From a virus, in IMG/VR virus record IMGVR_UViG_3300047471_000729, positions 1-64,000 of that record: 64,000 bases of DNA, one strand, 5' to 3'. A model generated the notes under the pieces. That model saw nothing but the letters and a program-made list of their open reading frames with translations. It did not search any database and was not told the DNA's origin. Below, piece by piece: positions 1 to 64,000 of the stretch. How positions within the stretch are numbered: position 1 is the stretch's first letter; every line of letters starts with the position of its first letter. The position numbers were made by a program, and so were the translations under genes.

Positions 1-1271
1 CTGTCAACCTAACCACAATTTGGCGTGCCAGACCACTTGGTAACAATGCCAATGGCGGCGGGTACGATCCCGGCATAGCTGGCGCGGGAACCGATTACAG
101 TCAGCAGGATGCGGCGCAAGCCAGCGGTACCAACGGGTCCGCTACCGGAACCACCACATTCACCGCATCCGGTTTCACTTCTGCAATGGTGGGTAACGCC
201 ATCAATATTGCAGGGCAGGGGTTTTACTTCATTACCTCTTACACTAATGCCAGCAACGTTGTAGTAGATCGGGCATTAGGAACATTCTCGGGAGCAAGCT
301 GGAGATTAGGTGGAGGTTGGTCGGACTTTGTAACCAATACGACGAGCGCCGGTCCACTGGTGCCAGGGAACATCATCTACATCCTGGGTGGGGCTGCACC
401 GAGCTATGCTTCGCCGGATTACGCCGTATCGTATTTTACACCAGTTTCCGGTGCACCTGATCTCGGTTTGATACAATTTGTCGGCGACCCTAATACACCA
501 ATCAGTAATGGATATGGGGGACTGCCACTTATCAACTCGACCTATGGGATCATATTTTACCAATCGCAGTATTATGCTGTCCGTAATTTGTACATATTCG
601 CTGGTAGCACGACAGGCGGTGGAATAGTTCAGTCATATGTCGGGCCAGCCTTTATAACGGGGGTGGTTTACGACGAAAATGGTTGGGATCAGTCTTTGAC
701 CGGGCTGACAGGTCCGTGTCATGTGATTAACTGCGAGATTTTTAGTTCCATTCCTGCAAGAGCGGGATACACTTTCCCTGGTATTAACTGTGGTCCGTAT
801 GGGACGAGAATTATAAACTGCAATATTCATAACTGCCTTGGTGTTGGTGTAGTTCTAACTTGGATCGGAAGTATACATAACTCAATTATCGCAAAGAACG
901 GAGGCAGTGGGATAGTTTTTCAAGGGGATGGCAGCACTGGTTGGCTGACTGCTGTTTTCAACTGCACGATAGATGGCAACGGTGGACACGGCATAGAGAT
1001 TGGGGTGGGAAACAGTAACAACCAATCCCTGTTAGCCCAGACAGCAATCGTGGGTAACATCATCAGCAACCATACCGGGGTGAGTAAAGCGGGGATCGCG
1101 GTCACTACCAACCTCGCAGTGCAGAACGACCTGTGCAAGGCGATGGTGGATTTCAACTCTTTCTACAATAACGCAGTCAACTGTTCTGGCATAAGCGCGG
1201 GAGCGCATGACGTTGCACTGCCGTCTGATCCTTATGTTGCTCAGTCAACCCAGAATTATAAGTTAAAGTGA
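1..1271 (+). CDS. Right-handed beta-helix phage protein (5' end outside window)
   Basis: The frame ending at 1271 is open back to the left edge, so the ATG at 186 is internal and the gene enters from outside the window. The visible part (about 420 residues) has a Gly/Asn/Ser-rich N-terminal stretch, then from about 1/3 onward the irregular strand-turn pattern of a right-handed parallel beta-helix, with rungs rich in G-N/I-N-C-x-I and N-G-G-x-G-I-x-F. This fold is typical of phage tailspikes, polysaccharide-binding proteins and pectate-lyase-like proteins. No catalytic residues can be assigned from sequence alone. It lies immediately upstream of a Cys-rich protein and a giant repeat protein, all reading toward the head genes, so a virion or receptor-binding role is inferred. 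A non-enzymatic decoration protein is the alternative. Confidence 0.75.
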   Translation, partial: VNLTTIWRARPLGNNANGGGYDPGIAGAGTDYSQQDAAQASGTNGSATGTTTFTASGFTSAMVGNAINIAGQGFYFITSYTNASNVVVDRALGTFSGASWRLGGGWSDFVTNTTSAGPLVPGNIIYILGGAAPSYASPDYAVSYFTPVSGAPDLGLIQFVGDPNTPISNGYGGLPLINSTYGIIFYQSQYYAVRNLYIFAGSTTGGGIVQSYVGPAFITGVVYDENGWDQSLTGLTGPCHVINCEIFSSIPARAGYTFPGINCGPYGTRIINCNIHNCLGVGVVLTWIGSIHNSIIAKNGGSGIVFQGDGSTGWLTAVFNCTIDGNGGHGIEIGVGNSNNQSLLAQTAIVGNIISNHTGVSKAGIAVTTNLAVQNDLCKAMVDFNSFYNNAVNCSGISAGAHDVALPSDPYVAQSTQNYKLK

Positions 1272-1522
1272 TGGCGTGGGTCCGCTCTGGCGAATGCTGT
1301 AAATGTGGTGATTGTTGCCGGGGTGGTATCGGTAACCTTCCAGCACAACCAGATGGTGCCTGCCCGTTCCTAGAACGTGAAGAGGACGGACAGCGTCTTT
1401 GCGCCATACACGATTCTCAAAACACTTATTGGTCGCGCGGTTGCAATGTGTGGCCAGATCATCCCCATCAAATTAGGAATTACGATCGCTGCACGTTCAG
1501 TTTTGTGTGGCAGGATGACTGA
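1271..1522 (+). CDS. Small CxxCxxCC-type cysteine-cluster protein
   Basis: An 83-residue protein starting at the ATG at 1271, which overlaps the upstream stop; a GTG at 1268 is also possible. Six cysteines sit in a pattern like the YkgJ/UPF0153 cysteine-cluster family: C-C-x-C-x-x-C-C near the N-terminus, then single Cys in the AC-P-F-L and L-C-A-I-H segments and two more later. Such clusters bind Zn or an Fe-S centre in the family, but biochemical function is not established. It overlaps both neighbours by a few bases, so it is translated with the beta-helix and repeat proteins. A metal-binding protein inside a structural operon is odd; it could be a virion or assembly factor. Family assignment is moderate; function unknown. 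Confidence 0.6.
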   Translation: MAWVRSGECCKCGDCCRGGIGNLPAQPDGACPFLEREEDGQRLCAIHDSQNTYWSRGCNVWPDHPHQIRNYDRCTFSFVWQDD

Positions 1523-4500
1523 TGGCCGTCCAAACTATCTATCTGCTGGGCACAGCGGGAGTTACACCGAACTTCTGGGGCAACACCCAACTTAACGGTT
1601 CTGCTCCAACTGCGGCCAATTCTGCCTTCGGCTGGGGACCAGCCAAGACCGCTGTCACTACGCCTTATTATCGTGGACGCTTAGGAGCAACCACTACCGG
1701 CTCTGATGCCGCTGTCTCAACCAGCTACAACGCGGGTCGAGCGACACCACAACCCGGCACTGGTACTGGTGCGGCGACGGCGGGCGACAGCTTTGTTGTT
1801 GGTCCACTAACTGGTACTTTTGCCGCTACCGCGTGGACCTTTAACTTCAATCTGCGCGCCGGGACAGCGGGGGCGATCGGCCATGTCAACATGCGGATGT
1901 GGCGTGGTACCCTTGCTAACGGTTCTAATGCTACACAGGTCGTCGCTAACACTGTGGGTGCGACAGTCACCCTATCAACCAGCGCCGATGTTAATAGCTC
2001 GATCACCGCCTCGCCGGGGCAGTTGGTACTCAACAATGAGTACCTGTTCTTTCAGGTAGAGTGGCAGGAAACCACTGCCGGATCGAGTAACAGCGACAAT
2101 GTCTTCTTCCGTATCGGTACGGCTTCGATCACCACCGCTGATTATGTTGCCGCCGCGACCGGCACGGTTGCTGTTACTGAGATTTCCGACACGATCGTCT
2201 CGACCGGTAGAACTCCCTATGTTGGCACGCTTGCTGTTACTGAGATTTCCGACACGATCGTCGCGGCAGGCGGTCCAAGGATAGCCGGAACGCTCGCTGT
2301 TACCGAGATTTCCGACACGCTCGTCGCAACGGCGGAAGGTCCAGCGGCTCCGATAGCGGTCGCCCCGTGGCCCCCAGCCTTCCCGCAACACGGCGCAGGG
2401 CAAAGTTTAGGTGTAACAAACTTTGCCGCACCGGGTGCGGTGCAGCCCTCGATCAGTGGGTTGGTCGCCGGTCCTTGGCCCCCCGCCTTCCCGCAGCACA
2501 GGGCGGGGCAGACAACCGGTGTTACCAACTATACGCATCCCGGTGCGGTGCAACCGGTTTACCAGATCGCTGATACTGGTATTGTTAATGGTAATCTTTC
2601 CCGGGCTGAAATACCGGATATACTGACAGCAACTGGCACTGTTCTAAGTGGTGTTGGTGGTAATCTCTCCCAGATTGAAGCGCTCGATACGATAACTGCT
2701 GCTGGCAATGTTCCAGTAATTGGTAATCTCTCTATTGTTCAGGCGTCACAGACCATCTCCTCTACTGGTACTGTGACCATACGTGGTACATTAAGTCAGC
2801 TACAGGCACCAAATACTTTATCAGCAGTTGCTAGGGCAACCGTTACTGGTACACTTAATCTTCCACAAGCAAATAATACAATATCAGCAACTGGTACTCC
2901 TATTGTTGCTGGTACACTTAATCAGAATCAAGCTAATAATACAATTATAAGTACTGGTACTGTTGTAGTTCGTGGTGTACTCAATCAACTTCAAGCAAAT
3001 CAAATAATCTCCTCAACTGGTGCTGTACTTTCGCCAGTCATTGGTACTCTAAGTGTTAATGAAGCGGCGGATTCGGTTTCTGCCACGGGCACGGTTGCTA
3101 ATCCGCTCGATGTTGTTTTGCTTTGTCACTTTGACACGGGATTTATTGACTTTTCGAACTACGCGCACAAGCTAACCCCGATTGGCAATGTCATCCTCTC
3201 AGGAGCCAATCCGAAATTTGGTTCTGGTTCTGCGAACTACGTCATCGGGAACGGTGCCAATTCAATCGACACCGGCAATTCGTCTGATTTTTACTTTGGT
3301 GCCGCGCCGTTTACGATCGAGGCTTGGTGCTATGCGACCCAATCGGGGACCGGTGACGGCTATGATCCGATCCTGGCCCAGTGGGACGCGGTCCTCGGTA
3401 ATGTCGGCTTTTTCTTTAATGTCTTTCCGCAGATCATGTTTTTCTGGAGTCCTGACGGCAACGCTTATTCCTACATCTCATCCACCGGGCCATTGTCGCC
3501 GTTAAACGCTTGGCACCATGTCGCGGCTGACCGAGACGCCACGGGCTTTTTACGTCTTTACCTAGACGGTGCTGTAGTTGCTTCTGGTCCGTGTCTAGAC
3601 AGTTTCTATCATTCGTCACTAACCACTCGGATCGGGAATGACAATAGTGCTGGTCGCGCGTTCCCCGGGTATATAGATGAAATAAGAGTGGTGCGGGGCA
3701 CCGCTGTCTATGGTGGTGCTTTTACACCACCGACAGCACCGTTCCCCAATCCATTACCTAGCGGTTTTAGCGGTTCGCTTAATGTTACCCAAGCTAATCA
3801 GATAATTACAAGTACTGGTACTATTGTAGTTAGTGGTGCTCTTAATCAACCACAAGCAAACAATACAATAGCGTCCACTGGTACTGTCACTATTCTTGGG
3901 ACGCTAAGTCAGTCACAAGCACCTAATACTTTATCGGCAGTGGTTAGAGCCACTGTTTCTGGTACGCTTAATGTTCTTCAAGCACCAAATACTTTATCAG
4001 CGATCGCTAGAACCAATGTTACTGGCACTCTTGGTCAGTTACAACCACCAAATACTTTAGTAGCAACTGGCTCGGTTCTTTCTGGTATTGGTGGTGCTCT
4101 TAATGTTCTTCAAGCGTCACAGACATTAACAGCGGCCGGTAATTCACCCTATGTTATCAAAGGTGATCTTAGTCAGCTACAGGCACCAAATACTTTATCA
4201 GCAGTTGCTAGAGTAACCGTTACAGGTACTCTTGGTCAGTTACAACCACCAAATGCACTTGTTGCGACGGGCAGTTTGGTTGTTAGTGGTACTCTTAGTC
4301 GGCTTCAAGCTACACAAACAATTACTACCACTGGTACAATCACTGTTGGTGGTGTTCTTAATCGAGTACAAGTATCTAATACAATAGTTTCTACTGGTGT
4401 GGTTGTTGTTACTGGTACATTAAATCAACTACAGTTATCAAATACTTTATCAGCTACTGGATCAGCTCTTTCTGGTATTGGTGGTGCTCTTGATGTTCTT

Positions 4501-5064
4501 CAAGCATCACAAACAATATCAGCAACCGGTAGTGTGCCTTATGTTGCTACACTTAATCAGGTTCAGGCGTCTAATACTATAGTTGCTACTGCTAGTCTTG
4601 TAGTTGTTGGTACACTTAATCGAACACAAGCAAATAATACAGTAGTATCAGAAGCTTCAGCTATTGCTGGTGGTGTACTCAATCTAGTTCAAGACAATCA
4701 GTCATTTATTGGTACGGGTAGAATTGTTGTTGAAGGTACTTTACGAGTTGCTCAAAATGATAACATAGTAAGTGCAACTTGCTTTGTTGATAAGATTACA
4801 GCAGATCTTGAAGTAGTAGAGACAAACGATACAATTACAGGATTTGCTTCTATTGGTGCTGCTTGGTTCCCTGCTGTTCCTGGTGTAATTCCAGGTACAC
4901 CACCTGATCGGATATTAGTTGGTGATAACCCTGATAGGCTGGTTGTTGCTGGTGAAAATGGTAGTCGTACAAGTACAGGCACTGCTCCTAACAGAACGAA
5001 CGTTGCCGGTGGTAATGGTAACAGGACAATATCTGTCCCATCCCGTCGTAGGATTGCCGCATGA
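1522..5064 (+). CDS. Giant repeat protein with central LamG/ConA-like domain (putative adhesin)
   Basis: 1180 residues. Residues 1-210 form a non-repetitive beta-rich head. From about 215 come three copies of a 20-21 residue repeat of the form [13 protein letters not shown]-x-x-G, then two 32-residue copies rich in W-P-P-A-F-P-Q-H, then eight repeats of the form G-T-L-x-x-x-Q-A-x-N-T-I-S-A-T-G. Residues about 528-740 are a LamG/concanavalin A-like lectin domain (sequence W-H-H-V-A, then Y-I-D-E-I-R-V). About 17 more repeats follow, about 28 in all, then a short G/N/R-rich tail. The 3' part is A+T-richer than the 5' part. LamG domains usually bind glycans, so a fibre or adhesin role is inferred. 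Start ATG overlaps the previous stop; the end overlaps the DUF2213 gene by four bases. Confidence 0.8.
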
Positions 5065-5702
5065 TCGCAATGGTTGGAGCATTTAACCCACTCAAGTCGC
5101 AATCCAGTCCTATTGCGATGGATCAAAACCCATCTGTGCGCAGGGTTAGTGAAGACGGTCATATGCACGTTGAAAATAGCAACATATCAAAAGCGACTGT
5201 TAATCCATACTGGGGTGAAGAGATTCCGGACTATGAAAGATTAGGATTAGACCCTGCTAGAAAGTATTGGTTGTTAAGGCATCCCAAGGAATTGGCAAAG
5301 GGTGCTAGAACCTTTAACAACTTACCTATACTCGCGAAACATCAGCCTATTAGTTCAGATAAGCATCCAGCTGATTTAGTGGTTGGTTCTACTGGTACCA
5401 ATGCTGTTTATAGACATCCTTATCTGCAGAATAGTTTGGTTTTTTGGACAAAACCCGCCATAGATTCAATTGAAGATGGTGAACAGAGAGAGTTATCTTG
5501 TGCGTATCATTACGACCCTTTAATGACCCCAGGTATGTATGAGGGTCAGCACTATGATGGGATTATGACTAATATACGAGGCAACCATGTCGCGCTCGTC
5601 GAGGATGGCCGTGCGGGCTCGGATGTAGTTGTAGCTGATGCTGCTTTTGATGAGAATTTAGGTCATTGGTGGACTATTGTTCATGCTGTGGTTCGGATTT
5701 AG
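5061..5702 (+). CDS. DUF2213 phage protein, N-terminal (protease-like) half
   Basis: 213 residues matching the N-terminal domain of DUF2213 proteins, which sit next to capsid genes and are often annotated as prohead-protease-like. Family hallmarks seen: R-V-S-E-D-G-H-M-x-V, I-S-K-A-x-V-x-P-Y, R-H-P-K-E-L, L-x-K-H-Q-P, R-E-L-S-C-A-Y, and the [10 protein letters not shown]-x-G-R-A-G-S-D block near residue 180. Family members usually run on into a long acidic C-terminal region. Here the reading frame instead ends within the 3' end of an antisense homing endonuclease gene (5658-6290), so the last ~15 residues are foreign. The C-terminal half resumes as a separate ORF at 6340. Product likely acts in procapsid maturation; whether the split form is functional is inference. 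Confidence 0.85.
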
Positions 5703-6290
5703 TTTACATTTATCGAAATGCCATCGCTTCAAAACCATTAGATTACTTTCCAATCCACAGTGTGGGCAATGAACTCTTATGTGAGCACCTGACTTTTGTA
5801 GAGATGCAGCTTTTCGACCACCAACAAGTCCTGCCTTTCGACCAATCTCTGAGCTTTGTTCTTTAGTTAGATTTATGCGACTTCTTAATCCAGCTTCATG
5901 ACCTTGTTTAGACTTTTGCTCAAATGTTTTCGACTCTGCTGAGGCTTTACCTGCTTTTCGACCGATTTCTGAACTTCTCTCTGGTGTTAATGCTTTAGCT
6001 CGAGCTAGCCCACCATTTCTACTATTACCTTTCCGGCCCATTAGGCTTCTTAGTTGTCTTCGTTTCTCTGGATCCATTGTTACAATAGGTATTTTGGAAT
6101 AGTGAACCGTGTCAACTTTGTAACCTTTCTTAATCTGCCACCACTTCTCACGATCACCAGCTTCTTTAGGTGTATTGCATACTTCAATAACTACAAGATT
6201 AGTTCCTTTTGGGTACCACTTTGCCTTTTCCTCTATAGTAAGCTGTGTACAACCAACCTTTTTCCCGGGTATTTCATAGATTATGTACAT
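5658..6290 (-). CDS. GIY-YIG-like homing endonuclease with NUMOD3 motifs and C-terminal zinc finger
   Basis: 210 residues on the strand opposite to the interrupted host gene. The N-terminus [15 protein letters not shown] is a degenerate GIY-YIG start, and D-R-E-K-W-W-Q-x-x-x-G-Y-K-V-D matches the family's Glu-containing helix. Residues about 75-165 carry NUMOD3-like R-K-A-G / S-E-I-G-R-K-A-G repeats, and the C-terminus has C-P-H-C-G ... R-W-H-F-D-K-C, a zinc-binding tail frequent in phage homing endonucleases. The ATG at 6290 has an AAGGA Shine-Dalgarno. It separates two halves of DUF2213 and is a free-standing selfish gene by context. A small group I intron around it cannot be excluded but no intron core was recognised. 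Confidence 0.8.
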
Positions 6291-6339
6291 TAAATCGTCC
6301 TTGGCAAGTTGCTTCGTCTAATATAGCAGGAATAGTTAA

Positions 6340-7578
6340 ATGAGCAAGCAACTTCTAAAAGCATTACGAAAAAAGTACCGAACGCCACAAGATGCGGTGC
6401 GGGCGCTCGGCTTAGACGCCGCTCTTCTAGACGATAAGGAGGTATCTATGCCTGATCCTAAGCCCGTACCAAAGCCTGATACAAAACTAGCGCCGGCAGC
6501 TATGGTTGCCAAAGGTGCTCTGCTTACCTATCTCACACCTCGCCTCGCTCAAGATGCTGCACCCCTTGACTATAACTCCATTGTGCGTGGAGTTACGTCA
6601 AAGAACTTTAACAGCAGAAAGACCGACATCATCAAGACGGTCAAGTATGCGACCAAAGGCAAGTTGGCCAAGGATGCTGATATCCAGGATCTAGCCAACC
6701 TTTTGGACGCATTGTCACCTTCTGCGGGTCAGGCAGATGTTGAGGGTGGGATGATGCCTCAGGGTGGTGGTGGACCGCCTCCCATGCAGACGGAGCCCAA
6801 TGCTGGGCCGCCCATGGGTGCATCACCAGAGGAAGATGGTGAACCCGAAGATGTTGTTGCAAAGATTAAGGCATACCTTGAGCAAGAAGGGGTATCGCCT
6901 GAGATCTTGCAGAACCTTGACGCATTTCTCGCTGAGCAAGGCAATCCTGATCCTGACCTCAGTGGAGGTGGCGGCGCTCCTCCTCCCGACAATGGTGGTG
7001 GTGGCGGTGGTGGCGGCGGCGAGGAACAGCAGAGTAAAGACCCCAATGGAAACGGAGGAGATCAAGGTATGGCCAGCAACATTCCGCCCCCGACCGCAAT
7101 CGGCGGTATGGACGAAAACGAGCTTGAGGATTGCGTGAGCGACGAAGAGGAAGAGACCGAAGAGGAGCGCAAAAAGCGCGAAGAGGCAATGGATGAAGTT
7201 GTCCCCTCTGAGCAATCCGAGCCGGTGACAAAGACGGCAATGGACGCGGCAATCAAGCGCGCTGTTGCTCGTACTGTCCAGACCCAGAAGAACATTCGCG
7301 CAGCTGAGCGCTTTGTTCGTCCTTGGGTTGGTGACCTGGCTATGGATGCTGCTCGGCCGTCCGATGTTTACCGTACTGCCTTAAAGGCACTCGGTATGGA
7401 CTCGGCAAAGGTCGACAAGATGCATCCGGATGCCTTGTTGCCTGTGCTTGAAGCGCAGCCTCGGCCTAGTGTTCGTCGTCCCAATCAGGGCGGCCCGCGC
7501 ATGGCGGCGGATGCCAAGATTGAAGGCGGTTCGTTCGCTGAGCGGTTCGACTTCACCAAGAACATCACTATTCAGTAA
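6340..7578 (+). CDS. DUF2213 phage protein, C-terminal (scaffold-like) half
   Basis: 412 residues starting M-S-K-Q-L-L-K-A-L-R-K-K-Y, a sequence normally found in the middle of full-length DUF2213 proteins. It continues with A-M-V-A-K-G-A-L-L-T-Y-L-T-P-R-L-A-Q-D and a G-V-T-S-K-N-F segment, then long Pro/Gly (about 150-235) and acidic E-E-E-E-T-E-E-E-R low-complexity stretches, and a conserved C-terminal block with R-F-V-R-P-W-V-G and F-D-F-T-K-N-I. Extended acidic, flexible composition suits an internal scaffold. An in-frame TAA directly precedes the ATG, so this half has its own initiation site (GCAGGAA upstream). The frame differs from the N-terminal half, hence two polypeptides unless RNA splicing restores one. 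Confidence 0.75.
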   Translation: MSKQLLKALRKKYRTPQDAVRALGLDAALLDDKEVSMPDPKPVPKPDTKLAPAAMVAKGALLTYLTPRLAQDAAPLDYNSIVRGVTSKNFNSRKTDIIKTVKYATKGKLAKDADIQDLANLLDALSPSAGQADVEGGMMPQGGGGPPPMQTEPNAGPPMGASPEEDGEPEDVVAKIKAYLEQEGVSPEILQNLDAFLAEQGNPDPDLSGGGGAPPPDNGGGGGGGGGEEQQSKDPNGNGGDQGMASNIPPPTAIGGMDENELEDCVSDEEEETEEERKKREEAMDEVVPSEQSEPVTKTAMDAAIKRAVARTVQTQKNIRAAERFVRPWVGDLAMDAARPSDVYRTALKALGMDSAKVDKMHPDALLPVLEAQPRPSVRRPNQGGPRMAADAKIEGGSFAERFDFTKNITIQ

Positions 7579-7616
7579 ATCCTGAGGTGATTTGCTGATA
7601 ACTAATGGAGGTTTCA

Positions 7617-8588
7617 ATGCCTTTGTTTCAAGCTCAGGTTTATCCGCAACAGGCACCTGGTGTAGAGGGTGACTTTTGCGATCACAATCCGCGGGCCACT
7701 GTGGATGCTGGCCCCGGTGGGCTGGTTGCTGCATCTGAGGGCGTGACTGTTGCTCGGTTTGGTTGGCTTGATGCCAGCATTATCGACCCGAACAATGCTC
7801 CGACCTTGGTTCACACCCGCGCTATTGGTGGTGTTATTGCACCGGCAGGGTTTGTTCATCGTGAACAGCAGGGCCTGATCACCAGTTACCTTGGTGGTGT
7901 CAGTATGCTGGTCCCCGGTGGCTTCCCCATTACTCTCCATCAGGCTGGTGGGTTCTTTGTTCTCAATCGGGGTACTACCTATGCCCAGTATGGGATGAAG
8001 GCCTTTGCTCGTCTGAGCGATGGTGCTGTGGTATTTGGTGCAACAGGTACTGCCCCGGGTGCAGCGACCGTGACTAGTTCGGTCGCAGCATCAACCTTTA
8101 GTGCCACCGGCTCAATTGCTGGTAATGTCTTGACTGTTAGTGCAGTTGGGGCTGGTTCTGTGGTACCTGGTTCCACAATCTCTGGTACCAATGTTGTAAC
8201 GGGTACCAGGATTCTCGGTCAGTTGAGTGGTGCTACACCTGGTGGTGTTGGTACTTATGCAGTCAGCATTGCCGAGCAGACTGTTGCCTCCACAGCAATT
8301 GCTGGTACCTATGGTACGATGACTGTCACCGTCGCCGGTGCAACTCCAATCGAGGTTGGTGATGCGCTGTCGGGTGGTACTGTTGTTGCTGGTACTTCCA
8401 TCACGGCAATGGGCCCAAACTACGGTCTGACTGGTACGGGTGGCCTTGGTACCTATGCTGTGGACAATAACACAGTGGTTGCCTCTGCTTCTCTTGGCGC
8501 CACTGACGCAATTGAGACCAAGTGGTTTGCGACCAGCGCAGGTGCGGCAGGCGAAATCATCAAGATGTCCAGCTGGCCGCTTGGCTAA
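7617..8588 (+). CDS. Structural cement protein Gp24-like (capsid decoration)
   Basis: 323 residues. The N-terminal ~120 residues (M-P-L-F-Q-A-Q-V-Y, then G-D-F-C-D-H-N-P-R, G-P-G-G-L-V-A, V-A-R-F-G-W) resemble phage structural cement/decoration proteins, and the gene sits directly before the major capsid gene as in related phages. Residues about 140-300 are a Gly/Thr/Val/Ala-rich insertion of strand-turn repeats, including a G-T-Y-A-V repeat pair, likely exposed on the capsid surface. Start: the ATG at 7617 is chosen over 7605 because GGAGG lies at 7607-7611, five bases upstream. The product probably stabilises the expanded capsid lattice. Placement and N-terminus make the call fairly firm; the insertion has no assigned function. 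Confidence 0.75.
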   Translation: MPLFQAQVYPQQAPGVEGDFCDHNPRATVDAGPGGLVAASEGVTVARFGWLDASIIDPNNAPTLVHTRAIGGVIAPAGFVHREQQGLITSYLGGVSMLVPGGFPITLHQAGGFFVLNRGTTYAQYGMKAFARLSDGAVVFGATGTAPGAATVTSSVAASTFSATGSIAGNVLTVSAVGAGSVVPGSTISGTNVVTGTRILGQLSGATPGGVGTYAVSIAEQTVASTAIAGTYGTMTVTVAGATPIEVGDALSGGTVVAGTSITAMGPNYGLTGTGGLGTYAVDNNTVVASASLGATDAIETKWFATSAGAAGEIIKMSSWPLG

Positions 8589-8590
8589 GA

Positions 8591-8655
8591 AGTGGTGGGC
8601 TTAGTCCCACCACTAATACAGTAACTACCGCAAGGATCACCAGGCGGTAATCCTT
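8591..8655 (+). promoter_or_regulatory. Hairpins in the leader of the major capsid gene
   Basis: A perfect 9-bp stem (AGTGGTGGG at 8591-8599 with CCCACCACT at 8606-8614, loop of 6) is followed by two mutually exclusive stems: TACCGC (8626-8631) with GCGGTA (8644-8649), or AAGGAT (8632-8637) with ATCCTT (8650-8655). No T-run follows, so this is not a classical terminator. The Shine-Dalgarno CGGAGGA of the capsid gene comes right after. Likely an mRNA stabiliser or processing site. Confidence 0.55.
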
Positions 8656-8671
8656 TATTCCGGAGGAACAA

Positions 8672-9841
8672 ATGCAAAATTTTAGTGGTGCGCGGGCTGC
8701 CTGGTCGGCTGATCGTGCGGAATGGGAAAATCGTGGTGTATATCTTCCCGCGATTACGGCATACACGCCGGAGTCTTGGAAGAACAACCCACAACTGGCC
8801 CAGGACGAGATGCTCCAGATGGCCCAGGATGCTTGGGGCTATGGTGGATACGGCCATAATAGTATGGCGATGGATGCACCGCCTCCACTATATACTGACC
8901 CGAACTCGGCAATCCCCGCCCTGCTTACTACGACTATTGACCCCGAGGTCTTTCGTATCTTGTTCAGCCCGAACAAGGCAGCGGAAGCGCTTGGTGGTGA
9001 AGTCAAGCGTGGTGATTGGCTGCAAGACATCATCTACTTCCCGGTCGTCGAGGCGACTGGTGAAGTGTCTAGCTATGGCGACTACAATGAGAACGGCAAC
9101 GCCGGGATCAATGTTGGGTGGCCGGCTAGGCAAAACTATCTCTTCCAGGTCATCAAAGAGTATGGTGAGCGGGAAGTAGAGCGTGGTGGTCTTGCTCGGG
9201 TCAATTGGGTGGCTGAGATCGATCGTGCAGCGGCCCAGACTATTGCCAAGTTCATGAACCTTACCTACCTGTTTGGTGTTGGTGGGCTCCAGAACTATGG
9301 CATGACTAATGATCCCAATCTGACTGCAGCCCTTAGCCCTGCTCCAAAGGCAGCGGCAGGCAACAGCCCGAGATGGATCATCAATGGTGTCATGAATGCA
9401 ACGGCAAACGAGGTCTATGCTGATATTGAGACCTTGTTCTACCAACTGGTCTTGCAGACCGGTGGGTTGATCGACACGGATACTTCGATGACCTTGTGCA
9501 TGTCACCTGGCGCCCAAGTCGCCCTGACGATCACCAACAGCTTCGGTGTCAACGTTCGTGACCTGATTGACAAGAACTTTGGCAATATCAAGCTGATCAC
9601 GATCCCGCAATATGCAGCTCGTGGGCCAATCATGCCGCAAGGTGTGGCGGCTGGCGAGTTCGTGCAGCTGTTTGCCAATGAAGTTGAAGGTCAGAAGTTT
9701 GCGTTTCCGGCTTACTCAGAGAAGATGCGCGCGCACCCTGTTATTCGCGCACGTTCGTCCTTCTCTCAGAAGGTCAGTGCAGGTACTTGGGGCACAGTGG
9801 TGCGGATGCCGGCAGCTGTTGTCAGCATGATTGGTGTCTAG
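8672..9841 (+). CDS. Major capsid protein (DUF2184-like)
   Basis: 389 residues, strong Shine-Dalgarno GGAGGAACAA before the ATG. Context (after DUF2213 and cement genes, before connector genes) and sequence fit the DUF2184/major-capsid-like family: A-I-P-A-L-L-T-T-T-I-D-P near residue 80, the T-G-E-V-S-S-Y-G-D-Y segment, the long E-Y-G-E-R-E-V-E-R ... I-D-R-A-A-A-Q helix region, Y-L-F-G-V followed by Y-G-M-T-N, and a C-terminal P-V-I-R-A-R-S-S-F-S-Q-K-V. An HK97-type fold is expected from the family. The gene is bracketed by long hairpins on both sides (8591-8655 and 9845-9870), consistent with very high expression. No sign of frameshift or truncation. Confidence 0.88.
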   Translation: MQNFSGARAAWSADRAEWENRGVYLPAITAYTPESWKNNPQLAQDEMLQMAQDAWGYGGYGHNSMAMDAPPPLYTDPNSAIPALLTTTIDPEVFRILFSPNKAAEALGGEVKRGDWLQDIIYFPVVEATGEVSSYGDYNENGNAGINVGWPARQNYLFQVIKEYGEREVERGGLARVNWVAEIDRAAAQTIAKFMNLTYLFGVGGLQNYGMTNDPNLTAALSPAPKAAAGNSPRWIINGVMNATANEVYADIETLFYQLVLQTGGLIDTDTSMTLCMSPGAQVALTITNSFGVNVRDLIDKNFGNIKLITIPQYAARGPIMPQGVAAGEFVQLFANEVEGQKFAFPAYSEKMRAHPVIRARSSFSQKVSAGTWGTVVRMPAAVVSMIGV

Positions 9842-9844
9842 GCA

Positions 9845-9870
9845 GTTAGGGGGAAACTGGTCCCCCTAAC
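9845..9870 (+). promoter_or_regulatory. Hairpin directly after the capsid gene
   Basis: GTTAGGGGG (9845-9853) pairs perfectly with CCCCCTAAC (9862-9870), loop of 8. No T-run follows. It starts just after the capsid stop codon. A 3'-end protecting or processing structure is more likely than a full terminator, since the next gene follows at once with its own AGGAGGT site. Confidence 0.6.
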
Positions 9871-9903
9871 AATGTTTGAAATGATAGGAGGTAAAAGGTA
9901 ATC

Positions 9904-10455
9904 ATGGCTGATAGTATGCAAGTCCCGCCGCCCCAGCCACCGCGCCCAGCGGTCCCGTTCTCAAGAGGAGCAACAACGGGCGACACTGTATATGTCGCCT
10001 GTAAGCTCCCATCAGGGATTGTCTTGCGGGTATTTCAGTGGCAAGAATATATGGAGCCGCTGCGGGATGGTACAATGAAAGAATCGCGTAGAGCCATCCC
10101 TGTTGAAGGCGCCCAGTTTGTTTGTCGCGGACCTTGGATTGCCACAGCAGGCCAGGCATACAATTTCAGTAGTGCAGTCACTGAATTGTTACCTGGTGGT
10201 TATGCGATAACAGAAGGTTGTCCCAAAGATGTATGGGATGGCTGGCATATGCAGAATAAGACCAGTGATCTGGTCAAAAACCAGGTTGTCTTGGCCCATA
10301 AGGATAGGGCAACACTGATTACCGAATGCAAGCAATTGACTAGTGTTGTTACGGGTCTAGAACCTCTGGACCGTAATAATCCAAGTGCCAAGATGGGTGG
10401 TGTAGACAGAAGACTTAGGCTTGGCATCCTTGAGCAAGGGGAAGGCAATAGGTAA
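9904..10455 (+). CDS. Conserved phage head-region protein of unknown function
   Basis: 183 residues with a Shine-Dalgarno (AGGAGGTAAAAGG) upstream. The N-terminus is Pro-rich, followed by a compact beta-rich region (D-T-V-Y-V-A-C-K-L-P-S-G-I-V-L-R-V, then A-G-Q-A-Y-N-F-S-S-A-V) and a Lys-rich C-terminal part with a potential helix. The position between capsid and the DUF4054 connector is where many related phages carry a conserved small virion protein. I do not recognise a named domain. It ends overlapping the next ORF (TAATGG), so the two are translationally coupled. A head-completion or capsid vertex role is only contextual inference. Confidence 0.7.
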   Translation: MADSMQVPPPQPPRPAVPFSRGATTGDTVYVACKLPSGIVLRVFQWQEYMEPLRDGTMKESRRAIPVEGAQFVCRGPWIATAGQAYNFSSAVTELLPGGYAITEGCPKDVWDGWHMQNKTSDLVKNQVVLAHKDRATLITECKQLTSVVTGLEPLDRNNPSAKMGGVDRRLRLGILEQGEGNR

Positions 10456-11297
10456 TGGCGTCCGATACAACATTTGGACCCATACTCCCAGCACCTGTGC
10501 GGGACTACTTTACCTTTGACTTTACCAATGAAATTGGTAATGTCCCGCCAGGTGCTACTAATACCAGTCCCGTTATCCAGTCAGCATTATGGACTATTGA
10601 TATTGAACCAACATCAGATCCGACTCTTGACTTGACACCATTGTCTAGGTTGATTGGTACACCTGTATTTGATCAGTATAAGACCAGTCAACTAGTAGGA
10701 GATATGGTTGACCAATGTATCTATGTATTGACTGCTCAAGTAGCCTTAGATGACGGAAGGATTTTATTGAAGTCTGGTGAATGTGTTTGTATGACATGGC
10801 AAGAACCCGTCTTGCCACCAGTAGACGCATTTGTTGTCAAGTTTGATTATGATAGATTTACTAGTGCTTTCCCTCAGTTTAGTGGTACAGATAGTGACGC
10901 CTTAGAAAGGATGTGGATTACTGCAGGATTGATATTTAGAAATGATGCGACTAGTCCTGAGCAGGATCTAAATACAAGAGCCTATTTATTGGCATTGTTG
11001 ACTGCTCACATTGCAACACTGTTTGCTGGACCAGGTGGTCCTGGTATGGGTGGGTATGGCGGTAGTGGAATGGTGGGAAGAATTAACAGCAAATCGGTAA
11101 ACGGTGTAAGTGTTTCCTCCGAGGGATTCCCTGGTGTTACAGGTACTCAGAGCTGGTATTTGATGACCCAGTTTGGAGCTTTGTTTTGGAAGGCAACAGC
11201 AGCCTATCGTACCTTCCATTATGTACCTGGGCCTGTTAGGTTTCCAACTTACTTTGGTTGGCCTTATGGTAGGTTTGGAGGACCTTGGTTGACTTAG
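10455..11297 (+). CDS. Head-tail connector protein with C-terminal DUF4054
   Basis: 280 residues in two parts. Residues about 1-125 are a small beta domain (I-Q-S-A-L-W-T-I, then Y-V-L-T-A-Q-V-A-L-D-D-G-R), of a kind usually encoded as a separate protein in related phages. Residues about 128-260 match DUF4054 head-tail connectors: F-P-Q-F-S-G-T-D, a helix with A-Y-L-L-A-L-L-T-A-H-I-A-T-L, G-R-I-N-S-K-S-V-N-G-V-S-V-S, and W-Y-L-M-T-Q-F-G-A-L-F-W. DUF4054 proteins serve as adaptor/stopper at the neck. The apparent fusion of both modules in one chain is notable. Start overlaps the previous stop; a small ORF with its own GGGAGG site follows. Confidence 0.75.
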   Translation: MASDTTFGPILPAPVRDYFTFDFTNEIGNVPPGATNTSPVIQSALWTIDIEPTSDPTLDLTPLSRLIGTPVFDQYKTSQLVGDMVDQCIYVLTAQVALDDGRILLKSGECVCMTWQEPVLPPVDAFVVKFDYDRFTSAFPQFSGTDSDALERMWITAGLIFRNDATSPEQDLNTRAYLLALLTAHIATLFAGPGGPGMGGYGGSGMVGRINSKSVNGVSVSSEGFPGVTGTQSWYLMTQFGALFWKATAAYRTFHYVPGPVRFPTYFGWPYGRFGGPWLT

Positions 11298-11311
11298 GTT
11301 GGGAGGTAGTG

Positions 11312-11473
11312 ATGCCTATAGTGGAGCATGACGAACCCCGAAGTGAAACAATGTCATGGCGGCCCCTGCCATACCTGGCGCCAGGTGAAGTGGAGCGGAG
11401 GTCTGATATCACCGCTGTGTGGTCGGAAACGACGGGCGATGATGAGGGGCAGGCGGGAGCCGGTAAAGAGTAG
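11312..11473 (+). CDS. Small acidic hypothetical protein
   Basis: 53 residues, charged and without recognisable domain. ATG at 11312 lies six bases after GGGAGG (11301-11306), which favours it over the TTG at 11285 inside the preceding gene. Gene-sized spacing to the next ORF (its start at 11502 has GGGGAGA). It could be spurious; support is only the ribosome binding site and lack of an alternative frame. Confidence 0.4.
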   Translation: MPIVEHDEPRSETMSWRPLPYLAPGEVERRSDITAVWSETTGDDEGQAGAGKE

Positions 11474-11501
11474 CCCGCACTTTTGATAGGGGAGAAATGT
11501 T

Positions 11502-11822
11502 ATGCCGTTTGATGGTACAGGCTTTGATCCGGTAACCCGTAGGTTGATACTGGCGCGGGAAAGAGTTGAAGCAGGGTGGTGTAAGGGTACCTTTCGAACC
11601 AACCAACAAGAGTACTGTATGTTGGGTGCGATTGGATTCCGTTCTCTGAAAGAGATCACTGATAGTTTCAAGTCCTACCGGTCGCTTAGGTTTAAGGCAA
11701 TGATGCGACTGCAAGATGCCTTGGGTCATGATTGGTCCATAATAGCTTGGCAAGACAAACACAGGCGGACCAAGGAGGAAGTCTTAGCCATCTTTGATAA
11801 GGCTCTCACCCTTGTGGGATGA
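11502..11822 (+). CDS. DUF6197-like small phage protein
   Basis: 106 residues with the pattern seen in DUF6197-type proteins of phages and actinobacteria: A-R-E-R-V-E-A-G-W-C-K-G near residue 18, a C-x-L-G-A-I motif, and a C-terminal W-Q-D-K-H-R-R-T-K-E-E-V-L-A-I-F-D-K-A-L block. No enzymatic function is known. A GGGGAGA Shine-Dalgarno lies eight to nine bases upstream of the ATG. The stop overlaps the start of a small membrane ORF (ATGA), tying it to the following lysis-like cassette. Assignment rests on motif memory, so moderate confidence for family, high for being a real gene. Confidence 0.7.
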   Translation: MPFDGTGFDPVTRRLILARERVEAGWCKGTFRTNQQEYCMLGAIGFRSLKEITDSFKSYRSLRFKAMMRLQDALGHDWSIIAWQDKHRRTKEEVLAIFDKALTLVG

Positions 11823-11974
11823 GCCTGGTACTGAATGATGCGTTGGTATTGATATTTGTCTCTCAGATAGTGCTGGTGTTTGTATTGTTGGCTTGCTACA
11901 AAGCCGATATTCCAATCCGTATACTAGAGTTGATGATAATATTGTCATGGGGTTGGTTGTTGTGTTGTTTATAA
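11819..11974 (+). CDS. Small membrane protein, holin-like candidate
   Basis: 51 residues starting at the ATG inside the previous gene's ATGA overlap. The first ~27 residues form one hydrophobic helix (V-L-I-F-V-S-Q-I-V-L-V-F-V-L-L-A); after a short K-A-D-I-P-I-R link a second hydrophobic stretch runs to the C-terminus, ending L-L-C-C-L. This two-helix hairpin, just upstream of the endolysin and next to another tiny membrane ORF, is what holins look like, but holins are not conserved in sequence. Function is therefore inferred only from size, topology and neighbourhood. Confidence 0.5.
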   Translation: MSLVLNDALVLIFVSQIVLVFVLLACYKADIPIRILELMIILSWGWLLCCL

Positions 11975-12138
11975 TACTCTGGTTACGCGGTGTGGTGCTG
12001 GTGCTGTGGTTTAGTTTTCTTGGGATGCTGTTAACACATCCCATAGTTACTTTCTATTGGGTTAGTGCTAGGCCTATTCCCCTCACTTTATTGTCATTGA
12101 TTTGCTTGATGACGGTGCTCCCACCGCCCAGTCGCTAA
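11947..12138 (+). CDS. Small membrane protein, second holin/antiholin-like candidate
   Basis: 63 residues from the ATG at 11947, overlapping the previous small ORF by 28 bases in another frame. Residues 2-32 are strongly hydrophobic (G-L-V-V-V-L-F-I-I-L-W-L then V-V-L-V-L-W-F-S-F-L), and a second membrane segment lies at about 45-58 before a P-P-P-S-R end. An upstream in-frame ATG at 11893 would add 18 polar residues. The overlap of two small membrane proteins recalls phage lysis cassettes in which holin and antiholin or spanin genes overlap, and the GH24 endolysin follows at 12266. The start has no clear Shine-Dalgarno, so coupling to 11819-11974 is likely. Confidence 0.45.
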   Translation: MGLVVVLFIILWLRGVVLVLWFSFLGMLLTHPIVTFYWVSARPIPLTLLSLICLMTVLPPPSR

Positions 12139-12146
12139 GTTCCCTA

Positions 12147-12260
12147 CTAATACTCACTCATACATCGTTTTCCAGGCGATTCTAGCGGTATTACCGGAGC
12201 GTCGAGTACCGCAGCATAGCTAGGATACTTCACCTCGATGTACACCCTGTAAATAGGCAT
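12147..12260 (-). CDS. Possible antisense micropeptide overlapping the duplicated 75-nt element
   Basis: A 37-codon reading frame opposite to the surrounding genes, starting with ATG at 12260. It encodes a tyrosine-rich peptide with M-P-I-Y-R-V-Y-I-E-V-K at its start and I-P-L-E-S-P-G-K-R toward its end. The second copy of the element (41629-41703) encodes, in the same antisense frame, V-Y-I-x-x-K ... Y-I-P-L-E-S-P-G-x-R, keeping the same length between the motifs but lacking the first five codons. Conservation of reading frame suggests a peptide. However, the identical synonymous positions in the shared part would also fit a DNA or RNA element. Confidence 0.35.
   Translation of the reverse strand: MPIYRVYIEVKYPSYAAVLDAPVIPLESPGKRCMSEY
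12171..12245. repeat. 75-nt duplicated element, copy 1
   Basis: The first 21 bases (beginning TCCAGGCGATTCTAGC, 12171-12191) and the last 8 (ATGTACAC, 12238-12245) are identical to those of copy 2 at 41629-41703. The 46 bases between them are largely different but of exactly equal length. It occupies the non-coding gap between the holin-like ORFs and the endolysin. Confidence 0.8.
12246..12257. promoter_or_regulatory. 12-bp motif CCTGTAAATAGG upstream of endolysin (also at 14746)
   Basis: CCTGTAAATAGG occurs at 12246-12257, nine bases before the endolysin ATG, and identically at 14746-14757, before the ATG at 14775. The arms CCT/AGG are symmetrical. A translation enhancer or late regulatory site is possible; two copies are too few to decide. 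Confidence 0.35.
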
Positions 12261-12265
12261 TCATC

Positions 12266-12712
12266 ATGCAGATGTCAGACAATGGTCGTCGCCTCTTGAT
12301 GGAGCGGGAAGGCGTTAAGTTAACCGCTTATCAAGACAGCAAAGGCATTTGGACTATTGGGGTGGGTCATACCAGTGTGGCTGGCCCTCCAACAGTCACT
12401 CCTGGTTTGACTATTACCAGGGAAGAGGTAGAAGAAATCTTTGAAAGAGACATTGCCAAGTTTGAGAATGGTGTTTCCGCAAGACTAAAGCGTGAGGTTA
12501 ATCAGCATCAGTTTGATGCTTTAGTATCGATCGCCTATAACATTGGCTTAGGTGGATTTGGTGGATCCACGTTCTTGCGGCATATTAACGATGGTCTCAT
12601 TGAAGCGGCAGCAGATGCCATTCTAATGTGGAATAAACCACCTGAGATCATTGGTAGAAGACGTGCAGAAGCTGAACAGTTTCTTGATTTGCAACATGTT
12701 GCTCGTGTATAA
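12266..12712 (+). CDS. Endolysin, GH24 T4-type lysozyme (muramidase)
   Basis: 148 residues, the usual length of a globular GH24 lysozyme. It hydrolyses the MurNAc-GlcNAc bond of peptidoglycan at the end of infection. The catalytic triad is intact with canonical spacing: Glu15 (R-E-G-V-K), Asp24 (A-Y-Q-D) and Thr30 (W-T-I-G-V-G-H-T). The C-terminal lobe has Q-F-D-A-L-V-S-I-A-Y-N-I-G and the R-R-R-A-E-A-E-Q-F end typical of the family. There is no signal peptide or SAR helix at the N-terminus, so export needs a holin; three tiny membrane ORFs surround it (11819, 11947, 12712). Unusually it lies among head genes, just before the MuF-like gene. The start has no strong Shine-Dalgarno. Confidence 0.92.
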   Translation: MQMSDNGRRLLMEREGVKLTAYQDSKGIWTIGVGHTSVAGPPTVTPGLTITREEVEEIFERDIAKFENGVSARLKREVNQHQFDALVSIAYNIGLGGFGGSTFLRHINDGLIEAAADAILMWNKPPEIIGRRRAEAEQFLDLQHVARV

Positions 12713-12813
12713 TGCAGTCATTGGAACTATTAACAATCATACTGGTAGGTATAAAAGTGGTGGTGGACTCGGGGTTGTTTATCCTCTTGATCCTTAAAGT
12801 GTATCATTCATGA
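12712..12813 (+). CDS. 33-residue membrane peptide between endolysin and MuF gene
   Basis: ATG at 12712 overlaps the endolysin TAA by one base, and its TGA overlaps the next ATG (ATGA at 12810-12813). The peptide is almost one single membrane helix (L-L-T-I-I-L-V-G-I-K-V-V-V then G-L-F-I-L-L-I-L-K-V). Exact stop-start coupling on both sides argues that it is translated. A lysis accessory (holin or antiholin) is a guess. Confidence 0.5.
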   Translation: MQSLELLTIILVGIKVVVDSGLFILLILKVYHS

Positions 12814-13619
12814 GAACAGTTGGTCTCCCCCCAGAACTTGCCCGTTCACGCTGGCGTCCTACCGCTACCCAGCGTAGGCAATTACAACGTGAACGGCAAC
12901 ATTTTGAGAAGGTAAGGCGGGCTGAAAGATATTATGCACAACAACTAAGAGCAGTTGCTCGTAATATTGGCATGATCATCAATGGTTTCACCCCAGGTGA
13001 TAGAGACCATTTACCTCAGCTAATAGAGCTGCTTAGTAGATATTCAGCAATGATTAACCCCTGGGCTAGAGTAACTGCAGCCCGCATGATAGCTGAAGTC
13101 TCACGTAGAGATGCAGGAGCCTGGTTTAGGCTTAGTAGGGAAATTGGTGTTGAGTTAAGAAACATGATTGAGAATGCCCCTATTGGTGGGGTAATCAAGC
13201 AAATGTTAGATGATCAAGTTACTCTAATCACATCTTTACCTATTGATGCAGGTAGAAGAGTACAGGAATACACACAAGACTTTGTTGTAGGTGGACGCAG
13301 ATATGACGACCTTGTTCAGTTGGTGCGGGATTCTGGTAATGTTACAGTATCTAGAGCCACGCTCATTGCGCGGACTGAAACGGCTAAGTGTCAATCGGCT
13401 ATTGTTCAGGCACGCGCACAACACATAGGTGCAGAACAGTATATCTGGAGGACAGTAAGAGATGCGGCTGTTAGGCGGGAACACAGGGCTTTGGAAGGGA
13501 CAATACAATCATGGGATGACCCACCCGTGGCTGAGGCCGGTGGTGAGCGCCATCACCCTGGTAACTTTCCTAATTGCCGTTGCTTCGCTGAGCCTATTCT
13601 TCCTGAGGTGATAGTGTGA
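12810..13619 (+). CDS. MuF-like minor head protein
   Basis: 269 residues. The C-terminal ~130 residues match the Mu gpF / SPP1 gp7 minor head family: S-R-A-T-L-I-A-R-T-E-T-A-K, Y-I-W-R-T-V-R-D-A-A-V-R-R-E-H-R-A-L-E-G, and the terminal H-H-P-G-N-F-P-N-C-R-C-F-A-E-P-I motif. The N-terminal half is a charged helical region (R-Q-L-Q-R-E-R-Q-H-F). Proteins of this family bind the portal and help load or connect DNA during head morphogenesis. The usual neighbour, the portal gene, is not seen in the window; finding this gene after the endolysin is an unusual order. Start at 12810 overlaps the 33-residue peptide; 3' end overlaps the next GTG. Confidence 0.85.
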   Translation: MRTVGLPPELARSRWRPTATQRRQLQRERQHFEKVRRAERYYAQQLRAVARNIGMIINGFTPGDRDHLPQLIELLSRYSAMINPWARVTAARMIAEVSRRDAGAWFRLSREIGVELRNMIENAPIGGVIKQMLDDQVTLITSLPIDAGRRVQEYTQDFVVGGRRYDDLVQLVRDSGNVTVSRATLIARTETAKCQSAIVQARAQHIGAEQYIWRTVRDAAVRREHRALEGTIQSWDDPPVAEAGGERHHPGNFPNCRCFAEPILPEVIV

Positions 13620-13816
13620 CAGACTATTACACAAGTCAACCTGGTAGTGTTCTCAAGTTTAATGACTTGGAACATAGTTGGTTAACCTTTAACCCCTGTG
13701 GTGTAAGAGTCAATCTAAAGACAGGTGAAGTAGTCATTCCTGAAGGTATAACGTTAGATGAAGCATCCCGCGCGTTCTGGGAAGGATTGAGTCACTTTTA
13801 TGGGGTTAAAGTTTAA
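13616..13816 (+). CDS. Small hypothetical protein after MuF gene
   Basis: 66 residues initiated at GTG 13616 (GAGGTGAT upstream), overlapping the MuF stop. It contains V-N-L-K-T-G-E-V-V-I-P-E-G-I-T-L-D-E-A-S-R-A-F-W-E-G, a short strand pair followed by a helix, resembling small phage proteins of unknown role. Directly followed by a large palindromic hairpin. I do not recognise the family. Confidence 0.6.
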   Translation: MTDYYTSQPGSVLKFNDLEHSWLTFNPCGVRVNLKTGEVVIPEGITLDEASRAFWEGLSHFYGVKV

Positions 13817-13818
13817 AG

Positions 13819-13863
13819 TTTCGAAGCGCGCGCGCATCCATCCCGCGTACGCGCGCTTCGAAA
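13819..13863 (+). terminator. Long GC-rich hairpin (terminator-like, no T-run)
   Basis: TTTCGAAGCGCGCG (13819-13832) pairs with CGCGCGCTTCGAAA (13850-13863), a 14-bp perfect stem. The base after it is A-rich, so on the + strand it lacks the T-run of an intrinsic terminator. Part of the stem is an alternating purine-pyrimidine CG tract. It separates the MuF operon from the gene at 13888. Confidence 0.6.
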
Positions 13864-13887
13864 AATAATCGAAAAGGAGTCTTTTTA

Positions 13888-14136
13888 GTGGGCATGATAG
13901 CCGCGCGGGTATGCTTGCATGGGAGGAGTATTATTGTGGAAGAATGGCAAGTCAGAGTCATGGAAGAGCGTCAGGAATTGAATGATAGACTACAGCGTTT
14001 AGCAAAATTCATCAAGAGTAAAGAGGCGTTTGCCTTAAATCATATAGACTTTGCCCTTTTGTATTCACAAGAGTCAGCTATGCGGTCATACTTAACCATC
14101 CTCAATCAACGTATTGATAGGTGGACTAATGCCTGA
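13888..14136 (+). CDS. Small helical protein resembling the crAss001_48-related family
   Basis: 82 residues from GTG 13888 (AAAAGGAG eight bases upstream; ATG at 13894 lies too far from it). From residue 17 on: E-E-W-Q-V-R-V-M-E-E-R-Q-E-L-N-D-R-L-Q-R-L-A-K-F, a gap, D-F-A-L-L-Y-S-Q-E-S-A-M-R-S-Y-L, then L-N-Q-R-I. This W-Q-x-R-V ... L-x-x-R-L-x-x-L-x-x-F ... M-x-x-Y-x-x-I-L-x-x-R-I pattern is shared by a widespread family of small phage proteins of unknown function. It likely forms a helical hairpin. The next gene starts eight bases before its stop. Confidence 0.65.
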   Translation: MGMIAARVCLHGRSIIVEEWQVRVMEERQELNDRLQRLAKFIKSKEAFALNHIDFALLYSQESAMRSYLTILNQRIDRWTNA

Positions 14137-14683
14137 TGACACAGACAATTACGACAAGATCACCAAGGCACTGGAACGCCTTGCTGATATACATGTCATG
14201 GTGGGCATTCCTGCTGCCAATGATCAGCGCAGTGATAAAGCACCCAGCAACGCAACATTAGGTTATATCCACGAGGTAGGTAGTCCAATCAACAACATCC
14301 CAGCGCGTCCATTCCTAGTACCTGGTGTCAGGTCATCTGAGCGTGAGTGGACAAAGTATATGGTGCAGGCTGGGCAGGCTGCCTTTCGTGGTGATGAAGG
14401 TGTACTTGATAGAGCATTGAATGCCGCAGGACAAACGGCTGTCACGGCGGTCAAGAAGACAATAGTTGCTGGCATTCCACCACCACTAAAGCCAGGCACC
14501 GTTGCAGCAAGGGCTAGGCATGCAGGGGATGCCGCCTTTAATCAGGCCTATAGGCAATGGCATGCCAATTATAGACCAGGTCATACAGAAGTAACATCAG
14601 GTGGTGTCACCCCATTGATAGATACTGCACAGCTAATAAACAGCATTACTTACGTGGTAAAGAAGCGTCCCGCACCACCTTAA
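14129..14683 (+). CDS. Neck/tail-completion protein (virion morphogenesis, gp10/gpG-like)
   Basis: 184 residues starting at ATG 14129 (AGGTGG upstream; the longer frame from TTG 14114 is not needed). Features typical of phage morphogenesis proteins that complete the neck or tail end: H-V-M-V-G-I-P-A-A near residue 22, N-A-T-L-G-Y-I-H-E-V-G-S-P, and I-P-A-R-P-F-L-V-P-G-V, then a helical region and a C-terminal L-I-D-T-A-Q-L-I-N-S-I-T-Y. It stands between the small 13888 gene and the 14775 gene, with a strictly alternating purine-pyrimidine tract after it. Exact role (tail terminator or neck) is inferred from family and position. Confidence 0.75.
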   Translation: MPDDTDNYDKITKALERLADIHVMVGIPAANDQRSDKAPSNATLGYIHEVGSPINNIPARPFLVPGVRSSEREWTKYMVQAGQAAFRGDEGVLDRALNAAGQTAVTAVKKTIVAGIPPPLKPGTVAARARHAGDAAFNQAYRQWHANYRPGHTEVTSGGVTPLIDTAQLINSITYVVKKRPAPP

Positions 14684-14689
14684 ACAACA

Positions 14690-14724
14690 ACGTACACGCG
14701 CGCATATATACGCGCGCACGCACA
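14690..14724. repeat. 35-nt alternating purine-pyrimidine (Z-DNA-prone) tract
   Basis: Every base from 14690 to 14724 alternates purine/pyrimidine, with a CG-rich, ATATAT-centred core. The 17 bases GCGCGCATATATACGCG at 14698-14714 recur exactly at 60156-60172. The core is nearly palindromic and can also form a hairpin. Confidence 0.7.
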
Positions 14725-14745
14725 AGTGGCCAAGTCCCCATTTTG

Positions 14746-14757
14746 CCTGTAAATAGG
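14746..14757. promoter_or_regulatory. Second copy of motif CCTGTAAATAGG
   Basis: Identical to 12246-12257. It precedes the ATG of the next gene by 18 bases. Confidence 0.3.
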
Positions 14758-14774
14758 ATCTAAAAGGCAAAGGC

Positions 14775-15191
14775 ATGCCAATACACAATGTAGATGAAGC
14801 ATTCGACCCTACCTTCTGGGATTACATCACTGTTGTCAGGCGTCAAGAGACTGTGAGCGGGCAAGGTCGCACGGTAATGAAGTTAGTCACTAGTCAACAA
14901 TTAGCGGTAGTAGTACCTGCATCACCAAATGATCTAAACAGATTGCCTGAAGCCGATATGATGAATAGAGCAATCACGATCTATACACCATACAGGCTAC
15001 AAAGTTCATCTATTAACCATCTCACAGGTAGTCAAACTTTACCTGATCAGATTGTCTGGCACAATACCACGTTTATTGTGCGTATACTTGATGACTATTC
15101 AGGTTATGGGCGAGGTTGGATTCAAGCAACAGCTGTGTCTTACGACTCTATCCCTGCCCCTCCCATACCAGATCCTATAGGCAGTGCCTAA
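14775..15191 (+). CDS. Neck-region head-tail joining protein
   Basis: 138 residues. Position in the neck cluster and composition (R-R-Q-E-T-V-S-G-Q-G-R-T near residue 25, then Y-T-P-Y-R-L-Q, P-D-Q-I-V-W-H-N-T-T-F-I-V-R-I-L-D-D-Y-S-G-Y-G-R-G-W-I-Q-A split by turns) resemble the conserved joining/closure proteins found between connector and sheath in this kind of myovirus. The motif H-N-T-T-F-I-V followed by W-I-Q-A is characteristic. I cannot assign a named family with certainty. The ATG follows AAAGGCAAAGG. A 48-residue ORF follows directly. Confidence 0.65.
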   Translation: MPIHNVDEAFDPTFWDYITVVRRQETVSGQGRTVMKLVTSQQLAVVVPASPNDLNRLPEADMMNRAITIYTPYRLQSSSINHLTGSQTLPDQIVWHNTTFIVRILDDYSGYGRGWIQATAVSYDSIPAPPIPDPIGSA

Positions 15192-15192
15192 G

Positions 15193-15339
15193 ATGACTAA
15201 AAACGAAGCTGATGAGATTATCGATAGGCTTGATAAACTTATAGTTTTACTGAAAGTCTTAATAGAACAGTCTAGAAAATCTGAACCGGTTCGATTGTCT
15301 GCTGATGACTTGTATAGTCTTACGCATAGAAAGACCTAA
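15193..15339 (+). CDS. Small helical protein (48 residues)
   Basis: ATG at 15193 just after the previous stop. Sequence begins M-T-K-N-E-A-D-E-I-I-D-R-L-D-K-L followed by a leucine-rich helix and a polar tail; one amphipathic helix or short coiled coil is likely. Tight spacing in a run of co-directional genes supports it, but no family is recognised. Confidence 0.5.
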   Translation: MTKNEADEIIDRLDKLIVLLKVLIEQSRKSEPVRLSADDLYSLTHRKT

Positions 15340-15517
15340 CAAGTTCAGGCCTCCCAACTCGCCCCCGAGGTGGTACCGCCGGAGATATGGGAGAGAGGGC
15401 AATGCAAGTCCAACAGTTGGGTGGAAGGACTTGCTTCAAGTGGAACGCGACAGAAATGCGACAAGCCAGTAGTCAAGAGTCCACGGACTGGCACAGCCTT
15501 TCCAAGGGAGTAGACTC
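15340..15517 (+). other. Gap without convincing gene, with stem-loops
   Basis: 178 bases. GCAAGTCC (15403-15410) pairs with GGACTTGC (about 15427-15434) and a smaller AGTC/GACT stem lies near 15478-15490. An ORF from 15402 (58 codons) runs through but overlaps the following gene by 58 bases in another frame, and shows no family resemblance. Either a structured leader or RNA, or a small unrecognised gene. Confidence 0.4.
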
Positions 15518-15907
15518 ATGCACAGTGCAGTTCGGACGCGGATACAGCGCAATGCTGACTACCATGCTGCGGTAGCCGAGCATTACACTTCTCTTCAAAA
15601 GAAGGCGACTAATGGCAATGGTGAGGGTCACCCCAATCCTGATGCACCACCACCGCCACCTGTAGAGACTGGCAGTGGTCGTAGGCGGGGTTCGGCACCT
15701 GTTGCTGTACCTGCAAATCACACCGGTCCTTCTTCTGAGGACTTGGCTAAACTGATCGAGACGCACACAGAAGCAGCCGCACAACTAAACGCTCTGCTTG
15801 TCAATGATAGGCAACAGTCAATAATCAAGGAGCGTGCCAAGCCTGCTGTTACTCGTCAGACTGGGACTATTAGGTCTGATCTCGCTAGGTCACTACGGAC
15901 CCACTAA
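15518..15907 (+). CDS. Pro-rich linker protein of the neck region, unknown function
   Basis: 129 residues with a GGGAG Shine-Dalgarno seven bases upstream. The N-terminal ~30 residues and the C-terminal ~55 residues (D-L-A-K-L-I-E-T-H-T-E-A-A-A-Q-L-N-A-L-L) are predicted helical; between them is a low-complexity N-G-N-G-E-G and D-A-P-P-P-P-P-P linker and an R-R-R basic patch. It touches the next gene (stop TAA overlapping ATG region). No known domain. Role in the virion is inferred only from position. Confidence 0.6.
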   Translation: MHSAVRTRIQRNADYHAAVAEHYTSLQKKATNGNGEGHPNPDAPPPPPVETGSGRRRGSAPVAVPANHTGPSSEDLAKLIETHTEAAAQLNALLVNDRQQSIIKERAKPAVTRQTGTIRSDLARSLRTH

Positions 15908-16605
15908 TGCCTTTTGTCCCTGACAGTAGGCAGGCAGGGTATCTTGGCCCGGAGCCGACGCCAAGACCACCGCACGATCAGTCATGGGAGAATTTCTTGC
16001 ATGACATCATTGCAGGGGTCACTGGTCTGCCACCCGATCTGGTTAGGCCTCGCTGGCAACCTGAGCCACCGAATATGCCGGCTTTTGGCACAGATTGGGT
16101 GGCGTTCGGCATAATGTCAACTGAGGTTGACTTTGACCCTTGGCTGGGTAATGATCCTCACGGTAACAATGGTCTGGGTCAACTAAAACTACAGGAACAC
16201 CAAATTGACACAATAATGTGTTCCTTCTACGGTGACAATGCAGGTCAGTACGCCAGCTTCTTTAGAAGAGGTTTCTTTATCTGGCAGAATAGGGCTGTGC
16301 TGCGGGCTAATGCTTGTGGTCTTGTTGAGATTAAATCAATGAACCACGCACCAGAGTTGTATATGAACCAATGGGTTAATCGAATAGATGTTGATCTTGT
16401 ACTTAGACGAGAAGTTAGGTACAACTATAACGTTGCAACTATTATTGGTGCACAGGTTGGTATTGAAGCAGAACCACCCTTTGAGAGCAGAAGGCATTTC
16501 CATAGGGATGTTGAGGTTGGCTCCGAGACATTATGGGATCACTATGCTCGTGGTCACTTTACCTACTGGGATGATGGTAGAACAAAGTGGGATGTAATAG
16601 AATGA
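15907..16605 (+). CDS. Phage neck terminator protein (gp12-like)
   Basis: 232 residues. The block G-V-T-G-L-P-P-D-L-V-R-P-R-W-Q-P-E-P-P followed by D-W-V-A-F-G-I (about residues 35-75) is the signature of the neck-terminator gp12-like domain found in phages with DUF3383 sheaths. The remainder (Y-A-S-F-F-R-R-G-F-F-I-W-Q-N-R, then W-V-N-R-I-D-V-D-L-V-L-R-R-E-V) completes the fold with strands. It caps the tail and joins it to the head. The stop overlaps the ATG of the coiled-coil gene at 16602, and the sheath gene follows. Confidence 0.8.
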   Translation: MPFVPDSRQAGYLGPEPTPRPPHDQSWENFLHDIIAGVTGLPPDLVRPRWQPEPPNMPAFGTDWVAFGIMSTEVDFDPWLGNDPHGNNGLGQLKLQEHQIDTIMCSFYGDNAGQYASFFRRGFFIWQNRAVLRANACGLVEIKSMNHAPELYMNQWVNRIDVDLVLRREVRYNYNVATIIGAQVGIEAEPPFESRRHFHRDVEVGSETLWDHYARGHFTYWDDGRTKWDVIE

Positions 16606-16814
16606 CTTCACTAATAGATCCCACCGTACCAGAAGAAGGTAATGCCTTTACTAGGGATGTCCGCAACAACTTTGCTATTGCTCAGGAAGAGATTACTGAA
16701 TTGCAGACTCAGGTTAATCTACAGATTCAACAGATTGCTGATTTGCAGATGCGTGTGACTATACTTGAGACCCAGTTAACTGGGTTCATCACCAAAGATC
16801 CTCCAGAGGAGTAA
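16602..16814 (+). CDS. Small coiled-coil protein before the tail sheath
   Basis: 70 residues from ATG 16602, overlapping the previous stop. After N-A-F-T-R-D-V-R-N-N-F it forms a clear heptad pattern (I-A-Q-E-E-I-T-E-L-Q-T-Q-V and onward to I-L-E-T-Q-L-T-G-F) and ends acidic. Short N-terminal segment plus coiled coil is common for small neck or tail accessory proteins that trimerise. No enzymatic role expected. Confidence 0.65.
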   Translation: MTSLIDPTVPEEGNAFTRDVRNNFAIAQEEITELQTQVNLQIQQIADLQMRVTILETQLTGFITKDPPEE

Positions 16815-16819
16815 CTATC

Positions 16820-18322
16820 ATGCAAGGCTTGAGCGTATCGCGCGTAGTCGACGTGGAGGTCAGCTTTGCGCCGATCGCCGCGCCTCTAGCCCGTTTCGAT
16901 ACTCTGTTGATTATGGGCGATAGTACCGTAGTCGACACGGGTGAAGCAATGCGGGAGTACAATACCATTGAAGAAGTCGCTGGTGACTTTGGTACTACCG
17001 CACCGGAGTTCCTGGCAGCAGAACTGTTCTTTAGTCAAGTACCAAAGCCTACCACACTATTCATTGGTCGGTGGGCAAGGACACCGACTTCAGGGCGCCT
17101 GACAGGTGGGCCTATGCCTTCCGAGGATCAGGTGATCAGCAACTGGACCTCAATCATCAATGGTGGGTTCCAGATCTCTGTTGATGGTGGTCCTGTTGTA
17201 TCAATTGTCAATATGGACTTTTCACTGCAGACCAACCTCAATGGTATTGCTACGATAATCAATGCCGCCTTTGCTGCACTTACACCAACACCTGTTCATG
17301 CACTCTGCACCTGGACTGGACATCAATTTATCATCCAGAGTACTACTACCGGTCCTACCTCATCGGTTAGCTTTCTGCTGCCACCGCCGGGGGCGCCTGC
17401 TACGGCTACAGACATCTCGGATAATATGCTGTGCACCGCTGCACTAGCCCAGCGTAGTTCGCCCGGTGTCGCACTAGAGACACCAGTAGACAGCGTGGTG
17501 CGGGTGGATGGTCGTGGGTGGTACTCGCTGATCTTTGCAGCTAGTGCACCATTGACTGATGCTCAGCACTTGGCGGTTTGTGGTTATATTGAAGCCGCAT
17601 CCGATAAGCATCTGTACGGCATCACCACAGCAGAGGCGACCTGCATTGATCCGGTCAATACTACTGATATTGGCAGCCAGTGCTCCCTGGCGGATTACAT
17701 GCGGACTGCCGTTCAGTATTGCGCCACCAATAGTTATGCTATGGCCAGCTTCTTTGGTCGCGCGCTAACTGTTAACTTCGAAGGTAGCAACACTACCATC
17801 ACAATGAAGTTTAAGGTGCAGCCAGGAATCATCCCAGAGCTGCTATCAGCGACTTCAGCTAGTACTCTTGCCAGCAAGCGTATCAACGTCTATGCTCAAT
17901 ACAATAATGGCACAAGCATTATTGAAGAGGGCGTGATGAGTGGTCGCGCTTACTTTGATGAGATGCACGGTCTGGATTGGTTGGCAAACCGCATTCAGAC
18001 TGACGTGTACAATGTCCTGTATCAGTCACCCAAGATCCCACAGACTGATCCAGGCATTCATGTGCTGGTTGCAACTACTGATGGTGCACTGTCACAGGGT
18101 GTCACCAATGGTCTTATCGCACCGGGTAGATGGAATGCACCTGGCTTTGGTCAGTTGGGGCAAGGTGACCTGCTTTCCAGTGGTTGGTATACCTTTGCCG
18201 CCTCAGTTGACACGCAAGACCAGGCACAGCGTGAAGCGCGCATTGCACCACTGATCCAGGTCGCGGTAAAGTTGGCTGGTGCTGTCCACTTCTCGAACGT
18301 GCTCATAAATGTTAACCGTTAA
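16820..18322 (+). CDS. Tail sheath protein (DUF3383)
   Basis: 500 residues, strong Shine-Dalgarno (GAGGAG). It matches DUF3383, the sheath family of many contractile-tailed phages: N-terminal V-S-R-V-V-D-V-E-V, F-D-T-L-L-I-M-G-D-S, Y-N-T-I-E-E-V-A-G-D-F-G, F-F-S-Q-V-P-K-P and F-I-G-R-W, then a variable middle, and the C-terminal G-L-D-W-L-A-N-R-I-Q-T-D-V-Y-N-V-L-Y and G-Y/W-Y-T-F-A-A motifs. The sheath contracts to drive the tube into the cell. The gene after it is a homing endonuclease inserted between sheath and tube, which are otherwise adjacent in such phages. Sequence looks intact. Confidence 0.9.
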   Translation: MQGLSVSRVVDVEVSFAPIAAPLARFDTLLIMGDSTVVDTGEAMREYNTIEEVAGDFGTTAPEFLAAELFFSQVPKPTTLFIGRWARTPTSGRLTGGPMPSEDQVISNWTSIINGGFQISVDGGPVVSIVNMDFSLQTNLNGIATIINAAFAALTPTPVHALCTWTGHQFIIQSTTTGPTSSVSFLLPPPGAPATATDISDNMLCTAALAQRSSPGVALETPVDSVVRVDGRGWYSLIFAASAPLTDAQHLAVCGYIEAASDKHLYGITTAEATCIDPVNTTDIGSQCSLADYMRTAVQYCATNSYAMASFFGRALTVNFEGSNTTITMKFKVQPGIIPELLSATSASTLASKRINVYAQYNNGTSIIEEGVMSGRAYFDEMHGLDWLANRIQTDVYNVLYQSPKIPQTDPGIHVLVATTDGALSQGVTNGLIAPGRWNAPGFGQLGQGDLLSSGWYTFAASVDTQDQAQREARIAPLIQVAVKLAGAVHFSNVLINVNR

Positions 18323-18341
18323 GTAATTCTTGCTTTTAATT

Positions 18342-18380
18342 AGTACTCTGCTATCCTCTTGTGGGATACCGAGGAGTACT
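18342..18380 (+). promoter_or_regulatory. Stem-loop overlapping the Shine-Dalgarno of a homing endonuclease
   Basis: AGTACTC (18342-18348) pairs with GAGTACT (18374-18380), and TATCC (18352-18356) pairs with GGATA (18364-18368) inside it. The Shine-Dalgarno GAGGAG (18371-18376) is partly in the outer stem, ten bases before the ATG at 18386. Such hairpins are known to limit translation of homing endonucleases from read-through transcripts in T4. Confidence 0.6.
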
Positions 18381-18385
18381 GAGCG

Positions 18386-19033
18386 ATGGATTACTACGTC
18401 TATGTACTGATTCGATCTGACAATGGAAAGCCTTTCTACGTTGGATGTGCCATACAACTAGGTCGGATCAGTACACATCTTTCAGGTAGGGATACAGCAA
18501 CAGGTACGATTGTTCGGTCTCTTCGTGATCTAGGATATGAAACCATTCCAATAATAGTGAGGGATGATATAGAATATAAAGAAGCTCGTTTGATTGAGAC
18601 TTGTTTAATAGATGCGCTTAATGGGTTGATTGTAAACAAACGTAGATATGTTGGTGGGTTTTGTGAAGAAACTAGACGTCGAATGTCCCTTGCCAAACTC
18701 GGGAAGCCTAGTGCAAGAAAAGGTAAAAGATATGGACCTACTGAGCGAGGTAAGATTGCTCAAGGACAATTAGGTTGGATAACAAATGGTGTTGAAGATA
18801 AAAGAGTCAATAAGAACAACCCTATTCCTGATGGTTGGTATCGAGGCCGAAGTTTAATAGTTACTCAACAAGAATTAGATAAACGAATTGAACAGAAACA
18901 AGAGAATCGAAAGATTTGGCTTTATCGAAATCGAAATCGATCTTGGATCACGAACGGTTTAAAGAGTAAAAGGCTTCTTGATACTGACCCTATTCCTGAT
19001 GGTTGGTATCTTGGACGAAAAGTCAACCGGTAA
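18386..19033 (+). CDS. GIY-YIG homing endonuclease with T4 Seg-type C-terminal repeats
   Basis: 215 residues. N-terminal GIY-YIG domain: Y-Y-V-Y-V-L-I at residue 3 and F-Y-V-G-C at about 17, with Glu in E-A-R-L-I-E-T. Then NUMOD3-like K-L-G-K-P-S-A-R-K-G. The C-terminus has two copies of a DNA-binding repeat W-I-T-N-G-x-x-x-K-R ... I-P-D-G-W-Y-x-G-R, as in T4 Seg/Mob proteins. It is A+T-richer than the sheath and tube genes on each side and interrupts their usual adjacency, so it is a mobile gene. Translation is probably damped by the hairpin at 18342-18380. Target is probably the sheath-tube junction of related phages (inference). Confidence 0.88.
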   Translation: MDYYVYVLIRSDNGKPFYVGCAIQLGRISTHLSGRDTATGTIVRSLRDLGYETIPIIVRDDIEYKEARLIETCLIDALNGLIVNKRRYVGGFCEETRRRMSLAKLGKPSARKGKRYGPTERGKIAQGQLGWITNGVEDKRVNKNNPIPDGWYRGRSLIVTQQELDKRIEQKQENRKIWLYRNRNRSWITNGLKSKRLLDTDPIPDGWYLGRKVNR

Positions 19034-19163
19034 GGTTAAGCCGCCAAGGCCAAGTCGGCCCGACATCACAGGGCTTTTGGTTCCTGTTGGGATCGGTACA
19101 GCGGTTTCTAATAATGGCGTGGTCGCCCCTCCTCTTTCGACCGCGAAATCCGGACTAACGATC

Positions 19164-19409
19164 ATGGTCATTACACAATACTGGATCGATGCCGTCCCCT
19201 TTGCCAGCGAGGAAGAAGCCCTCGCGGCAATAGCGGATTTCGATCTCTACCACCCACACGACCTCTGCATCATCCATCGTTTCTCTCGTGATGGTATCTT
19301 TGTCCGCGCCTTCGATTATGATGCAGGCTCTAGTGGTTGGCTAACAACAGATGTGCGGGACGAGCAGACGATAACTAATTGGTACTTGGCTCGATTTCGC
19401 GCTCCCTAA
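19164..19409 (+). CDS. Small hypothetical protein between homing endonuclease and tail tube
   Basis: 81 residues from ATG 19164; the frame is open further upstream but the ORF there is in low-complexity junction DNA. Sequence M-V-I-T-Q-Y-W-I-D-A-V-P-F-A-S-E-E-E-A-L-A-A-I-A begins a beta-alpha unit, ending with W-Y-L-A-R-F-R. Imperfect copies of a ~42-bp sequence lie before and after it (about 19115-19157 and 19413-19456). With the homing endonuclease it may have arrived as one insertion. No family recognised; no clear Shine-Dalgarno. Confidence 0.5.
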   Translation: MVITQYWIDAVPFASEEEALAAIADFDLYHPHDLCIIHRFSRDGIFVRAFDYDAGSSGWLTTDVRDEQTITNWYLARFRAP

Positions 19410-19510
19410 GGGTGGCGGGGTCGTCCCTCCTTCCCGTTTACGACCCTGAAATGCAGACTGGCATACTCTGTCCACCACGTATGCTGTTTCCTGTTTCTTA
19501 GGAGAACCCA

Positions 19511-19978
19511 ATGGCAACCTACAGTTTCCAAGACAACATGTGCAGCATCTCTGGCCCCAATGGCAGTTTTAGTCTTGGGGCTGGTGCTGGCGACGCTGAA
19601 GGTGGTATCAGTGTCGTGATGACAGAAGACAAGTCCACGATGACTATTGGCGCCGACGGTTCTGTAATGCACTCGCTGCACGCGGGCAAGTCAGCAACGG
19701 TCACGGTGCGCCTGCTCAAGACAAGCCCAACTAATGCTCAGTTGTCAGCAATGTATGCTGCGGATTGCGTCTTTAGTCAGTCGTTCGGCATCAATACAAT
19801 CTCGATAAGAGACATGGCGCGCAATGACGTTATTGTCTGCCAGATGTGCGCCTGGGCAAAGTTTGCTGACGTCACTTATGCCAAGGAAGGTGGCGAGATG
19901 ACGTGGACTTTCCACGCCGGTATTGTCGACTTTGTCCTTGGTACAGGTCTGGCAAGCGCGACTGGTATAGCAGCGTAG
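19511..19978 (+). CDS. Tail tube protein (DUF3277)
   Basis: 155 residues. Matches the DUF3277 tube family that accompanies DUF3383 sheaths: A-T-Y-S-F-Q-D near the start, G-P-N-G-S-F-S-L-G, I-S-V-V-M-T-E-D-K-S-T-M-T-I-G-A-D-G-S split by turns, H-S-L-H-A-G-K-S-A-T-V-T-V-R-L-L-K-T-S-P and W-A-K-F-A-D-V-T-Y-A-K-E-G-G. The protein polymerises into the inner tube. AGGAGA Shine-Dalgarno before ATG 19511. Followed by the chaperone pair at 19989-20617 and the tape measure, the standard order. Confidence 0.9.
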   Translation: MATYSFQDNMCSISGPNGSFSLGAGAGDAEGGISVVMTEDKSTMTIGADGSVMHSLHAGKSATVTVRLLKTSPTNAQLSAMYAADCVFSQSFGINTISIRDMARNDVIVCQMCAWAKFADVTYAKEGGEMTWTFHAGIVDFVLGTGLASATGIAA

Positions 19979-19988
19979 GAGTAGACTT

Positions 19989-20447
19989 ATGCAAGAACTC
20001 GAGCTTGGTACTTCCCGGTATCGCACCGGTAGGCTTGACGCGTTTAAGCAGTTTCACTTGTTTCGGAAGCTTATGCCTGTGTTTTCCGGAATGGGTGAGA
20101 CTTTTTCTGACATCGGACCAACCGATGGTACTAATGTCGCAATGGATGCCAACTTCTGGTCGGCATTGGGACCCGTTGCTACTGCGGTTGCTGAGATGTC
20201 ACAGCAGGATAGTGAGTTTATCCTGAAGACTTGTTTGCAGGTCGTGTCAAGATGGAACGGGCAAGCCTGGGTACGCATCACCATGCCATCCGGCGAACTA
20301 ATGTTCGAAGATATTGACATGATGGAGATGCTTCAACTAACCTTTGCTGTGTTGCAGGATAACCTCAGCGGTTTTTTCTCCGCACCCCTGCCCAACACTT
20401 CGGAGGAGGCAGGGGGTCAGGTTCTTCCGTATCCGTCGTCAGCATGA
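19989..20447 (+). CDS. Tail assembly chaperone (first of the pair)
   Basis: 152 residues just after the tube and before the tape measure, the canonical place for a tail assembly chaperone. The block Y-R-T-G-R-L-D-A-F-K-Q-F-H-L-F-R-K-L near residue 11 and the later F-I-L-K-T-C-L-Q-V-V-S-R and D-I-D-M-M-E-M-L-Q-L motif match the chaperone family seen in DUF3383/DUF3277 phages. It binds the tape measure before tube polymerisation. The second product starts at 20444, overlapping by four bases, which replaces the ribosomal frameshift used in many other phages. Confidence 0.8.
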   Translation: MQELELGTSRYRTGRLDAFKQFHLFRKLMPVFSGMGETFSDIGPTDGTNVAMDANFWSALGPVATAVAEMSQQDSEFILKTCLQVVSRWNGQAWVRITMPSGELMFEDIDMMEMLQLTFAVLQDNLSGFFSAPLPNTSEEAGGQVLPYPSSA

Positions 20448-20617
20448 ACGACGAAGAAGATTGGGTTATGCGCCCAGCCCTAGAGGGAATTTGTCTCTAC
20501 GAGTCGCTAGTTGACGGTACTTTGGATCTAGCTGATGTAGCGAGGATGAATGAAGCACTAAATGTCAGGGATGAGAACCGAAGCAGGTATGAGGAAGCAG
20601 CAAGGAATAGTAACTAA
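20444..20617 (+). CDS. Second tail-assembly-chaperone-like small protein (DUF6889-like)
   Basis: 57 residues starting at the ATGA overlap with the first chaperone. It reads D-W-V-M-R-P-A-L-E-G-I-C-L-Y-E-S-L-V-D-G-T-L-D-L followed by M-N-E-A-L-N-V-R-D-E-N, matching a small conserved phage family (DUF6889) found at this place. Its TAA overlaps the tape measure ATG at 20617. Likely the equivalent of the frameshifted chaperone tail. Confidence 0.75.
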   Translation: MNDEEDWVMRPALEGICLYESLVDGTLDLADVARMNEALNVRDENRSRYEEAARNSN

Positions 20618-23600
20618 TGGCAGGCATCACAATCCAAGAATTCTTTGTTAAACTAGGCTTCCAGACGGACCCCGCGAGTTCGAAGCGTTTCCATGATACC
20701 ATGCAGAATGGTATTCGTGGGGTCAAGGAGTTTAGGTTAGCACTGATTGGATTGGCTATTGGTGCTGAAGAAGCTATTCGTCGGACGATGAATAGCTTTA
20801 ATAACATGTATCTCCTATCAAAATCAACAGGAGTACCAGTTGCTGCACTAAAGAGTTTCGAATTTGGTTTAAAGGCTGTCGGGATCCAATCTGAACAGAC
20901 AGCGCAAATTGTTAGTAAGTTAGCCGAAACCCTGCGTAAGCCAGGGAAAATGGAACAATGGCAGGGTTTGTTAAACACAGTTGGGGATACAAAACCAATC
21001 CTGAATGCTCAAGATGCCTATGTAAGACTGGCGACTGCCCTAGATAAAGCAAGAAGAAACGGTGGTGAAGCAACCATTCAGTATCAAATGCTCAAGAATA
21101 CGATTGAGAAAGGTGATCTTGGTATTGATCTTGATCCTATTCGTAATCTTTCATTAAATCTAAAAGATTATAACGACCAAATAAAGTTTCACAATGACCT
21201 AATGGTCAAGATGAAGCTTAATCAAGAGCAAGCTGCTGATGCTGGTCACAAGCTTTCTATGACGTGGGATCGAATAGTTGATATATTTAGTTCAGGTATT
21301 GATAAGATTGTTAGTGACAACTTTGAAAACATTAAAAAGATACTTGATGCAATAGGTGACTGGTTAACTGATCCCGAAGTTATTGACGGCTTTAAGCACA
21401 TCTTTGATGAGATGCGGAAGTTCTTTGAGGATAAGGACAATCGGGCTAAGTTTATTGAAGATCTAAAGTTAGTAGGGGAGGCGATAAAGGGTATTGTTTG
21501 GGTTGTTGGTAAGTTAATTGAAGGGTTTAAGTGGCTAAAAGATATAGTCGGTCCTGAATGGGCGGTGGCTATTGCTGCAGTCTTATTTATGTTTGGTCCT
21601 GCTATTGCGGGAGCTTTGATAAGTGGATTGCTTGGTGCACTATCAGCCGCTGCACTAGCGCCGATAGGTTTGGCGGTGGCTGGGGCAATAGCATCGGCGG
21701 TTGGCGGTTATCTTATTGGTGATGCTCTGCGCAAGGCGATTGAGAGCACCGAAATCGGCAAGCTGATCATGGACATGATCGCTCGAGCCATAACTGCCCC
21801 ATTCCTGCCTACTAAGACAGGTGTTCAAATTTCACCTGAAATGGCAAAGCGAATTGAAGATGCACGCAGGAAGGGCCTAATAAAAGATCGAGGACCGGGC
21901 ACTGGTAATGTAGAGAATCCTTATAGTGATTACGATACACCACAATATCAGCATGGCGGGATCGTTAACGCTAACCTGCATGATGGTGAGATGGTACTTC
22001 CTCGCAACATTAGCGAGGGACTACAACGAATGTTCGGTCCTCATCCAGATAATTTGCTTGAAAGTGGTGATCCCGGCCTTAGTTTTAAAGACTTCTTTGA
22101 AGAAGTTCAGCGTTGGTGGTCTGGTGATGCTTCTTTCCGTCCTATTGTCGATCTAGCTGACAGATTCTACGAAAGGATGTCCGAACTACTGATAAATGTT
22201 CTAGATCAGACTTTAAAGGCAATGGGCTATAAAGACGGTATCTATGGAGCAGCAGGTACTACCGGTGCCTCACCTGGTGCTGCGCCCGCTCCTGGTGGTC
22301 CCACTCCTGGTACACCTGGAACTCCGGGTTCCCCAACTGGTACACCTGGTGGTGGAGTTGAGTTCCCACCCGACTGGAAGCCTCCTGAAGGTACGCAAAC
22401 AACATCGTCTGGAATGGAAATATCACATCCAGAACGCAACAACCCAGGCAATCTGCGGGTTGGAGGTGGTGATTGGTTAGGTAAGAATACTAGACCTGGA
22501 CAGGCTTTTGAGAGTTTTGACACAATGGCGCATGGTATCCGTGCGCGCATCATTACTTACAATAGTTACTTTAAGAGAGGCTTAGATACGATTGCAAAGA
22601 TTGCTGAGGCTTCTGGGCCCGGATTTGAAAACAACATGAAGGCCCAACTTGAAGCTTACAAAACAGCAATGGGTGGTGATTATAACAAACCGGGTGGTGA
22701 AAACCTACCGATACAATTAACACCAGAAAACCTACGGAAATTAACTATAGCCGGTATCAGTTTCGAGCATGGTGGTAAAGGAGTAAAGCTTCCCAAGGGT
22801 GCTGGTGAAAAAGAAATAAACGAAGAGATGCTGAAGTTGATGGAGGAGCAAAAAGCGAGTGGTGGAACTGGTGTTCCAGGTGGTCCTGGGGATCCAAATG
22901 CTGTCTACGGAGAAAGGATTACTCCACAGTTGAAAGCTTTGTTGGCGAAGGTTGCTGCCGATCAGGGCGTCAAATTTGGTGTCCATTCAGGTATTCGTCA
23001 ACCAGGTGGTTCGGGTCGACATGACCCACGAGGAGGGATGGGTGCCGCTGACACGTACATTTACGACCAGAAAACCGGTCGTATGTTGAATCCAACAGAT
23101 CCCAACGATTTTGCTCGGTTAGGTCAGATTGCGGAAGAAGCTTATCGACTTGGTGCGAAAGGTATTGGGGCTGGTGAAGGTTATATGGGTGGTAGATCAT
23201 TACACATCGGTGGTACTGGCTATTCACCTACTGGCACAGCGTATTGGGGTACTGGTGAACATGAAGCAGGTGCAATGCCTTGGCTTAAAGAAGCGTATAG
23301 ACGAAGCCAACAACGACAAGTGGCTGCCGCTACTAAAAAGGTAGCAGAAACTGCTAAAAAGGCAACGGACGCGGCTACTGGTAGGGACCGTACTGGACCG
23401 CTGGTTGAGGGTGGCAAAACCTACCCCGAAGGTGTCATGTCTCCCAGTGAACTTGAACAATGGCACAACGCGCAGCAAAAGGTATCGGAAGTTACAGGTA
23501 CTAAGTTAGGTGGTGGTGCTGGTGGTGGTACATCAGGAAACAGACAGGTGGCAATGAATACAACTAACAACTATTACATCAATGGAGCCGGTGATCCTCA

Positions 23601-23682
23601 TCATACACAAAAGTTAATTGATGAGTCTCATAAGAGGCGTGGTCATGAAGAACAACGTAACTCAAGAGCATTTTTAGCGTAG
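20617..23682 (+). CDS. Tape measure protein with two cell-wall-degrading domains
   Basis: 1021 residues. N-terminal half helical (I-T-I-Q-E-F-F-V-K-L-G-F). Residues about 315-370 form a long hydrophobic A/G/L-rich membrane segment. Residues about 455-475 have Y-Q-H-G-G-I-V-N-A and G-E-M-V-L-P common in tape measures. A P-G-T-P-G linker (about 550-590) leads to domain 1 (about 600-735): N-N-P-G-N-L-R-V-G, W-L-G, G-Q-A-F-E-S-F-D-T, G-I-R-A-R, as in virion muramidase/transglycosylase-like domains. Domain 2 (about 763-865): S-G-I-R-Q-P-G-G-S-G-R-H, G-A-A-D-T-Y, G-G-R-S-L-H-I-G, as in M15-like peptidases. It sets tail length and likely opens the wall at entry. ATG overlaps the previous stop. Confidence 0.88.
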   Translation: MAGITIQEFFVKLGFQTDPASSKRFHDTMQNGIRGVKEFRLALIGLAIGAEEAIRRTMNSFNNMYLLSKSTGVPVAALKSFEFGLKAVGIQSEQTAQIVSKLAETLRKPGKMEQWQGLLNTVGDTKPILNAQDAYVRLATALDKARRNGGEATIQYQMLKNTIEKGDLGIDLDPIRNLSLNLKDYNDQIKFHNDLMVKMKLNQEQAADAGHKLSMTWDRIVDIFSSGIDKIVSDNFENIKKILDAIGDWLTDPEVIDGFKHIFDEMRKFFEDKDNRAKFIEDLKLVGEAIKGIVWVVGKLIEGFKWLKDIVGPEWAVAIAAVLFMFGPAIAGALISGLLGALSAAALAPIGLAVAGAIASAVGGYLIGDALRKAIESTEIGKLIMDMIARAITAPFLPTKTGVQISPEMAKRIEDARRKGLIKDRGPGTGNVENPYSDYDTPQYQHGGIVNANLHDGEMVLPRNISEGLQRMFGPHPDNLLESGDPGLSFKDFFEEVQRWWSGDASFRPIVDLADRFYERMSELLINVLDQTLKAMGYKDGIYGAAGTTGASPGAAPAPGGPTPGTPGTPGSPTGTPGGGVEFPPDWKPPEGTQTTSSGMEISHPERNNPGNLRVGGGDWLGKNTRPGQAFESFDTMAHGIRARIITYNSYFKRGLDTIAKIAEASGPGFENNMKAQLEAYKTAMGGDYNKPGGENLPIQLTPENLRKLTIAGISFEHGGKGVKLPKGAGEKEINEEMLKLMEEQKASGGTGVPGGPGDPNAVYGERITPQLKALLAKVAADQGVKFGVHSGIRQPGGSGRHDPRGGMGAADTYIYDQKTGRMLNPTDPNDFARLGQIAEEAYRLGAKGIGAGEGYMGGRSLHIGGTGYSPTGTAYWGTGEHEAGAMPWLKEAYRRSQQRQVAAATKKVAETAKKATDAATGRDRTGPLVEGGKTYPEGVMSPSELEQWHNAQQKVSEVTGTKLGGGAGGGTSGNRQVAMNTTNNYYINGAGDPHHTQKLIDESHKRRGHEEQRNSRAFLA

Positions 23683-23688
23683 GTGAAC

Positions 23689-25104
23689 ATGGCTGACGAT
23701 TCAAGTCAAGTAGCAAAGTTTCAAACTTCTAAACTAACTGCTCAAGCGGATAGTTGGACATCCCTGGCTGACCAAATGCAGCCGAGTAACGCACCTGGCT
23801 CGGCGCCTATATCTAAAGATGATAAGAATCATGATGCGCAATGGATGCGTAAACTGAGTTTTGTTTTGTATAGTCAGGGTTCGGGGGATGCGGCTAGTAA
23901 TACTACTCGTCTGACAACCCCTACCGCAACACCTGCCACCGCCACTACAAGAACACCAACTACTCGCACTGATAGTACTACTCTTCCTGAGGTTAGTGTT
24001 AATGCTAAAGCAGATAGTGCTCAATCTAGTGATGATAAGAGTAAGACTTCAGGTGGGATTGATCTCTCAGCTCTGAGGGTCTTCTTTAACATTAAACAAG
24101 CGGACGCCAATACACCCGCGACACTTTGGGCGCGCGTGTATAACATGGCTCCCACAACAATGGCAAAGGTTATTCAGTTTACCAGGATACAAGTACAGGC
24201 TGGATACAAGTATGCAAACTTTGGTTTGATCTTTGATGGTACGGTGGTTCAATACAAGAAGGGTAAAGAAAATCCAACTGACACTTATTTTGAGATACAT
24301 GCGGGTGATGGTGATCTAAGATACAACCGGGAAATAGTCACCACTCAGTACCCTGCAGGTACACAAGACTTAGTTCCCCTTAAGAATGCTGCCACGAAAT
24401 TGGGTATCAGCATAAGTTATATTGATCCAGAGGTTGGTTTGGATAAATCCCAACGAGATACAACTGAAATTGCGGCTGCTAGAGACGTAATTCGACAATA
24501 CATGGAAAAGAATGATGCTAAGTTCTTTATTGAGCATGGTAAGATTGTCATCCTTAAGAATAAGAATACCAGACCTGGTGCTCCTGTCATACTAACAACA
24601 AAGACTGGTCTTGTTAGTCTACCTGAGGTAACTCCTCAAGGTATTGAATGTAAGTGTCTGCTTAACCCGAATATTAAACTTGGTGGTACTATCAAGCTGG
24701 ATACAAGTGTCCTCTCCGGTGTACCATTTACCCCAGGTTCTTCTGTTAAGGTTGATAAAAATGGTAATATTCAAGGTGATTCTACAGGTGGTATAATAAA
24801 TCCTGTTGCGACTTTTGGTAAGCAAATGGAGTCAGCTTATTCCTCTCCAATTGGTTCTTATAAAGTTGTCTTGTTGGAGCATCAAGGAGACACTCGTGGT
24901 CTTCCTTGGTATTCCAATATAGTTGGTGTTGCACTTAATGATAAAGGAGAGACTATTCAAAATCCAGCTTCCGCAGCCAGTCGTGGTGCCCCAGAAACCT
25001 ATGGTCCGAAACAACCCACGCCTACCCCTACGCCTACCCCTACCCCTACTAGAACACCAACACCGGGATGGTCACCAACATTAGTTGCATCAAACCGGAG
25101 GTGA
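23689..25104 (+). CDS. Baseplate hub protein (gpD-like position)
   Basis: 471 residues from ATG 23689 (AGGTG upstream; GTG 23683 is also in frame). After a disordered Thr/Ser-rich N-terminus (about 75-115, T-P-T-A-T-P) comes a folded core: L-R-V-F-F-N-I-K-Q-A, V-Y-N-M-A-P-T-T-M-A-K-V-I-Q-F-T, A-N-F-G-L-I-F-D-G-T-V-V-Q-Y-K-K-G, D-T-Y-F-E-I-H-A-G-D-G-D, a pattern of hub proteins lying between tape measure and Dit-like genes in these phages. The C-terminus has a P-T-P-T repeat (about 442-455) encoded by near-perfect 6- and 12-bp units. Hub function follows from position and core pattern. Confidence 0.75.
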   Translation: MADDSSQVAKFQTSKLTAQADSWTSLADQMQPSNAPGSAPISKDDKNHDAQWMRKLSFVLYSQGSGDAASNTTRLTTPTATPATATTRTPTTRTDSTTLPEVSVNAKADSAQSSDDKSKTSGGIDLSALRVFFNIKQADANTPATLWARVYNMAPTTMAKVIQFTRIQVQAGYKYANFGLIFDGTVVQYKKGKENPTDTYFEIHAGDGDLRYNREIVTTQYPAGTQDLVPLKNAATKLGISISYIDPEVGLDKSQRDTTEIAAARDVIRQYMEKNDAKFFIEHGKIVILKNKNTRPGAPVILTTKTGLVSLPEVTPQGIECKCLLNPNIKLGGTIKLDTSVLSGVPFTPGSSVKVDKNGNIQGDSTGGIINPVATFGKQMESAYSSPIGSYKVVLLEHQGDTRGLPWYSNIVGVALNDKGETIQNPASAASRGAPETYGPKQPTPTPTPTPTPTRTPTPGWSPTLVASNRR

Positions 25105-25108
25105 AAGA

Positions 25109-26317
25109 ATGAGAACTCGGGAGCGTCAGCGTAATCGTAGACAACAAGATACTTATATGGAAGTATTACCACCTCATCCACGTCGGTATGGGGTGAGCCT
25201 TTATGAGCTTGCTCGTCCACCAGAGGGTGGTGATGATACCGGTTTAGTCGGGCAGGGTGATGCTGCATCCAACGCCCAAACTATTACTACTTCTTCGGGC
25301 GGAGACTTTGGTGGCGGTGGAGACGATTTTGGAGGCGGTGGTCAACTAACTCCACAACCTTCTGCTGCTACAAGTGTTCAACCACAAAATCTTTATGGTA
25401 ACTGGACTCCAGCATTGTTTATGCCACATAGACGCTCTATCGGTGGAATCATTGCTGAAGTGACAATTGAAGAAAATGGTACGGATGATGTTACGATAAC
25501 CGAGCACCCGGTGGAGCAGGGCGCACCAATTGCTGACCATGCGTTTAAGAGGCCCTCTACGGTTACCATAAAGGCAGGATGGAGTGTCCGTGGGTCATAT
25601 GACCTCTCCGCAGAAAGCGGTGTGTACGGGCTTCTACTAAGCTGGCAGGCTGCGCTTCGGCCCTTCGATGTCATTACCGGGAAGCGTAAGTATACCAACA
25701 TGCTGATAGAGCGTTTATCTGTCATTACAGATGAGAAGTCTGAATATGCGTTAATGGCTGATATTGTATGTAGGCAGGTGATTATTGTTGCAACAGCATC
25801 AAGCAACGTACAAACAGCATCTCAGTCTCCTTCTGATCAGAAGGAACCTGAGAAGACATCCCAACCAGAAACGAAAGGTGATCAACCAACGCGCGATATT
25901 GGTGATGGTGGGATGATTGAGCAGAGCTACCCGACGACCGCTACGCCGGTCACTGGCCCCGAGAGCCCGCCCGAGGGCGGCAACGACAGCGTCTTGCAGC
26001 CCGAGGGGCAGAAGGTCGAAAGCACCATCACCGGGCAGCCGATCGGCAGAGCCGAGGGGACCGACTCGCCACTAATCGGTCCCGGCCAGACCGGCACCGG
26101 CTCTACCGCGCTGCCGGGGAACGCCAATGAGACGCAACTCAACGAAAAGGGCATGACGACCAGAACTGACAGCAGCGGAAATTTCCTCAGCGTCAGCGCG
26201 CCATTAGCACCAAAGCAACAGAGGAGTTCAGTGTGGCAACGAACGTCGAGATCCCCACACGGTCAGGTCGTCCTTTCTCCGAGCGCGTTACGATACTTGG
26301 CATTGTCTACACGTTAA
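25109..26317 (+). CDS. Dit-like baseplate/tail protein with long disordered tail
   Basis: 402 residues from ATG 25109 (GGAGGTGAAAGA upstream). Residues about 100-230 match the Dit-like N-terminal domain: G-G-I-I-A-E-V-T-I-E-E, P-I-A-D-H-A-F-K-R-P, V-T-I-K-A-G-W, G-L-L-L-S-W-Q, M-L-I-E-R-L-S-V-I-T-D-E-K-S-E-Y-A-L split over strands. Before it is a G-G-G-G-D-D-F-G-G-G-G linker. From about 240 on the sequence is Pro/Glu/Gly-rich, and the DNA of 25910-26160 is clearly G+C-richer than its surroundings, suggesting an acquired module. The last 85 bases overlap the next gene in another frame. Dit proteins form the ring linking tube and baseplate. Confidence 0.75.
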   Translation: MRTRERQRNRRQQDTYMEVLPPHPRRYGVSLYELARPPEGGDDTGLVGQGDAASNAQTITTSSGGDFGGGGDDFGGGGQLTPQPSAATSVQPQNLYGNWTPALFMPHRRSIGGIIAEVTIEENGTDDVTITEHPVEQGAPIADHAFKRPSTVTIKAGWSVRGSYDLSAESGVYGLLLSWQAALRPFDVITGKRKYTNMLIERLSVITDEKSEYALMADIVCRQVIIVATASSNVQTASQSPSDQKEPEKTSQPETKGDQPTRDIGDGGMIEQSYPTTATPVTGPESPPEGGNDSVLQPEGQKVESTITGQPIGRAEGTDSPLIGPGQTGTGSTALPGNANETQLNEKGMTTRTDSSGNFLSVSAPLAPKQQRSSVWQRTSRSPHGQVVLSPSALRYLALSTR

Positions 26318-26565
26318 CATTCAAATGGAACACGGTAATATCTTGTTGGACCGTGGATTTTGATGACGAAACTGGTACTAGAATGGTATTACATGGGATG
26401 CCTTTACTGACTGGTGCTGATATGCTTGAACAGTTTGGTTATATGCCTCTAGGGGATCAGGCGATACTAACCGTTATGAGTATCGGTCCTGATGTCTCAC
26501 CCGACGAGGTACCGAACTTTAATAATTTAGGTTCAGAGGGTCATCTCTACTTGACTACACCATAG
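26233..26565 (+). CDS. Baseplate plug protein (Pam3 gp18-like)
   Basis: 110 residues from GTG 26233 (GAGGAG upstream), starting within the previous gene. The pattern P-T-R-S-G-R-P-F-S-E-R-V-T-I-L-G, Y-T-L-T-F-K-W-N, W-T-V-D-F-D-D and a final G-H-L-Y-L-T fits the small plug protein family known from cyanophage Pam3 and found between Dit-like and spike genes. It likely seals the central channel of the baseplate. The large overlap with the preceding disordered tail is unusual, and may show that the preceding tail was extended by a later mutation. Confidence 0.75.
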   Translation: MATNVEIPTRSGRPFSERVTILGIVYTLTFKWNTVISCWTVDFDDETGTRMVLHGMPLLTGADMLEQFGYMPLGDQAILTVMSIGPDVSPDEVPNFNNLGSEGHLYLTTP

Positions 26566-26574
26566 GACTAAACA

Positions 26575-29500
26575 ATGTCAAGTCCGTTTTATCACACCGA
26601 ACGGTATGAGGATTTTCAGGAGAATGACCGTCTCCGAAAGCAGGCTGATAGAGCTGATTTATGGACTTCTTTACCTGTTGTTATTGGTGAACATCAGGCG
26701 GCTCAGAATACGGTAACAATTGATCCTGCACTAAAACTAGCCTATGTAAATGATAAGGGTGTAATTGAATGGAAACAGATTCCAACAATCAAGTCCTCAC
26801 CCCTACTCTATTTGGGTGGTGGTGGGATGCACATTACCATCCCTGTAGCAAAGGGAGATGAAGGACTAGCGATCTTTGCTTCTCGTGGAATTGACGCTTG
26901 GTGGGCAAATGGAGGTGTTCAGAATCAAGATCAGAATAGGACTCATCATTTAACTGATGCTTTTGTTATTCCTGGTTTTCACTCTCAGCCTAACAAACTA
27001 AAGGATGTCGATACCACATCTATGCAGATGAGGACGACGGACGGCAAGACTAATTTCAACTTTAATCCGACTAGTGGCGGGTCAATGACTATGACCGCCC
27101 CTAATAATCCAACTACAATACAGGGGAAAGCGTTTAATACTACTGTTGATTCTTCTAATCATAACGTGGCAAATGGAGTCGCATACAATACACCTTCTAT
27201 TCGAGCCAGTGGCTTTATTGATGCCAAAGGTGGTTTCTTTGTTAATGGGCACCCAATTGGTACAGGTGGCGGTGGAGGTGGTACAGGTGGTGGAGGGGCG
27301 ATTATTAGTCCTATCCCACCTGTTGTACCCGATGCAGGTACTTTCTGGTGGGATCCAATTGGTGGGCAACTCTACGTCTGGTATGACGATGGTAATTCCG
27401 CACAATGGGTTGCTGCTACAAATATGCCAGGTCCGCAAGGACCACCTGGACCTGTTGGTAGTGGTACTATTACCGGTGTCATTGCAGGTATTGGCCTCTC
27501 CGGTGGTGGTACTAATGATATTGTCACTATTGATATGGATACTCCTGTCGCTATTTCTCTTGGTGGTACAGGAGCATCAGCACCGGTAGGCGCCTTAGCT
27601 AATCTTGGTGGATTGCCTATTGCTGGTGGGACGATGCAAGGGTTCTTGACCCTTTCCGCTGCACCAGCCCAGCCTCTACACGCAGCAACAAGAACCTATG
27701 TAGATACCGCTGTTTCACTTCTAGCACCAGTAAATAGTCCTCAGTTCACAGGCATTCCTAGGGTTCCGACAGCCCCTACCGCTACTAATGATACCACTAT
27801 TGCTTCTACTGCCTTTGTCAAGGTACAGCCGATCACATTTATTGGCGATATAGCGGGTTCTGGTACTCTTGGTAGTACCAATATCAATATTACCAATGTT
27901 GGTTTGCAAGGTCGTCCTGTTGCTATAACAGCACCAACCACTAATCAAGTACTACAATGGTCAGGTACCGCATGGGCACCTGCTGCTGTTGCTGGTACGG
28001 GTACAGTGACCACCATCAATGTTGGTGTTGGTCTTACAGGCGGTCCAATAATTAACATAGTTGGTACTATTGCACTAGCTGTTCCTGTTGCTGTTACCAA
28101 TGGTGGTACAGGTATTGCTTCAGGTAATGCTGGTGGGTTTGTATACTTTAGTAATGCCAACACTATTTCTTCTACAACAAATTGGACTATCGCTGGTGGG
28201 CAGATTGTAGGGGATTCCGGTAGTTCTATTACTGTAGGTGGATTAACAAGTCAAGGTCCTGGGACTGTTAATGCTGTTGGTCTTTACATAAATGGTGTGC
28301 CAGTTGGAACAAATTCCTTGTCTCTAACTGGTGGTACACTAACTGGTAGTTTAGGGATCAACGGTAGTGGTAGTATGCTTCTCTTTGGCAATCCAGGACT
28401 TGGTTTGCCAACAGTTATTTCTAGATCGATTGGAACTAGGATCGTCTTGTGGAATGGTTTATCCACTACCGAGGTTGATTATGCTATCGGGATGGATGGT
28501 GGTACTCAATGGTTTTCAGTTCCCAACAATACAACTGCTAGATTTAGGTGGTTTGGTGGCACCTCTGAAGCAATGTCGCTTGGTGGTAATGGGGTGTTGT
28601 CGACCACGGGCGTCATCACTGCGCCAGTGATGTTGGTCATGAGTGCTACCGGAGGCGGTCCCGTTGCTACTAACGGCATTGCCGTGAAAATCCCCAGCGG
28701 CGGCGAGGTCAACCTTATTCCTGGCAGTTCAGTCAATACCGGCTACATCGAGTGGAGACTGCCCAACGCAGCGGTGGGAGCCGGTGCCCGTCTTGCCTAT
28801 CTCGGTTGGAACTCTGGTACGACGTTTGGCTTGCAACTGGACACGGCGACTGTCTTCGCCATCAGTGGGACAGTCACAGCGCCCACCTTTGTTGGAGCCT
28901 TGACCGGCCAAGCTTCGCTCAACTTGCCTCTAACTGGTGGGACGCTCACCGGAAATTTGAACACCGTTGGACAGACCAATAACGGCTGGTTCTATACCGG
29001 AATTAACTCGCCAGCTTACCCGACTAGCTTTGGTGGTCTCGCAATTTCATGGAACTTTAACGTAGGACAGGGTGACGTAGATTTCTGGAATTGTTACACC
29101 AGTGGTAGCGGTTACACTTCATTCTTTTGGTATCAACTGACGACTGCTGGCTCAGCAGCAACAAAAGTGATGCAGGTTGGTCCAAGCGGTCTTCTGGTTC
29201 CATCTACGTTTCTAAAAACCGGTGGTGGGGCGAGCTACCGCATGTCGCCCAACGCCAACAACACCGGCATCGGCTCGTTTTGGTACACCGACACCAGCAC
29301 CATGTACTTGTTGCTGACCGCGAATAATGACGCTTGGGGTAGCTTCAACGGGCTGCGTCCTTTCGCGGTGGACCTCGCCACTGGCGTCGCGACATTCGGT
29401 CACCGGGTGACATTCAACCAAGGCGTGACGATCAGCGGTATCGGCCTCAACGCCTTGACTGTGACTGGCTGGAACATCGTCCTGCAAAACAGTGCGTCCA

Positions 29501-30777
29501 ACAATTACATCATGGCGCAGAACTCCGGCGGTTCCAACGTCAAGATATACGATGACGGCAACAGCCACATCGAAGCTAGTGCCCAGCTTTGGATTAACAA
29601 CGCCACCGGAGCTTATACTCAGATCGGCGGCGGGATGACTGTTGCCGGTGCGGTGCAAATCAACGGCGCCTCCAACACAAACGGAAACGCCACCTGTCAG
29701 GGGAACATCTACACCAACAGCATCGTGATGAACAACACTTGCTTACTGTATGGCAGGGACACTGCCGGAACTCAGCAGTGGTTGATCGGATGTTGGAACG
29801 ATAACACTATCTATGTCGGTGACAATTCCCGCACATTGCATCTGCGCGGCTCAGTAAACGTATTCGATAACCAAGTTCAATGCCCCACCATCACTGTTGG
29901 GGGCCTCCTTTGGCAGAACTACAACAGCGGCTGGTGGTGGACCGGAAGCCCGATCCACACCGACAGCGCGGTTCAGGCTGGTTTATGGATAACCGCCGGA
30001 ACTGACATCAGTGCTGGCGGTCAGCTCAGTTGCAGCGGCAATTTGAACGTCAGTGGGACATCGTATTTGAATGGGAATCAGACCCGCGTTCACGGCACCG
30101 ATGCCAACGATAGCCTTACCGTCACCTGTTCCGACTATAGCAGGTTTCTCACTATCAAACCCCAATCTCCCCAGAATAACTGGTGTCAGATGGGCTACTA
30201 TTGTGGTGGCGCCGGGTGGGGAACCCTCGAAATAGTCGGGCAGCTTTACTGCGACGGCTCGATGCATTGCGGCGATCTAACCGCCACCGGCTGGATTTAC
30301 GGTGGTGGCAACGGAGGAGCGCAAATTAGATGTTGGGCGGGTGATTGGGGCGCGATGTCCTACGCCATGAGCGGCGGCTACTTTGAGATTAGCCCGGATC
30401 AAGGCGTGTCCGGTTTCTACTTTCCCAATGCAGGAAACTGGTCCGACGCACGACTGAAGCTCAACATCCGCGACAGCGAGATTGATGCCCTGGCGGTGCT
30501 TGGCAGGATACCGGTGCGCGCCTTTGAATGGAACGATCACGGTCGCAAGCTAATGCCCTATCGGGACAGATCAGTAACATGCGGCCTCGTCGCGCAGGAA
30601 GTAGAGGAGCTAATACCCAGCGCGGTAGACATCCCGCCCCTTATCGGTGACGACATGAAGGCCATCCTTTATGAGCAGTTCCACCCCTACTATATCCGCG
30701 CTATCCAGCAACTAAAGGCAGAAAATGATGAGTTAATGGAAAGATTAACTAGGTTGGAGCAATCAATTGTCCATTAA
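26575..30777 (+). CDS. Fused baseplate spike and tail fibre with S74 autoprotease domain
   Basis: 1400 residues. Residues about 25-135 match the Gp138-type spike OB domain (L-P-V-V-I-G-E-H, G-G-G-G-M-H-I-T-I-P-V, G-D-E-G-L-A-I-F, D-A-F-V-I-P-G). Then a Gly-rich linker (about 225-240), a short collagen-like G-P-Q-G-P-P-G-P, and ~1000 residues of fibre with L-T-G-G-T-L-T-G type motifs. The C-terminal ~110 residues are a peptidase S74 / intramolecular chaperone: S-D-A-R-L-K at about 1290 has the Ser-Lys dyad, followed by F-E-W-N and G-L-V-A-Q-E-V. The chaperone cuts itself off after trimerisation. Spike and fibre normally are separate genes. The DNA becomes visibly more G+C-rich from about 28570 on. 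Confidence 0.82.
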   Translation: MSSPFYHTERYEDFQENDRLRKQADRADLWTSLPVVIGEHQAAQNTVTIDPALKLAYVNDKGVIEWKQIPTIKSSPLLYLGGGGMHITIPVAKGDEGLAIFASRGIDAWWANGGVQNQDQNRTHHLTDAFVIPGFHSQPNKLKDVDTTSMQMRTTDGKTNFNFNPTSGGSMTMTAPNNPTTIQGKAFNTTVDSSNHNVANGVAYNTPSIRASGFIDAKGGFFVNGHPIGTGGGGGGTGGGGAIISPIPPVVPDAGTFWWDPIGGQLYVWYDDGNSAQWVAATNMPGPQGPPGPVGSGTITGVIAGIGLSGGGTNDIVTIDMDTPVAISLGGTGASAPVGALANLGGLPIAGGTMQGFLTLSAAPAQPLHAATRTYVDTAVSLLAPVNSPQFTGIPRVPTAPTATNDTTIASTAFVKVQPITFIGDIAGSGTLGSTNINITNVGLQGRPVAITAPTTNQVLQWSGTAWAPAAVAGTGTVTTINVGVGLTGGPIINIVGTIALAVPVAVTNGGTGIASGNAGGFVYFSNANTISSTTNWTIAGGQIVGDSGSSITVGGLTSQGPGTVNAVGLYINGVPVGTNSLSLTGGTLTGSLGINGSGSMLLFGNPGLGLPTVISRSIGTRIVLWNGLSTTEVDYAIGMDGGTQWFSVPNNTTARFRWFGGTSEAMSLGGNGVLSTTGVITAPVMLVMSATGGGPVATNGIAVKIPSGGEVNLIPGSSVNTGYIEWRLPNAAVGAGARLAYLGWNSGTTFGLQLDTATVFAISGTVTAPTFVGALTGQASLNLPLTGGTLTGNLNTVGQTNNGWFYTGINSPAYPTSFGGLAISWNFNVGQGDVDFWNCYTSGSGYTSFFWYQLTTAGSAATKVMQVGPSGLLVPSTFLKTGGGASYRMSPNANNTGIGSFWYTDTSTMYLLLTANNDAWGSFNGLRPFAVDLATGVATFGHRVTFNQGVTISGIGLNALTVTGWNIVLQNSASNNYIMAQNSGGSNVKIYDDGNSHIEASAQLWINNATGAYTQIGGGMTVAGAVQINGASNTNGNATCQGNIYTNSIVMNNTCLLYGRDTAGTQQWLIGCWNDNTIYVGDNSRTLHLRGSVNVFDNQVQCPTITVGGLLWQNYNSGWWWTGSPIHTDSAVQAGLWITAGTDISAGGQLSCSGNLNVSGTSYLNGNQTRVHGTDANDSLTVTCSDYSRFLTIKPQSPQNNWCQMGYYCGGAGWGTLEIVGQLYCDGSMHCGDLTATGWIYGGGNGGAQIRCWAGDWGAMSYAMSGGYFEISPDQGVSGFYFPNAGNWSDARLKLNIRDSEIDALAVLGRIPVRAFEWNDHGRKLMPYRDRSVTCGLVAQEVEELIPSAVDIPPLIGDDMKAILYEQFHPYYIRAIQQLKAENDELMERLTRLEQSIVH

Positions 30778-33559
30778 CTTTCCTAATACCCCTCAACCGG
30801 GGGATGAGTGGACTGATTCTGGTGCGTCTTGGACGTGGGATGGAGCCAAGTGGGAAGCAACTACCTTTGCTAATGATGGTCCTTACCTGCCACTAGCTGG
30901 TGGTATGATGGCAGGTATGTTGACTTTGTTTCATACTGCACCAACTGCTGCCTATCATGCGACACCAAAAAATTACGTTGATTTGTTTGCCCCACTTAAT
31001 AGTCCTATTCTTACTGGTAATCCAACAGGGCCTACCAGGCCGGTCGGTGATAACAGTGCCAGCCTTGCTACTACAGCCTTTGTCAGCTCGTACGCACCAT
31101 TAGCTTCGCCCATCTTTATCGGCAACCCACGAGCGCCTACGCCGGCTTTAGGCGATAATACGACCACTATCCCAACGACAGCCTGGGTTAAGTCACAGGG
31201 ATATGGTACTGCATTGGCGTTTCTGCCGTTGACTGGTGGGACTTTAACTGGATTTCTATATATATCCACAGGTGGATCACCTGTACACGGTTCTACAGCG
31301 GCAGGGTTTGGTGCTACACGTTGGAGTTTTGCTGTAGCTCCTAGTGATGAAATTAGTACCGGAACAATTGATTATCGTGGTTTCGACACTGGAGCACTCA
31401 GTATTATTGGTGCAGGGACGGATGGTAGCAATCGTCGGATTCGTCTCTGGGACAATGTGTTGGTAAGTAATACTTTAACTGTTGGCGGTGGAGGTATATC
31501 GGCTGCAAATACGATTGCAAGCACCGGTGGCAATGCGATCATTACTTGGACGGATCGGACCAGTGGAGTGACATGGGGATGGTATGCTTCTGGCGGTTTG
31601 TGTCGATTGTGGGATGCCAATATTGGTGACATGCTCTCAATGTCCAATACTGGTAATCTGACACATATTGGTAACTATCACTATTTCTCTAACAGTGGTG
31701 GAAATGTTAATAGTTCAGGTGGTAATTTTATCTATTCTGATCCAAACTGGACGATATTCCATATAGGCACTGGTAATCAAGGAGTTCAGGTTCAAGATAC
31801 TAATGGTAATGCTCGTCACTTATTTTATAGTGGTGGTAATGCTTATCATGGAGGTCCTCTTAGCATACAAGGTAATAATGCAGTCGATAGTCTACTTATC
31901 TATAGGAGTGGTGGTACTGCTTATATGACGTTTAAGCCTGAGACTGGTGGTAACTGGTCTCAGATTGGTTACTACGGATCAAGTTTTGGCTGGGGTGGTA
32001 TTGAATTCCCGGGTCCGGTACAGTTTGATTCTGGCTTCACCACGTTAGGTAACCTTCAAGCCAATGGGTATGTGGTTACTAACAATTTATATCTGTGGCA
32101 AAGTTACATCTTTTTTATGGGTCAGACTAGCGCTGGACCCAATCACTGGGCTAACAATACAGATATGGGGTTCCGTTTAGGATCAGGGAATGGCACCTTC
32201 TATTTTCAGAATGTCAATGCTGCCAATAACTGTTTTATTGGTTCAGGTGGTGACATCTATGGTGCAACACTTCGAACATGGGGTGGTGGTGACTGGGGTG
32301 CAAGTACAGGTTTTGCATCTTTTTCCCAGCATATCTGGCGCTTTGCGATAAGTGGGGGTGATGGAGGTGCATCGGGTACAGTTAGTTACCGCGTTTACGA
32401 TTCCACCGCACTTTGTATTGTTGGGGCAGATAGTGGAGGGGTTCGACATGTTCATTTATGGGATGATGTAGTTATAGATCGTAATTTACAAGTCAATGGT
32501 GGGAATATCTATTTACCAAATAGTTCAGGAACCGGCGTAAATATTGTTAATGCAGGTGGTAATTGGTTGCATGTCTTTGATGATGGAAATGCTCATCTCG
32601 AAACTAACACCAGACTTTGGGTCAATCAGCAAACTGGTACTGATGTTTGGTTTGGTGGACCAGTTATTACAAATAGCAACTATTTTGTTTGGGTAAATGG
32701 TAGTGCAGGTATTGGTTCCGGTCAAGGTCCTTGCATGTATGGAGACAATAACTGGATTATTGCCAAGTTGGGTAGTGGGAATTCGGGATTTGCTGTCGCA
32801 GATTGGTATGCCAATTGGAATTTTCGAGTAGACTCTGCTGGATCAGTTAGTTGTGCGAATGTTACTGTTAGTGGAAGTCTCTTTGTCGGGGGATTACAGA
32901 TTTATAACAACGGCGGCTGGGTATTTGTTGCCAATTCCCTACAGGCCGGTGGCTTGTATTCACGCGGCGATATCTGGAACGCGGGGAGCATTAATTCCGG
33001 CAATCAACTGAACTGTCCTAACGCCTGCACCGCTGGTTATCTTCACAGTACCAGTGATGTTAAGGCAAATGGCTGGTTCACCAGTGGCATCGGTAATGGT
33101 GGCGCTCAAGTTAGATGTTGGGCGGGTGATTGGGGCGCAATGTCCTTCGCTATCAGCAACCAGTATTTCGAGATCAGCCCAGACCAAGGGCAATCGGGCT
33201 TTTACTATGCCCCGGCTGGTAATTGGTCGGATGCACGACTGAAATATAATATTCGAGATACTGAAGTTGATGCTCTAGCTGTCATCTGTGCAACACCTGT
33301 CCGTCGATTTGAATGGAACGAACGGGGACGCAAATTGATGCCTAATTCTGGATCGGACGTACTGTGTGGTTTCGTCGCGCAAGAGATTGAGGAAGTAATA
33401 TCCATTGCAGTAGATGCCGTTCCCCTTCTAGGCGGTGGTATGAAACGTGTCGTTGATGAACATCTCACACCATATCTTTTCCGTGCGATCCAACAGTTGA
33501 CTAAACGAATTGCAGTGTTGGAGGATCGGCTTGCTTCTACAGGTAATACAACGCTATAA
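30767..33559 (+). CDS. Second tail fibre with S74 autoprotease domain
   Basis: 930 residues, initiated at TTG 30767 (TTGGAG upstream) overlapping the previous gene. N-terminus: P-Q-P-G-D-E-W-T-D-S-G-A-S-W-T-W-D-G-A-K-W, a tail-fibre adaptor motif, then L-P-L-A-G-G-M-M-A-G-M-L-T-L and a long beta-rich shaft with G-N-W-S-Q-I-G-Y-Y-G and similar elements. C-terminus: S-D-A-R-L-K (Ser-Lys dyad, about 821-826), N-I-R-D-T-E-V-D, F-E-W-N-E-R-G-R-K-L and a terminal coiled coil. The last ~150 residues are paralogous to those of the previous gene, with 28 bases identical at 30326-30353 and 33111-33138. Receptor recognition is the likely role. Confidence 0.85.
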   Translation: MSINFPNTPQPGDEWTDSGASWTWDGAKWEATTFANDGPYLPLAGGMMAGMLTLFHTAPTAAYHATPKNYVDLFAPLNSPILTGNPTGPTRPVGDNSASLATTAFVSSYAPLASPIFIGNPRAPTPALGDNTTTIPTTAWVKSQGYGTALAFLPLTGGTLTGFLYISTGGSPVHGSTAAGFGATRWSFAVAPSDEISTGTIDYRGFDTGALSIIGAGTDGSNRRIRLWDNVLVSNTLTVGGGGISAANTIASTGGNAIITWTDRTSGVTWGWYASGGLCRLWDANIGDMLSMSNTGNLTHIGNYHYFSNSGGNVNSSGGNFIYSDPNWTIFHIGTGNQGVQVQDTNGNARHLFYSGGNAYHGGPLSIQGNNAVDSLLIYRSGGTAYMTFKPETGGNWSQIGYYGSSFGWGGIEFPGPVQFDSGFTTLGNLQANGYVVTNNLYLWQSYIFFMGQTSAGPNHWANNTDMGFRLGSGNGTFYFQNVNAANNCFIGSGGDIYGATLRTWGGGDWGASTGFASFSQHIWRFAISGGDGGASGTVSYRVYDSTALCIVGADSGGVRHVHLWDDVVIDRNLQVNGGNIYLPNSSGTGVNIVNAGGNWLHVFDDGNAHLETNTRLWVNQQTGTDVWFGGPVITNSNYFVWVNGSAGIGSGQGPCMYGDNNWIIAKLGSGNSGFAVADWYANWNFRVDSAGSVSCANVTVSGSLFVGGLQIYNNGGWVFVANSLQAGGLYSRGDIWNAGSINSGNQLNCPNACTAGYLHSTSDVKANGWFTSGIGNGGAQVRCWAGDWGAMSFAISNQYFEISPDQGQSGFYYAPAGNWSDARLKYNIRDTEVDALAVICATPVRRFEWNERGRKLMPNSGSDVLCGFVAQEIEEVISIAVDAVPLLGGGMKRVVDEHLTPYLFRAIQQLTKRIAVLEDRLASTGNTTL

Positions 33560-33601
33560 TTTGGGTTATTATCACCACACTACAACCTTAGGGGTTCGGC
33601 T

Positions 33602-34183
33602 ATGACTGATTATGCAGATGTTCCAACTATAACAACTCTTCATCAGGAAAGTCAAAACATTCAGAATGCTCTGAATCTACTTAATGCTGGCGGTACTATG
33701 TCGAATTTCACAGTCGCGCCCCCACCTCCGCCTACTGACGGATCTGGTATACCGTCCAGTACTATGTATATGTCGGTTAATATTTCGGTACCGGGTCCGA
33801 TCTCACCTGATATGACTCAGGCACTTATTGATACATTAACAACTAGACAGGCTGAAGTAGTATCGGAGTTAGCCGACTTAGGTGTTGGTCCCCCGCCACC
33901 ACCAATAACTGACCCGCCTGTAAACACGACGGCTCCCGTTGTCACACAGGTCGATACTAATCTTAATTCTACAACAGGTGTTTGGGACAATACACCAACT
34001 AGCTATACGTATTCTTGGCTTAGGGAAGATGGAATAATGGTCGGAACTCTATCGACTTATCCTATTGCCTTTGCTGATGTTGATCTCTCGTTTACCTGTA
34101 CTGTTACAGCAACAAATAATATTGGAACGACACAAGGTCCACCATCAAATAGCGTAGTTGTAGTCAGTCCACCCGCACCCTAG
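33602..34183 (+). CDS. Fibre-associated protein with Ig-like domain
   Basis: 193 residues. Residues 1-100: Y-A-D-V-P-T-I-T-T-L-H-Q-E, an N-A-L-N-L-L-N-A-G-G-T-M-S-N-F-T-V motif, Pro-rich loop and P-I-S-P-D-M-T-Q-A-L-I-D-T-L-T-T-R-Q-A-E-V. The same architecture occurs in the 41264-41605 product, which also follows an S74 fibre gene. Residues about 105-190 are an Ig-like domain (T-S-Y-T-Y-S-W-L-R-E-D-G, then Y-P-I-A, F-T-C-T-V-T-A-T-N-N-I-G) of the kind that decorates phage virions and may bind carbohydrates weakly. Possible fibre chaperone or fibre-tip subunit; inferred from the paired arrangement. Confidence 0.65.
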   Translation: MTDYADVPTITTLHQESQNIQNALNLLNAGGTMSNFTVAPPPPPTDGSGIPSSTMYMSVNISVPGPISPDMTQALIDTLTTRQAEVVSELADLGVGPPPPPITDPPVNTTAPVVTQVDTNLNSTTGVWDNTPTSYTYSWLREDGIMVGTLSTYPIAFADVDLSFTCTVTATNNIGTTQGPPSNSVVVVSPPAP

Positions 34184-34194
34184 GAGGATGTATA

Positions 34195-34434
34195 ATGGGT
34201 TCGCCTATGCCTAGTAGTGGTACACCTGTTCCTGCAACTCAACCGTTTACCATTAGATTGGAAGCGCAACAGTGGAATGCTGTATTGGCTGCGCTTGGTG
34301 AAGCACCCTATCGGGTTTCTGCACCATTGATCCAAGCGATTGGTGAACAACTTCAGACCCAGGCGAATCAGGCAGGTACCTCTGCCCCAAATGGGCTTGA
34401 TGTTGATATTGTGACATCTTCTCCGCCCAACTAA
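34195..34434 (+). CDS. Small hypothetical protein in baseplate cluster
   Basis: 79 residues, AGGAGGATG Shine-Dalgarno. Core: F-T-I-R-L-E-A-Q-Q-W-N-A-V-L-A-A-L-G-E-A-P followed by a helix A-P-L-I-Q-A-I-G-E-Q-L, ending with a short polar tail. Similar small strand-helix proteins occur beside phage fibre genes. The stop overlaps the ATG of the gp25-like gene. No assigned function. Confidence 0.6.
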   Translation: MGSPMPSSGTPVPATQPFTIRLEAQQWNAVLAALGEAPYRVSAPLIQAIGEQLQTQANQAGTSAPNGLDVDIVTSSPPN

Positions 34435-34931
34435 TGAGATACCGCAAGCTTGACCAAAACGGCGATATGCAGTTTGGTCATGGGGCTGGTGACTTTTGGA
34501 AAGACCAACCGGAAGCGGTTGGTCAATCCATCAAGACTCGGCTGCTCTTGTTTGCTGGCGAGTGGTATCTTGATACTTCTGCGGGAACTCCCTGGGGTGG
34601 GTTCCCACTAAACCAGTCTGTTGTTCAGCAAGGTAAGATACTGTCTGAGCATACACAGTTCTCAAGGGATGCGGCAATTCGTGAGAGAATTATTACAACT
34701 GATGGAGTGATGACATTAAACAATTATGGAAGCGCGTTTAATGCTAATTCCCGCGCGTTTTCAGTTGGCGCACAAGTAGATACAGTTTATGGTGGTCCTA
34801 TTTCTGTAATTATCTCTCAAGTATTAGGTGCACCACCGGTTATTCAGTTTGGAGTCCCTCTTGCTCAAGAGAGACGTCCTGTAGCTCCCGTTTATAGATC
34901 CTTGCCAAGACCATCAACAAGGGCTAGGTAG
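34434..34931 (+). CDS. Baseplate wedge protein, gp25-like
   Basis: 165 residues. Starts M-R-Y-R-K-L-D-Q-N-G-D-M-Q-F-G, then Q-S-I-K-T-R-L-L-L-F-A-G-E-W-Y-L-D-T-S-A-G-T-P-W, G-K, and a central I-I-T-T-D-G-V-M-T-L, all of the gp25/GpW lysozyme-like wedge family. T4 gp25 holds the sheath-initiating site of the wedge and is structural, not catalytic. Next is the J-like gene, the standard pair. The C-terminus is basic and Pro-rich (R-R-P-V-A-P-V). Intact. Confidence 0.85.
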   Translation: MRYRKLDQNGDMQFGHGAGDFWKDQPEAVGQSIKTRLLLFAGEWYLDTSAGTPWGGFPLNQSVVQQGKILSEHTQFSRDAAIRERIITTDGVMTLNNYGSAFNANSRAFSVGAQVDTVYGGPISVIISQVLGAPPVIQFGVPLAQERRPVAPVYRSLPRPSTRAR

Positions 34932-34933
34932 AA

Positions 34934-36124
34934 ATGGTTGCTCCCGTTGCAGTAATTGACTCGAATGGTATAACGATACCACTATATACTGATGTGCTTG
35001 CTTATCTGCAAGAACAATATCAATTGATTTATGGTAGTGATGTCAATCTGGATCCTGATACTCAAGATGGTCAGTGGATTGCGGTAACCGCATCAGCAAT
35101 TCATGATGCCAATCAGACTATGGTTGCAGCTTATCTATCCTATAGTCCAACCTTTGCACAAGGTGTAGGTCTATCAAGTATTGTAAAGATTAATGGTATT
35201 CGACGTCAGCGTCCCAGTGTTAGCAATGTAATAGTGCAATGTGTTGGTGTTGCAGGTACCGGTATTGGTGGTGGTATTGTAGGTGACCAGTTTAATCTTG
35301 GTACTCAGTGGGTTTTACCACCCGAGGTTACTATTCCACCGACTGGCTTAATTGAAGTAACAGCGACTTCTAATGTTGAAGGAGCAGTTACAGCAGATGT
35401 GAATACATTAACACACATTCTGACACCAATACCTGGTTGGCAGACAGTTACTAATCCAAGTGCTGCGGTACCTGGTCAACCAATTGAGACTGATGCAGCA
35501 TTACGCAGAAGACAAACAATCTCGGTAGCAAATCCTTCACAAACAGTGGTTGTTGGTATTCAAGGTGCGATTGAGGAATTAGCAGGTGTCGTCCGGGTTA
35601 TGGTCTATGAAAATCCAACTGCTGTTACTGACGTAAATGGTACACCACCCTATTCAATGGCTATAGCTGTTGAGGGTGGGGACATTAACGATATTGCCAA
35701 TGCTATAGCGTTAAGAAAGACACCAGGCAGCCCAACCTATGGTACCACTTCGGTTATGGTCTTTGATAGTCGTGGTATACCTTCGGTGATTAATTTCTTT
35801 GAGTTGACTATAGTGCCTGTAACGGTTGGTATTACACTGAATGCCCTTCCTGGATTTACTTCGGTAATTGAAACGGAAATCATTGATAGTGTTATCGCCT
35901 ATATGAATTCTCTGCCTATTGGTTATGATTCCTATCAGTCTAAACTAGTAGCTGCTTGTCAGGTGACTGAGCCTGATGGATTAACTTATGATGTTACTTC
36001 AGTTAGACAATCAAGAGATGGGAACCCTCTTGCTATCCAAGATGTGACAATTTCTTATATTGAAGCGGCAACCGCTGATCCCACTACGGTTACAATAACC
36101 GTCAATCCTCAGCTTAGGAGGTAA
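34934..36124 (+). CDS. Baseplate J-like protein (gp6/gp47 family)
   Basis: 396 residues matching the Baseplate_J family. Signature segments: Y-L-Q-E-Q-Y-Q-L-I-Y-G-S-D-V-N-L-D-P-D-T split by turns, D-G-Q-W-I-A-V, then G-L-S-S-I-V-K-I-N-G-I-R-R, the T-D-A-A-L-R-R-R-Q helix, and a C-terminal D-V-T-I-S-Y-I-E-A-A. These proteins form the wedge ring that links sheath and fibres. Start codon ATG 34934 lies two bases after the previous stop; the DUF2612-containing gene further downstream would be its baseplate partner. Confidence 0.88.
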   Translation: MVAPVAVIDSNGITIPLYTDVLAYLQEQYQLIYGSDVNLDPDTQDGQWIAVTASAIHDANQTMVAAYLSYSPTFAQGVGLSSIVKINGIRRQRPSVSNVIVQCVGVAGTGIGGGIVGDQFNLGTQWVLPPEVTIPPTGLIEVTATSNVEGAVTADVNTLTHILTPIPGWQTVTNPSAAVPGQPIETDAALRRRQTISVANPSQTVVVGIQGAIEELAGVVRVMVYENPTAVTDVNGTPPYSMAIAVEGGDINDIANAIALRKTPGSPTYGTTSVMVFDSRGIPSVINFFELTIVPVTVGITLNALPGFTSVIETEIIDSVIAYMNSLPIGYDSYQSKLVAACQVTEPDGLTYDVTSVRQSRDGNPLAIQDVTISYIEAATADPTTVTITVNPQLRR

Positions 36125-36126
36125 TC

Positions 36127-36786
36127 ATGACTGGACTAACCGATCGCACGGCTCAAGGGCTCCTCGGTCACATCACTGGAAAGTTAGCAATCTTTCCTAT
36201 ACCAACAGTCTTTATTGGTTTATTTACAGCTGTTGGTAGTGATGCGGGGGTCGGGTTTACCGAAGTTGCCGGTGGGGCTTATGCTAGGTCGCCAACTACT
36301 GCAGCAACTTGGAATTCGGCAGCCGGGTCAGGACCTAGTGCAATCTCGAATGCGAACCCAATCACTTTTGCCATCTCTACGGCAGACTGGGGGACAGTCA
36401 CTGCCTTTGGCTTGTATGATGCAGTTACTGCGGGGAATCTACTTGCCTGGGATTACTTTGGTAGCTATACCTGGTTGCCAACACAGATTAGTGCAGCCTC
36501 GCCTGCGATCCTGTCGGTATCACGACATGGTTTCCTTACTGGTGACAGTGTTGTCTATTCTGCAGAATATGGCGGGAGTCCCCCGACTTTCCTGCAAGGT
36601 AACTTTACAGGACTTCTTGCTGTTACTAACCCACTGACAGATTCTTTCTCTGTCACATCCACAGGTTCGGCAGTCAACACTAATACCTCTGGTAATGGAA
36701 TGGTTCGTAAGGTTGCTTCGCAGCACATTGGTGTTGGTGTACAACCAACATTCCCATCGGGATCCTTGCTCATCACCTCTGCGTAA
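36127..36786 (+). CDS. Gp80-like tail/baseplate protein
   Basis: 219 residues, AGGAGGTAATC before the ATG. The first ~120 residues (T-P-V-F-I-G-L-F-T-A-V-G-S-D-A-G, F-T-E-V-A-G-G-A-Y-A-R, S-N-A-N-P-I-T-F, W-G-T-V-T-A-F-G-L-Y-D-A and N-L-L-A-W) are the recurrent pattern of a phage tail-protein family also found near fibres (Gp80/Gp45-like). An inserted beta module with S-R-H-G-F-L-T-G-D-S-V follows before the closing Q-P-T-F-P-S-G-S-L. Probably a virion subunit near the fibre attachment; function unknown. Confidence 0.7.
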   Translation: MTGLTDRTAQGLLGHITGKLAIFPIPTVFIGLFTAVGSDAGVGFTEVAGGAYARSPTTAATWNSAAGSGPSAISNANPITFAISTADWGTVTAFGLYDAVTAGNLLAWDYFGSYTWLPTQISAASPAILSVSRHGFLTGDSVVYSAEYGGSPPTFLQGNFTGLLAVTNPLTDSFSVTSTGSAVNTNTSGNGMVRKVASQHIGVGVQPTFPSGSLLITSA

Positions 36787-36814
36787 CTACTGTTTTGTAG
36801 GGCGTGGATGATCG

Positions 36815-38584
36815 ATGGATCTCTCTGGTCAGATAACGACCACATGCACAGCCAGGAATGATTATTCTGGCCAGATTCCTAACATAGCGTATACTCTATC
36901 TGGTCAAATAACCACTACAATCTCGGCTAGAAATGATTATTATGGTGGTGGTCCTCTTTACATATCCGGTCAGATCACCACAACTACTACAGCTAGTAAT
37001 CTCTATACTATTGGGCCAGCAAATCTAACAGGTAGGATTGTAACTGCCGCTAAAGCTTGGGGTGGTTTTACTGCTCCTTCTGGTACTGTCTTATCCGGTC
37101 GGATCACAACTATTAGTAGTGCTAATAGTTGGATTATTACTGGTCCACTCAATTTAACTGGTCAGATTTCTTCAACCAGTGCAGTTACAGGATACTTCTT
37201 TCAAGGATCATTTAATTTAACCGGTCGAATTACATCTACTAATCGTCTTCAAACTAGTGCCTTTATTCTAGGTCAGTTTTCTGGTCGCATTACTTCCACT
37301 AGCTCGGCTAGTGGATCACCATTTGTAATGGGTAGTCTTTCTGGTACAATAACCTCTACCACTACAACGAGTTCCTGGGCTAGGTTTGGTTTCCCCTTAT
37401 CTGGTCAGATTACTTCTATTAGTTCAGCCTCTACTCAATTCCAACCTACGGTTCTATTATACGGTACGATTAGTACGAGCGTTTCGACACTTGCTTCTTG
37501 GCCACCTTTTGTTACTTTATCTGGTCAGATTACTTCGACCTCATCCGTTCGAACGGATGGCGTATTCCCAGTAATAGCATTTGTTGCTGGTACAATTACT
37601 ACAACTGTATCAGCAGGACTATGGGGTAATTTTCCGGAGTTTCTATCTGGTGTAATACTTTCGACAAGCTCAGCTTATGCAGAGACCGTACTTGATACTT
37701 ATGTATCCGGTCAGATCACCACTATTGCTACAGCTCAAAGCATTCCACCACAACCGATAATAAATTTGATTGGTGGTAAGATCACCACCACAGTTACTGC
37801 CTCGTTTGGTGATCAGGTTGGGGCTGAGTTAGTACCACCACGTCCGCCTTATCCTGCTCCTTTCCCAACACAACCCGTAGAACATTATCTAGAATATATA
37901 ACTTCTGAGCATAATCAGAAGCCAAAATACATGGATACTATTGCCATAAGCGTTGATACTTGGGTTCAGGATCAGTTAATATCGGCAGGATTACCAGGGT
38001 TATTTGATATTGATTACGCTGTTGGGGAGCAACTGGACTTTGTTGGGCAGTGGATTGGTAAGACTCGATGGATTCAAGTACCTAATGCCTTCTTTAGTTG
38101 GGACGAGGAAGGACTAGGTTGGAACCAAGCGAATTGGAAAGGCCCAGCAGATTCTGATGATCATCTTCAGCGTCTTGATGACTATCATTATCGTATACTG
38201 CTATTTGCGGCTATAGCTGCCAATCACTGGGATGGTTCTGTACCATCAGCTTATGCTGCCTGGGATGCGTTGTTTCTCTATAGTGGTGTAACAGTGGTTA
38301 TTCAAGACTACGGTAATATGTCTATGATGTATGGGGTATTGTGGGCGACTGAACCGGATACCGTTCTGATCTCTATGCTTATAAACGGACATATGGATCT
38401 AAAGCCTGAAGGCGTTAAAATATTAGATTATATCTTTCAAGTCGAGCCTAATGTCGCATTCTTTGGCTTTGATGCCCAGAATGACACAATAGCTGGATGG
38501 GAAGCTGGATCTTGGGGTATCCTTGTGCCGCCTGGCTCGGGGTACGACCCGCTGCAACCAACAGGGATTACACCCAATGAGTGA
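36815..38584 (+). CDS. DUF2612 baseplate protein with N-terminal L-S-G-Q-I-T-T repeats
   Basis: 589 residues in two clear parts. Residues 1-350 comprise about 16 imperfect repeats of ~22 residues around L-S-G-Q-I-T-S-T-S-S-A, very rich in Ser/Thr/Ile/Gly. Residues about 360-560 match DUF2612, a wedge or gpI-like baseplate family: S-E-H-N-Q-K-P-K-Y-M-D, D-Y-A-V-G-E-Q-L-D-F-V-G-Q-W-I-G, W-D-E-E-G-L-G-W-N-Q, Y-R-I-L-L-F-A-A-I-A-A-N-H-W-D-G. The repeat region is not part of DUF2612. It likely forms a beta-solenoid or fibre-like projection from the baseplate. The start has only a weak Shine-Dalgarno (GGGCGTGG). The 3' end overlaps the next fibre gene. Confidence 0.8.
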   Translation: MDLSGQITTTCTARNDYSGQIPNIAYTLSGQITTTISARNDYYGGGPLYISGQITTTTTASNLYTIGPANLTGRIVTAAKAWGGFTAPSGTVLSGRITTISSANSWIITGPLNLTGQISSTSAVTGYFFQGSFNLTGRITSTNRLQTSAFILGQFSGRITSTSSASGSPFVMGSLSGTITSTTTTSSWARFGFPLSGQITSISSASTQFQPTVLLYGTISTSVSTLASWPPFVTLSGQITSTSSVRTDGVFPVIAFVAGTITTTVSAGLWGNFPEFLSGVILSTSSAYAETVLDTYVSGQITTIATAQSIPPQPIINLIGGKITTTVTASFGDQVGAELVPPRPPYPAPFPTQPVEHYLEYITSEHNQKPKYMDTIAISVDTWVQDQLISAGLPGLFDIDYAVGEQLDFVGQWIGKTRWIQVPNAFFSWDEEGLGWNQANWKGPADSDDHLQRLDDYHYRILLFAAIAANHWDGSVPSAYAAWDALFLYSGVTVVIQDYGNMSMMYGVLWATEPDTVLISMLINGHMDLKPEGVKILDYIFQVEPNVAFFGFDAQNDTIAGWEAGSWGILVPPGSGYDPLQPTGITPNE

Positions 38585-41264
38585 TGATAAAAATTCTCCA
38601 ACCGAACAAGACGATCTTGTTCCTGTTCCATATGCAGGTGTAGTTGGGACTGATTTTCTAACGTTTGCTGTTGGGATTGGGGCCAATGTTGAAGCCCAGT
38701 CTGATTACTTAGCTGACCCTCAGCGTCCATCAGGAAACCTTCCTGGTATTGCGCGGTCAAATTTCAATAACAAGGCAATAAGGCAAGGTACCTTTGTTGC
38801 TCATAGCCTTTGTCTCTGGGTCAGTCAGCAGATACAGGCATACATCCCTGACGACGGAGATGACATTCACTGGATTGCCGAGTTTAGTCAGGCTCTCGCT
38901 GACTTTATCATGATCACTATTCCGCCACCGCCTAATCTTGGTGCATATTTGCCACTAGCCGGTGGCACAATGACTGGTAATATTTCCTTTGTAGCAGGTA
39001 TTAGCACGATTCTGGCTAATAACACTTGGTACTATGGTAAGGATACTACTGGTCAGGCTCGTGGTCTTATCGTTAGGGGTGCTGATGATAACGTATTCAT
39101 CAATGATGGTTCCGCAACTTACGTTCATATTAACGGAACACCACTTCTCAATAACAACTTTATCTACTCCGGCAGAGACACTTTAGGGAACACTCAGAGG
39201 GTTATTGGCTTCCTGAGCGATAACGCTGTGCATGTTGGTGGTTCAGGTAATATCTGGCTGGATAGCATTGGTGGTTCAGTATACGCTGCAGGTAATATCG
39301 CTATTCCGAATAACAGCTACTACTACTGTCAAGATACAGCGGCAAACGAGAGAGCGGTACTGGGAATTAACACAGCCAATTCCCTAATGATTGGTAGTGG
39401 TGGTGTAGGTTCAACCGACATCTATGCGGGTGGGGCTAATACTATCAATCTTCACAATAATACACTTGCCCTTGGTCAGCTTCAGACCAATGGTTATTTC
39501 TACTGTCAGGGTGGTGAGCGAATCTATATCCCTGGTGGTAATGATCCGCTGCAAATCTACGCGGACAATGGGTACTACGCGCGCCTGCATTATGTGGTCG
39601 GTGGTACCCGAGACTGGAGCGAGGGCTGCCTTAGCAATGGTCACTGGGCTGTTGCTGATGAGAGTGCACACGTGGTCCGGATCGAGATTGATTTCAATGG
39701 GCAGTTCCACTGCTACAACAACGTGCAGATTGATGGTAGTTTAAATATTAGTGGTAGTGTGGGTGTTGGTAATCTTACAGTATACGGTGCTGCGCAAGTC
39801 AACGGTGGTATGAATGTCTATGGTGGGTTGACCGTTCAGACTGGCAACTTTAACGTAAATGGTGCCTCAGGATTTGGTGGTGGTGTGACCATGTACAATG
39901 GTCTCAACGTCGCCGGTGGTGGTACCACAATGGGATCACTCACTTGTGGCAACTTTGGAGCGGGAGGCTCAGGTCAGATCAATGGTGGTCTGACAGTCTA
40001 TAATGGTCTCAATGTTGCGAGTGGGAATGCTAGTGTTGCGGGTACGTTGACAGTTGGTGGTGTCACTTCGATTGGTTCCACCCAAGTTAATGGTAACCTC
40101 ACCGTAACCAACACTCTTCAAGTCAACAACTGGGCCAGCATCTATAATGGCCTGACTATTCAGAGTGGCAACTTTGGTTGTGCTGGATCGGGGCAGGTCA
40201 ATGGTGGTCTGACAGTCTATAACGGAATCAATATTGCCTCTGGTGGTGGTTATATTGCCGGTAGTTGGACCAGTGGTGGAAGTATGACTTGTGGGAATTT
40301 CTTGCAGGTCAATGGTGGGGCACAGATCAACGGTGGTCTCACCCTATACAATAGTATCTATGTTGTATCGGGTGGTGGCACGATTAACAGTTACTTGAAT
40401 GTCAATGGTACCACCGGTATTAGTGGCTACTGTCAAATCAATGGTTCGGCAGTCATCTATAATGGTTTGACTGTTGCTAGTGGTGATTGCAATGTTTCTG
40501 GTAATGTGAGTGGTGCTTCCTTCTCAACTGGTGGTAATGCTTATTTTGGTGGTCTTATCCACGTCGGTCAGATTCAGGTAGGTGGTCTGGCACCTATGTA
40601 TGATAATGGTGGTAATGTCTTAAATATCAGTAGTTCTGTCCAGATCCATGGCTCGCTTACAACAGACTACTTCAGAAGCTTGGGTGCGGTCGATTGTGAT
40701 CACGTCTACTCCTACAATTACTTACACGCTGACAACTATCTAGATGTTGATGGCTGGGCATATCTGCGTAGCGGTATACAAATATGGGGCGACGTATTCC
40801 AATATGCTGCTAATTTCCAAACTTATGGTCACATCTTCCCCGTTCCTAACGGGTCGCAGGAATGCGGAACGTGTCAGCACCAATGGCGTAACGTGTTTTC
40901 GTACAACTTTGCGACTGAAAGCGACCCCGATAAGAAACGCGATATTGCACCAATTCCGGAAGTTTGCCTTAGCCTGGTTAACGCCATCAAGCCGTCGACT
41001 TTCAAATGGCGAAACGCGGGTGAATTTGACGATCATGGTCGGCCAATGACTGAAGACCACCCATATGCAAATACCCATTGGGGGTTTATGCAGCCCGATG
41101 TCATGAGCGTTATGAACGACCGTGAGCGGAAACTGCCAGTTTTTGGTGGTGCCTACGAAGACATGGGAGTAAAGTTACTTCAGTACAATGAGCTTGTCGC
41201 GGTGTTGTGGCAGGCGGTGAGAGAACTTTCGTCTGAAGTTGAAGCCTTGAAGAGGAGAGCATAA
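38577..41264 (+). CDS. Third tail fibre with repeated beta-helix shaft and S74-like C-terminus
   Basis: 895 residues from ATG 38577, overlapping the DUF2612 stop. Residues 15-120 form an attachment domain (F-L-T-F-A-V-G-I-G-A-N-V-E-A-Q-S-D-Y). Residues about 380-680 are built of ~30-residue repeats such as Q-V-N-G-G-L-T-V-Y-N-G-L-N-V-A-S-G, typical of triple-stranded beta-helix shafts. The C-terminus contains E-S-D-P-D-K-K-R-D-I with a Ser and Lys at S74 dyad spacing (about 782-786), G-F-M-Q-P-D and a terminal coiled coil (V-R-E-L-S-S-E-V-E-A-L). The dyad environment differs from the two other fibres, so self-cleavage is likely but less certain. Receptor-binding role inferred. Confidence 0.8.
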   Translation: MSDDKNSPTEQDDLVPVPYAGVVGTDFLTFAVGIGANVEAQSDYLADPQRPSGNLPGIARSNFNNKAIRQGTFVAHSLCLWVSQQIQAYIPDDGDDIHWIAEFSQALADFIMITIPPPPNLGAYLPLAGGTMTGNISFVAGISTILANNTWYYGKDTTGQARGLIVRGADDNVFINDGSATYVHINGTPLLNNNFIYSGRDTLGNTQRVIGFLSDNAVHVGGSGNIWLDSIGGSVYAAGNIAIPNNSYYYCQDTAANERAVLGINTANSLMIGSGGVGSTDIYAGGANTINLHNNTLALGQLQTNGYFYCQGGERIYIPGGNDPLQIYADNGYYARLHYVVGGTRDWSEGCLSNGHWAVADESAHVVRIEIDFNGQFHCYNNVQIDGSLNISGSVGVGNLTVYGAAQVNGGMNVYGGLTVQTGNFNVNGASGFGGGVTMYNGLNVAGGGTTMGSLTCGNFGAGGSGQINGGLTVYNGLNVASGNASVAGTLTVGGVTSIGSTQVNGNLTVTNTLQVNNWASIYNGLTIQSGNFGCAGSGQVNGGLTVYNGINIASGGGYIAGSWTSGGSMTCGNFLQVNGGAQINGGLTLYNSIYVVSGGGTINSYLNVNGTTGISGYCQINGSAVIYNGLTVASGDCNVSGNVSGASFSTGGNAYFGGLIHVGQIQVGGLAPMYDNGGNVLNISSSVQIHGSLTTDYFRSLGAVDCDHVYSYNYLHADNYLDVDGWAYLRSGIQIWGDVFQYAANFQTYGHIFPVPNGSQECGTCQHQWRNVFSYNFATESDPDKKRDIAPIPEVCLSLVNAIKPSTFKWRNAGEFDDHGRPMTEDHPYANTHWGFMQPDVMSVMNDRERKLPVFGGAYEDMGVKLLQYNELVAVLWQAVRELSSEVEALKRRA

Positions 41265-41605
41265 TGCCTACTATTGCACAAATTCCAGATGCTCATGCAC
41301 TGCACACCCAATTGGATGCAGTCAACAAAGCGGTTGCTTTGCTTCAATCTGGAGCACCGGTTACCAATTTGACGGTGACCCCTGCTACTGATTTAACAAT
41401 TCCCACGATGGCTCCTCCTCTACCTGCAGCAGGAGCTATGGAAGCACCGCCAGTAGTGACACCTACGGTATATCAGCCACCAGTGACTATCATTCTTGAT
41501 CCACCAATCACTGATGCTGCGACGATTGATACCTTGATTACTGCGCTTCAGGTGCGCGCGGGCGAGATCACGCAAACTCTAATCGACAATGGGTATTCGT
41601 CCTAG
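41264..41605 (+). CDS. Fibre-associated small protein, paralogue of the 33602 product
   Basis: 113 residues, starting at the fibre stop. It has the same order as the N-terminal half of the 33602-34183 protein: short I-P-D-A-H-A-L-H-T-Q-L, helix N-K-A-V-A-L-L-Q-S-G-A-P-V-T-N-L-T-V, Pro-rich loop, P-I-T-D-A-A-T-I-D-T-L-I-T-A-L-Q-V-R-A-G-E-I. It lacks the Ig-like domain. Both genes directly follow fibres with S74 ends, suggesting a fibre-linked job. Last gene of the rightward virion block. Confidence 0.65.
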   Translation: MPTIAQIPDAHALHTQLDAVNKAVALLQSGAPVTNLTVTPATDLTIPTMAPPLPAAGAMEAPPVVTPTVYQPPVTIILDPPITDAATIDTLITALQVRAGEITQTLIDNGYSS

Positions 41606-41628
41606 CTGCACCAGCCCAGAGATCGGCC

Positions 41629-41703
41629 TCCAGGCGATTCTAGCGGTATGTAATCGACTTCGTGGCACCATATAGCGCAGGCTTCCTTCCCTGCAATGTA
41701 CAC
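41629..41703. repeat. 75-nt duplicated element, copy 2
   Basis: Shares the first 21 and last 8 bases with copy 1 (12171-12245), spacing identical. It lies in the gap between the last virion gene and the convergent terminator. Read on the - strand it carries an open frame with Y-I-P-L-E-S-P-G-G-R after a V-Y-I start, but without an ATG. Confidence 0.8.
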
Positions 41704-41708
41704 GCAAA

Positions 41709-41735
41709 AAAAGGCCCCTACGAAAGGGGCCTTTT
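41709..41735. terminator. Bidirectional intrinsic terminator between convergent operons
   Basis: AAAAGGCCCC (41709-41718) pairs with GGGGCCTTTT (41726-41735). T-runs occur on both sides (four T to the right, seven T in the - direction). It separates the + virion block ending at 41605 from the - gene ending at 41742. Confidence 0.9.
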
Positions 41736-41741
41736 CAGCGT

Positions 41742-42800
41742 CTACTCAATCGTGGGTGCTACGAATGCTAAGGTCCCCTTCTCGGTGCGGACGATCCGGT
41801 AGGTGGTGGTTGCCTCAATCCGTCGAACCTCTGCAAGTGCAGTCCGCATTTCCTCTTCTGGACTGATCTTGAATTCTCCGGCGGTGGCGGTGTGGACTCC
41901 GGAAACAATGTGAGGTCCGGAACGAATTATTTCTGGTAATGCCACTTTTTCCTCCTCTAATGGTTTGACAATTGCAGGTGTTGTGGGAACCTCAGTCACA
42001 CCAACCCAAACTTGGGGTTGAACGACCCGAGGTGGTACTGGAGTCAGACGATTGGCTGGGGTATTACCGTGAGGTTGGACCTGATCCAGCAAAAGCCTGA
42101 TCACAATGGTGTTGTCAACTACTAGAAACTCTGCAGGGCTTGGGCCGCATATTGGAAGGTCACCGCGAAGTTTCTCTCCTGTAGTACCGTAATAAGATAA
42201 GGTACGATCACTTAGGATCCTAGGTGAGGCTGCCTTGTGCAGAGTCCATTGGTCAGGACCATCACGTTCAGCCCGATACCCATTCCCTATCCCGACGTTA
42301 CCCAAGTTACGAGGAACGAGAAACTTTATTCGATCCTCATAGATAGCAACCCGTCCTATTACCGGATCGGGTGCTGGCTTTGTTTTAGGTACAAAGACCT
42401 TATTAGGTTCAACTGCTGGCATTTCGGGCTCCTTTACTTCTGGAGCTGTAGGTTCAGAGGCATATTCGATCCTGGGTATGTCCGGAATATTGTATTTCTC
42501 CGGTTTAGGTTCATATGGTGTAGGCAGTGGACCCAACATCTCTTCAAGTTTCTGCCTTGGCTTGGGTTCAGGTTTGGGCGGAGGCGGACCAAGTAACTGG
42601 ACAATGTCACGCTTCTTAATGTCAAGGTCCTTAGCACCACCGGACACTGAGTTGTGTAAGGTAATATCCCGCACCTTCCCATTATACAAGAACCTTCCGC
42701 GCGGGTGCCTGCTTTTTCGCAAGATGTCTACATGTTTGATCCCATAAGTCTCGCGCAGGAAGTCCTTGATTGCACTGTAATAGTTTGATGTTTGACTCAT
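41742..42800 (-). CDS. Hypothetical protein with Pro-rich linker
   Basis: 352 residues. Residues 1-65 are a small basic module (I-K-D-F-L-R-E-T-Y-G-I-K-H-V-D-I-L-R-K, then G-R-F-L-Y-N-G-K-V-R-D-I-T-L-H) that may bind nucleic acid. Residues 70-135 are a linker of P-P-P-P-K-P-E-P-K-P type. A folded middle (about 140-235) contains V-A-I-Y-E-D-R-I-K-F-L-V-P-R and V-V-D-N-T-I-V-I-R-L-L. Another Pro/Val linker and a helical C-terminus (M-R-T-A-L-A-E-V-R-R) follow. No family recognised. It has its own promoter at 42859-42887 and is followed by the bidirectional terminator, so it is a single-gene unit. Confidence 0.7.
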   Translation of the reverse strand: MSQTSNYYSAIKDFLRETYGIKHVDILRKSRHPRGRFLYNGKVRDITLHNSVSGGAKDLDIKKRDIVQLLGPPPPKPEPKPRQKLEEMLGPLPTPYEPKPEKYNIPDIPRIEYASEPTAPEVKEPEMPAVEPNKVFVPKTKPAPDPVIGRVAIYEDRIKFLVPRNLGNVGIGNGYRAERDGPDQWTLHKAASPRILSDRTLSYYGTTGEKLRGDLPICGPSPAEFLVVDNTIVIRLLLDQVQPHGNTPANRLTPVPPRVVQPQVWVGVTEVPTTPAIVKPLEEEKVALPEIIRSGPHIVSGVHTATAGEFKISPEEEMRTALAEVRRIEATTTYRIVRTEKGTLAFVAPTIE

Positions 42801-42858
42801 ATCTACTCCTCATTTTGTCCCCCTATGCTCCCTTTTACGTTTTCCTTAAGTGATCTAG

Positions 42859-42887
42859 ATCATATTGTATTTTGCGATACATTGCAA
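42859..42887 (-). promoter_or_regulatory. Promoter with TTGC-N8-GCAA operator for 42800 gene
   Basis: On the - strand: TTGCAA (-35, 42887-42882), 17-bp spacer, TATGAT (-10, 42864-42859). The -35 and spacer contain TTGCAATGTATCGCAA, one copy of the repeated operator. The gene starts about 58 bases downstream. Confidence 0.7.
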
Positions 42888-42897
42888 GCTAAAAAAG

Positions 42898-42937
42898 CAA
42901 AAAGAGGAGGCTGCGCCCGATCAAAACACAGCCTCCT
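42898..42937 (-). terminator. Terminator of the PEP-CTERM operon
   Basis: On the - strand AGGAGGCTG (42937-42929) pairs with CAGCCTCCT (42913-42905), loop of 15, followed by CTTTTTGC. Located between the second PEP-CTERM gene and the next - strand promoter. Confidence 0.85.
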
Positions 42938-42955
42938 TAAAGTTTTTTGTGTAGG

Positions 42956-43759
42956 TTAGGCTACTGCACCACCACCAAAGTTGCCTTTGCGGCGACGATA
43001 CCAACCGACCAGACCAAATCCGAGAATTGCTGAACCAAAGATGGTCAGCGAACCCGGCTCCGGGACTGCTGCTGCTGGCGCGGCTTCGACAAAGAACGAG
43101 TCTGGACCATCGTTCAACCCTGACATTCTCGCGAGGAACAACACCGTGTCGCCCACATGAATGTCGTTGTTGGTCAGGCTGAAACCAGAGATCGTGTAAT
43201 CGGGAAAGCCCGTGCCATTGTTGACATCCGGCACGTTACCAGTAGTACCGCCCGTGAAGCTGTCGAGTACAGTGTGTGTCGTCAGGTTCAGGAACCAGAA
43301 GCTATTCAGCGTCTCAGCGACGTTGGTTGAGTTGATATCGACGCCAATGCTGAACCTCAGATTGTTGGCAGCATCACCATTGGCAAGCAAGAATGCCAGG
43401 AGAGGACTACCTGAACCAACTTGATAACCAGTGGCGAACGTGTCATCGGCGAGCGTGTTGCGCCCACCGTTGCCTTGGTCCGAGAACGCTGAGATTGCGC
43501 TTAGATTACCTGCGTTGCTGTAATCGTTATATCCGAAATTCGCAGGCTGCTGTGGCTGGTTTTCCCCGCAGATCACGCATGGCGCGTTCTGCGGTTGATT
43601 ACCGCCAGGAACGAAATTACCAAGCGATAGGCTGCCTGAGTTAGTGGTGTTCCATTGCACCCCACCCAAGGTGACAAACGTGTCAGCCTTAGCCGGTGTC
43701 ATTGAAAGCAGAGCGCCGCAAGCGACACCTGCCATCAAAAGTTTCATTACAGTTTTCAA
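42956..43759 (-). CDS. Secreted PEP-CTERM surface protein B
   Basis: 267 residues starting at TTG 43759 (AAAGG eight bases upstream; ATG 43747 has no ribosome site). N-terminal signal peptide (K-L-L-M-A-G-V-A-C-G-A-L-L, cleavage after A-K-A). The mature part is Asn/Gly/Ser-rich with a C-V-I-C-G pair and beta-rich composition. C-terminal PEP-CTERM signal: V-P-E-P-G-S-L-T-I-F-G, a membrane helix, then W-Y-R-R-R-K. In Gram-negative bacteria this signal is recognised by exosortase, which cuts at the PEP site and hands the protein to the surface or matrix. No exosortase is in the window, so host machinery would be needed. Second gene of a two-gene operon, closed by a terminator at 42898-42937. Confidence 0.88.
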   Translation of the reverse strand: MKTVMKLLMAGVACGALLSMTPAKADTFVTLGGVQWNTTNSGSLSLGNFVPGGNQPQNAPCVICGENQPQQPANFGYNDYSNAGNLSAISAFSDQGNGGRNTLADDTFATGYQVGSGSPLLAFLLANGDAANNLRFSIGVDINSTNVAETLNSFWFLNLTTHTVLDSFTGGTTGNVPDVNNGTGFPDYTISGFSLTNNDIHVGDTVLFLARMSGLNDGPDSFFVEAAPAAAVPEPGSLTIFGSAILGFGLVGWYRRRKGNFGGGAVA

Positions 43760-43812
43760 CGTACTAACCTTTCTATAGTAATTGGTGGGGCCCCAAGACC
43801 CCACCAAACGTG

Positions 43813-44562
43813 CTAGGCAGAGGCGAGATTGCCCTTGCCGTTCTTCCGGCGACGCAGCTTACCCACGACACCCATACCAATAAGCGAGGTGCCAAAGATA
43901 ATCAGCGAAGCAGGTTCGGGCACCGCTTGCGTAGTGACGATTGATTGGGTACGCCCAACCAACGACGCACCAGCGATCAGCGTACCGGTGGTCCCTTCCG
44001 ACAGGGAGTAGGGACCGGTGCTGTCGAACACACCTGAAAAGTTCTGCGAGAACGAGTCAGGATCGACCACGGCAGCGTGCGTCAGGGTTGCAAGCAAAGT
44101 CCCCGGCAGATCAGTCGGGGTGTCCGCGCCTTGCGTGTTCGCCGCATCACCAAAGAACGTCTCAGTGACGCTGGAGCCGATACCGGATTGGAACGTCCCG
44201 GCGCCACTAGCGGTGAACGCCGTGACCGGACCCAAGAAGCTGGTCCCACTCACGGCAAGCTGAATCGAAACCGTACCCGTGTTATTGTTGATCACCTGAA
44301 ACGAGGAGGTGTTCAACGAGTTTGACGGTCCGATTACCTGAGTCTGTGCTGATCCGAGGAACTGCACACCGGCGATCGTCTGATTGGCAATTTGCAACTG
44401 ACCAACTGCGTTGTTGGTGTCGCAAGCTGCCTGATCTGCGCAGACGAATGAAGTACCGTTGATGTCTGCGGCGATCTGTAGTGTCGCGTTAGCCGAACCT
44501 GCCAACGCCAACCCACCCGCAAGGATGGTGCTGGCTAAGGCTAGGTTTTTGAGCTTACTCAT
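43813..44562 (-). CDS. Secreted PEP-CTERM surface protein A
   Basis: 249 residues with GAGGT before ATG 44562. Signal peptide: K-L-K-N-L-A-L-A-S-T-I-L-A-G-G, ending A-N-A. The mature region is a Ser/Thr/Gly-rich beta protein with one Cys pair near its start (F-V-C-A-D-Q-A-A-C). C-terminus: V-P-E-P-A-S-L-I-I-F-G, hydrophobic helix, K-L-R-R-R-K, a complete PEP-CTERM signal. It is the first gene of the pair; protein B starts 53 bases downstream of its stop. Architecture is bacterial rather than phage-like, so a moron acquired from a host genome is likely. Expected location: periplasm, then cell surface or exopolysaccharide after exosortase processing (family knowledge). Confidence 0.9.
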   Translation of the reverse strand: MSKLKNLALASTILAGGLALAGSANATLQIAADINGTSFVCADQAACDTNNAVGQLQIANQTIAGVQFLGSAQTQVIGPSNSLNTSSFQVINNNTGTVSIQLAVSGTSFLGPVTAFTASGAGTFQSGIGSSVTETFFGDAANTQGADTPTDLPGTLLATLTHAAVVDPDSFSQNFSGVFDSTGPYSLSEGTTGTLIAGASLVGRTQSIVTTQAVPEPASLIIFGTSLIGMGVVGKLRRRKNGKGNLASA

Positions 44563-44574
44563 ATTTACCTCACT

Positions 44575-44603
44575 TTGCTAGTCTAGCTAGCAGAGCATTG
44601 CAA
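44575..44603 (-). promoter_or_regulatory. Possible promoter/operator of the PEP-CTERM operon
   Basis: On the - strand a TTGCAA box (44603-44598) stands 17 bases before TAGCAA (44580-44575), a poor -10. The spacer holds the palindromic GCTAG-N5-CTAGC (44578-44592). The TTGC-N8-GCAA operator seen elsewhere is not complete here, so this operon may be controlled differently. Confidence 0.4.
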
Positions 44604-44673
44604 TAGCTATGCCACTAGTGTCTTTGTTTGTTTTCAAGAGGTTAGGTGTTCGAAGGGGTGCAAAGTGTAAAGT

Positions 44674-44883
44674 TTAGGCGACACTTTCATTGTCGGATTT
44701 TACACTTTTTAGTGGGTTCTTTGGGCAATTATCAAAGTGCCATCGAGTTAGTACTCCTCGATTGTTCTTATGCCCACAGTGAGGGCATTCACCCATGCCC
44801 TTTGATGTAAAGAACCTCTCGTTAAAACTAATCGATCGTTCAGGTCGTTTATGTAGTGATCTAATCTCAGACGATTTTGTCAT
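44674..44883 (-). CDS. Orphan zinc finger protein resembling homing endonuclease tails
   Basis: 69 residues starting at ATG 44883 inside the stop of the upstream gene. The C-terminal half reads E-C-P-H-C-G-H-K-N-N-R-G, then R-W-H-F-D-N-C, nearly the same as the zinc-binding C-terminus of the endonuclease at 5658-6290. No catalytic domain is present. It may be a remnant of a homing endonuclease or a domesticated DNA-binding protein. Coupling with the gene at 44880 suggests that it is expressed. Confidence 0.6.
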   Translation of the reverse strand: MTKSSEIRSLHKRPERSISFNERFFTSKGMGECPHCGHKNNRGVLTRWHFDNCPKNPLKSVKSDNESVA

Positions 44884-45335
44884 TGTACTTGATCCTTTTC
44901 ACGAAGCCACGTAGTAATATGTCGCTTGATGATCTTGGGATTGATATTTGGTGGTTCATCATGTGCCAAGATGAACTTGCCAACCAGCTCAACAGGGTCC
45001 GAGTCCACTGGAGGTAATCCTGTTTCAAGCCAATTCTTGACCAGTGGGAGTATATCAGGTGCAGTTATGATTAGTTCTTTGAATACATCACTAGCTGGGA
45101 TCGAGTTGGATGTGGAGGATCCAACCCTTAAAGCCCCATTGTCACCGATATAGTAGTTCTTCTCCCCATCTTTTTGATAGACTGCATAACGTTGTGATCT
45201 GGTTTGCTGTTTTGTATAACCCATCACTTCAAAGCCAGCGATATACTTTTCACGAAGTGTAGTGGGATTACGATGATTAACATGGCGACGTCGGACCGTA
45301 CGACGCCTAGGAGTAGTAAATTGTAAAGGCATCAT
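44880..45335 (-). CDS. Hypothetical protein with basic N-terminus
   Basis: 151 residues, start ATG overlapping the upstream stop (ATGATG). N-terminus strongly basic (R-R-R-T-V-R-R-R-H-V-N-H-R). The middle, F-E-V-M-G-Y-T-K-Q-Q-T-R-S-Q-R-Y-A-V-Y, is followed by N-Y-Y-I-G-D-N-G-A-L-R-V-G, a pattern of small beta hairpins, and a helical end with W-L-R-E-K-D. Possible nucleic acid binding. Middle gene of a three-gene overlap (45532, 45335, 44883). No family recognised. Confidence 0.6.
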   Translation of the reverse strand: MMPLQFTTPRRRTVRRRHVNHRNPTTLREKYIAGFEVMGYTKQQTRSQRYAVYQKDGEKNYYIGDNGALRVGSSTSNSIPASDVFKELIITAPDILPLVKNWLETGLPPVDSDPVELVGKFILAHDEPPNINPKIIKRHITTWLREKDQVQ

Positions 45336-45532
45336 GCTTCTCCATCTTTGAATAACCAGGACCTAACTGCGCAATCCTTGGCCTCCAATAGTTTACGAAG
45401 GCAAGTGGTCTTCTCAGGGTTGTTTGGGTATGTGTCAATACCCGCTGCAAACTCCTGAAAGCTTTTGGATACAGGTTGCAGGTGCTCAGGCAGATGTTTG
45501 TACTCGAAAAACTGCATTAGGTAGTGAGGCAT
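45332..45532 (-). CDS. Small conserved phage protein (helical hairpin, F-F-E-Y-K-H-L-P type)
   Basis: 66 residues from ATG 45532 with an AGGAGG site (45541-45536 on the - strand). Sequence: Q-F-F-E-Y-K-H-L-P-E-H-L-Q-P-V-S-K-S-F near the start, N-N-P-E-K-T, then L-R-K-L-L-E-A-K-D-C-A-V-R-S. Small proteins of this shape are very common in phages and are usually unannotated. Two helices with the conserved L-L-E-A-K-D-x-A-V-R end recall the hairpin fold of Acb2/Tad1 anti-defence proteins, which sequester cyclic nucleotides; that link is a suggestion from shape only. Translated with the next two genes. The hairpin at 45561-45596 lies just upstream. Confidence 0.7.
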   Translation of the reverse strand: MPHYLMQFFEYKHLPEHLQPVSKSFQEFAAGIDTYPNNPEKTTCLRKLLEAKDCAVRSWLFKDGEA

Positions 45533-45560
45533 TGCGACCTCCTGCAAGTATCAACACAGC

Positions 45561-45596
45561 ATTTAGGCCGGATTGGAAACACCATCCGGCCTAAAT
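45561..45596 (-). terminator. Hairpin between XRE gene and downstream operon
   Basis: ATTTAGGCCGGAT (45561-45573) pairs perfectly with ATCCGGCCTAAAT (45584-45596), a 13-bp stem with a 10-base loop. No T-run follows on either strand, so termination may be partial and allow read-through into 45532. Confidence 0.6.
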
Positions 45597-45597
45597 C

Positions 45598-45921
45598 TTA
45601 GGCTACTTGTTCTAGGTCCCCTCGAACATAACGAGGGACTGGAACAGGGCTTCCCCTAGTAAATTTTGCCGTCGCAAGACGCTCAAATTTTCGTAGAAAG
45701 GTCAGGTGTTGCTCGCTTTCCTGGGTTAGGTACCGAACAATCGGCTGACGCATTCTAGCCGGTAGCTTACCGATCCAATAGGTGTCGAAGGTTCGTTTGG
45801 AATTCTCTAGGCGGTTGTAAGTCCATAGGGAGATTCCAAGTGAATCAGCAACCTCTGTTTGCGTCAGTTCAGCGTTCATGCGCGCCTCGCGCAGTACACG
45901 ACCAATGTTTCTGTCCATCAT
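45598..45921 (-). CDS. XRE-family HTH regulator (candidate master repressor)
   Basis: 107 residues. The first ~60 residues are a Cro/C1-type HTH: V-L-R-E-A-R-M-N-A-E-L-T-Q-T-E-V-A-D-S-L-G-I-S-L-W-T-Y split as two helices and recognition helix, then R-L-E-N-S. The C-terminal ~45 residues are short and charged, with no peptidase-like domain, so no RecA-dependent cleavage is expected. AGGA lies eight bases before ATG 45921. Its promoter (45959-45987) carries the TTGCAAATCGACGCAA version of an inverted repeat also present at most other promoters in this half of the window, which suggests autoregulation and control of a regulon. Binding is inferred, not shown. Confidence 0.8.
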   Translation of the reverse strand: MMDRNIGRVLREARMNAELTQTEVADSLGISLWTYNRLENSKRTFDTYWIGKLPARMRQPIVRYLTQESEQHLTFLRKFERLATAKFTRGSPVPVPRYVRGDLEQVA

Positions 45922-45958
45922 TGCACCAATCCTGTGAGGCTCACTTGCCTACGTGTTA

Positions 45959-45987
45959 TAAATAAGCATTTTTGCGTCGATTTGCAA
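45959..45987 (-). promoter_or_regulatory. Promoter with operator for the XRE regulator
   Basis: On the - strand: TTGCAA (45987-45982), 17-bp spacer, TATTTA (45964-45959). TTGCAAATCGACGCAA overlaps the -35 and spacer. The gene starts about 38 bases downstream. Confidence 0.7.
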
Positions 45988-46145
45988 GAACAGAAAGTGC
46001 GGCAGACGATATCGTTTCCGTGTAACGAACAACCCCTGGTTCCTACACTGGGGCTGGAAGGAGGACGGACGATATCTTGTAGGACAAGCTGGCATTACTA
46101 CCAGGCTTCATCCGCTCACCCGATGGAGATCCTCCTTCACCGTAA

Positions 46146-46463
46146 CTAATGGAGCATGTGACTGGTTGGGCTGAGAGGACGCACCGCATGACCCAAACGT
46201 TTCTTTTGCACGTTCTTTGGTACCAACTTTAGTCCGTTAGTCCGTTCAACGATGTCCCTGGGCTCATTGGCCGGTACGACTCGATAGACCATATGGGCGC
46301 CCGCTGCCCGAAGACGTCCGCGCTCGTAGTGACGCTGTGACACCTGGTCCCAGTTCTTTTCGTACTCGGGCGGGTAAGGGCGCTGGGCCAGATAGTCCTG
46401 CCATCCACGTGCGCTGTACCCGTTGGGCCTAACCTTTGGTAGGTGATTCGCATTCGAGCTCAT
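46146..46463 (-). CDS. Hypothetical basic protein
   Basis: 105 residues from ATG 46463 (AAGGAG eight bases upstream). The longer frame to 46580 runs backward over the promoter and is not coding. Rich in Arg, His, Tyr (G-W-Q-D-Y-L-A-Q-R-P-Y-P-P-E-Y, then V-S-Q-R-H-Y-E-R-G-R-L-R-A-A-G-A) and closes with a basic segment K-L-V-P-K-N-V-Q-K-K-R. No domain recognised. A single-gene unit driven by the promoter at 46489-46516. Between it and the XRE promoter lies ~160 bases without a gene, which hold two copies of GACGATATC (46006 and 46067 region). Confidence 0.55.
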   Translation of the reverse strand: MSSNANHLPKVRPNGYSARGWQDYLAQRPYPPEYEKNWDQVSQRHYERGRLRAAGAHMVYRVVPANEPRDIVERTNGLKLVPKNVQKKRLGHAVRPLSPTSHMLH

Positions 46464-46488
46464 ATGGGTTCTCCTTACTGACCCCTTA

Positions 46489-46516
46489 AATATAAGCGGT
46501 TTGCGATGAATTGCAA
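46489..46516 (-). promoter_or_regulatory. Promoter with operator for 46463 gene
   Basis: On the - strand TTGCAA (46516-46511), 16-bp spacer, TATATT (46494-46489). Contains TTGCAATTCATCGCAA, identical to the copy at 47262-47277. Confidence 0.75.
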
Positions 46517-46640
46517 GCTTTAATTTGATCTCAGAGTGGGCAGCTTTAGCGGCATCGGCTTCAACGGGTTTCCCCTCCATCTATCCGCTTGACGACGTGC
46601 TGCCCGACGCCGGGAATTAACCCATGCCTAGGGCTTTTTT

Positions 46641-46705
46641 GCGGGTAGCCGTCCCGCTTCTCATCATGAGGGTTGCATCCTCACTAGCCGGGAGCTACCC
46701 CGGCT
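46641..46705. ncRNA. Three consecutive hairpins in a gene-free stretch
   Basis: GCGGG (46641-46645) with CCCGC (46653-46657), loop 7; TGAGG (46667-46671) with CCTCA (46679-46683), loop 7 (GTTGCAT); AGCCGGG (46686-46692) with CCCGGCT (46699-46705), loop 6. All perfect. Loop size and spacing recall tRNA arms but there is no T-loop consensus or acceptor stem. The gap 46517-46720 has no gene; a T-run at 46635-46640 could serve as a + strand terminator. Structured RNA is plausible, not proven. Confidence 0.35.
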
Positions 46706-46720
46706 CGTCGGTAAGTCCAT

Positions 46721-47221
46721 TTAGGTGGCCATCAGTTCACGAGCAGCAGGACCGTCCTTCCGCCGCCTGCGCCGGCGCTTCAGAAAGGACGTCTGATCCT
46801 TCTCGTTCCAGGACCGAATGAGTGCCATGTCCAGATAGTCCAGATCGAGACCAAAGTCCTCATAGCCCTGTGCGATCACGTCCAGATAGTGCTGCCCAGG
46901 AGGCTGAACACCACCGTGGCACATCTGATACACCAGGACATCGGCAACCTTACCGGTCTTGACCATCTTGACCTTGATGTAGATCTTCTCATAGAGACCT
47001 CCACCAACGCCCTCATACATGTCAAGCTCTTTTTCACACTCCCTGGTGATCTTCCAAAGACCACCGGGGCAGCTTTCCTTGCGGTCGTACTCGATATCGG
47101 CTACACCGCGAAACACCAGGCGTGAGTGGGTGAGATGAAACGAGCCCAGCTTCTTGGCCTTGGGGCATCTGCGCTTCATCGCCTCGACACAGAGATTGCT
47201 TCCATAGGCGAAATACAACAT
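46721..47221 (-). CDS. GGCT/AIG2-like gamma-glutamylcyclotransferase
   Basis: 166 residues from ATG 47221 (AAGGAG upstream; the frame to 47425 runs over the promoter). The start M-L-Y-F-A-Y-G-S-N-L carries the Y-G-S-N substrate-binding loop of the GGCT-like fold; D-M-Y-E-G-V at about residue 70 holds the catalytic Glu, and Y-I-K-V-K, V-L-V-Y-Q-M complete the barrel. The family releases 5-oxoproline from gamma-glutamyl amines or peptides. The last ~15 residues include a run of Arg (K-R-R-R-R-R-R-K). Phage copies are known near amidoligases, and one is present here at 48628-49842. Own promoter at 47250-47277. Substrate unknown. Confidence 0.82.
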   Translation of the reverse strand: MLYFAYGSNLCVEAMKRRCPKAKKLGSFHLTHSRLVFRGVADIEYDRKESCPGGLWKITRECEKELDMYEGVGGGLYEKIYIKVKMVKTGKVADVLVYQMCHGGVQPPGQHYLDVIAQGYEDFGLDLDYLDMALIRSWNEKDQTSFLKRRRRRRKDGPAARELMAT

Positions 47222-47249
47222 GTCGGAATCTCCTTGCTGACTCCCTATA

Positions 47250-47277
47250 TATATAAGCGCTTTGCGATGAATTGCAA
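47250..47277 (-). promoter_or_regulatory. Promoter with operator for GGCT-like gene
   Basis: On the - strand TTGCAA (47277-47272), 16-bp spacer, TATATA (47255-47250). Contains TTGCAATTCATCGCAA. The ATG lies about 29 bases after the -10. Confidence 0.75.
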
Positions 47278-47286
47278 GCCCCCGCA

Positions 47287-47568
47287 TCAAAAGATTTCGT
47301 CCTTGAGTCTGGGGTTGAGGCGATCCACACCGGGACCCTTGTGCTTGATCCACGGACCCGGCGGGTCGCCCTGACCGTCCCAAACTAACGTAGCAAGGAA
47401 CGCCTCGTGGCGGAGTTCGTAGCAATATCGACTGCTATAACCGGTCTCATCCAGACCTGTGAACAGACCAGTGGTAAAGTTCATATTCATCAGGCCGATC
47501 CACCTGCCGTCCTTGAGCTGTCGAACGTTTGTGTAGCCCTCTGATAGGAGCAGCTCTTCGGTGGTCAT
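47287..47568 (-). CDS. Hypothetical small protein
   Basis: 93 residues from ATG 47568 (AGGA upstream), overlapping the stop of the membrane protein gene. M-T-T-E-E-L-L-L-S-E-G-Y-T-N-V-R-Q-L-K-D-G-R-W-I-G-L is split in a helix and beta hairpin; then F-T-T-G-L-F-T-G-L-D-E-T-G-Y. The pattern of G-x-R-W-I-G/A-L followed by an F-T-T-G/A-L motif is common in small phage proteins of unknown role. Last gene of the amidoligase operon. Confidence 0.6.
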   Translation of the reverse strand: MTTEELLLSEGYTNVRQLKDGRWIGLMNMNFTTGLFTGLDETGYSSRYCYELRHEAFLATLVWDGQGDPPGPWIKHKGPGVDRLNPRLKDEIF

Positions 47569-47696
47569 GATCGATCCTGAATGATGTGAATGACGATGGG
47601 TGCACGCGGCATTGAGCCGAGTTGGTACCCCAATAGTCCACACGCTGCGATGAATGTGATTAGTATCACCGCAAGAATAACTTCAGACCAGTGCAT
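47565..47696 (-). CDS. Single-span membrane protein (43 residues)
   Basis: From ATG 47696: M-H-W-S-E-V then a hydrophobic helix I-L-A-V-I-L-I-T-F-I-A-A-C-G-L-L and a short polar tail. Its TGA overlaps the ATG at 47568. Starts two bases after the stop of 47698. Function unknown. Confidence 0.55.
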   Translation of the reverse strand: MHWSEVILAVILITFIAACGLLGYQLGSMPRAPIVIHIIQDRS

Positions 47697-47697
47697 G

Positions 47698-48006
47698 TTA
47701 ATCCATTCGACAAACTTCGAACTCACCACCGGGCTGCACAATGGCAACCCATGAATGATTGTAGAAGCGGATCAACTCATTCCGAAGAATGGTCTCGGCT
47801 AGCAGTTTAACCGGTGGGTCGCCTGGGTACTGCAGGTCACCATTGGCCAGCATGGTGAACCCCTGGAAAGGGACCCACCCGCCACCGTGACCATAGGACC
47901 GATCGAACTGCTCCCGCGCGGGCATAGGATTGCCCTCGTTGAGAAACAGTGGGATGTATCCGAGCATCTCGATCGTTGCCTGTGGGTGCTTCATCGTCCA
48001 GATCAT
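47698..48006 (-). CDS. Conserved hypothetical phage protein
   Basis: 102 residues, GGAG seven bases before ATG 48006. Sequence blocks L-G-Y-I-P-L-F-L-N-E-G-N-P, A-R-E-Q-F-D-R-S-Y-G-H-G-G-G-W, and L-Q-Y-P-G-D-P-P occur in a family of small phage proteins of unknown function. Predicted alpha/beta. Start overlaps the 45-residue ORF by four bases (ATGA). Function unknown; the gene is well supported by coupling. Confidence 0.65.
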   Translation of the reverse strand: MIWTMKHPQATIEMLGYIPLFLNEGNPMPAREQFDRSYGHGGGWVPFQGFTMLANGDLQYPGDPPVKLLAETILRNELIRFYNHSWVAIVQPGGEFEVCRMD

Positions 48007-48140
48007 CGGTTTCTCCAGTTATTAGATCCGTGCGCCGTTGCCGTGTGGTGTTGCTGCGCAGTATTTCGCCACCGTGTAAGGTGCGCCTTGGCGCACGGCT
48101 TGGCGTCGTGCATGTGGGTCATTGGGTCATCCTGGGCCAT
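48003..48140 (-). CDS. His-rich small ORF
   Basis: 45 residues starting at ATG 48140 within the 3' end of the preceding gene and ending in the ATGA at 48006. It has clustered His (M-T-H-M-H, Q-Q-H-H-T) and little structure. Overlap at both ends supports translation, but the segment also holds a GTGCGCC/GGCGCAC hairpin (around 48082-48098) that could be its real content. Confidence 0.4.
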   Translation of the reverse strand: MAQDDPMTHMHDAKPCAKAHLTRWRNTAQQHHTATAHGSNNWRNR

Positions 48141-48360
48141 TGCTTGACATCCGTTCTATCAGTTCATCGGCGCAGTCGAGCCAATCGGTATGCATCTCGG
48201 GGTAAGCTCCCTCTTCACCCACCTGATCCCATGGACGGCTCGTCCGCATCTCGAACATGTCGTACAAGTGTCGGGCGAGGCGCTCGCGGAACTGGCTGTT
48301 CGACAGGGCCCGATGCCAGCCTGGATTGCGGTCGAGCCATTGTTTGATGGTGGGCTGCAT
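48127..48360 (-). CDS. Hypothetical small protein
   Basis: 77 residues from ATG 48360 (AAGGAG seven to eight bases upstream), preferred to the frame start at 48384. M-Q-P-T-I-K-Q-W-L-D-R-N-P, R-E-R-L-A-R-H-L-Y-D-M-F and W-L-D-C-A-D-E-L-I-E-R-M suggest three short helices. No known domain. Part of the amidoligase operon. Confidence 0.6.
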   Translation of the reverse strand: MQPTIKQWLDRNPGWHRALSNSQFRERLARHLYDMFEMRTSRPWDQVGEEGAYPEMHTDWLDCADELIERMSSNGPG

Positions 48361-48384
48361 TGTGATTACTCCTTGTAAGTCCAT

Positions 48385-48621
48385 TCAGTGCGTGGTTTCG
48401 GTTTCGTCAACCAGCAGGCCGATCCGAACGAGGTCGGCAACGAAATCTTCTGCGCTGCCGCACCGCACCCGCTTGCCCGTTTGTAGCAAGACTCTGCCTT
48501 GGGTCTCTTTCATAAACTTGCGATCGTTATCTGATTGCGTGAAAGAAATCTTGTGCAGTTCTTTCACAATACCCTCTGGGGTCGTTGCCCCCAGAGGTTG
48601 TCCATCATTGGTCCGGTACAT
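48385..48621 (-). CDS. Hypothetical small protein downstream of amidoligase
   Basis: 78 residues with GAGGAG before ATG 48621, six bases after the amidoligase stop. M-Y-R-T-N-D-G-Q-P-L begins it; a predicted helix around G-S-A-E-D-F-V-A-D-L-V-R-I-G-L-L closes it. Its tight coupling with the amidoligase gene suggests a partner or substrate, but nothing in the sequence proves it. Not rich in Glu/Gly enough to be an obvious ligation substrate. Confidence 0.6.
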   Translation of the reverse strand: MYRTNDGQPLGATTPEGIVKELHKISFTQSDNDRKFMKETQGRVLLQTGKRVRCGSAEDFVADLVRIGLLVDETETTH

Positions 48622-48627
48622 AGCTGC

Positions 48628-49842
48628 TTATCTCCTCTCGGTGATGACACGATTGAGTTGAGCTACCCGCGCCTGCAGGAAAGCCAACTCGTTCGCAGGG
48701 ATATTAACCGTATTTGCAAAATTCTGCAAGGAATCATCTCCCTCGGGCTGCAAACCTTTCACGGCCGCGTCGTAGATGCGCAAGCAAACCCGTACCCAAT
48801 GCTCTGCTTTGTCGGCATCGACCGTGCCCTGGTGCTGCCTGAACTCGACCGTTGTGTGTCGCCAGAAGGCTGCGAGATTAACCTTGAGGAACCGCTCAAG
48901 TCTATTCTCCATTTGTGCGGGATAGCTTGGCATGATGTTTAACAAGCTACCCGCATATGCCAGCGCCAGCTCGTCTATATTGGTGGCGGCTGCAATTAGA
49001 AGCGACCTGGCACCATCTTCCACCCGCGCTTTGGTCGAGCGGCAATAACTATTGTTATTTGCACGGCGCGTCTGGGAAGTGATAGAGTCAATTGCGCCTT
49101 CATAGTGACCATAAAGCTTGATCAGATTGCGGAAGAAGTTAACATCTCGGCCTTCTGCGCCGATATGCACGTGAAAGCCTGCCTGGCGGCGAACTGTGCA
49201 GCCCTTTTCTTCCAGAAACTTCATCATCTTACGCATCTGCTGGATGCCCTCGCTGCCTTGCAGCACTGGGGACACCACTTCAATGCCATTTCTACGATCA
49301 CCAAGCGAACCGTCCTGCGTGATCTTCCACACATTAGGCCGGACGGGATCACGATAATAACCAATCACTGCTTGAAAGCCTGCGCTGATCATGTCAGCCA
49401 TAAGGCTGCGTTGACCCATATTCCGGGGCATGTAGCATTCGATCTCAACGCCGAATGTGTAATCGGTGAGGTCGGCGTCAAGCGCGGTGCTGAGTGCCAC
49501 AATTGCTGTGCTGGTGTGAGGCGCCCGTGGACCGCGAGGCGTCACTGTGCCTTCGGTCAACAGCACTTCCGGGAGCTGCTCCAGCAGGCTGGGCATCGGT
49601 AAGCGTTCAATCAGCCAGGTCCGATTTGTGTTTATCACCCGCTGGCGCAAGGCCAGCAAGCGAACGGCCCGCCACCGAACTGAGGTCCAATTGTTGGTCC
49701 ACTGATTGGTGTTCCACTGGGACACGCCACTCAGATGATGGCGTACCTGTGTTGCGATGGTCCGATACTCATTGTGGATCTGCTCGTCCCACCAGGCCGG
49801 ACCTTGGCCATTGATTGTGGGGGGTAGATTAATGCGAGGCAT
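48628..49842 (-). CDS. Putative amidoligase (Amidoligase_2 family)
   Basis: 404 residues. Residues 1-120 are a phage-specific helical N-terminus (W-W-D-E-Q-I-H-N-E-Y). From about 128 the glutamine-synthetase-like COOH-NH2 ligase fold: F-G-V-E-I-E-C-Y-M with paired Glu for metal binding, W-K-I-T-Q-D-G-S-L followed by G-I-E-V-V-S-P-V-L-Q-G (about 170-192), F-H-V-H-I-G (about 220), then E-N-R-L-E-R-F-L-K and the E-F-R-Q-H-Q-G-T motif. These match Amidoligase_2 enzymes, which are predicted to join amino and carboxyl groups using ATP. Phage members have no established substrate. First gene of the leftward operon under the promoter at 49870-49897; a GGCT-like gene lies downstream. Confidence 0.82.
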   Translation of the reverse strand: MPRINLPPTINGQGPAWWDEQIHNEYRTIATQVRHHLSGVSQWNTNQWTNNWTSVRWRAVRLLALRQRVINTNRTWLIERLPMPSLLEQLPEVLLTEGTVTPRGPRAPHTSTAIVALSTALDADLTDYTFGVEIECYMPRNMGQRSLMADMISAGFQAVIGYYRDPVRPNVWKITQDGSLGDRRNGIEVVSPVLQGSEGIQQMRKMMKFLEEKGCTVRRQAGFHVHIGAEGRDVNFFRNLIKLYGHYEGAIDSITSQTRRANNNSYCRSTKARVEDGARSLLIAAATNIDELALAYAGSLLNIMPSYPAQMENRLERFLKVNLAAFWRHTTVEFRQHQGTVDADKAEHWVRVCLRIYDAAVKGLQPEGDDSLQNFANTVNIPANELAFLQARVAQLNRVITERR

Positions 49843-49869
49843 GAGCTTGTCTCCGTTCTGACAAAGCTA

Positions 49870-49897
49870 TATATAAGCTTTTTGCAGCACATTGCAA
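49870..49897 (-). promoter_or_regulatory. Promoter with operator for the amidoligase operon
   Basis: On the - strand TTGCAA (49897-49892), 16-bp spacer, TATATA (49875-49870). Contains TTGCAATGTGCTGCAA. Start of the amidoligase gene is about 28 bases after the -10, with GGAG upstream of its ATG. Confidence 0.75.
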
Positions 49898-49938
49898 GCT
49901 ATCATGCAAAATGATTTGAATTCTTTTATTGAGCGTTG

Positions 49939-50187
49939 TCAAAGGCTTACGATGGGTTTATGGACGAATTTCGGGCGACTGTACGGCACCGGAAGTGGGG
50001 GTTTCGGACCCTTCGAGTACATAGCAGTGGGATACGAATACCGCGCTCCACGAGCCTTGAGGCCGGCCTTTGTGAAACGACCCTTGAATGGACTTACGCG
50101 GCCGAAAACGTAACGAATCACTAGGACGGTGAGGCCGATCACGTTCAGACCGACCCACACCGCCAGAACTATTCCAGCGGTTAGCAC
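49939..50187 (-). CDS. Small membrane protein with basic tail
   Basis: 82 residues from GTG 50187 (G-rich GGGGGG-like ribosome site upstream). Residues 2-30 form one hydrophobic helix (G-I-V-L-A-V-W-V-G-L-N-V-I-G-L-T-V-L-V-I split), then a basic, Tyr/Pro-rich tail (F-K-G-R-F-T-K-A-G-L-K, then P-K-P-P-L-P-V-P). An overlapping + frame exists but has no membrane or family signal. Its upstream region holds the divergent operator pair at 50231-50303. Function unknown. Confidence 0.45.
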   Translation of the reverse strand: MLTAGIVLAVWVGLNVIGLTVLVIRYVFGRVSPFKGRFTKAGLKARGARYSYPTAMYSKGPKPPLPVPYSRPKFVHKPIVSL

Positions 50188-50230
50188 CCCTAACCCCCCA
50201 CCCTTGAATTGAACCCAAAAAGTAGCAGCG

Positions 50231-50314
50231 TATTGCAATGCGGTGCAATAGCTAATTTCGCAGGTCAGGTATGCAAGTTTGCATATTGCAATGCGGTGCA
50301 ATATCGCTTACATT
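50231..50314. promoter_or_regulatory. Divergent control region with two 20-bp operators and + promoter
   Basis: TATTGCAATGCGGTGCAATA occurs at 50231-50250 and again, identical, at 50284-50303. Each holds ATTGCA/TGCAAT arms and a TTGC-N8-GCAA core. Between them is a 16-bp palindrome with TATGCAA/TTGCATA arms (50270-50285). The second copy forms a + promoter: TTGCAA (50286-50291), 17 bp, TACATT (50309-50314), for the gene at 50339. Confidence 0.8.
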
Positions 50315-50338
50315 TCCTGAGTCAGATGGAGAATTTTT

Positions 50339-50536
50339 ATGAAGCTCTGGATTTTGACTTTCGCCCTTGACGACGACCACTTCGTTGGGACTTTCTCCAC
50401 CGAGGAGAAGGCGCAGGCAGCATCAGCTGCCTTTTCCAAGGATGCCGAGCAGGCAACGATGTGGATATCGATTGTCCCGGTCGAACTTGATAACGACGAT
50501 CTGGTCGATATTGAATTGTGCGGTACGGGCGACTAG
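50339..50536 (+). CDS. Hypothetical small acidic protein
   Basis: 65 residues (ATGGAG upstream). Strand-rich start K-L-W-I-L-T-F-A-L-D-D-D-H-F-V-G-T-F-S is split by a helix S-T-E-E-K-A-Q-A-A, ending V-E-L-D-N-D-D-L-V-D-I-E-L. The beta-alpha-beta pattern of small early phage proteins is visible. First gene of the rightward early unit behind the operator pair. Confidence 0.65.
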   Translation: MKLWILTFALDDDHFVGTFSTEEKAQAASAAFSKDAEQATMWISIVPVELDNDDLVDIELCGTGD

Positions 50537-50538
50537 AC

Positions 50539-50721
50539 ATGAGTTACCTCGTTGGACGACTGATCAACGAATACCAGATTCACGCATTCTACTACTGCCA
50601 GACCCTGGAAGAAGCAAAGTCTGTCTGTGCAGTTGAATGGGTTGGTCAACACAATATCTGGAGCGGCAAGGATTATGATGACGATACGATATACGTCATC
50701 ATAAAGCGGACTCCAAATTAA
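50539..50721 (+). CDS. Hypothetical small protein
   Basis: 60 residues from ATG 50539, three bases after the previous stop. It reads M-S-Y-L-V-G-R-L-I-N-E-Y-Q-I-H-A-F-Y-Y then C-Q-T-L-E-E-A-K-S-V-C-A-V and D-T-I-Y-V-I-I-K-R, again a small beta-alpha-beta unit with helix E-E-A-K. It may be a distant paralogue of the 50339 product (both have the strand, T/S-x-E-E-K/A helix, strand order). Confidence 0.55.
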   Translation: MSYLVGRLINEYQIHAFYYCQTLEEAKSVCAVEWVGQHNIWSGKDYDDDTIYVIIKRTPN

Positions 50722-50746
50722 ATCTCGTCTGAATGCTTATTTCCTT

Positions 50747-50772
50747 TTGCAGTTTTGTGCAAAGCCTATAAG
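50747..50772 (+). promoter_or_regulatory. Operator copy and -10-like box before 50781 gene
   Basis: TTGCAGTTTTGTGCAA (50747-50762) fits the TTGC-N8-GCAA operator. TATAAG (50767-50772) lies only 14 bases after TTGCAG, too short for an ideal promoter, and eight bases before the ATG at 50781. If it is used, the transcript would be nearly leaderless. Confidence 0.4.
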
Positions 50773-50780
50773 CTTGCAAT

Positions 50781-51107
50781 ATGCCCGTCAGCAAGCAAAC
50801 ACCGCTAACAGCTCAAGCGACTCACGAGCATAATTTTGAGCAGTCTTACGCTGACTGGGAAGCCTCGGTGTTTGATAGGGCTGCTTACTTTGCAGTGATC
50901 GAGCTGCGCTATGGTGGGCGTGGCCAGCAAAGATACACAAAGTGGACGGTTCTCCCCTGGGCACTGCGCTATGCGCGGGAACATGTGGAGACCGGTCCCT
51001 GTGTGTATGCCGTAGTAGAGTCTGGAAGGTTTACAGTTCTCGACCGCGAAAAGTGGGATGATTGGGAAACACGTTGGCGTCGGTCTAGAGAACACATCAA
51101 AGCCTGA
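50781..51107 (+). CDS. Hypothetical protein upstream of SNF2 helicase
   Basis: 108 residues without visible Shine-Dalgarno; an operator and -10-like box stand directly upstream. N-terminal ~35 residues polar, then A-A-Y-F-A-V-I-E-L-R-Y-G-G-R-G-Q-Q-R-Y-T-K-W split as a hairpin, and a Trp/Arg-rich C-terminus (W-D-D-W-E-T-R-W-R-R-S). No recognised domain. It immediately precedes the helicase gene (four bases). Confidence 0.6.
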   Translation: MPVSKQTPLTAQATHEHNFEQSYADWEASVFDRAAYFAVIELRYGGRGQQRYTKWTVLPWALRYAREHVETGPCVYAVVESGRFTVLDREKWDDWETRWRRSREHIKA

Positions 51108-51111
51108 CTGA

Positions 51112-52446
51112 ATGGAGTTATTCCCTTACCAGCGGAAGGGGGTAACTTTTCTAGAACGCAGAAAAGGTCGCGCTCTAATTGCCGACGAGATGGGACTGGG
51201 AAAGACAGTCCAAGTATTAGGTTGGTTGCAGCATCGACGGTCGTATAGACCTACAATCATAATCTGTCCTACGTCTGTCAGATTACACTGGCAATCACTT
51301 ATTCGCTTAATGTTGCACGAAGAGTGTTATCTGCCTTATTCTCAAACGGCTGCGGGTATAGGGTATGAAAATCAATCTTTCATTATCATTCATTACAGTA
51401 TTGTACCTTTCTGGGTTGACTGGTTAAGAGCTCTAAAACCAAAGGTTATCGTGGTGGATGAAGCTCAGGCTATAAAGACCAACAATACAAAACGCACCAA
51501 CGCTGTAAAGGCTTTGGCTCGTAAAGTCCCGCATGTTATTGGCTTGACTGGTACTCCGATCGTTAATCGACCAAGCGAAGCATTCAACATTTTGCAGATA
51601 ATTGATCGCAAAACCTTTCCCAATCAACGAAAGTATGCTGAGCGATATTGTGATCGTAAGCTGACATACTGGGGTTGGGATGAGTCTGGTGCAATCAACA
51701 TTCCTGAACTCCATGAGCTCTTATCTTCGGTTATGTTGCGCAGGCGCAAGGTGGATGTATTAAAGAGTCTACCACCAAAGATACGCAGCTTCGTCCCACT
51801 TGAGTTGACCAATCGTAAGGAATACACCGCAGCTGAAAAGGACTTTATTGGCTATGTAAGGGAAACAGAGGGTAAGGAGGCAGCGAAAAAAGCAAACAAG
51901 GCTGCGGCACTTACAAAGGTTACTTTTCTGCGTTTGTTAGCAGCTCGAGGTAAACTAGAACAGGCAATTGATTGGATTGCTAATACAATAGAGGAACAGA
52001 AGCTAGTTGTTTTTGCAGTCCATCGTGAAATTCTTGACCCTGTTTTTAACGCATTTCGTAAAGTTGCTGTACGAGTTGATGGTAGTGTAAATGAAGCCGA
52101 GCGTGGTCGTGCTATTGATCGGTTTCAGAAGGATCCAAAGTGCAGGTTATTCGTTGGACAAACACAAGCAGCAGGTACCGGAATAACACTGACCGCAGCG
52201 AGTAATGTTGCATTTCTGGAACTGCCGTGGACTCCGGGGGACTTGTTGCAATGTGAAGATAGGTGTCATAGGATTGGTCAGGTCAATTCAGTGACAATAC
52301 ATTATCTTCTAGCAGCAAACACAATAGATGAAAAGATGGCGGATCTGATAGACAGGAAGCGTAGAATTTTAGACTCCGTGCATGATGGGGAAACCTTCCC
52401 ATCAATCTTAGCTGAGTTGTTAAACCATTACAATAAACGGGGGTAA
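51112..52446 (+). CDS. SNF2-family DNA helicase/ATPase
   Basis: 444 residues, a compact SNF2/SMARCAL1-type superfamily 2 motor. N-terminus: F-P-Y-Q-R-K-G-V (Q motif-like); Walker A D-E-M-G-L-G-K-T at 25-32; motif II D-E-A-Q near 116; motif III L-T-G-T-P; C-terminal RecA lobe with V-R-V-D-G-S-V, motif V around T-Q-A-A-G-T-G-I-T-L and motif VI R-C-H-R-I-G-Q (about 384-390). All motor motifs are intact. Related proteins remodel or anneal forked DNA; in phages they serve replication or recombination. No nuclease domain is attached. It lies with the sigma-like and primase genes, tightly spaced. Confidence 0.92.
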   Translation: MELFPYQRKGVTFLERRKGRALIADEMGLGKTVQVLGWLQHRRSYRPTIIICPTSVRLHWQSLIRLMLHEECYLPYSQTAAGIGYENQSFIIIHYSIVPFWVDWLRALKPKVIVVDEAQAIKTNNTKRTNAVKALARKVPHVIGLTGTPIVNRPSEAFNILQIIDRKTFPNQRKYAERYCDRKLTYWGWDESGAINIPELHELLSSVMLRRRKVDVLKSLPPKIRSFVPLELTNRKEYTAAEKDFIGYVRETEGKEAAKKANKAAALTKVTFLRLLAARGKLEQAIDWIANTIEEQKLVVFAVHREILDPVFNAFRKVAVRVDGSVNEAERGRAIDRFQKDPKCRLFVGQTQAAGTGITLTAASNVAFLELPWTPGDLLQCEDRCHRIGQVNSVTIHYLLAANTIDEKMADLIDRKRRILDSVHDGETFPSILAELLNHYNKRG

Positions 52447-52448
52447 CT

Positions 52449-52916
52449 ATGGAAGTAGCGATACCAACTAAGCTAGCGATTAAGTTCGCATACAGCACAG
52501 GTATTGAGGTCGGATACCTGTTTTCCGAAGCGGTGGAAGCCTATTGGAAGGCCACAATTGATCCCAAATATGACCCGCGCAAAGCATCTTTCAAGACTTA
52601 CGCCACCACCTGTGTCTATCGTCATCTCTGCAGTGTGATTGCGGAGTACAAGCGTAAGTATCCTGACTATGATCAGATTAGCGAAGACATGGTTAGTCAG
52701 GAACCTAGCCCCGAGGATGTTTACTATTTCAAGGAGATAGTGAGTCAGTTACCGGATGATGGTAAGTATGTGATCCATTTGGTGTTGGAAGTGCTGGATG
52801 GTATTCCTGCTTATCGGGCCCGTGCGGCAATTCGTAAAATGCTAAAGGGACAGTGGGCCTCTGTTCGGATTGACACAGCATTTCACTCTGTTAGCCTGAT
52901 GCTGAAAGAGGCGTAG
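52449..52916 (+). CDS. Sigma-70 region-2-like protein
   Basis: 155 residues beginning two bases after the helicase stop. The segment L-F-S-E-A-V-E-A-Y-W-K-A-T, then Y-D-P-R-K-A-S-F-K-T-Y-A-T-T-C-V-Y-R-H-L (about 28-62) follows the region 2 pattern of sigma-70-like factors (D-x-x-x-E-G...Y-D-P-x-x-x-x-F-x-T-Y-A). A region 4-like helix pair at the C-terminus (about 115-155) is possible but weaker. It could redirect host RNA polymerase to middle or late genes, or be a sigma-like regulator without promoter specificity. No other sigma factor appears in the window. Confidence 0.6.
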   Translation: MEVAIPTKLAIKFAYSTGIEVGYLFSEAVEAYWKATIDPKYDPRKASFKTYATTCVYRHLCSVIAEYKRKYPDYDQISEDMVSQEPSPEDVYYFKEIVSQLPDDGKYVIHLVLEVLDGIPAYRARAAIRKMLKGQWASVRIDTAFHSVSLMLKEA

Positions 52917-53843
52917 TTGGACATCCTTGAAATCTACCGTAGGCATGGTGTGCACTATCAGACGGAAGGTGATAGGCATACCACGCGCGGGTGGGTCAAT
53001 TGTCGCTGCCCGTTCTGCACGGGCAGCCCCGGCCTGCATTTAGGCTTTAACTTACAACACAAGTTCTTTAGATGCTGGCGCTGCGGTTGGCACAGCACCG
53101 TTGATACATTGATTGAATTATGCCGCGTCTCATCCGAACAAGCTCGTCAACTGTACTATGAGCTTGGTGCCTCCGGTGGACCTTTTGTCCCGCGAGTGGA
53201 CAAGACATCAAGGCTAATCAATCTATCTCGGTACAAGCGGCCTACAGATGTTGGCCCCTTACGTCCTTCTCACAAGCGATACTTGGCTGGTAGAGGCTTT
53301 GATCCTGAGAAGATTGAAGCAGAATGGCATGTATGCAGCACGGGACCTTTAGCCTATCTTGACAATATCGACTACCGGTACAGGCTGTTCATTCCTATCG
53401 TGTGGAATGATAGAGAAGTGTCCTTTCAATGCAGAGATGTCACAGGCAAGTCAGACATCAAGTACCGAGCTTGCCCACTGGATCGCGAGGCTATGCACCA
53501 CAAGAATATCTTGTATGGCAGGCCGGATTGCTGGGGTTCCAGGGTCGGTATAGCGGTGGAGGGTGTCACGGATGTCTGGAGGCTGGGTGCTCAAGCCTTT
53601 GCCGTGCTTGGCATTGAGTACAAAATAGAGCAAGTGGTCCTAATCAAGAAGTTTTTTGATCGGATTGCCATTGTATTTGATGGGGATAGGCAAGCGCAGA
53701 GGCAGGCAAGAGAGCTGGGCTCTAGGCTGGATGCTATGGGAGTCGACACCTTTATTTACAAGCTTGATAAAGGCGTCGATCCCGGTAGCATGTCAGATGA
53801 TGATGCGAAGCATCTAGTTAAGACGCTTCAAACTCCGCGGTAA
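52917..53843 (+). CDS. DNA primase (CHC2-type zinc finger plus Toprim)
   Basis: 308 residues initiated at TTG 52917 directly after the previous stop. Zinc-binding domain: C-R-C-P-F-C and F-F-R-C-W-R-C-G with Cys31, 34, 53 and 56. Linker region with L-A-G-R-G-F-D-P. Toprim catalytic part: V-E-G-V-T-D at about 215 (Glu for catalysis) and V-F-D-G-D-R-Q-A-Q at about 255 (DxD). It is shorter than DnaG because the RNA polymerase core and helicase-binding domains are minimal, as in many phages. It would make primers for the replicative helicase whose gene begins at 63516. Confidence 0.88.
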   Translation: MDILEIYRRHGVHYQTEGDRHTTRGWVNCRCPFCTGSPGLHLGFNLQHKFFRCWRCGWHSTVDTLIELCRVSSEQARQLYYELGASGGPFVPRVDKTSRLINLSRYKRPTDVGPLRPSHKRYLAGRGFDPEKIEAEWHVCSTGPLAYLDNIDYRYRLFIPIVWNDREVSFQCRDVTGKSDIKYRACPLDREAMHHKNILYGRPDCWGSRVGIAVEGVTDVWRLGAQAFAVLGIEYKIEQVVLIKKFFDRIAIVFDGDRQAQRQARELGSRLDAMGVDTFIYKLDKGVDPGSMSDDDAKHLVKTLQTPR

Positions 53844-53907
53844 GCACCTCTCGAGGCAGGGATGCAAGTCGTGCATCACGCATAAGGTCCAACTATCGTC
53901 GCTGTGA

Positions 53908-53938
53908 GTTGTATTAATTCACTATACAACGTTTGTTT
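53908..53938 (+). terminator. A+T-rich hairpin between convergent genes
   Basis: GTTGTAT (53908-53914) pairs with ATACAAC (53924-53930), then GTTTGTTTT. Weak stem, but it lies in the only gap (53844-53947) between the primase gene and the convergent acyltransferase gene. Confidence 0.45.
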
Positions 53939-53947
53939 TGGATCCAT

Positions 53948-55216
53948 TTATGTTACTCTTAAGTTATACTTAAGAAATCTTTTGACCAAAGTTGTTGACT
54001 TTATTCTACGTCGAGTTAATGCAGAAAGCATCATCATAGTTACTCCAACTATCACTATTGAAACTTTGTCGTTCATATCTCCCACAATGAAAATTGGTTG
54101 TAGAATTAATGTCATCAAAACTCCAGTACAAAATGTAACAAGAGAATTCTGACCTAAAAGAATGACTGGCTTGGAAACAGTCCATCTTAAGAATTCACTC
54201 TCTCGACTGACAAAGCTATTAATAACAATCACCACTGCTAGAAAATTAGCTAGTCGGACTGGTGCTAGAAATTCTTTACTTTGAAATAGTCTCCATGGCA
54301 AACCACCAGGAAAGATGAGTTCATTTACCGATGGTATGCTAAAAATTGCGCATCCTATAACAATAGTCCAAGCTCCAATAGTTATCCAATTCCATTTATT
54401 AACTATATAAATTTCTCTGTTCTTAATCGGAATAAACTCTGGAATTAGAATTCTTCTTCTATGAGTTTGAAGATGTCGAATTGATGCACCTATGACAAAT
54501 AGGAATTGCCATGACAAAGGATTTACCCAATGAGCACTGTTAAAATATGGAATATCCCACAATATAATTAAAGTCGAAAAGTAAATTGAAAAGGAAACTA
54601 GTAACGTTACCAACACATTCTTCCTAAGAGCATATAGAATAATCGGAAGAATTGCTAGGAGCATCATATATACTGGCAAAACTCCTAGAAATGGTACCTT
54701 AAACTTAAAAGAAACTAGCGCATCGATAGCTTGCTGAAAGACAGTATCAATTGAGATATAAGGAGATGACTCACCAGAAATTACTACATACAAAAAGTAG
54801 AATAAGAAAATCAGAAAGTTGGCTATGTATAGCTTACCAACTCGTTTGTAAATTTTAGTAGCTGTTGGTCGTATTCCATAGTTATTCAACATACTTCCAT
54901 AGACCAAATAAGAAATGTATCCTGAGATACAAATGAAAACCTCCGATGCATCGAAGAAAGTGAAATAGCGAAGGAGTAGCGGTGATCCATGAACATGATC
55001 ATAAAAGATCAAAATGAGAGCGATTCCTCGAAAGAAATCTACTCTGGGATCACGAGAGCTAAGGTAGTCAGCCGGCATCATTACACCGGTGGTACCGCGC
55101 CGATTCTCTTCAATCGGCAAAGTGTCGATATGACTTCCCTTCTGAAAATCAGCGCGTGGTTTTGGGAGACGGGACAATCTATGCTCCCAACGATACATCA
55201 TTTCGGCGTAATCCAT
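53948..55216 (-). CDS. OpgC-like membrane acyltransferase
   Basis: 422 residues from ATG 55216 (AAGGA seven bases upstream; the frame start at 55243 would overlap the previous gene). After ~60 cytosolic residues, the OpgC signature: P-R-V-D-F-F-R-G-I-A-L-I-L-I-F-Y-D-H-V-H-G, F-F-D-A-S-E-V-F-I-C-I-S-G-Y-I-S-Y-L-V-Y-G (as blocks), then 10 or more membrane helices in all, ending with a basic tail. OpgC enzymes add succinyl groups to osmoregulated periplasmic glucans in Gram-negative bacteria; relatives acylate surface sugars. The gene is visibly A+T-richer than its neighbours, a sign of transfer. At the end of a leftward regulatory operon. Likely host-envelope modification; acceptor sugar unknown. 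Confidence 0.85.
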   Translation of the reverse strand: MDYAEMMYRWEHRLSRLPKPRADFQKGSHIDTLPIEENRRGTTGVMMPADYLSSRDPRVDFFRGIALILIFYDHVHGSPLLLRYFTFFDASEVFICISGYISYLVYGSMLNNYGIRPTATKIYKRVGKLYIANFLIFLFYFLYVVISGESSPYISIDTVFQQAIDALVSFKFKVPFLGVLPVYMMLLAILPIILYALRKNVLVTLLVSFSIYFSTLIILWDIPYFNSAHWVNPLSWQFLFVIGASIRHLQTHRRRILIPEFIPIKNREIYIVNKWNWITIGAWTIVIGCAIFSIPSVNELIFPGGLPWRLFQSKEFLAPVRLANFLAVVIVINSFVSRESEFLRWTVSKPVILLGQNSLVTFCTGVLMTLILQPIFIVGDMNDKVSIVIVGVTMMMLSALTRRRIKSTTLVKRFLKYNLRVT

Positions 55217-55227
55217 AACAGTTCCTT

Positions 55228-56484
55228 TCATCTCATAAACCAACGACTAATCACTTGCTTCACTCCTTTCATTGGGGAACCCCACCTTTGCCTTACTTCT
55301 TTGGCTTGTTTTTGTACTGTTATCTTTAATGGTGGATTGTGTCTTTTATGTAGTTCTTCAATTACAGCAGTGATGTCTCCTAACTTTCCATCAAAACCTA
55401 CCTCAAGAACAGCTAGTGACGCAATCGAATAGGCTTCAAGCAGACGTGGTACCCATTGTGTTCTCCGCTTTAGATCCATTGGAAGGATCTTTTTCCCCAC
55501 ATTATTTTCAAGATTCACCCAGTTTATTGCCCGGATTTTCAGCGTTTCCATAGTTAGAAGAGCATCATTCGGATAACCAAGTATTTTAATTTCATGTATC
55601 TTATTCCAAAACATCTGTTTATATTCATTAATCAAGCCCATTTCAAAGGTATAGCGCATGGCTCGGTGAAGTTTTTGATTACCTCGCTGTCCATGTTCCA
55701 AGTGGGTTAGTATGTGAAACCATGCGTCCTCAAACGGATCTCTACTGGGCTTCAGTCTAGGACGACGATACTTGGTGATGGATGAAGGTGTAACTTCCAC
55801 CACTTCCTTAACTTTGGGTAACGGTGCGGGTGGAGGCAACACAGGAGGAGTTAATAACTTAGGTGGTGCTTCCGGGTATACCTTGGGTGCACGTTTGCGC
55901 CTGGCCGCACCCGCGCGAGGTAGAGTAGATTTCTCAGGTGGAGCCTGAATTATCTCTGGTGGGATTGGTGGTACCTGCGCAGCATATGTCGCCGCTTCTG
56001 CTTCCCGACATCCGTTAATAAGTGCTGCAACCTTATCCAAATTAACCCCATTACCATTGGATTGCGGATTAGTTACAGAGACTTCGTTATTACAGGTAGG
56101 ACATGTATAAGCAGGTTTTTGATTGGAAGATGGCCAATGGGATAGATAACGTTTATTCCCACAATCTACACAAGCAGTCGTATCAGGCTTAAGCCGAATA
56201 AAATCAGAACGTTGCAGACGGGGAATATTTCCCCGACTGTTTTTTCCCTGATCATCTTGACGCTCAATGAGTGGGCGGACATATGATATAAATAACCGCC
56301 ATCGGGCAGTATGCAAACCTACATCAATCGGTGAATCTCCTCTGCCATTAATCCGGGAGGATCGGCGGAGGGCTAGATGGGGTGGAATTGATTCTTCCAC
56401 CCCAGCAAAGAGCCCTCCTAACCGAACCCAAGACTCTGGGTTCGCCGCTAGATTAGCGACGGTTTGTTGTCGCCAGGTTAGCAT
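55228..56484 (-). CDS. Hypothetical protein with zinc ribbon
   Basis: 418 residues. Zinc ribbon at about 102-130: C-V-D-C-G-N-K-R-Y-L, then C-P-T-C-N-N-E. N-terminal ~90 residues helical and basic. A Pro-rich linker spans about 165-225 (P-P-K-L-L-T-P-P, V-L-P-P-P-A-P-L-P), followed by a conserved C-terminal domain with W-F-H-I-L-T-H-L-E-H-G-Q-R-G-N and E-H-L-K type helices. The domain is not recognised. Its ATG overlaps the previous gene's stop and it ends 12 bases before the acyltransferase start. DNA or RNA binding by the ribbon is likely. Part of the operon from 57497. Confidence 0.65.
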   Translation of the reverse strand: MLTWRQQTVANLAANPESWVRLGGLFAGVEESIPPHLALRRSSRINGRGDSPIDVGLHTARWRLFISYVRPLIERQDDQGKNSRGNIPRLQRSDFIRLKPDTTACVDCGNKRYLSHWPSSNQKPAYTCPTCNNEVSVTNPQSNGNGVNLDKVAALINGCREAEAATYAAQVPPIPPEIIQAPPEKSTLPRAGAARRKRAPKVYPEAPPKLLTPPVLPPPAPLPKVKEVVEVTPSSITKYRRPRLKPSRDPFEDAWFHILTHLEHGQRGNQKLHRAMRYTFEMGLINEYKQMFWNKIHEIKILGYPNDALLTMETLKIRAINWVNLENNVGKKILPMDLKRRTQWVPRLLEAYSIASLAVLEVGFDGKLGDITAVIEELHKRHNPPLKITVQKQAKEVRQRWGSPMKGVKQVISRWFMR

Positions 56485-57497
56485 ATCGGCGAGGCAGCCT
56501 GTGCTAACCCTGAGGATGCGGAACCACCCTGCATCCGAATGATCCTCTCGAGTTCGGCTTGCACCTTGTTGAGATGATCCTTCAAATCCAGAATCGCATT
56601 AAGGGAATCACGGGGATTTACCAATGCGGATAGATGCAGATGCTCAACTCCCTTGCTGGCCTGCCTGCTCAATCCACGGCAACCACCAATAAACTTTGTT
56701 CCCATAGTGGAGGAGGTCTTACCAACCCGGGACTTGATGCGACGCTGCTCTTCCTCGGCCTGATCGTGATACTTCTTAACCACGGCCATCTCAGCATCCT
56801 GTCCCTTGGTCTTTACGGCATTGACATCACGAACCATATTCTCAACCGTTCTGCCCGTGACGGAGTAGTAATGGGGCAGTTCGGCCGCCTTCTGATAGAC
56901 GATATCTGAGCCGATTTTATTGAGAGCAATGATTGTGTTCTGGGGTTGATTGCCATTATCGAAGTCGAACCCCAGCTTCGATGCACGCTTAATCCCCTGA
57001 TACTCATTCCAAGCACTCAATGCTGTGGCGGCGGGAATGTGGAACATCTTCGCCAGCTCAGGAATGGTAGTATTGGGAAACTTTTCGTGCATCGAGAAGA
57101 TATGATGCGTGACATCTTGCCTGGTATCACGCTTGCCTTCGATACCGTTAAGCAAGCGCAGCAACAGCTCCTGACGATACTGATCAGGCTCAGTCACGAT
57201 ATAAGCATCATGCCAGTCGAGTTTGCAGTCCTTGGTCGCCTTAATCCGGTGCATTCCTGTACCGACAAGGTATTTGGCTTGATCGACTGCAAAGACAACA
57301 ATCGCCGGAAATGGAGCGCCCTCAAGCATGGCTAGGCCATACTCGTTGACGAGCAAATCATCAATTTTTCGCCTTAGACGAGCTGGATTTTCCTCACTCG
57401 CCTTGAGATCAATATCGCTGAATAGCAGTTTCTCCACATAGCGAAACTTGTAGTTACCCTGCTTAAATAGGGCTTCAGTTCCTGCGTGTTTTGTCAT
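56478..57497 (-). CDS. ParB/Srx-like DNA-binding protein
   Basis: 339 residues, AAAGGA(AAGG) before ATG 57497. The N-terminal ~130 residues match the ParB/sulfiredoxin-like fold: F-P-A-I-V-V-F, Y-L-V-G-T-G-M-H-R-I-K-A where phage homologues have the G-x-H-R motif, and L-L-R-L-L-N. Then an HTH-like region F-P-N-T-T-I-P-E-L-A-K-M-F-H-I-P-A-A-T-A-L split in two helices. The C-terminal third is basic with K-S-R-V-G-K-T-S and a coiled coil. In phages, such proteins act as regulators or as partition-like or nuclease-like factors. First gene of the operon with promoter 57531-57559. Confidence 0.7.
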   Translation of the reverse strand: MTKHAGTEALFKQGNYKFRYVEKLLFSDIDLKASEENPARLRRKIDDLLVNEYGLAMLEGAPFPAIVVFAVDQAKYLVGTGMHRIKATKDCKLDWHDAYIVTEPDQYRQELLLRLLNGIEGKRDTRQDVTHHIFSMHEKFPNTTIPELAKMFHIPAATALSAWNEYQGIKRASKLGFDFDNGNQPQNTIIALNKIGSDIVYQKAAELPHYYSVTGRTVENMVRDVNAVKTKGQDAEMAVVKKYHDQAEEEQRRIKSRVGKTSSTMGTKFIGGCRGLSRQASKGVEHLHLSALVNPRDSLNAILDLKDHLNKVQAELERIIRMQGGSASSGLAQAASPIC

Positions 57498-57530
57498 AAT
57501 CCTTTCCTTTCAATGTACGTCAGCAGTTAG

Positions 57531-57582
57531 TATATATATGCTCGCGCAACACATTGCAAGCTATTTTTGCGACGGCTTGCAA
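57531..57582 (-). promoter_or_regulatory. Promoter with tandem operators for the ParB-like operon
   Basis: On the - strand TTGCAA (57559-57554), 17-bp spacer, TATATA (57536-57531). The spacer copy is degenerate (TTGCAATGTGTTGCGC), but a good TTGCAAGCCGTCGCAA lies just upstream at 57582-57567. Two sites suggest stronger or cooperative control. Confidence 0.7.
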
Positions 57583-57587
57583 TTCAT

Positions 57588-58472
57588 TCATTCTTCCTCT
57601 ATTAGTCCAGCTTCTCGTAATGCAGTTATATACGATTCGAGGTATGGAATCATTAGTTTCAACCGATTGACTAATTCGGTTGCAGATCGACCAAAATCAA
57701 TCTGTTCACCATTATCCGCCTCCCGACGTATATTATGTAAAAGTGCTTCTTGTATGGCAGTTACAAGTTTTCCAGGACTGTAATGTCGCGAATTCATAAA
57801 GTTTGAGATACTCAGTAGTCGGTCATCAATTAGTACCTTATCTCGAAGTAAGTTTGTAATTCTGGTGGGGTGTAGATGGACTCTACCATATTGTTGGGTA
57901 AAGGCTAGATGGTCCTGAATTGGTGCGTCTATTGGTGGACGTTCAACTTCACCCGGTTGTGTCCATGGTGTTAGGGTCATTGGTGGTATAACAATAGGTG
58001 TTCGCCTAACTGGTGCTTGGCGAACAGGTGTTTGTCTGGTTAATGGTGGGGTGGTAGATCTTTGGGGTCGATTTTGTCTTAATTCCTTTATTTTGGCTGT
58101 TTGTTGAGTTTTGGTCATTCCTATGAAACGGTGTTGTTCAGGAATAGGTAGATCTCGAGCGATGAACACAATTGAACCAATTGCAAATTCTTTTCGATCC
58201 ATAAGCTCTATTATTTCTGGAATACCTTTCTCAACGACAGTCACTGCTTCATATGCTGTGCTTCTATTACTAAGACCAACTCGTTTTGCTGCATCATCTG
58301 GACTTAGAAAAGCAACTCCAGTATACTGCAGTTGCTCTTGACGGTGGTCCCCACCATGCGGTCTCACAATCTTCTTGAACCAACCGGCTCGTTCACTGAT
58401 CTTGTAACCGTCTCGCATTTCGTTCTCGTCTATTTCAGGTATTATGATTTCATCGATGTTTATACTTGTCAT
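57588..58472 (-). CDS. ParB-like / HTH regulatory protein
   Basis: 294 residues. N-terminal part Y-K-I-S-E-R-A-G-W-F, V-A-F-L-S-P-D-D-A-A-K-R-V-G-L-S-N-R-S-T-A-Y-E-A-V includes a helix-turn-helix; next I-I-E-L-M-D-R-K-E-F-A-I-G-S-I-V-F-I-A is the ParB-type spacing seen after the HTH. Pro/Arg-rich linker (about 135-175) and a C-terminal helical region with F-G-R-S-A-T-E-L. Probably sequence-specific DNA binding. About 15 bases from the promoter region of the next operon; its own promoter is not obvious and it may be transcribed from 59575-59603. Confidence 0.65.
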   Translation of the reverse strand: MTSINIDEIIIPEIDENEMRDGYKISERAGWFKKIVRPHGGDHRQEQLQYTGVAFLSPDDAAKRVGLSNRSTAYEAVTVVEKGIPEIIELMDRKEFAIGSIVFIARDLPIPEQHRFIGMTKTQQTAKIKELRQNRPQRSTTPPLTRQTPVRQAPVRRTPIVIPPMTLTPWTQPGEVERPPIDAPIQDHLAFTQQYGRVHLHPTRITNLLRDKVLIDDRLLSISNFMNSRHYSPGKLVTAIQEALLHNIRREADNGEQIDFGRSATELVNRLKLMIPYLESYITALREAGLIEEE

Positions 58473-58535
58473 TGTTCTATCTCATAAAAGAGGAAGGCGG
58501 ACGGCTGTTGCCGCCCGCCCCCTTTGATCAGTTTC

Positions 58536-59525
58536 TTATTGTGCTGCTTCGGCCAGTTCTGCAGGTTCGATAAAGCGCGGGAAACGCTCATCGGTGCGCA
58601 GAAAGAGACCATTGCGACCAATTCCCTTATCCTGTTTAAACAGATTGAATGCCTTGATCAGCAGAGCGAGACGTGGACCATACTTAAGATCCATGTCGTT
58701 CTCCTGAGTAGACAACAACTTGTTACGCAGGTGCAGGATGGGATCATGTTCGTCAAGATTTGCTCCGGAACCCAGAGGACGGAAGAAATCCTCAAGCACA
58801 TCGTTCCCGTAAAGCGTCAAGATCTTCGAAGCACTAAAGATCGCCGCCGGTTTGTTACCGATGACTTTGACTGCCGTAGGGTAGTTGGCCGAAACGTGAT
58901 GTGCAGCGGCTCCCACCTCAGGATGCTGGCGACTATAATTCAGCACTTCAATATTAGTGAAGGGCCGAATGACAGGTTGCTTGTTGGTAACGACCAGTGC
59001 ATTATGGTCGTATCGCCAAGCCAGCTTAATCGCACCCGCGACCGAAGCCGCCATGCCGTTTGCACCAGCTGTGTACAAGGCATCTGCCGCGTTCCTCGGC
59101 TTAGAATCGTCAATGAACGCAAACAGAGAGTCATGCACTGGTATATCACACACCACGTAAGTTTCGAATGTGACACCTGACATGTAGCAAGCCCATAGCC
59201 GATGCTGTGCATCCCACACTTGGCCATCAGTTGTGATCAAAATTGCCTGACCAGTCTTGATCCACATGTCCGCAATCATGCAAGCGGCATACTTACGGAT
59301 AGCTGAAAGTGAAAGCTTCCGATTTACCTTGTTACGCCGAAGGAGCTTCTCGGCGATTTCTGGTGTGATTGTGCACCAACCAGTGGTAACAGGAAGTTCG
59401 GTGGGAGGAAGTTGTGTAGCTGACCATTCATCGAACCTAGTGACCAACTCCTGAAAAGCTAGTGCACTACAAGTATCAAGGTCGATGGTGACAGCTGGAC
59501 TCCAAGTGGTATTAGGTTCTGGCAT
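58536..59525 (-). CDS. ParB-superfamily protein with D-x-Q-H-R motif
   Basis: 329 residues from ATG 59525 (AAAGGG upstream; the frame to 59690 crosses the promoter). N-R-K-L-S-L-S-A-I-R-K-Y, M-I-A-D-M-W-I-K-T-G, then V-W-D-A-Q-H-R-L-W-A-C (about 100-110) follow the family pattern N-R-x-x-x-x-x-x-x-x-Y-A-x-x-M-x-x-G-x-W ... D-G-Q-H-R-L, known in many phages; here Ala replaces the usual Gly. The rest is helical. Members are ParB-like and have no settled function; DNA binding or nicking is suspected. First gene after the divergent operator region 59575-59713. Confidence 0.75.
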   Translation of the reverse strand: MPEPNTTWSPAVTIDLDTCSALAFQELVTRFDEWSATQLPPTELPVTTGWCTITPEIAEKLLRRNKVNRKLSLSAIRKYAACMIADMWIKTGQAILITTDGQVWDAQHRLWACYMSGVTFETYVVCDIPVHDSLFAFIDDSKPRNAADALYTAGANGMAASVAGAIKLAWRYDHNALVVTNKQPVIRPFTNIEVLNYSRQHPEVGAAAHHVSANYPTAVKVIGNKPAAIFSASKILTLYGNDVLEDFFRPLGSGANLDEHDPILHLRNKLLSTQENDMDLKYGPRLALLIKAFNLFKQDKGIGRNGLFLRTDERFPRFIEPAELAEAAQ

Positions 59526-59574
59526 TTTTACCCTTTCTTCTGTGCGGACGACAAATTGTCTGTTGCACGCGCTT

Positions 59575-59603
59575 AATGTAGCGGAGTTCAAATTCGATTG
59601 CAA
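59575..59603 (-). promoter_or_regulatory. Leftward promoter for the D-x-Q-H-R gene
   Basis: On the - strand TTGCAA (59603-59598), 17-bp spacer, TACATT (59580-59575). The spacer lacks the second GCAA half, but further palindromes lie upstream (59623-59713). Confidence 0.65.
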
Positions 59604-59622
59604 GATAAAAATTTTGCGTGTA

Positions 59623-59713
59623 CTGCAATTGCAGATTATTGCATAACAGCTATGCAAAAACGCTTCAATCAACGCATTTTCTGCTTGCAATGAATTGCAA
59701 AATATGCTAGGCT
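59623..59713. promoter_or_regulatory. Divergent operator region with rightward promoter
   Basis: CTGCAATTGCAG (59623-59634) is a perfect palindrome; TTGCAT/ATGCAA arms at 59639-59657 form an inverted repeat; TTGCAATGAATTGCAA at 59685-59700 is a TTGC-N8-GCAA operator. Rightward promoter: TTGCAA (59685-59690), 17 bp, TAGGCT (59708-59713). This is the densest operator cluster in the window. Confidence 0.7.
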
Positions 59714-59845
59714 CATAATGCAGCAGGTTGCTGCGACCGTGTGCACAACGGGGTTCAATAACAGGGCAATCGCTCTGCCAACTATCTGGGTAGGAATGGC
59801 GAACCAGCAGCGACTTGTTGTACTATCTTTGGAAAGGACAGCATC
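59714..59845 (+). other. Untranslated leader of the rightward early operon
   Basis: 132 bases with no gene before GTG 59846 (GGAAAGGAC site). The complementary strand has a segment resembling a tRNA D-arm (TAGTTGGCAGAGCG) but no matching anticodon, T arm or acceptor stem; perhaps a degenerate tRNA or a regulatory leader. Confidence 0.35.
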
Positions 59846-60016
59846 GTGGTATCAGCAAAAACATTACAAGAGATTGCAAAGGTCATCTTAAGGCATGTTA
59901 CACCTGAAGTGGCTGATGCGATATGCCAAGACCTGATGAAGGTTCAGGGAAACAAGAGTTATACAGATACAGTTCATCATCTGGGAATTCTGCTTCAAAG
60001 GATCACCCTAATCTAG
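59846..60016 (+). CDS. Small helical protein (56 residues)
   Basis: GTG start with GGAAAGGAC twelve bases upstream. It reads V-S-A-K-T-L-Q-E-I-A-K-V-I-L-R-H-V-T-P then E-V-A-D-A-I-C-Q-D-L and ends I-L-L-Q-R-I-T-L-I; three amphipathic helices, typical of tiny early phage proteins. Followed by a long hairpin terminator. No family recognised. Confidence 0.55.
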   Translation: MVSAKTLQEIAKVILRHVTPEVADAICQDLMKVQGNKSYTDTVHHLGILLQRITLI

Positions 60017-60021
60017 CCTTG

Positions 60022-60064
60022 AATTGAGTCTTGATTTCAGGCCTTTCTAAGTCAAGACTCAATT
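60022..60064 (+). terminator. Hairpin terminator after 60016
   Basis: AATTGAGTCTTGA (60022-60034) pairs with TCAAGACTCAATT (60052-60064), 13-bp stem, followed by AGCCTTTTC. The T-run is short, so partial termination is possible. Confidence 0.65.
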
Positions 60065-60152
60065 AGCCTTTTCACTAATTCATAAAGTGATAAATAACTA
60101 AATTAACCTTTAGGTTAATGATGCGCGCGACCGTGCGTGCGCAGGCGTGCGT

Positions 60153-60182
60153 CATGCGCGCATATATACGCGTACGCGCGCA
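60153..60182. repeat. 30-nt alternating purine-pyrimidine tract
   Basis: Strict purine/pyrimidine alternation across 60153-60182, including 17 bases identical to 14698-14714 (60156-60172). Confidence 0.7.
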
Positions 60183-60329
60183 AGACGATGTAAGAGTCAA
60201 GAAATTTTTGGTGCTGGCTCAAATCAGGTATTGCTTTTCGTCGCAAGATCAGTTATATATATCTTTGGAGGTGTAGTACCTCCCAGGCCGGTTTTGATGC
60301 GTTCCGGCAACCCATCAATAAACGCACGC

Positions 60330-60343
60330 GGGCCAGGAGGCCC
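60330..60343 (+). promoter_or_regulatory. Shine-Dalgarno inside a GGGCC/GGCCC hairpin
   Basis: GGGCC (60330-60334) and GGCCC (60339-60343) enclose AGGA, so the AGGAGG site (60335-60340) for ATG 60350 is in loop and stem. Translation may need melting, ribosome arrival or a bound factor. Confidence 0.5.
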
Positions 60344-60349
60344 TATTAA

Positions 60350-60802
60350 ATGCCTGATGGTAACTTCAAACCACCCGCTCCACCCCTTCCAGCGACTATT
60401 GCTGATTGGGATGCAGCACGAGTCAATCGCAATTTGCCGAGGAGTCTCAATGATATTGTTGAAGAGATTCATCGTCGGCTAGTTGTCGATGATTCAGAGA
60501 CTGGTCGTGATTATCGTAAGTATCTGTTTGCTATTTGGCCAAGCGAAGCGATCGAAGGTGCGATCGTTTATGACGACGCCAAGGCAGCGATGATCATCCA
60601 GCAATTTGCGCAGGATGTTGGCATTGAAATTCCTGCGAGTAGCAACAAGATCGACCCGATCGTAAAGTCGCTGCACGTAACGCTAAGTCGTTATGAGCAG
60701 TCGAGAAAGCAACGTCGGGATGTGGTCCAAGGCATTCCTGTTACTCGTCGTCGTGGTCGTCCGCGTCGTAATCAGACCGACGATAACAACAACAACGAGT
60801 AG
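60350..60802 (+). CDS. Hypothetical DNA-binding-like early protein
   Basis: 150 residues. Pro-rich first 20 residues, then helices A-D-W-D-A-A-R-V-N-R-N-L-P-R-S-L-N-D and R-D-Y-R-K-Y-L-F-A-I-W-P-S-E-A-I-E-G-A-I, and a very basic C-terminus (V-T-R-R-R-G-R-P-R-R-N with the AT-hook-like core R-G-R-P) followed by N-N-N-N. The R-G-R-P core suggests minor-groove DNA binding. The Shine-Dalgarno is placed in a hairpin. A rho-independent terminator follows at 60812. No family recognised. Confidence 0.65.
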   Translation: MPDGNFKPPAPPLPATIADWDAARVNRNLPRSLNDIVEEIHRRLVVDDSETGRDYRKYLFAIWPSEAIEGAIVYDDAKAAMIIQQFAQDVGIEIPASSNKIDPIVKSLHVTLSRYEQSRKQRRDVVQGIPVTRRRGRPRRNQTDDNNNNE

Positions 60803-60811
60803 GTATCTTGG

Positions 60812-60840
60812 GTGAGGGGGATCAGCCCCCCTCACTTTTT
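60812..60840 (+). terminator. Intrinsic terminator
   Basis: GTGAGGGGG (60812-60820) pairs with CCCCCTCAC (60827-60835), then TTTTTAT. The next gene has its own AAGGATG site at once, and must be read through or have an unseen promoter. Confidence 0.85.
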
Positions 60841-60854
60841 ATAAGGATGTAACA

Positions 60855-61949
60855 ATGCCTGAGGATAATGTCTTTCCAATGCCAACACCGTTAGATCGAC
60901 TAGCTGCCTTAATCCCACGAGATCTTGAGCGGCAGAAACTTGGCCGTCAAGAATGGATTGAAGGGTCATTCAATCTTTGTATCCACCTCGCTGAAGCTAA
61001 GGCACTTCATCCAGCGACTGTTGAATTCAGTCAGTGGTGTACTGATAACGGTTTTGGTGAGACCGTTATTAGTTCTGATAAAAGAGCCGCCGCTATTAAA
61101 ATGGGTCAGCAACCTGAGGCTTTACGTGTAGCATTAGAAATAACAAAACGTAGTTCGTTAGAAACAATCTACGATAACGACTTTAGAAGCTCGACTTCGG
61201 AACGTTCCGAAGTCGATAGCCGCGCGGATAGCTCAAACGAACCAACACCAACACCAACACCAACACCAACACCAACACCAACACCAACACCAACACCAAC
61301 ACCAACACCAACTAATACAACTACATCAAGACCAACACCAACACCAACTAATACAACTACATCAAGACCAAGAACGGAGAGACCAGTGCAAGAGCCACCT
61401 CGTGATAGGGTAGACGAGGTTCTTCGTCGACTGGATGCAGGAGAACCAGTCACTAGGGTTGTAATTGCTGAAGTGTTTAATTGTGGTGAAACCGCAGCAT
61501 CAAATGCAATCCTTGTAGCGCAAGTGGAACGTCGGATTAGACAGGAACCCACTCCAGTTGCTGTTACTGAGATGCCGGAGAATATGCGACAACGTTACGA
61601 AGCCGCAGTTCGAAAGGCAAGGCGGGAGTTGAAAGTAGAAATCACTGCTGAAGTAAGAGCAGAAGTTCATGCTAATTACGATGTAATGATTTCGGGTGTG
61701 AGGAGACGACTTGAGCGGGCAGATCGACTTATTGCGCGTGATCGTGGTCTTATGCTTCGTCAGGATTATCGAAAACTTCTCGCTGCCTTGCATGTGGATC
61801 ATAATACGTATGAACATGCGCGCGAGATGTTTGAACTAGTAAAACGGCTAGAAGATGTTCTGGTAAAACCAGATGATCCACCTAGCCTAACTTTACCAAC
61901 CAGTGCTGCGGGTCTTGCCGAATGGGCTAGACAACATAGAAGCAACTAG
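60855..61949 (+). CDS. DUF3102-like DNA-binding protein with P-T repeat
   Basis: 364 residues. Residues 15-105 (R-L-A-A-L-I-P-R-D-L-E-R-Q-K-L-G-R-Q-E-W-I-E-G, then F-S-Q-W-C-T-D-N-G-F, R-A-A-A-I-K-M-G) resemble N-terminal domains of phage DNA-binding replication or partition proteins (DUF3102-like). Then a disordered region of T-P-T-P repeats (about 128-165) coded by a hexanucleotide tandem. C-terminal ~190 residues: V-D-E-V-L-R-R-L-D-A-G-E-P-V-T-R-V-V-I-A-E-V-F split in HTH-like helices, then a long basic coiled coil (Y-E-A-A-V-R-K-A-R-R-E-L-K-V-E-I). A 26-bp perfect palindrome lies within the coding sequence. Terminator at 61985. Confidence 0.65.
   Translation: MPEDNVFPMPTPLDRLAALIPRDLERQKLGRQEWIEGSFNLCIHLAEAKALHPATVEFSQWCTDNGFGETVISSDKRAAAIKMGQQPEALRVALEITKRSSLETIYDNDFRSSTSERSEVDSRADSSNEPTPTPTPTPTPTPTPTPTPTPTPTNTTTSRPTPTPTNTTTSRPRTERPVQEPPRDRVDEVLRRLDAGEPVTRVVIAEVFNCGETAASNAILVAQVERRIRQEPTPVAVTEMPENMRQRYEAAVRKARRELKVEITAEVRAEVHANYDVMISGVRRRLERADRLIARDRGLMLRQDYRKLLAALHVDHNTYEHAREMFELVKRLEDVLVKPDDPPSLTLPTSAAGLAEWARQHRSN
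61191..61216. repeat. 26-bp perfect palindrome inside a coding sequence
   Basis: TCGACTTCGGAAC (61191-61203) is the exact reverse complement of GTTCCGAAGTCGA (61204-61216). It lies at the edge of the P-T repeat. In RNA it forms a hairpin; in DNA a protein site is possible. Confidence 0.75.
61241..61312. repeat. Twelve tandem ACCAAC hexanucleotides
   Basis: Twelve exact ACCAAC units, coding for a T-P repeat. Two shorter blocks follow at about 61332-61350. Unit size keeps the frame, so slippage changes linker length without disrupting the gene. Confidence 0.9.
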
Positions 61950-61984
61950 CGAATGTAAGCCTTTAATTCTTAAAGGCTAAAAAG

Positions 61985-62010
61985 GCCCCGCCTTCGGGCG
62001 GGGCTTTTTT
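61985..62010 (+). terminator. Strong intrinsic terminator with TTCG loop
   Basis: GCCCCGCC (61985-61992) pairs with GGCGGGGC (61997-62004), a TTCG tetraloop between, then TTTTTTAT. Ends the 60855 gene unit. Confidence 0.92.
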
Positions 62011-62071
62011 ATGTCTGATTTAATAATTCTAGATTGAATAGCCGTATATTAGCTAGGCGGAGGGAAGCCTA

Positions 62072-62851
62072 GTGATCGTTAAGCATGTCGAAATTAAACC
62101 AAAACAAGTAATCAGGAAATTTGAGTTTGAGCGGACTGAACGCTTTGTTCGGAATGCTGATAAGTGGTATCGTATTGTAGCTGAAATGCTGGCTGAGATT
62201 AGACTTGATCGCGCGCATATGCGGACCAGTGATCAACAGATTGTCAATTGGGTTAAGCAGATTAAGAGGTTTTCAAAGCAGTTAGCTGGTGGGGAACCTC
62301 CTATAGTCAGACTCTACACTCTGATTAAGTGGTACAAAGATCATTATGACGATGATGAGTACATCCCTAGGGTTGAGTCTGCTACATCATTAGTCAGCAA
62401 GTTTGAGAGGCTTGAAGCTGCGATGATTCGTAGGGTCAAGTTAAAGACGGCTAACGGACATGATTTGTCAATCAAACAGGTGTTGCAGCAGAACGGTATT
62501 ACACATCCTCGCATTGTTGATACAATCGAGAGGGATCTAGTTATTCCAGCCCGAAGGCTTCATCTGTCAGATATGACTAATGATGCGGTATTGACCGATA
62601 AGATTGTTGGACTGTATAACGAGATCCAGAATGAACGAGCAACGGTAAGACTCTCCCCTGCCGTTAAGCTGAACATTGGTGGCCCATTGGAAGTTATGCG
62701 CAGGTATATTAGTTGGCTAGCTGAAAAGGATTGGGATGCCAGTAGTAGAGTATTGAAATCAGACAGTCCAGCCTTTAACCAGTTTAGGCGGGATTTTCGT
62801 AATATGGAGGGTAATGACCCAGTAAACGGTAAGGAAAGGGTCTATGAATGA
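62072..62851 (+). CDS. Hypothetical protein of replication region
   Basis: 259 residues from GTG 62072 (GGAGGGAAGCCTA upstream). Mostly helical, charged: E-F-E-R-T-E-R-F-V-R-N-A-D-K-W-Y split, I-V-N-W-V-K-Q-I-K-R-F-S-K-Q, A-M-I-R-R-V-K-L-K, H-P-R-I-V-D-T-I-E. No domain recognised; an accessory replication or loading role is inferred from neighbourhood. The 3' end codes for E-R-V-Y-E, which occurs again at the end of the next gene with nearly identical DNA (62831-62852 and 63064-63085). Confidence 0.65.
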   Translation: MIVKHVEIKPKQVIRKFEFERTERFVRNADKWYRIVAEMLAEIRLDRAHMRTSDQQIVNWVKQIKRFSKQLAGGEPPIVRLYTLIKWYKDHYDDDEYIPRVESATSLVSKFERLEAAMIRRVKLKTANGHDLSIKQVLQQNGITHPRIVDTIERDLVIPARRLHLSDMTNDAVLTDKIVGLYNEIQNERATVRLSPAVKLNIGGPLEVMRRYISWLAEKDWDASSRVLKSDSPAFNQFRRDFRNMEGNDPVNGKERVYE

Positions 62852-63084
62852 GGAAGAAGATTATGTCACCTAGTCGTGGGTTTTACAAGAGAGAAGACCG
62901 GGTATTCTGTCGATGTGAATTGTGTCGCTTGCGTTTCGGTCGCTTGCTTTACCGAAGAAACTCTAGTGGTCCGGCTTTGGGTATGGGTCGAGACGGTTGG
63001 AGTGAGTACAAACATGCCTATCCTGTATCAAGATGGGGTGGGCATCGAACTCGCTTTCCTCCCAAGGAAAGGGTTTATGAATGA
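62848..63084 (+). CDS. Small Cys/Arg-rich protein
   Basis: 78 residues from ATG 62848 overlapping the previous stop; the ATG at 62863 is an alternative. F-C-R-C-E-L-C-R-L-R-F-G-R-L-L-Y-R-R has a C-x-C-x-x-C cluster that may bind zinc, followed by a Trp/Arg-rich tail ending K-E-R-V-Y-E. Another reading frame (62876-63166) overlaps it and gives a less plausible protein. Function unknown. Confidence 0.5.
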   Translation: MRKKIMSPSRGFYKREDRVFCRCELCRLRFGRLLYRRNSSGPALGMGRDGWSEYKHAYPVSRWGGHRTRFPPKERVYE

Positions 63085-63275
63085 GTTATCCTGTTGCTTA
63101 TGCTTTTATCTTTTACTTTGTAATGGGTGGTTTCTTTGCAAGTGGTGTTTACCGGGGAATGCGTAAGAACCCTCGCTATACTAGACGTGTGATTGTGTGG
63201 GTCACCGTTGTTATGGTTGTCTTTATTTGGCCTTATGGTATCTACCTTTTGTTGAAGGAAAGCGGGTATGTCTGA
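63081..63275 (+). CDS. Small two-helix membrane protein
   Basis: 64 residues from ATG 63081 (AAGGAAAGGG upstream). Hydrophobic segments at about 4-21 (V-A-Y-A-F-I-F-Y-F-V-M-G-G-F-F) and 37-57 (V-I-V-W-V-T-V-V-M-V-V-F-I-W), with a basic loop R-K-N-P-R-Y-T-R-R between them, so both ends likely face outward or inward together. No family recognised. Located just before the replicative helicase gene, unusual for a lysis protein. Confidence 0.55.
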   Translation: MSYPVAYAFIFYFVMGGFFASGVYRGMRKNPRYTRRVIVWVTVVMVVFIWPYGIYLLLKESGYV

Positions 63276-63293
63276 AAGTAGGTGGGGCGACCG

Positions 63294-63515
63294 ATGACTG
63301 AGCTGATCGGCAGCTCGACATATTCCGGCGACGCTTGCCCGTCCTGCGGCTATCGCTACGGCCATGTTGAGCAAGACCACAAACCGGTGATTACGGTCTA
63401 CTACTCTGATCGTGCCGACCTCGCCATCGTCGGGTTTCGCTGCCCGCAATGTAACTACGAGTACATGCCCAAGAGATGTTGTCCTGAAACAATTGTAAGG
63501 CGGAAGGATAATTAG
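63294..63515 (+). CDS. Small zinc-ribbon protein
   Basis: 73 residues from ATG 63294 (AGGTGGGG upstream; GTG 63282 is in frame). C-P-S-C-G-Y near residue 15 and C-P-Q-C-N-Y near 51 form a four-Cys zinc ribbon, with extra Cys at C-C-P-E. Placed directly upstream of the helicase gene. Could be a small transcription or replication accessory protein; not assigned. Confidence 0.6.
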   Translation: MTELIGSSTYSGDACPSCGYRYGHVEQDHKPVITVYYSDRADLAIVGFRCPQCNYEYMPKRCCPETIVRRKDN

Positions 63516-64000
63516 ATGTCTGAATTTATTGAGCGTAGGATAGTAACCGGACTGATCGTAAGCAATGAATTTGCTCGAAAGATAGTCGCCTATTGGCGAG
63601 ATGACTTGCTGGTCGCACCGGAATTACAGAAACTGGCTCGTTGGTGTGTAGACTTTTATGAGCAATACCACAAGGTACCCGATCGTGATATTGAAATGAT
63701 CTTTTTTGATCACCTGCGCTCCAATCGGATATCGAAACCAGAAGGTGAGTTGATTGAACAGATTCTGACTCGTATCAGCGATGATTACGAGCGTGGTGAT
63801 CAATACAATGCAGGGTATCTGTTTGACCGAGCAGTCGCCTATTTCCGCTCCAGGGAACAGGAAAACCTAAAGGAACAACTGGAAGATCTGACAGATAGGG
63901 GAGAAGTAGAGAGGGCAGATGATCTGCTTAGGTCCTACACTCCAACCAGTTACATTACTTCACTTGGGTTGGAAGTTGGTAGTGAAGAAGGTTACCGAGC
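63516..64000 (+). CDS. Replicative DNA helicase, DnaB-like (3' end outside window)
   Basis: The first 161 codons of a gene that leaves the window. They read E-R-R-I-V-T-G-L-I-V-S-N-E-F and onward through W-R-D-D-L-L-V-A-P-E-L-Q-K-L-A-R-W, F-Y-E-Q-Y-H-K-V-P-D, then Y-N-A-G-Y-L-F-D-R-A-V-A-Y-F-R, a helical N-terminal domain like that of phage DnaB helicases (an N-terminal collar and linker before the RecA-like motor). The Walker motifs would lie beyond the edge and cannot be checked. It would unwind DNA with primers from the primase at 52917. Start ATG 63516 follows the previous stop by one base. Confidence 0.72.
   Translation, partial: MSEFIERRIVTGLIVSNEFARKIVAYWRDDLLVAPELQKLARWCVDFYEQYHKVPDRDIEMIFFDHLRSNRISKPEGELIEQILTRISDDYERGDQYNAGYLFDRAVAYFRSREQENLKEQLEDLTDRGEVERADDLLRSYTPTSYITSLGLEVGSEEGYR

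Follow-up and report, generated by a model that had tools for sequence, protein, structure and literature searches.

In phage lambda C/Nu3, the protease lies N-terminal to the scaffold, and the scaffold is also produced from an internal start. In herpesviruses, the UL26/UL26.5 unit is organized such that the scaffold gene begins inside the protease–scaffold gene (PMC12474303), and the herpes proteases use Ser-His-His (PMC4498786). A review of T4 mobile elements describes genes split by free-standing endonucleases, including nrdA of phage Aeh1, which mobE divides into two working chains, and Aeromonas phage gene 43 (43A/43B), which may already have been split when its seg-like endonuclease arrived (PMC2988022). 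In T4, according to the same source, capsid genes 23 and 24 flank segD, a GIY-YIG endonuclease gene in antisense orientation.

The locus analysed here lies in a 64,000-nt stretch of viral DNA (the window) and appears to be a new variant on the known theme of endonuclease-associated split phage genes. As in 43A/43B and the mobE-split nrdA, an essential gene is present in two apparently working pieces with a free-standing endonuclease between them; unlike in those cases, the pieces encode a capsid protease and a scaffold, the endonuclease is antisense, and the split recurs in many lineages together with a conserved protease tail and scaffold head. The locus shares with T4 segD an antisense free-standing endonuclease among head genes, whereas segD is not positioned between protease and scaffold and is associated with no split gene. 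The putative scaffolding protein gp24 of Pa193 (PDB 9b40; PMC11042391) is related in sequence to the DUF2213 protein (E 2.5e-18); it differs in having 478 residues, of which only 286–326 were built, and the main text of that paper does not use the word 'protease'. Neither a DUF2213 split nor a nested DUF2213 scaffold turned up in the open-access literature searched, whose incomplete coverage leaves novelty unproven.

ORF calling places three open reading frames at the locus, in agreement with the initial annotation in position, strand and frame: a DUF2213 capsid maturation protease gene on the plus strand (5061–5702, 213 aa), a free-standing homing-endonuclease-like ORF on the minus strand (5658–6290, 210 aa), and a scaffold gene on the plus strand (6340–7578, 412 aa in its long form) in a frame different from that of the protease. 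The protease and endonuclease ORFs overlap by 45 nt at two convergent 3' ends. Minor capsid (XM1 gp53-like, 7605–8588) and major head protein (8672–9841) genes follow directly downstream, a location that fits DUF2213 membership, and the 93-kb record contains no second DUF2213 copy. A promoter scan of 5500–6600 gave nothing beyond chance level. Upstream of the locus, the plus-strand gene at 1522–5064 encodes a 1180-aa protein with many GTL.QLQA.NTLSATG-type repeats and a laminin-G-like domain.

Analysis of the first ORF confirms its assignment to DUF2213, with the domain spanning 5142–5639 (residues 28–193; PF09979, E 1.8e-45, 155.4 bits against a curated cut-off of 22) and a match to the head maturation protease family phrog_2229 (E 1.3e-85). 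The AF2 model (pLDDT 88.9) has the EBV, HSV-2, KSHV and PRV proteases as its top Foldseek matches in the PDB (probability about 1), which would suggest a herpes-assemblin-like protease, although the match scores are modest (best E 2.4e-3, TM about 0.4). Residues H94, S146 and H176 are invariant, in H-S-H order, across an alignment of 53 sequences made up of the window and viral-contig rows only, and they form a candidate Ser-His-His triad of a herpes assemblin-like serine protease. The segment after the domain (5640–5702) carries the W..I..A motif of the other split loci and a predicted helix at residues 200–212 (sequence comparison, AF2 model); it strays somewhat from the consensus, reading WWTIVHAV against W..IE.AI. 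A truncation of the protein is not confirmed: its last 20 residues fit this tail, and 5061–5702 is apparently a complete protease gene.

The scaffold gene matches the C-terminal part of phrog_2229, the PHROG that the protease also matches, including its C-terminal end. A Shine-Dalgarno-like AGGA (6328–6331, duplex −4.3) precedes the ATG at 6340 by 8 nt, and the first residues (6340–6429) form a head, MSKQLLKALRKKYRTPQDAVRALGLDAALL, that is kept in all split loci with the motif ALR.KF.TP..AL.ALGLDE.LL. Immediately after the head, an AAGGAGG Shine-Dalgarno (6436–6442; duplex −13.5, the strongest of the set) precedes an internal ATG at 6448, from which a short form of 376 aa (6448–7578) is predicted as the counterpart of the internal start in fused genes. 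In split scaffold genes, this second start is generally retained downstream of the head, with a duplex of −5 kcal/mol or lower in 95%. The head was found neither in named phages (tblastn) nor in the PDB or Pfam. An inverted repeat, AAGTTGCTT/AAGCAACTT, at 6306–6354 spans the scaffold start and could fold over the ribosome site; its folding is no better than that of shuffles (z −1.08).

Between the two genes, the minus-strand ORF carries a C-terminal zinc-finger-like motif (5706–5768) with 61–67% identity over 23–33 residues to several phage endonucleases. The motif stops at 5706, short of the protease stop codon. This DNA-binding finger is of a type common to many phage GIY-YIG and HNH endonucleases. 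The ORF as a whole matches phrog_314 weakly (E 0.0075), and its N-terminus has no Pfam or PHROG match, the GIY-YIG motif there being read by eye alone; from the finger and the phrog_314 match, 5658–6290 is a homing-endonuclease-like ORF and a putative GIY-YIG enzyme. Additional guests occupy the same gap in other split loci. Antisense GIY-YIG-like endonucleases are present in the window, L187, L191, L193 and L282, of which L191 alone passes the Pfam cut-off and the others are weak matches or motif readings; sense HNH endonucleases are found in L192 and L198, and XRE-type HTH genes, small and related to one another, in L187, L188, L189, L200, L203 and L225, several of them assigned by resemblance. 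Other split loci have a short non-coding gap or an overlap. By sequence, the protease/scaffold junction is a hot spot for guests. Within the gap of L103, a stretch at about 3860–3990 resembles an antisense tRNA remnant by eye, and ARAGORN finds no tRNA there. Elsewhere in the window, a second GIY-YIG-like endonuclease ORF (18386–19033, plus strand; Pfam GIY-YIG E 0.009, below cut-off) directly follows the gene at 16820–18322, tail-sheath-like by position, and a 74-aa open frame contains a short match to the endonuclease finger (44698–44790, minus strand; 55% over 31 aa).

The split at the protease/scaffold junction was found in 27 contigs including that of the window, hence in at least 26 others, and most of these lack an endonuclease. 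Endonuclease-free splits comprise L121/L196, L185 (ATGA overlap), L190 (+9 nt), L127 (+19 nt) and L272 (overlap), together with L186, L197, L202, L226, L235 and others; in five split contigs the ORFs overlap or are separated by less than 25 nt. A protease-alignment scan of viral contigs returned 80 loci, nearly all fused, with L121 and L127 split and endonuclease-free; both carry tail and head, and no fused gene has either segment (88 rows checked, some contigs twice). Scans with the scaffold head yielded L103 and then 20 loci, in all 20 of which the protease is a separate upstream ORF at a distance ranging from −4 nt to about 2 kb. It was the head that first led to most of the split loci, a bias from which only the two protease-domain scans are free. 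The last scan, free of it because it was made with the protease domain alone, gave 15 split and 63 fused loci, with tail and head present in 15/15 and 0/63, respectively; seven of these heads were missed by the regular expression and are visible in the listed ORFs. Over the two protease-domain scans, the tail (W..I..A, predicted helix) and the head thus accompany 17/17 split loci. Because both segments occur in all 17 and in no fused gene checked, the protease and scaffold look like complete genes and the endonuclease like a guest. No prophage relatives were confirmed in genome contigs. In Klebsiella phage KP12 (L098), DUF2213 reads as a pair of overlapping ORFs, with the break within the domain itself and not at the junction, probably through a frameshift or sequencing error.

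The closest relatives of the window are fused. L002/L003 (protease 90% identical) and L004 (72%) have a single ORF. Rightward of 6484 the window matches L088 at 99.9% identity and L002 at 96%; the 57 nt of L088 upstream of that point are an L002-type fused junction. Leftward of 6484, patches of the window align to L002 at 81–96% (mostly 81–92%) or not at all. Since L088 is near-identical only rightward and has a fused junction upstream, the window is mosaic, with a breakpoint at 6484. Beyond what L002 possesses, the window has the tail and the scaffold head with its linker, besides the endonuclease. From this mosaic structure and from the fused state of L002 and L088, its nearest kin, we infer that tail, endonuclease and head were acquired by the window lineage as a block.

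Mapped onto a tree built from 94 protease domains, the split state requires 10 changes, at least 7 of them forced by supported branches, and a single split clade is rejected (AU test, p 7e-79). Part of the sampled group was selected through the head, bootstrap values had not converged, and the tree contains some long branches; several well-supported mixed pairs, among them the window and L002, nevertheless make the split polyphyletic on the protease tree. This polyphyly could partly reflect exchange of the protease domain. It points to one of two histories: transfer of a cassette from lineage to lineage, or repeated fusion and splitting.

Fused genes already contain a predicted scaffold start just after the protease domain. 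An in-frame Shine-Dalgarno and ATG lie a median of 4 codons past the protease domain, and an internal start just after the domain is present in 57/63 clusters of fused genes (about 90%; clusters below 70% identity) against 11% of equal-length control windows from the same genes (p 2.9e-42). On sequence grounds, this argues strongly for scaffold production from a nested start in DUF2213 genes. The arrangement resembles herpesvirus UL26/UL26.5 and lambda C/Nu3 in that the protease is N-terminal to the scaffold and the scaffold would also be made alone from an internal start; the best matches of the protease model, at modest scores, are herpes proteases. It differs in that the internal start is deduced from Shine-Dalgarno signals, and in that protease and scaffold are separate genes in the window phage. 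Because fused genes already have this predicted internal scaffold start, the junction would tolerate a break.

The locus is best read as a two-gene protease–scaffold module, to which we assign a probability of about 0.78. In this module, 5061–5702 would encode a complete assemblin-like maturation protease ending in a short helical tail, and 6340–7578 a scaffold with two starts, the first giving a form with the conserved head of about 30 residues and the second, strong start at 6448 giving a scaffold without it. The antisense ORF would be a free-standing homing-endonuclease-like guest that did not create the break by interrupting the window gene; instead, a ready-made tail–endonuclease–head block would have replaced a few codons between the protease domain and the internal scaffold start. 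The proposal of the initial annotation that the protein works as two polypeptides is supported by two apparently complete ORFs and by a recurrent split bearing tail and head.

How the two products would cooperate is a separate step. Tentatively, the tail could bind the head, and a fraction of the scaffold chains, those with a head, would then bring the protease into the prohead in place of the covalent link of fused genes. Against this docking step alone stands the reading that protease and scaffold are two free proteins, with tail and head serving roles other than mutual binding, e.g., in capsid contact, stability or translation start, a reading that falls somewhat short of an even chance. 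An AF2 prediction of the L190 tail–head stretch, with the stop codon read as Trp, gave a pLDDT of 68.6 and a pTM of 0.36, and the Mantel correlation between tail and head distances, at first positive, was not robust in rank tests (p 0.05–0.18, with or without sister pairs); neither result speaks for docking. Coevolution of tail and head was therefore dropped as support, and docking stays hypothetical and rather less likely than not. The strict co-occurrence of tail and head with the split, and their absence from fused genes, speak against free proteins. A more speculative and rather doubtful extension holds that a tail–guest–head cassette invades fused protease/scaffold junctions, possibly driven by the endonuclease that is often part of it, with the halves rejoined non-covalently by docking; guests (antisense GIY-YIG-like, sense HNH, XRE-type HTH, or none) would then come and go, leaving permanent splits.

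The two-gene module must also be weighed against the opposite direction of change, in which the window would be ancestral and the fused L002 and L088 would have arisen from a split ancestor by deletion of the block from tail to head. Split and fused states interconvert many times on the tree and the internal SD–ATG is present in both, as this would allow; most diversity is fused, however, many split tips nest within fused clades, and the window is visibly mosaic at 6484, which together make a deletion unlikely.

De novo insertion of the endonuclease into an intact DUF2213 gene, the origin that the initial annotation had proposed, is considerably less probable still. The mobE-split nrdA of Aeh1 provides a precedent, L002 and L004 are single ORFs, and L088 has the same fused-type junction; yet at least 26 further contigs, most of them endonuclease-free, are split in this way and have homologous tails and heads. 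In L002 and L088 the head and linker are missing along with the endonuclease, so that the difference exceeds an endonuclease insert. The two-ORF state is not confined to endonuclease alleles, many endonuclease-free relatives being split and the close relatives fused, and two separate ORFs in relatives without the endonuclease are what the earlier proposal itself had named as evidence of an older split. Of that proposal the anatomy stands, an antisense endonuclease lying between the halves, and the breakage is not supported; an endonuclease-bearing block may nonetheless have delivered the split, since the nearest kin have fused genes.

An intron that restores one frame was also suggested earlier; as a self-splicing element carrying an antisense ORF, it is scarcely credible. 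Antisense endonucleases do exist inside introns in other systems, and an in-frame junction can be written near 5658/6340. Against this, the locus has no Rfam match at the gathering threshold and none meaningful at a permissive one, its minimum free energy is not below that of shuffles (z +1.24), and neither Rfam nor folding against shuffles reveals a group I or group II intron core. Moreover, the protease has its own stop and the scaffold its own start with a Shine-Dalgarno, and relatives with gaps of −26, −4, +9 and +19 nt leave no room for an intron. A decayed or misassembled gene, suggested by nothing beyond the odd look of the locus, can be set aside, because a second contig (L001) carries the same allele at 99.98% identity over 10.5 kb, and motifs, starts and stops are conserved.

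With the two-gene module, one odd locus becomes a recurrent architecture in which protease and scaffold are fused or split in close relatives and the split is tied to two conserved peptides. It offers a testable idea of how an essential morphogenesis module can house a mobile gene with no need of an intron or intein. A nested DUF2213 scaffold start, as in herpesviruses, would be relevant to a common origin of capsid assembly in phages and herpesviruses, and it would aid the annotation of hundreds of phages.

Additional features were observed elsewhere in the window, all on the minus strand. Two adjacent genes (43813–44562 and 42956–43807) encode proteins with PEP-CTERM-like sorting signals, which are odd for a phage, ending in VPEPASL.. 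and VPEPGSL.., followed by a hydrophobic stretch and RRRK; the protein at 43813–44562 matches Pfam PEP-CTERM at E 0.003, below cut-off, and a similar ending is seen by eye in L103 (326–1012). A phage-encoded OpgC-family membrane acyltransferase (E 3e-62) is located at 53948–55243, and a gamma-glutamyl cyclotransferase/AIG2-like protein is encoded at 46721–47425.

Follow-up and report, generated by a model that had tools for sequence, protein, structure and literature searches.

What use would a phage have for proteins that end in the sorting signal of bacterial surface proteins? The question is raised by two adjacent genes, A and B, in a stretch of 64,000 nucleotides (the window: positions 1 to 64,000 of IMG/VR record IMGVR_UViG_3300047471_000729). 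The whole record measures 92,966 bp and belongs to a phage with a contractile tail. Its plus strand encodes tail sheath, baseplate wedge, tape measure, head protease and major head protein, and a minus-strand accessory stretch beyond the tail-fiber genes contains A and then B. A first-pass annotation had described the pair as a phage operon with its own terminator, set among accessory genes, each product having a signal peptide and a full V-P-E-P, membrane helix, R-R-R-K C-terminus. Much of this is borne out: both open reading frames are present on the minus strand within 42956-44562, phage structural genes share their record, both C-termini are as described, and a terminator-like hairpin (42937-42905, minus strand) follows B, in a region where a terminator scan returned five such sites against 2.8 expected. 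Of the signal peptides, what was found is a hydrophobic N-terminal stretch in each protein, read from the sequence and from predicted models. In the direction of transcription, the features of the locus are:

44666..44684, minus strand: putative enhancer box (Haft motif 1), ending in TTTACA at 44671-44666
44599..44614, minus strand: sigma-54 type -24/-12 site TGGCATAGCTATTGCA (GG-N10-GC), a pattern match
43813..44562, minus strand: gene A, 249 aa, with signal stretch, predicted beta-sandwich ectodomain and VPEP-helix-RRRK tail
43849..43926, minus strand: PEP-CTERM sorting signal of A, from a translated search
43784..43805, minus strand: G+C-rich inverted repeat between A and B, with no T-run, read in the sequence
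42956..43762, minus strand: gene B, with inferred start, signal stretch, predicted beta-rich ectodomain containing C-x-x-C, and VPEP-helix-RRRK tail
42992..43069, minus strand: PEP-CTERM sorting signal of B, from a translated search
42905..42937, minus strand: intrinsic-terminator-like hairpin 3' of B, with a 14-bp stem and a T-rich tail

The reading frame listed for B opens with a TTG at 43807. The TTG at 43762 is preferred, since AGAAAGG lies just upstream of it and a related locus (L020) shows a TTG and similar residues at this point; an ATG at 43750 is the alternative.

An assembly chimera or bacterial contamination, named at the outset as the explanation that would undo the operon reading, can practically be dismissed, because other contigs show the same junctions. 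In one of them (3300046477_000443; loci L005/L019) A and B are flanked on either side by phage genes, with 100% identity at the protein level; 3300046817 and 3300046837 supply contigs with the downstream or the upstream junction, and the flanking gene at 41742-42800 is present in four contigs, three of them identical to the window. A sister phage (L039, on an 83,589-bp contig) has a different cassette of this kind in the same position, its flanks being mostly 95-100% identical to those of the window in 60-bp bins, with a few bins at 65-85%. The best matches of the tail sheath (47.6% identity) and head protein (48.6%) are phages of Proteobacteria, and no host genus emerged from these structural genes. 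No terminase was found in the window's own record; matches exist in the record of the sister phage (G034) and in another contig of the window's phage (G031), and 26 of the 50 viral records examined have one. A tyrosine integrase was not found in the window's record (1/22 virus records has one), so lysogeny is not evident.

Elsewhere in the window, an OpgC-type membrane acyltransferase (53948-55216, minus strand; PF10129, 211 bits) is a second likely envelope-modifying gene. Near the operon lie gamma-glutamyl cyclotransferase-like and amidoligase genes (46721-47224 and 48628-49842, minus strand), and pairs of this kind are known as peptide or surface modifiers. A small protein at 45332-45532 (minus strand; phrog_1761/5120, of unknown function), with relatives around A or B in L010 and L035, presumably resembles the anti-CBASS protein Acb2; it matched no named family, and identity with Acb2 was rejected. 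Two GIY-YIG-like endonuclease genes (5658-6290, minus strand; 18386-19033, plus strand) were recognized by eye amid the structural genes, and three adjoining proteins with no Pfam match (56478-59525, minus strand) are ParB-like by eye and could bear on plasmid persistence. Positions 64001-92966 of the record (L040, L041) contain what we take, by eye, to be genes of the preQ0/7-deazaguanine pathway and for RecA, DNA polymerase and ribonucleotide reductase.

The V-P-E-P, helix, R-R-R-K endings of A and B are not a product of chance. When the last 50 residues of each protein were shuffled 100,000 times, a tail conforming to a strict rule (PEP plus helix plus basic residues) arose 10 times from A and 62 times from B, and just two of the 262 open frames of at least 80 aa in the 92,966-bp record conform, namely A and B themselves. 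Among 9,015 other ORFs of related loci (overlapping loci being entered more than once) the rule picks out 15, nine of them distinct, and all nine occupy the slot beside an A- or B-family gene. Scores with curated models are uneven: TIGR02595 of NCBIfam (cut-off 16) gives 20.2 for A and 12.4 for B, whereas Pfam PF07589 (cut-off 20.7) gives 17.9 and 16.2 by hmmscan, both under, and 22.8 and 24.5 in a translated search with in-frame neighbors, both counted as over. A check of the C-termini against PEP-CTERM models, proposed in the first-pass annotation, is in this way positive for A by TIGR02595 and for B in the translated search only; because of this unevenness the claim is made to rest on conservation across the families and not on single scores. 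By eye, a hydrophobic stretch is combined with basic residues in every one of the 58 distinct complete C-termini that the B profile matched (a few of them chiefly via the tail), and the forms seen are VPEP-like, VPGP-like and TPLP. Nearly all A-family tails are (again by eye) of the VPEP type, that of L126 extending past its PEP motif and others varying slightly. One protein (L034) scores 41.5 with the PEPxxWA-CTERM model (cut-off 35) and one TPLP protein 18.5 with VPLPA-CTERM (cut-off 25.35). Membership of A in the EDSAP-1 family (NF041538) was rejected at a score of 27.6 against a cut-off of 100.

Tails resembling PGP-x-x-GAGLPGL, with a hydrophobic stretch and arginines, end the B-family proteins of L066, L116, L031, L036 and others. 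Two VPGP proteins tested matched no curated sorting model. A protein with a tail similar to this form occurs in one alphaproteobacterial genome, and VPGP-type tails were found in three of 190 Alphaproteobacteria genomes, none of the three being among the 24 with exosortase. With no exosortase detected in its three carrier genomes, the VPGP tail is unsupported as an exosortase signal, and may not be one.

Could the pair be passengers – host surface genes acquired by chance and of no benefit to the phage? Bacterial PEP-CTERM proteins are numerous and variable (PMC1569441), and A has relatives in bacteria: in addition to 57 viral loci, its profile found three loci in two genomes of a collection holding one genome for each of 84,980 species, both genomes (Sabulicella rubraurantiaca and Roseomonas sp. 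AR75) being of the Acetobacterales. Among the matches listed from 200 genomes of the Sabulicella family, A was matched over its whole length in Sabulicella and weakly in one more genome, the other listed matches being mostly to its C-terminal part. The B profile, on the other hand, found 212 viral stretches, of which 80 were kept, and no relative in bacteria across the same 84,980 species; since the profile method requires exact short motifs, slightly different between collections, distant bacterial relatives may be missed. Single-sequence scans also miss relatives, since a scan with the first-slot protein of L020 returned only itself, though its sister in L021 is a relative. No relative of A or B was found in PHROG or INPHARED (deposited phages). 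The A family appears to be largely viral, and the B family so far wholly viral. In 14 distinct combinations the gene next after A is another PEP-CTERM gene, which in five is of the B family; the search for the operon in related phages, as suggested earlier, has in this way returned A and B relatives and tandem second-slot genes in other viral contigs. Beside the A/B-type genes the next most shared family occurs in at most nine of 65 nonredundant loci, so that the cassette sits in phages sharing little else nearby. This spread of two families, together with the tandem arrangement, the want of a bacterial relative of B and the purifying selection described below, makes chance acquisition very improbable.

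Control of the pair may also have been taken from bacteria. Proteobacterial PEP-CTERM genes are described as preceded by a 17-nt motif with TTTACA at its end, then 32-92 nt of spacer, then a sigma-54 site (-24 GG/-12 GC) located 23-221 nt before the start; this element was present before 99 of 167 such genes and was tied to PrsK, PrsR and PrsT (PMC1569441). In a pepA promoter for which a start site was mapped, TGGCAC is the putative -24 (PMC9850573). Before A, where no sigma-70 promoter site was found, TGGCATAGCTATTGCA (44614-44599) is separated from the upstream TTTACA by 51 nt and from the start of A by 36 nt, and both spacer and distance are within the published definition, motif 1 being compared by its TTTACA end only; between TTTACA and the TCG of the enhancer box there is one base more than in most relatives. 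The sigma-54 site is the sole exact match of its pattern in the window; taken alone it is weak, since with one mismatch allowed there are eight matches against 5.9 expected. Of 5,000 shuffles of the sequence upstream of A, 19 scored as high. At the threshold used for the composite element the window has no second one, and such an element arose in 1 of 20,000 resamples of the same upstream sequence. The element before A, of which the first-pass annotation had made no report, appears to be of the type described for proteobacterial PEP-CTERM genes.

Across the related loci the composite element precedes 15 of 39 A-family genes (a count that includes the window, which shares its element with L039, and one bacterial gene, L042; one further gene had too little upstream sequence), compared to 1 of 489 other genes of the same loci, none of 28 B-family genes, and a mean of 0.065 of 39 in resampled sequence. 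As defined, it is absent from the remaining 24 A-family genes and from every B-family representative (28/28), and phages with B alone must therefore control B otherwise. A DNA-pattern scan of viral contigs gave at least 80 loci (93 stretches reported), and 81 elements were read in the loci listed. A PEP-CTERM ORF lies downstream of 24 of these elements (22 distinct), compared to 0/81 in the reverse direction and 27/1,620 for random points. The spacers of the 22 distinct elements measure only 41-43, 50-51 or 61-64 nt – roughly 10-bp steps, which would follow from a need for activator and polymerase to lie on one face of the helix – and those of the other 57 elements are spread. Two of the 24 ORFs are of the A family. 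Other PEP-CTERM proteins stand behind the TTTACA/sigma-54 element in L201, L218, L226, L245, L256, L265, L276 and others. A fraction of the 24 genes may come from host DNA at provirus edges, given that some records have isolate-like names and that terminases are few (detected in 4/21 further pattern-scan records, L245 and L276 among them).

If the sorting signals are used, the host would have to supply the enzyme, since no exosortase was found in the 50 records searched out of 58 selected long viral records. Both bacteria with relatives of A have exosortase, and both have PrsR (601 and 609.6 against a cut-off of 502.6, with 0/14 control genomes over it), of which none was found in the nine virus records tested. 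That exosortase and PrsR are present in the host of this phage we infer from these two bacterial relatives of A, a weakness of the reading proposed below. What stands of the earlier proposal that the phage uses host exosortase is a PEP-CTERM pair that would need the host's enzyme.

Comparison of close relatives reveals how the proteins vary. Between the window and L039, second genes are 92% identical in the tail and 21% in the body, and first genes 86% at the start, 52% in the body and 69% in the tail. The first genes of L020 (3441-4169) and L021 (3380-4102), embedded in flanking DNA that is 90-100% identical, match at 100% in both start and tail and at 46% in the body. The A proteins of the window and L006 share 98% of the body, 50% of the start and 67% of the tail, and the second genes of L006 and L039 100% of the body and 78% of the tail. 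Tail and backbone go together in two of three comparisons (window/L039 second gene, L020/L021 first gene) and part in the third: in the first gene of L039 the tail resembles that of L006 (37/39 residues) more than that of the window (27/36), which speaks against a strict rule that tail follows backbone. The comparisons support the view that bodies travel between phages and that a complete sorting tail is always kept, a pattern in keeping with a host-adapted tail and a body whose partner varies.

Values of dN/dS are 0.11 for A (window/L006) and for B (window/L020), 0.13 for window/L007, and 0.03-0.20 for five further conserved pairs of B or second-slot genes; where bodies were swapped they are 0.33-0.39, with one pair saturated. 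The ectodomains of A and B therefore appear to be under purifying selection (dN/dS ~0.11), and this bears on a further possibility, that of a decoy. If A and B served to saturate the host exosortase – the host losing its own PEP-CTERM proteins and its EPS barrier thinning – then a tail would suffice, and yet the ectodomains belong to conserved families and seem to be maintained by selection. In favor of a decoy, A and B share with host substrates both sorting signal and promoter class, but on balance we regard this role as improbable.

What the ectodomains would do is suggested in part by their predicted structures. The model of A (pLDDT 89) consists of a signal helix, a beta sandwich and a C-terminal helix, and its nearest solved folds are Bd1399 (Z 9.1), the surface glycan-binding SGBP-B (8.4) and CBM61 (8.2), carbohydrate-binding modules other than CBM61 (CBM4, CBM16 and similar) scoring below 8.2. 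A has no Pfam CBM match, and because unmatched models usually reach a best Z not far below 8-9, carbohydrate binding by A is a weak lead. B is modeled as beta-rich (pLDDT 72), with no structural match in the PDB (best E-value 0.14), and by sequence neither protein has a credible match there. A cysteine pair is kept in the A family and in the B family, which is consistent with life outside the cytoplasm.

The literature on flocculation offers a specific role: A and B may be matrix proteins that keep EPS on infected cells, in flocs or for cell protection, in the manner of PepA. RpoN-dependent PEP-CTERM proteins of Zoogloea and Aquincola prevent the release of soluble EPS (PMC9012009, PMC9850573): Zoogloea PrsK or PrsR mutants release soluble EPS and overexpressed PepA restores flocs (PMC9012009), and Aquincola flocs are rescued when pepA is overexpressed and soluble EPS thereby lowered (PMC9850573). 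PepA, linked to EPS, is like A a PEP-CTERM protein with a sigma-54 promoter, and the promoter that appears to have been captured is of the PepA class. Unlike PepA, A is phage-borne, and with the PepA model (NF033554) A scores a weak 24.8 and the first-slot protein of L020 a weak 37.7, far under the cut-off of 80; identification of A as PepA was rejected on this basis. Moreover, the exchange of bodies between close phages exceeds the apparent needs of a structural role, and EPS handling in the manner of PepA seems to us rather unlikely. Since the Zoogloea and Aquincola proteins retain EPS, their phage counterparts could have an effect on EPS or cover receptors. Masking against other phages is favored, and tentatively put forward, on the ground that close relatives differ in the exposed parts; no result separates receptor masking from EPS remodeling.

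Our preferred reading is that A and B form a phage-borne surface-display cassette that depends on the host for both control and delivery, and to this we assign a probability of about 60%. Host sigma-54 RNA polymerase, with a PrsR-type regulator bound upstream, would transcribe A and B, which would thus be on in hosts running the EPS/PEP-CTERM program. Both proteins would be exported, as their signal stretches, terminal helices and conserved cysteines suggest, and host exosortase would then recognize VPEP-helix-RRRK and pass them to the outer surface or the EPS matrix. These steps of transcription, export and sorting, taken as a whole, we hold with good confidence. Promoter type, export and sorting signals, tandem order and exchange of bodies jointly suggest display on an infected Gram-negative host that produces EPS. 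At the surface the beta-rich ectodomains, that of A resembling carbohydrate-binding modules, might bind or cross-link surface glycans, with the outcome that receptors are masked against competing phages or that the holding of EPS is altered. The exposed bodies, as the comparisons support, would be exchanged by recombination over tails that stay complete.

How does such a cassette relate to known systems? Cor, Llp and SieA are superinfection-exclusion or lysogenic-conversion proteins, encoded by phage accessory genes that change the host envelope. A and B are likewise phage accessory genes, but lysogeny is not evident for their record, and we know of no protein of the Cor, Llp or SieA type that uses a host exosortase or a host EPS regulator. 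The LPXTG surface proteins of Gram-positive prophages are phage products that use a host sortase-like enzyme; enzyme, signal and envelope all differ from those of A and B. A further likeness is to the bacterial PEP-CTERM/exosortase (EpsH) system, whose proteins have a signal peptide, probable in A and B as well, and share the variable body and PEP-helix-basic tail and, in Proteobacteria, the TTTACA plus sigma-54 element upstream (PMC1569441). In contrast to that system, A and B are phage-encoded, no phage exosortase was found, bodies are exchanged between phages, and the genes stand in tandem where the bacterial operons are mostly of a single gene (PMC1569441). Titles and abstract openings of a mostly open-access literature, bioRxiv excluded, contained no report of phage-encoded PEP-CTERM proteins. 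The passages of PMC12642866 deal with host genes, and in PMC1569441 and PMC9850573 no word begins with "phage".

A wider conclusion, evenly balanced in our judgment, is that phages have built a diversifying surface-display system from host EPS machinery – a captured PrsR/sigma-54 promoter, the exosortase of the host, and domains swapped over a kept tail – such that infected cells would gain a phage-specified surface type. In effect this would be akin to capsule or serotype conversion, here brought about by proteins and in phages in which no integrase was found. If true, phages would read and write the extracellular-matrix program of their hosts by way of the host's regulator and exosortase, and infection would be linked to the formation of biofilms and flocs. 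Exosortase biology would gain natural foreign substrates, with tails that differ between phages, and the old question of what PEP-CTERM proteins do would become testable with small viral proteins under purifying selection.
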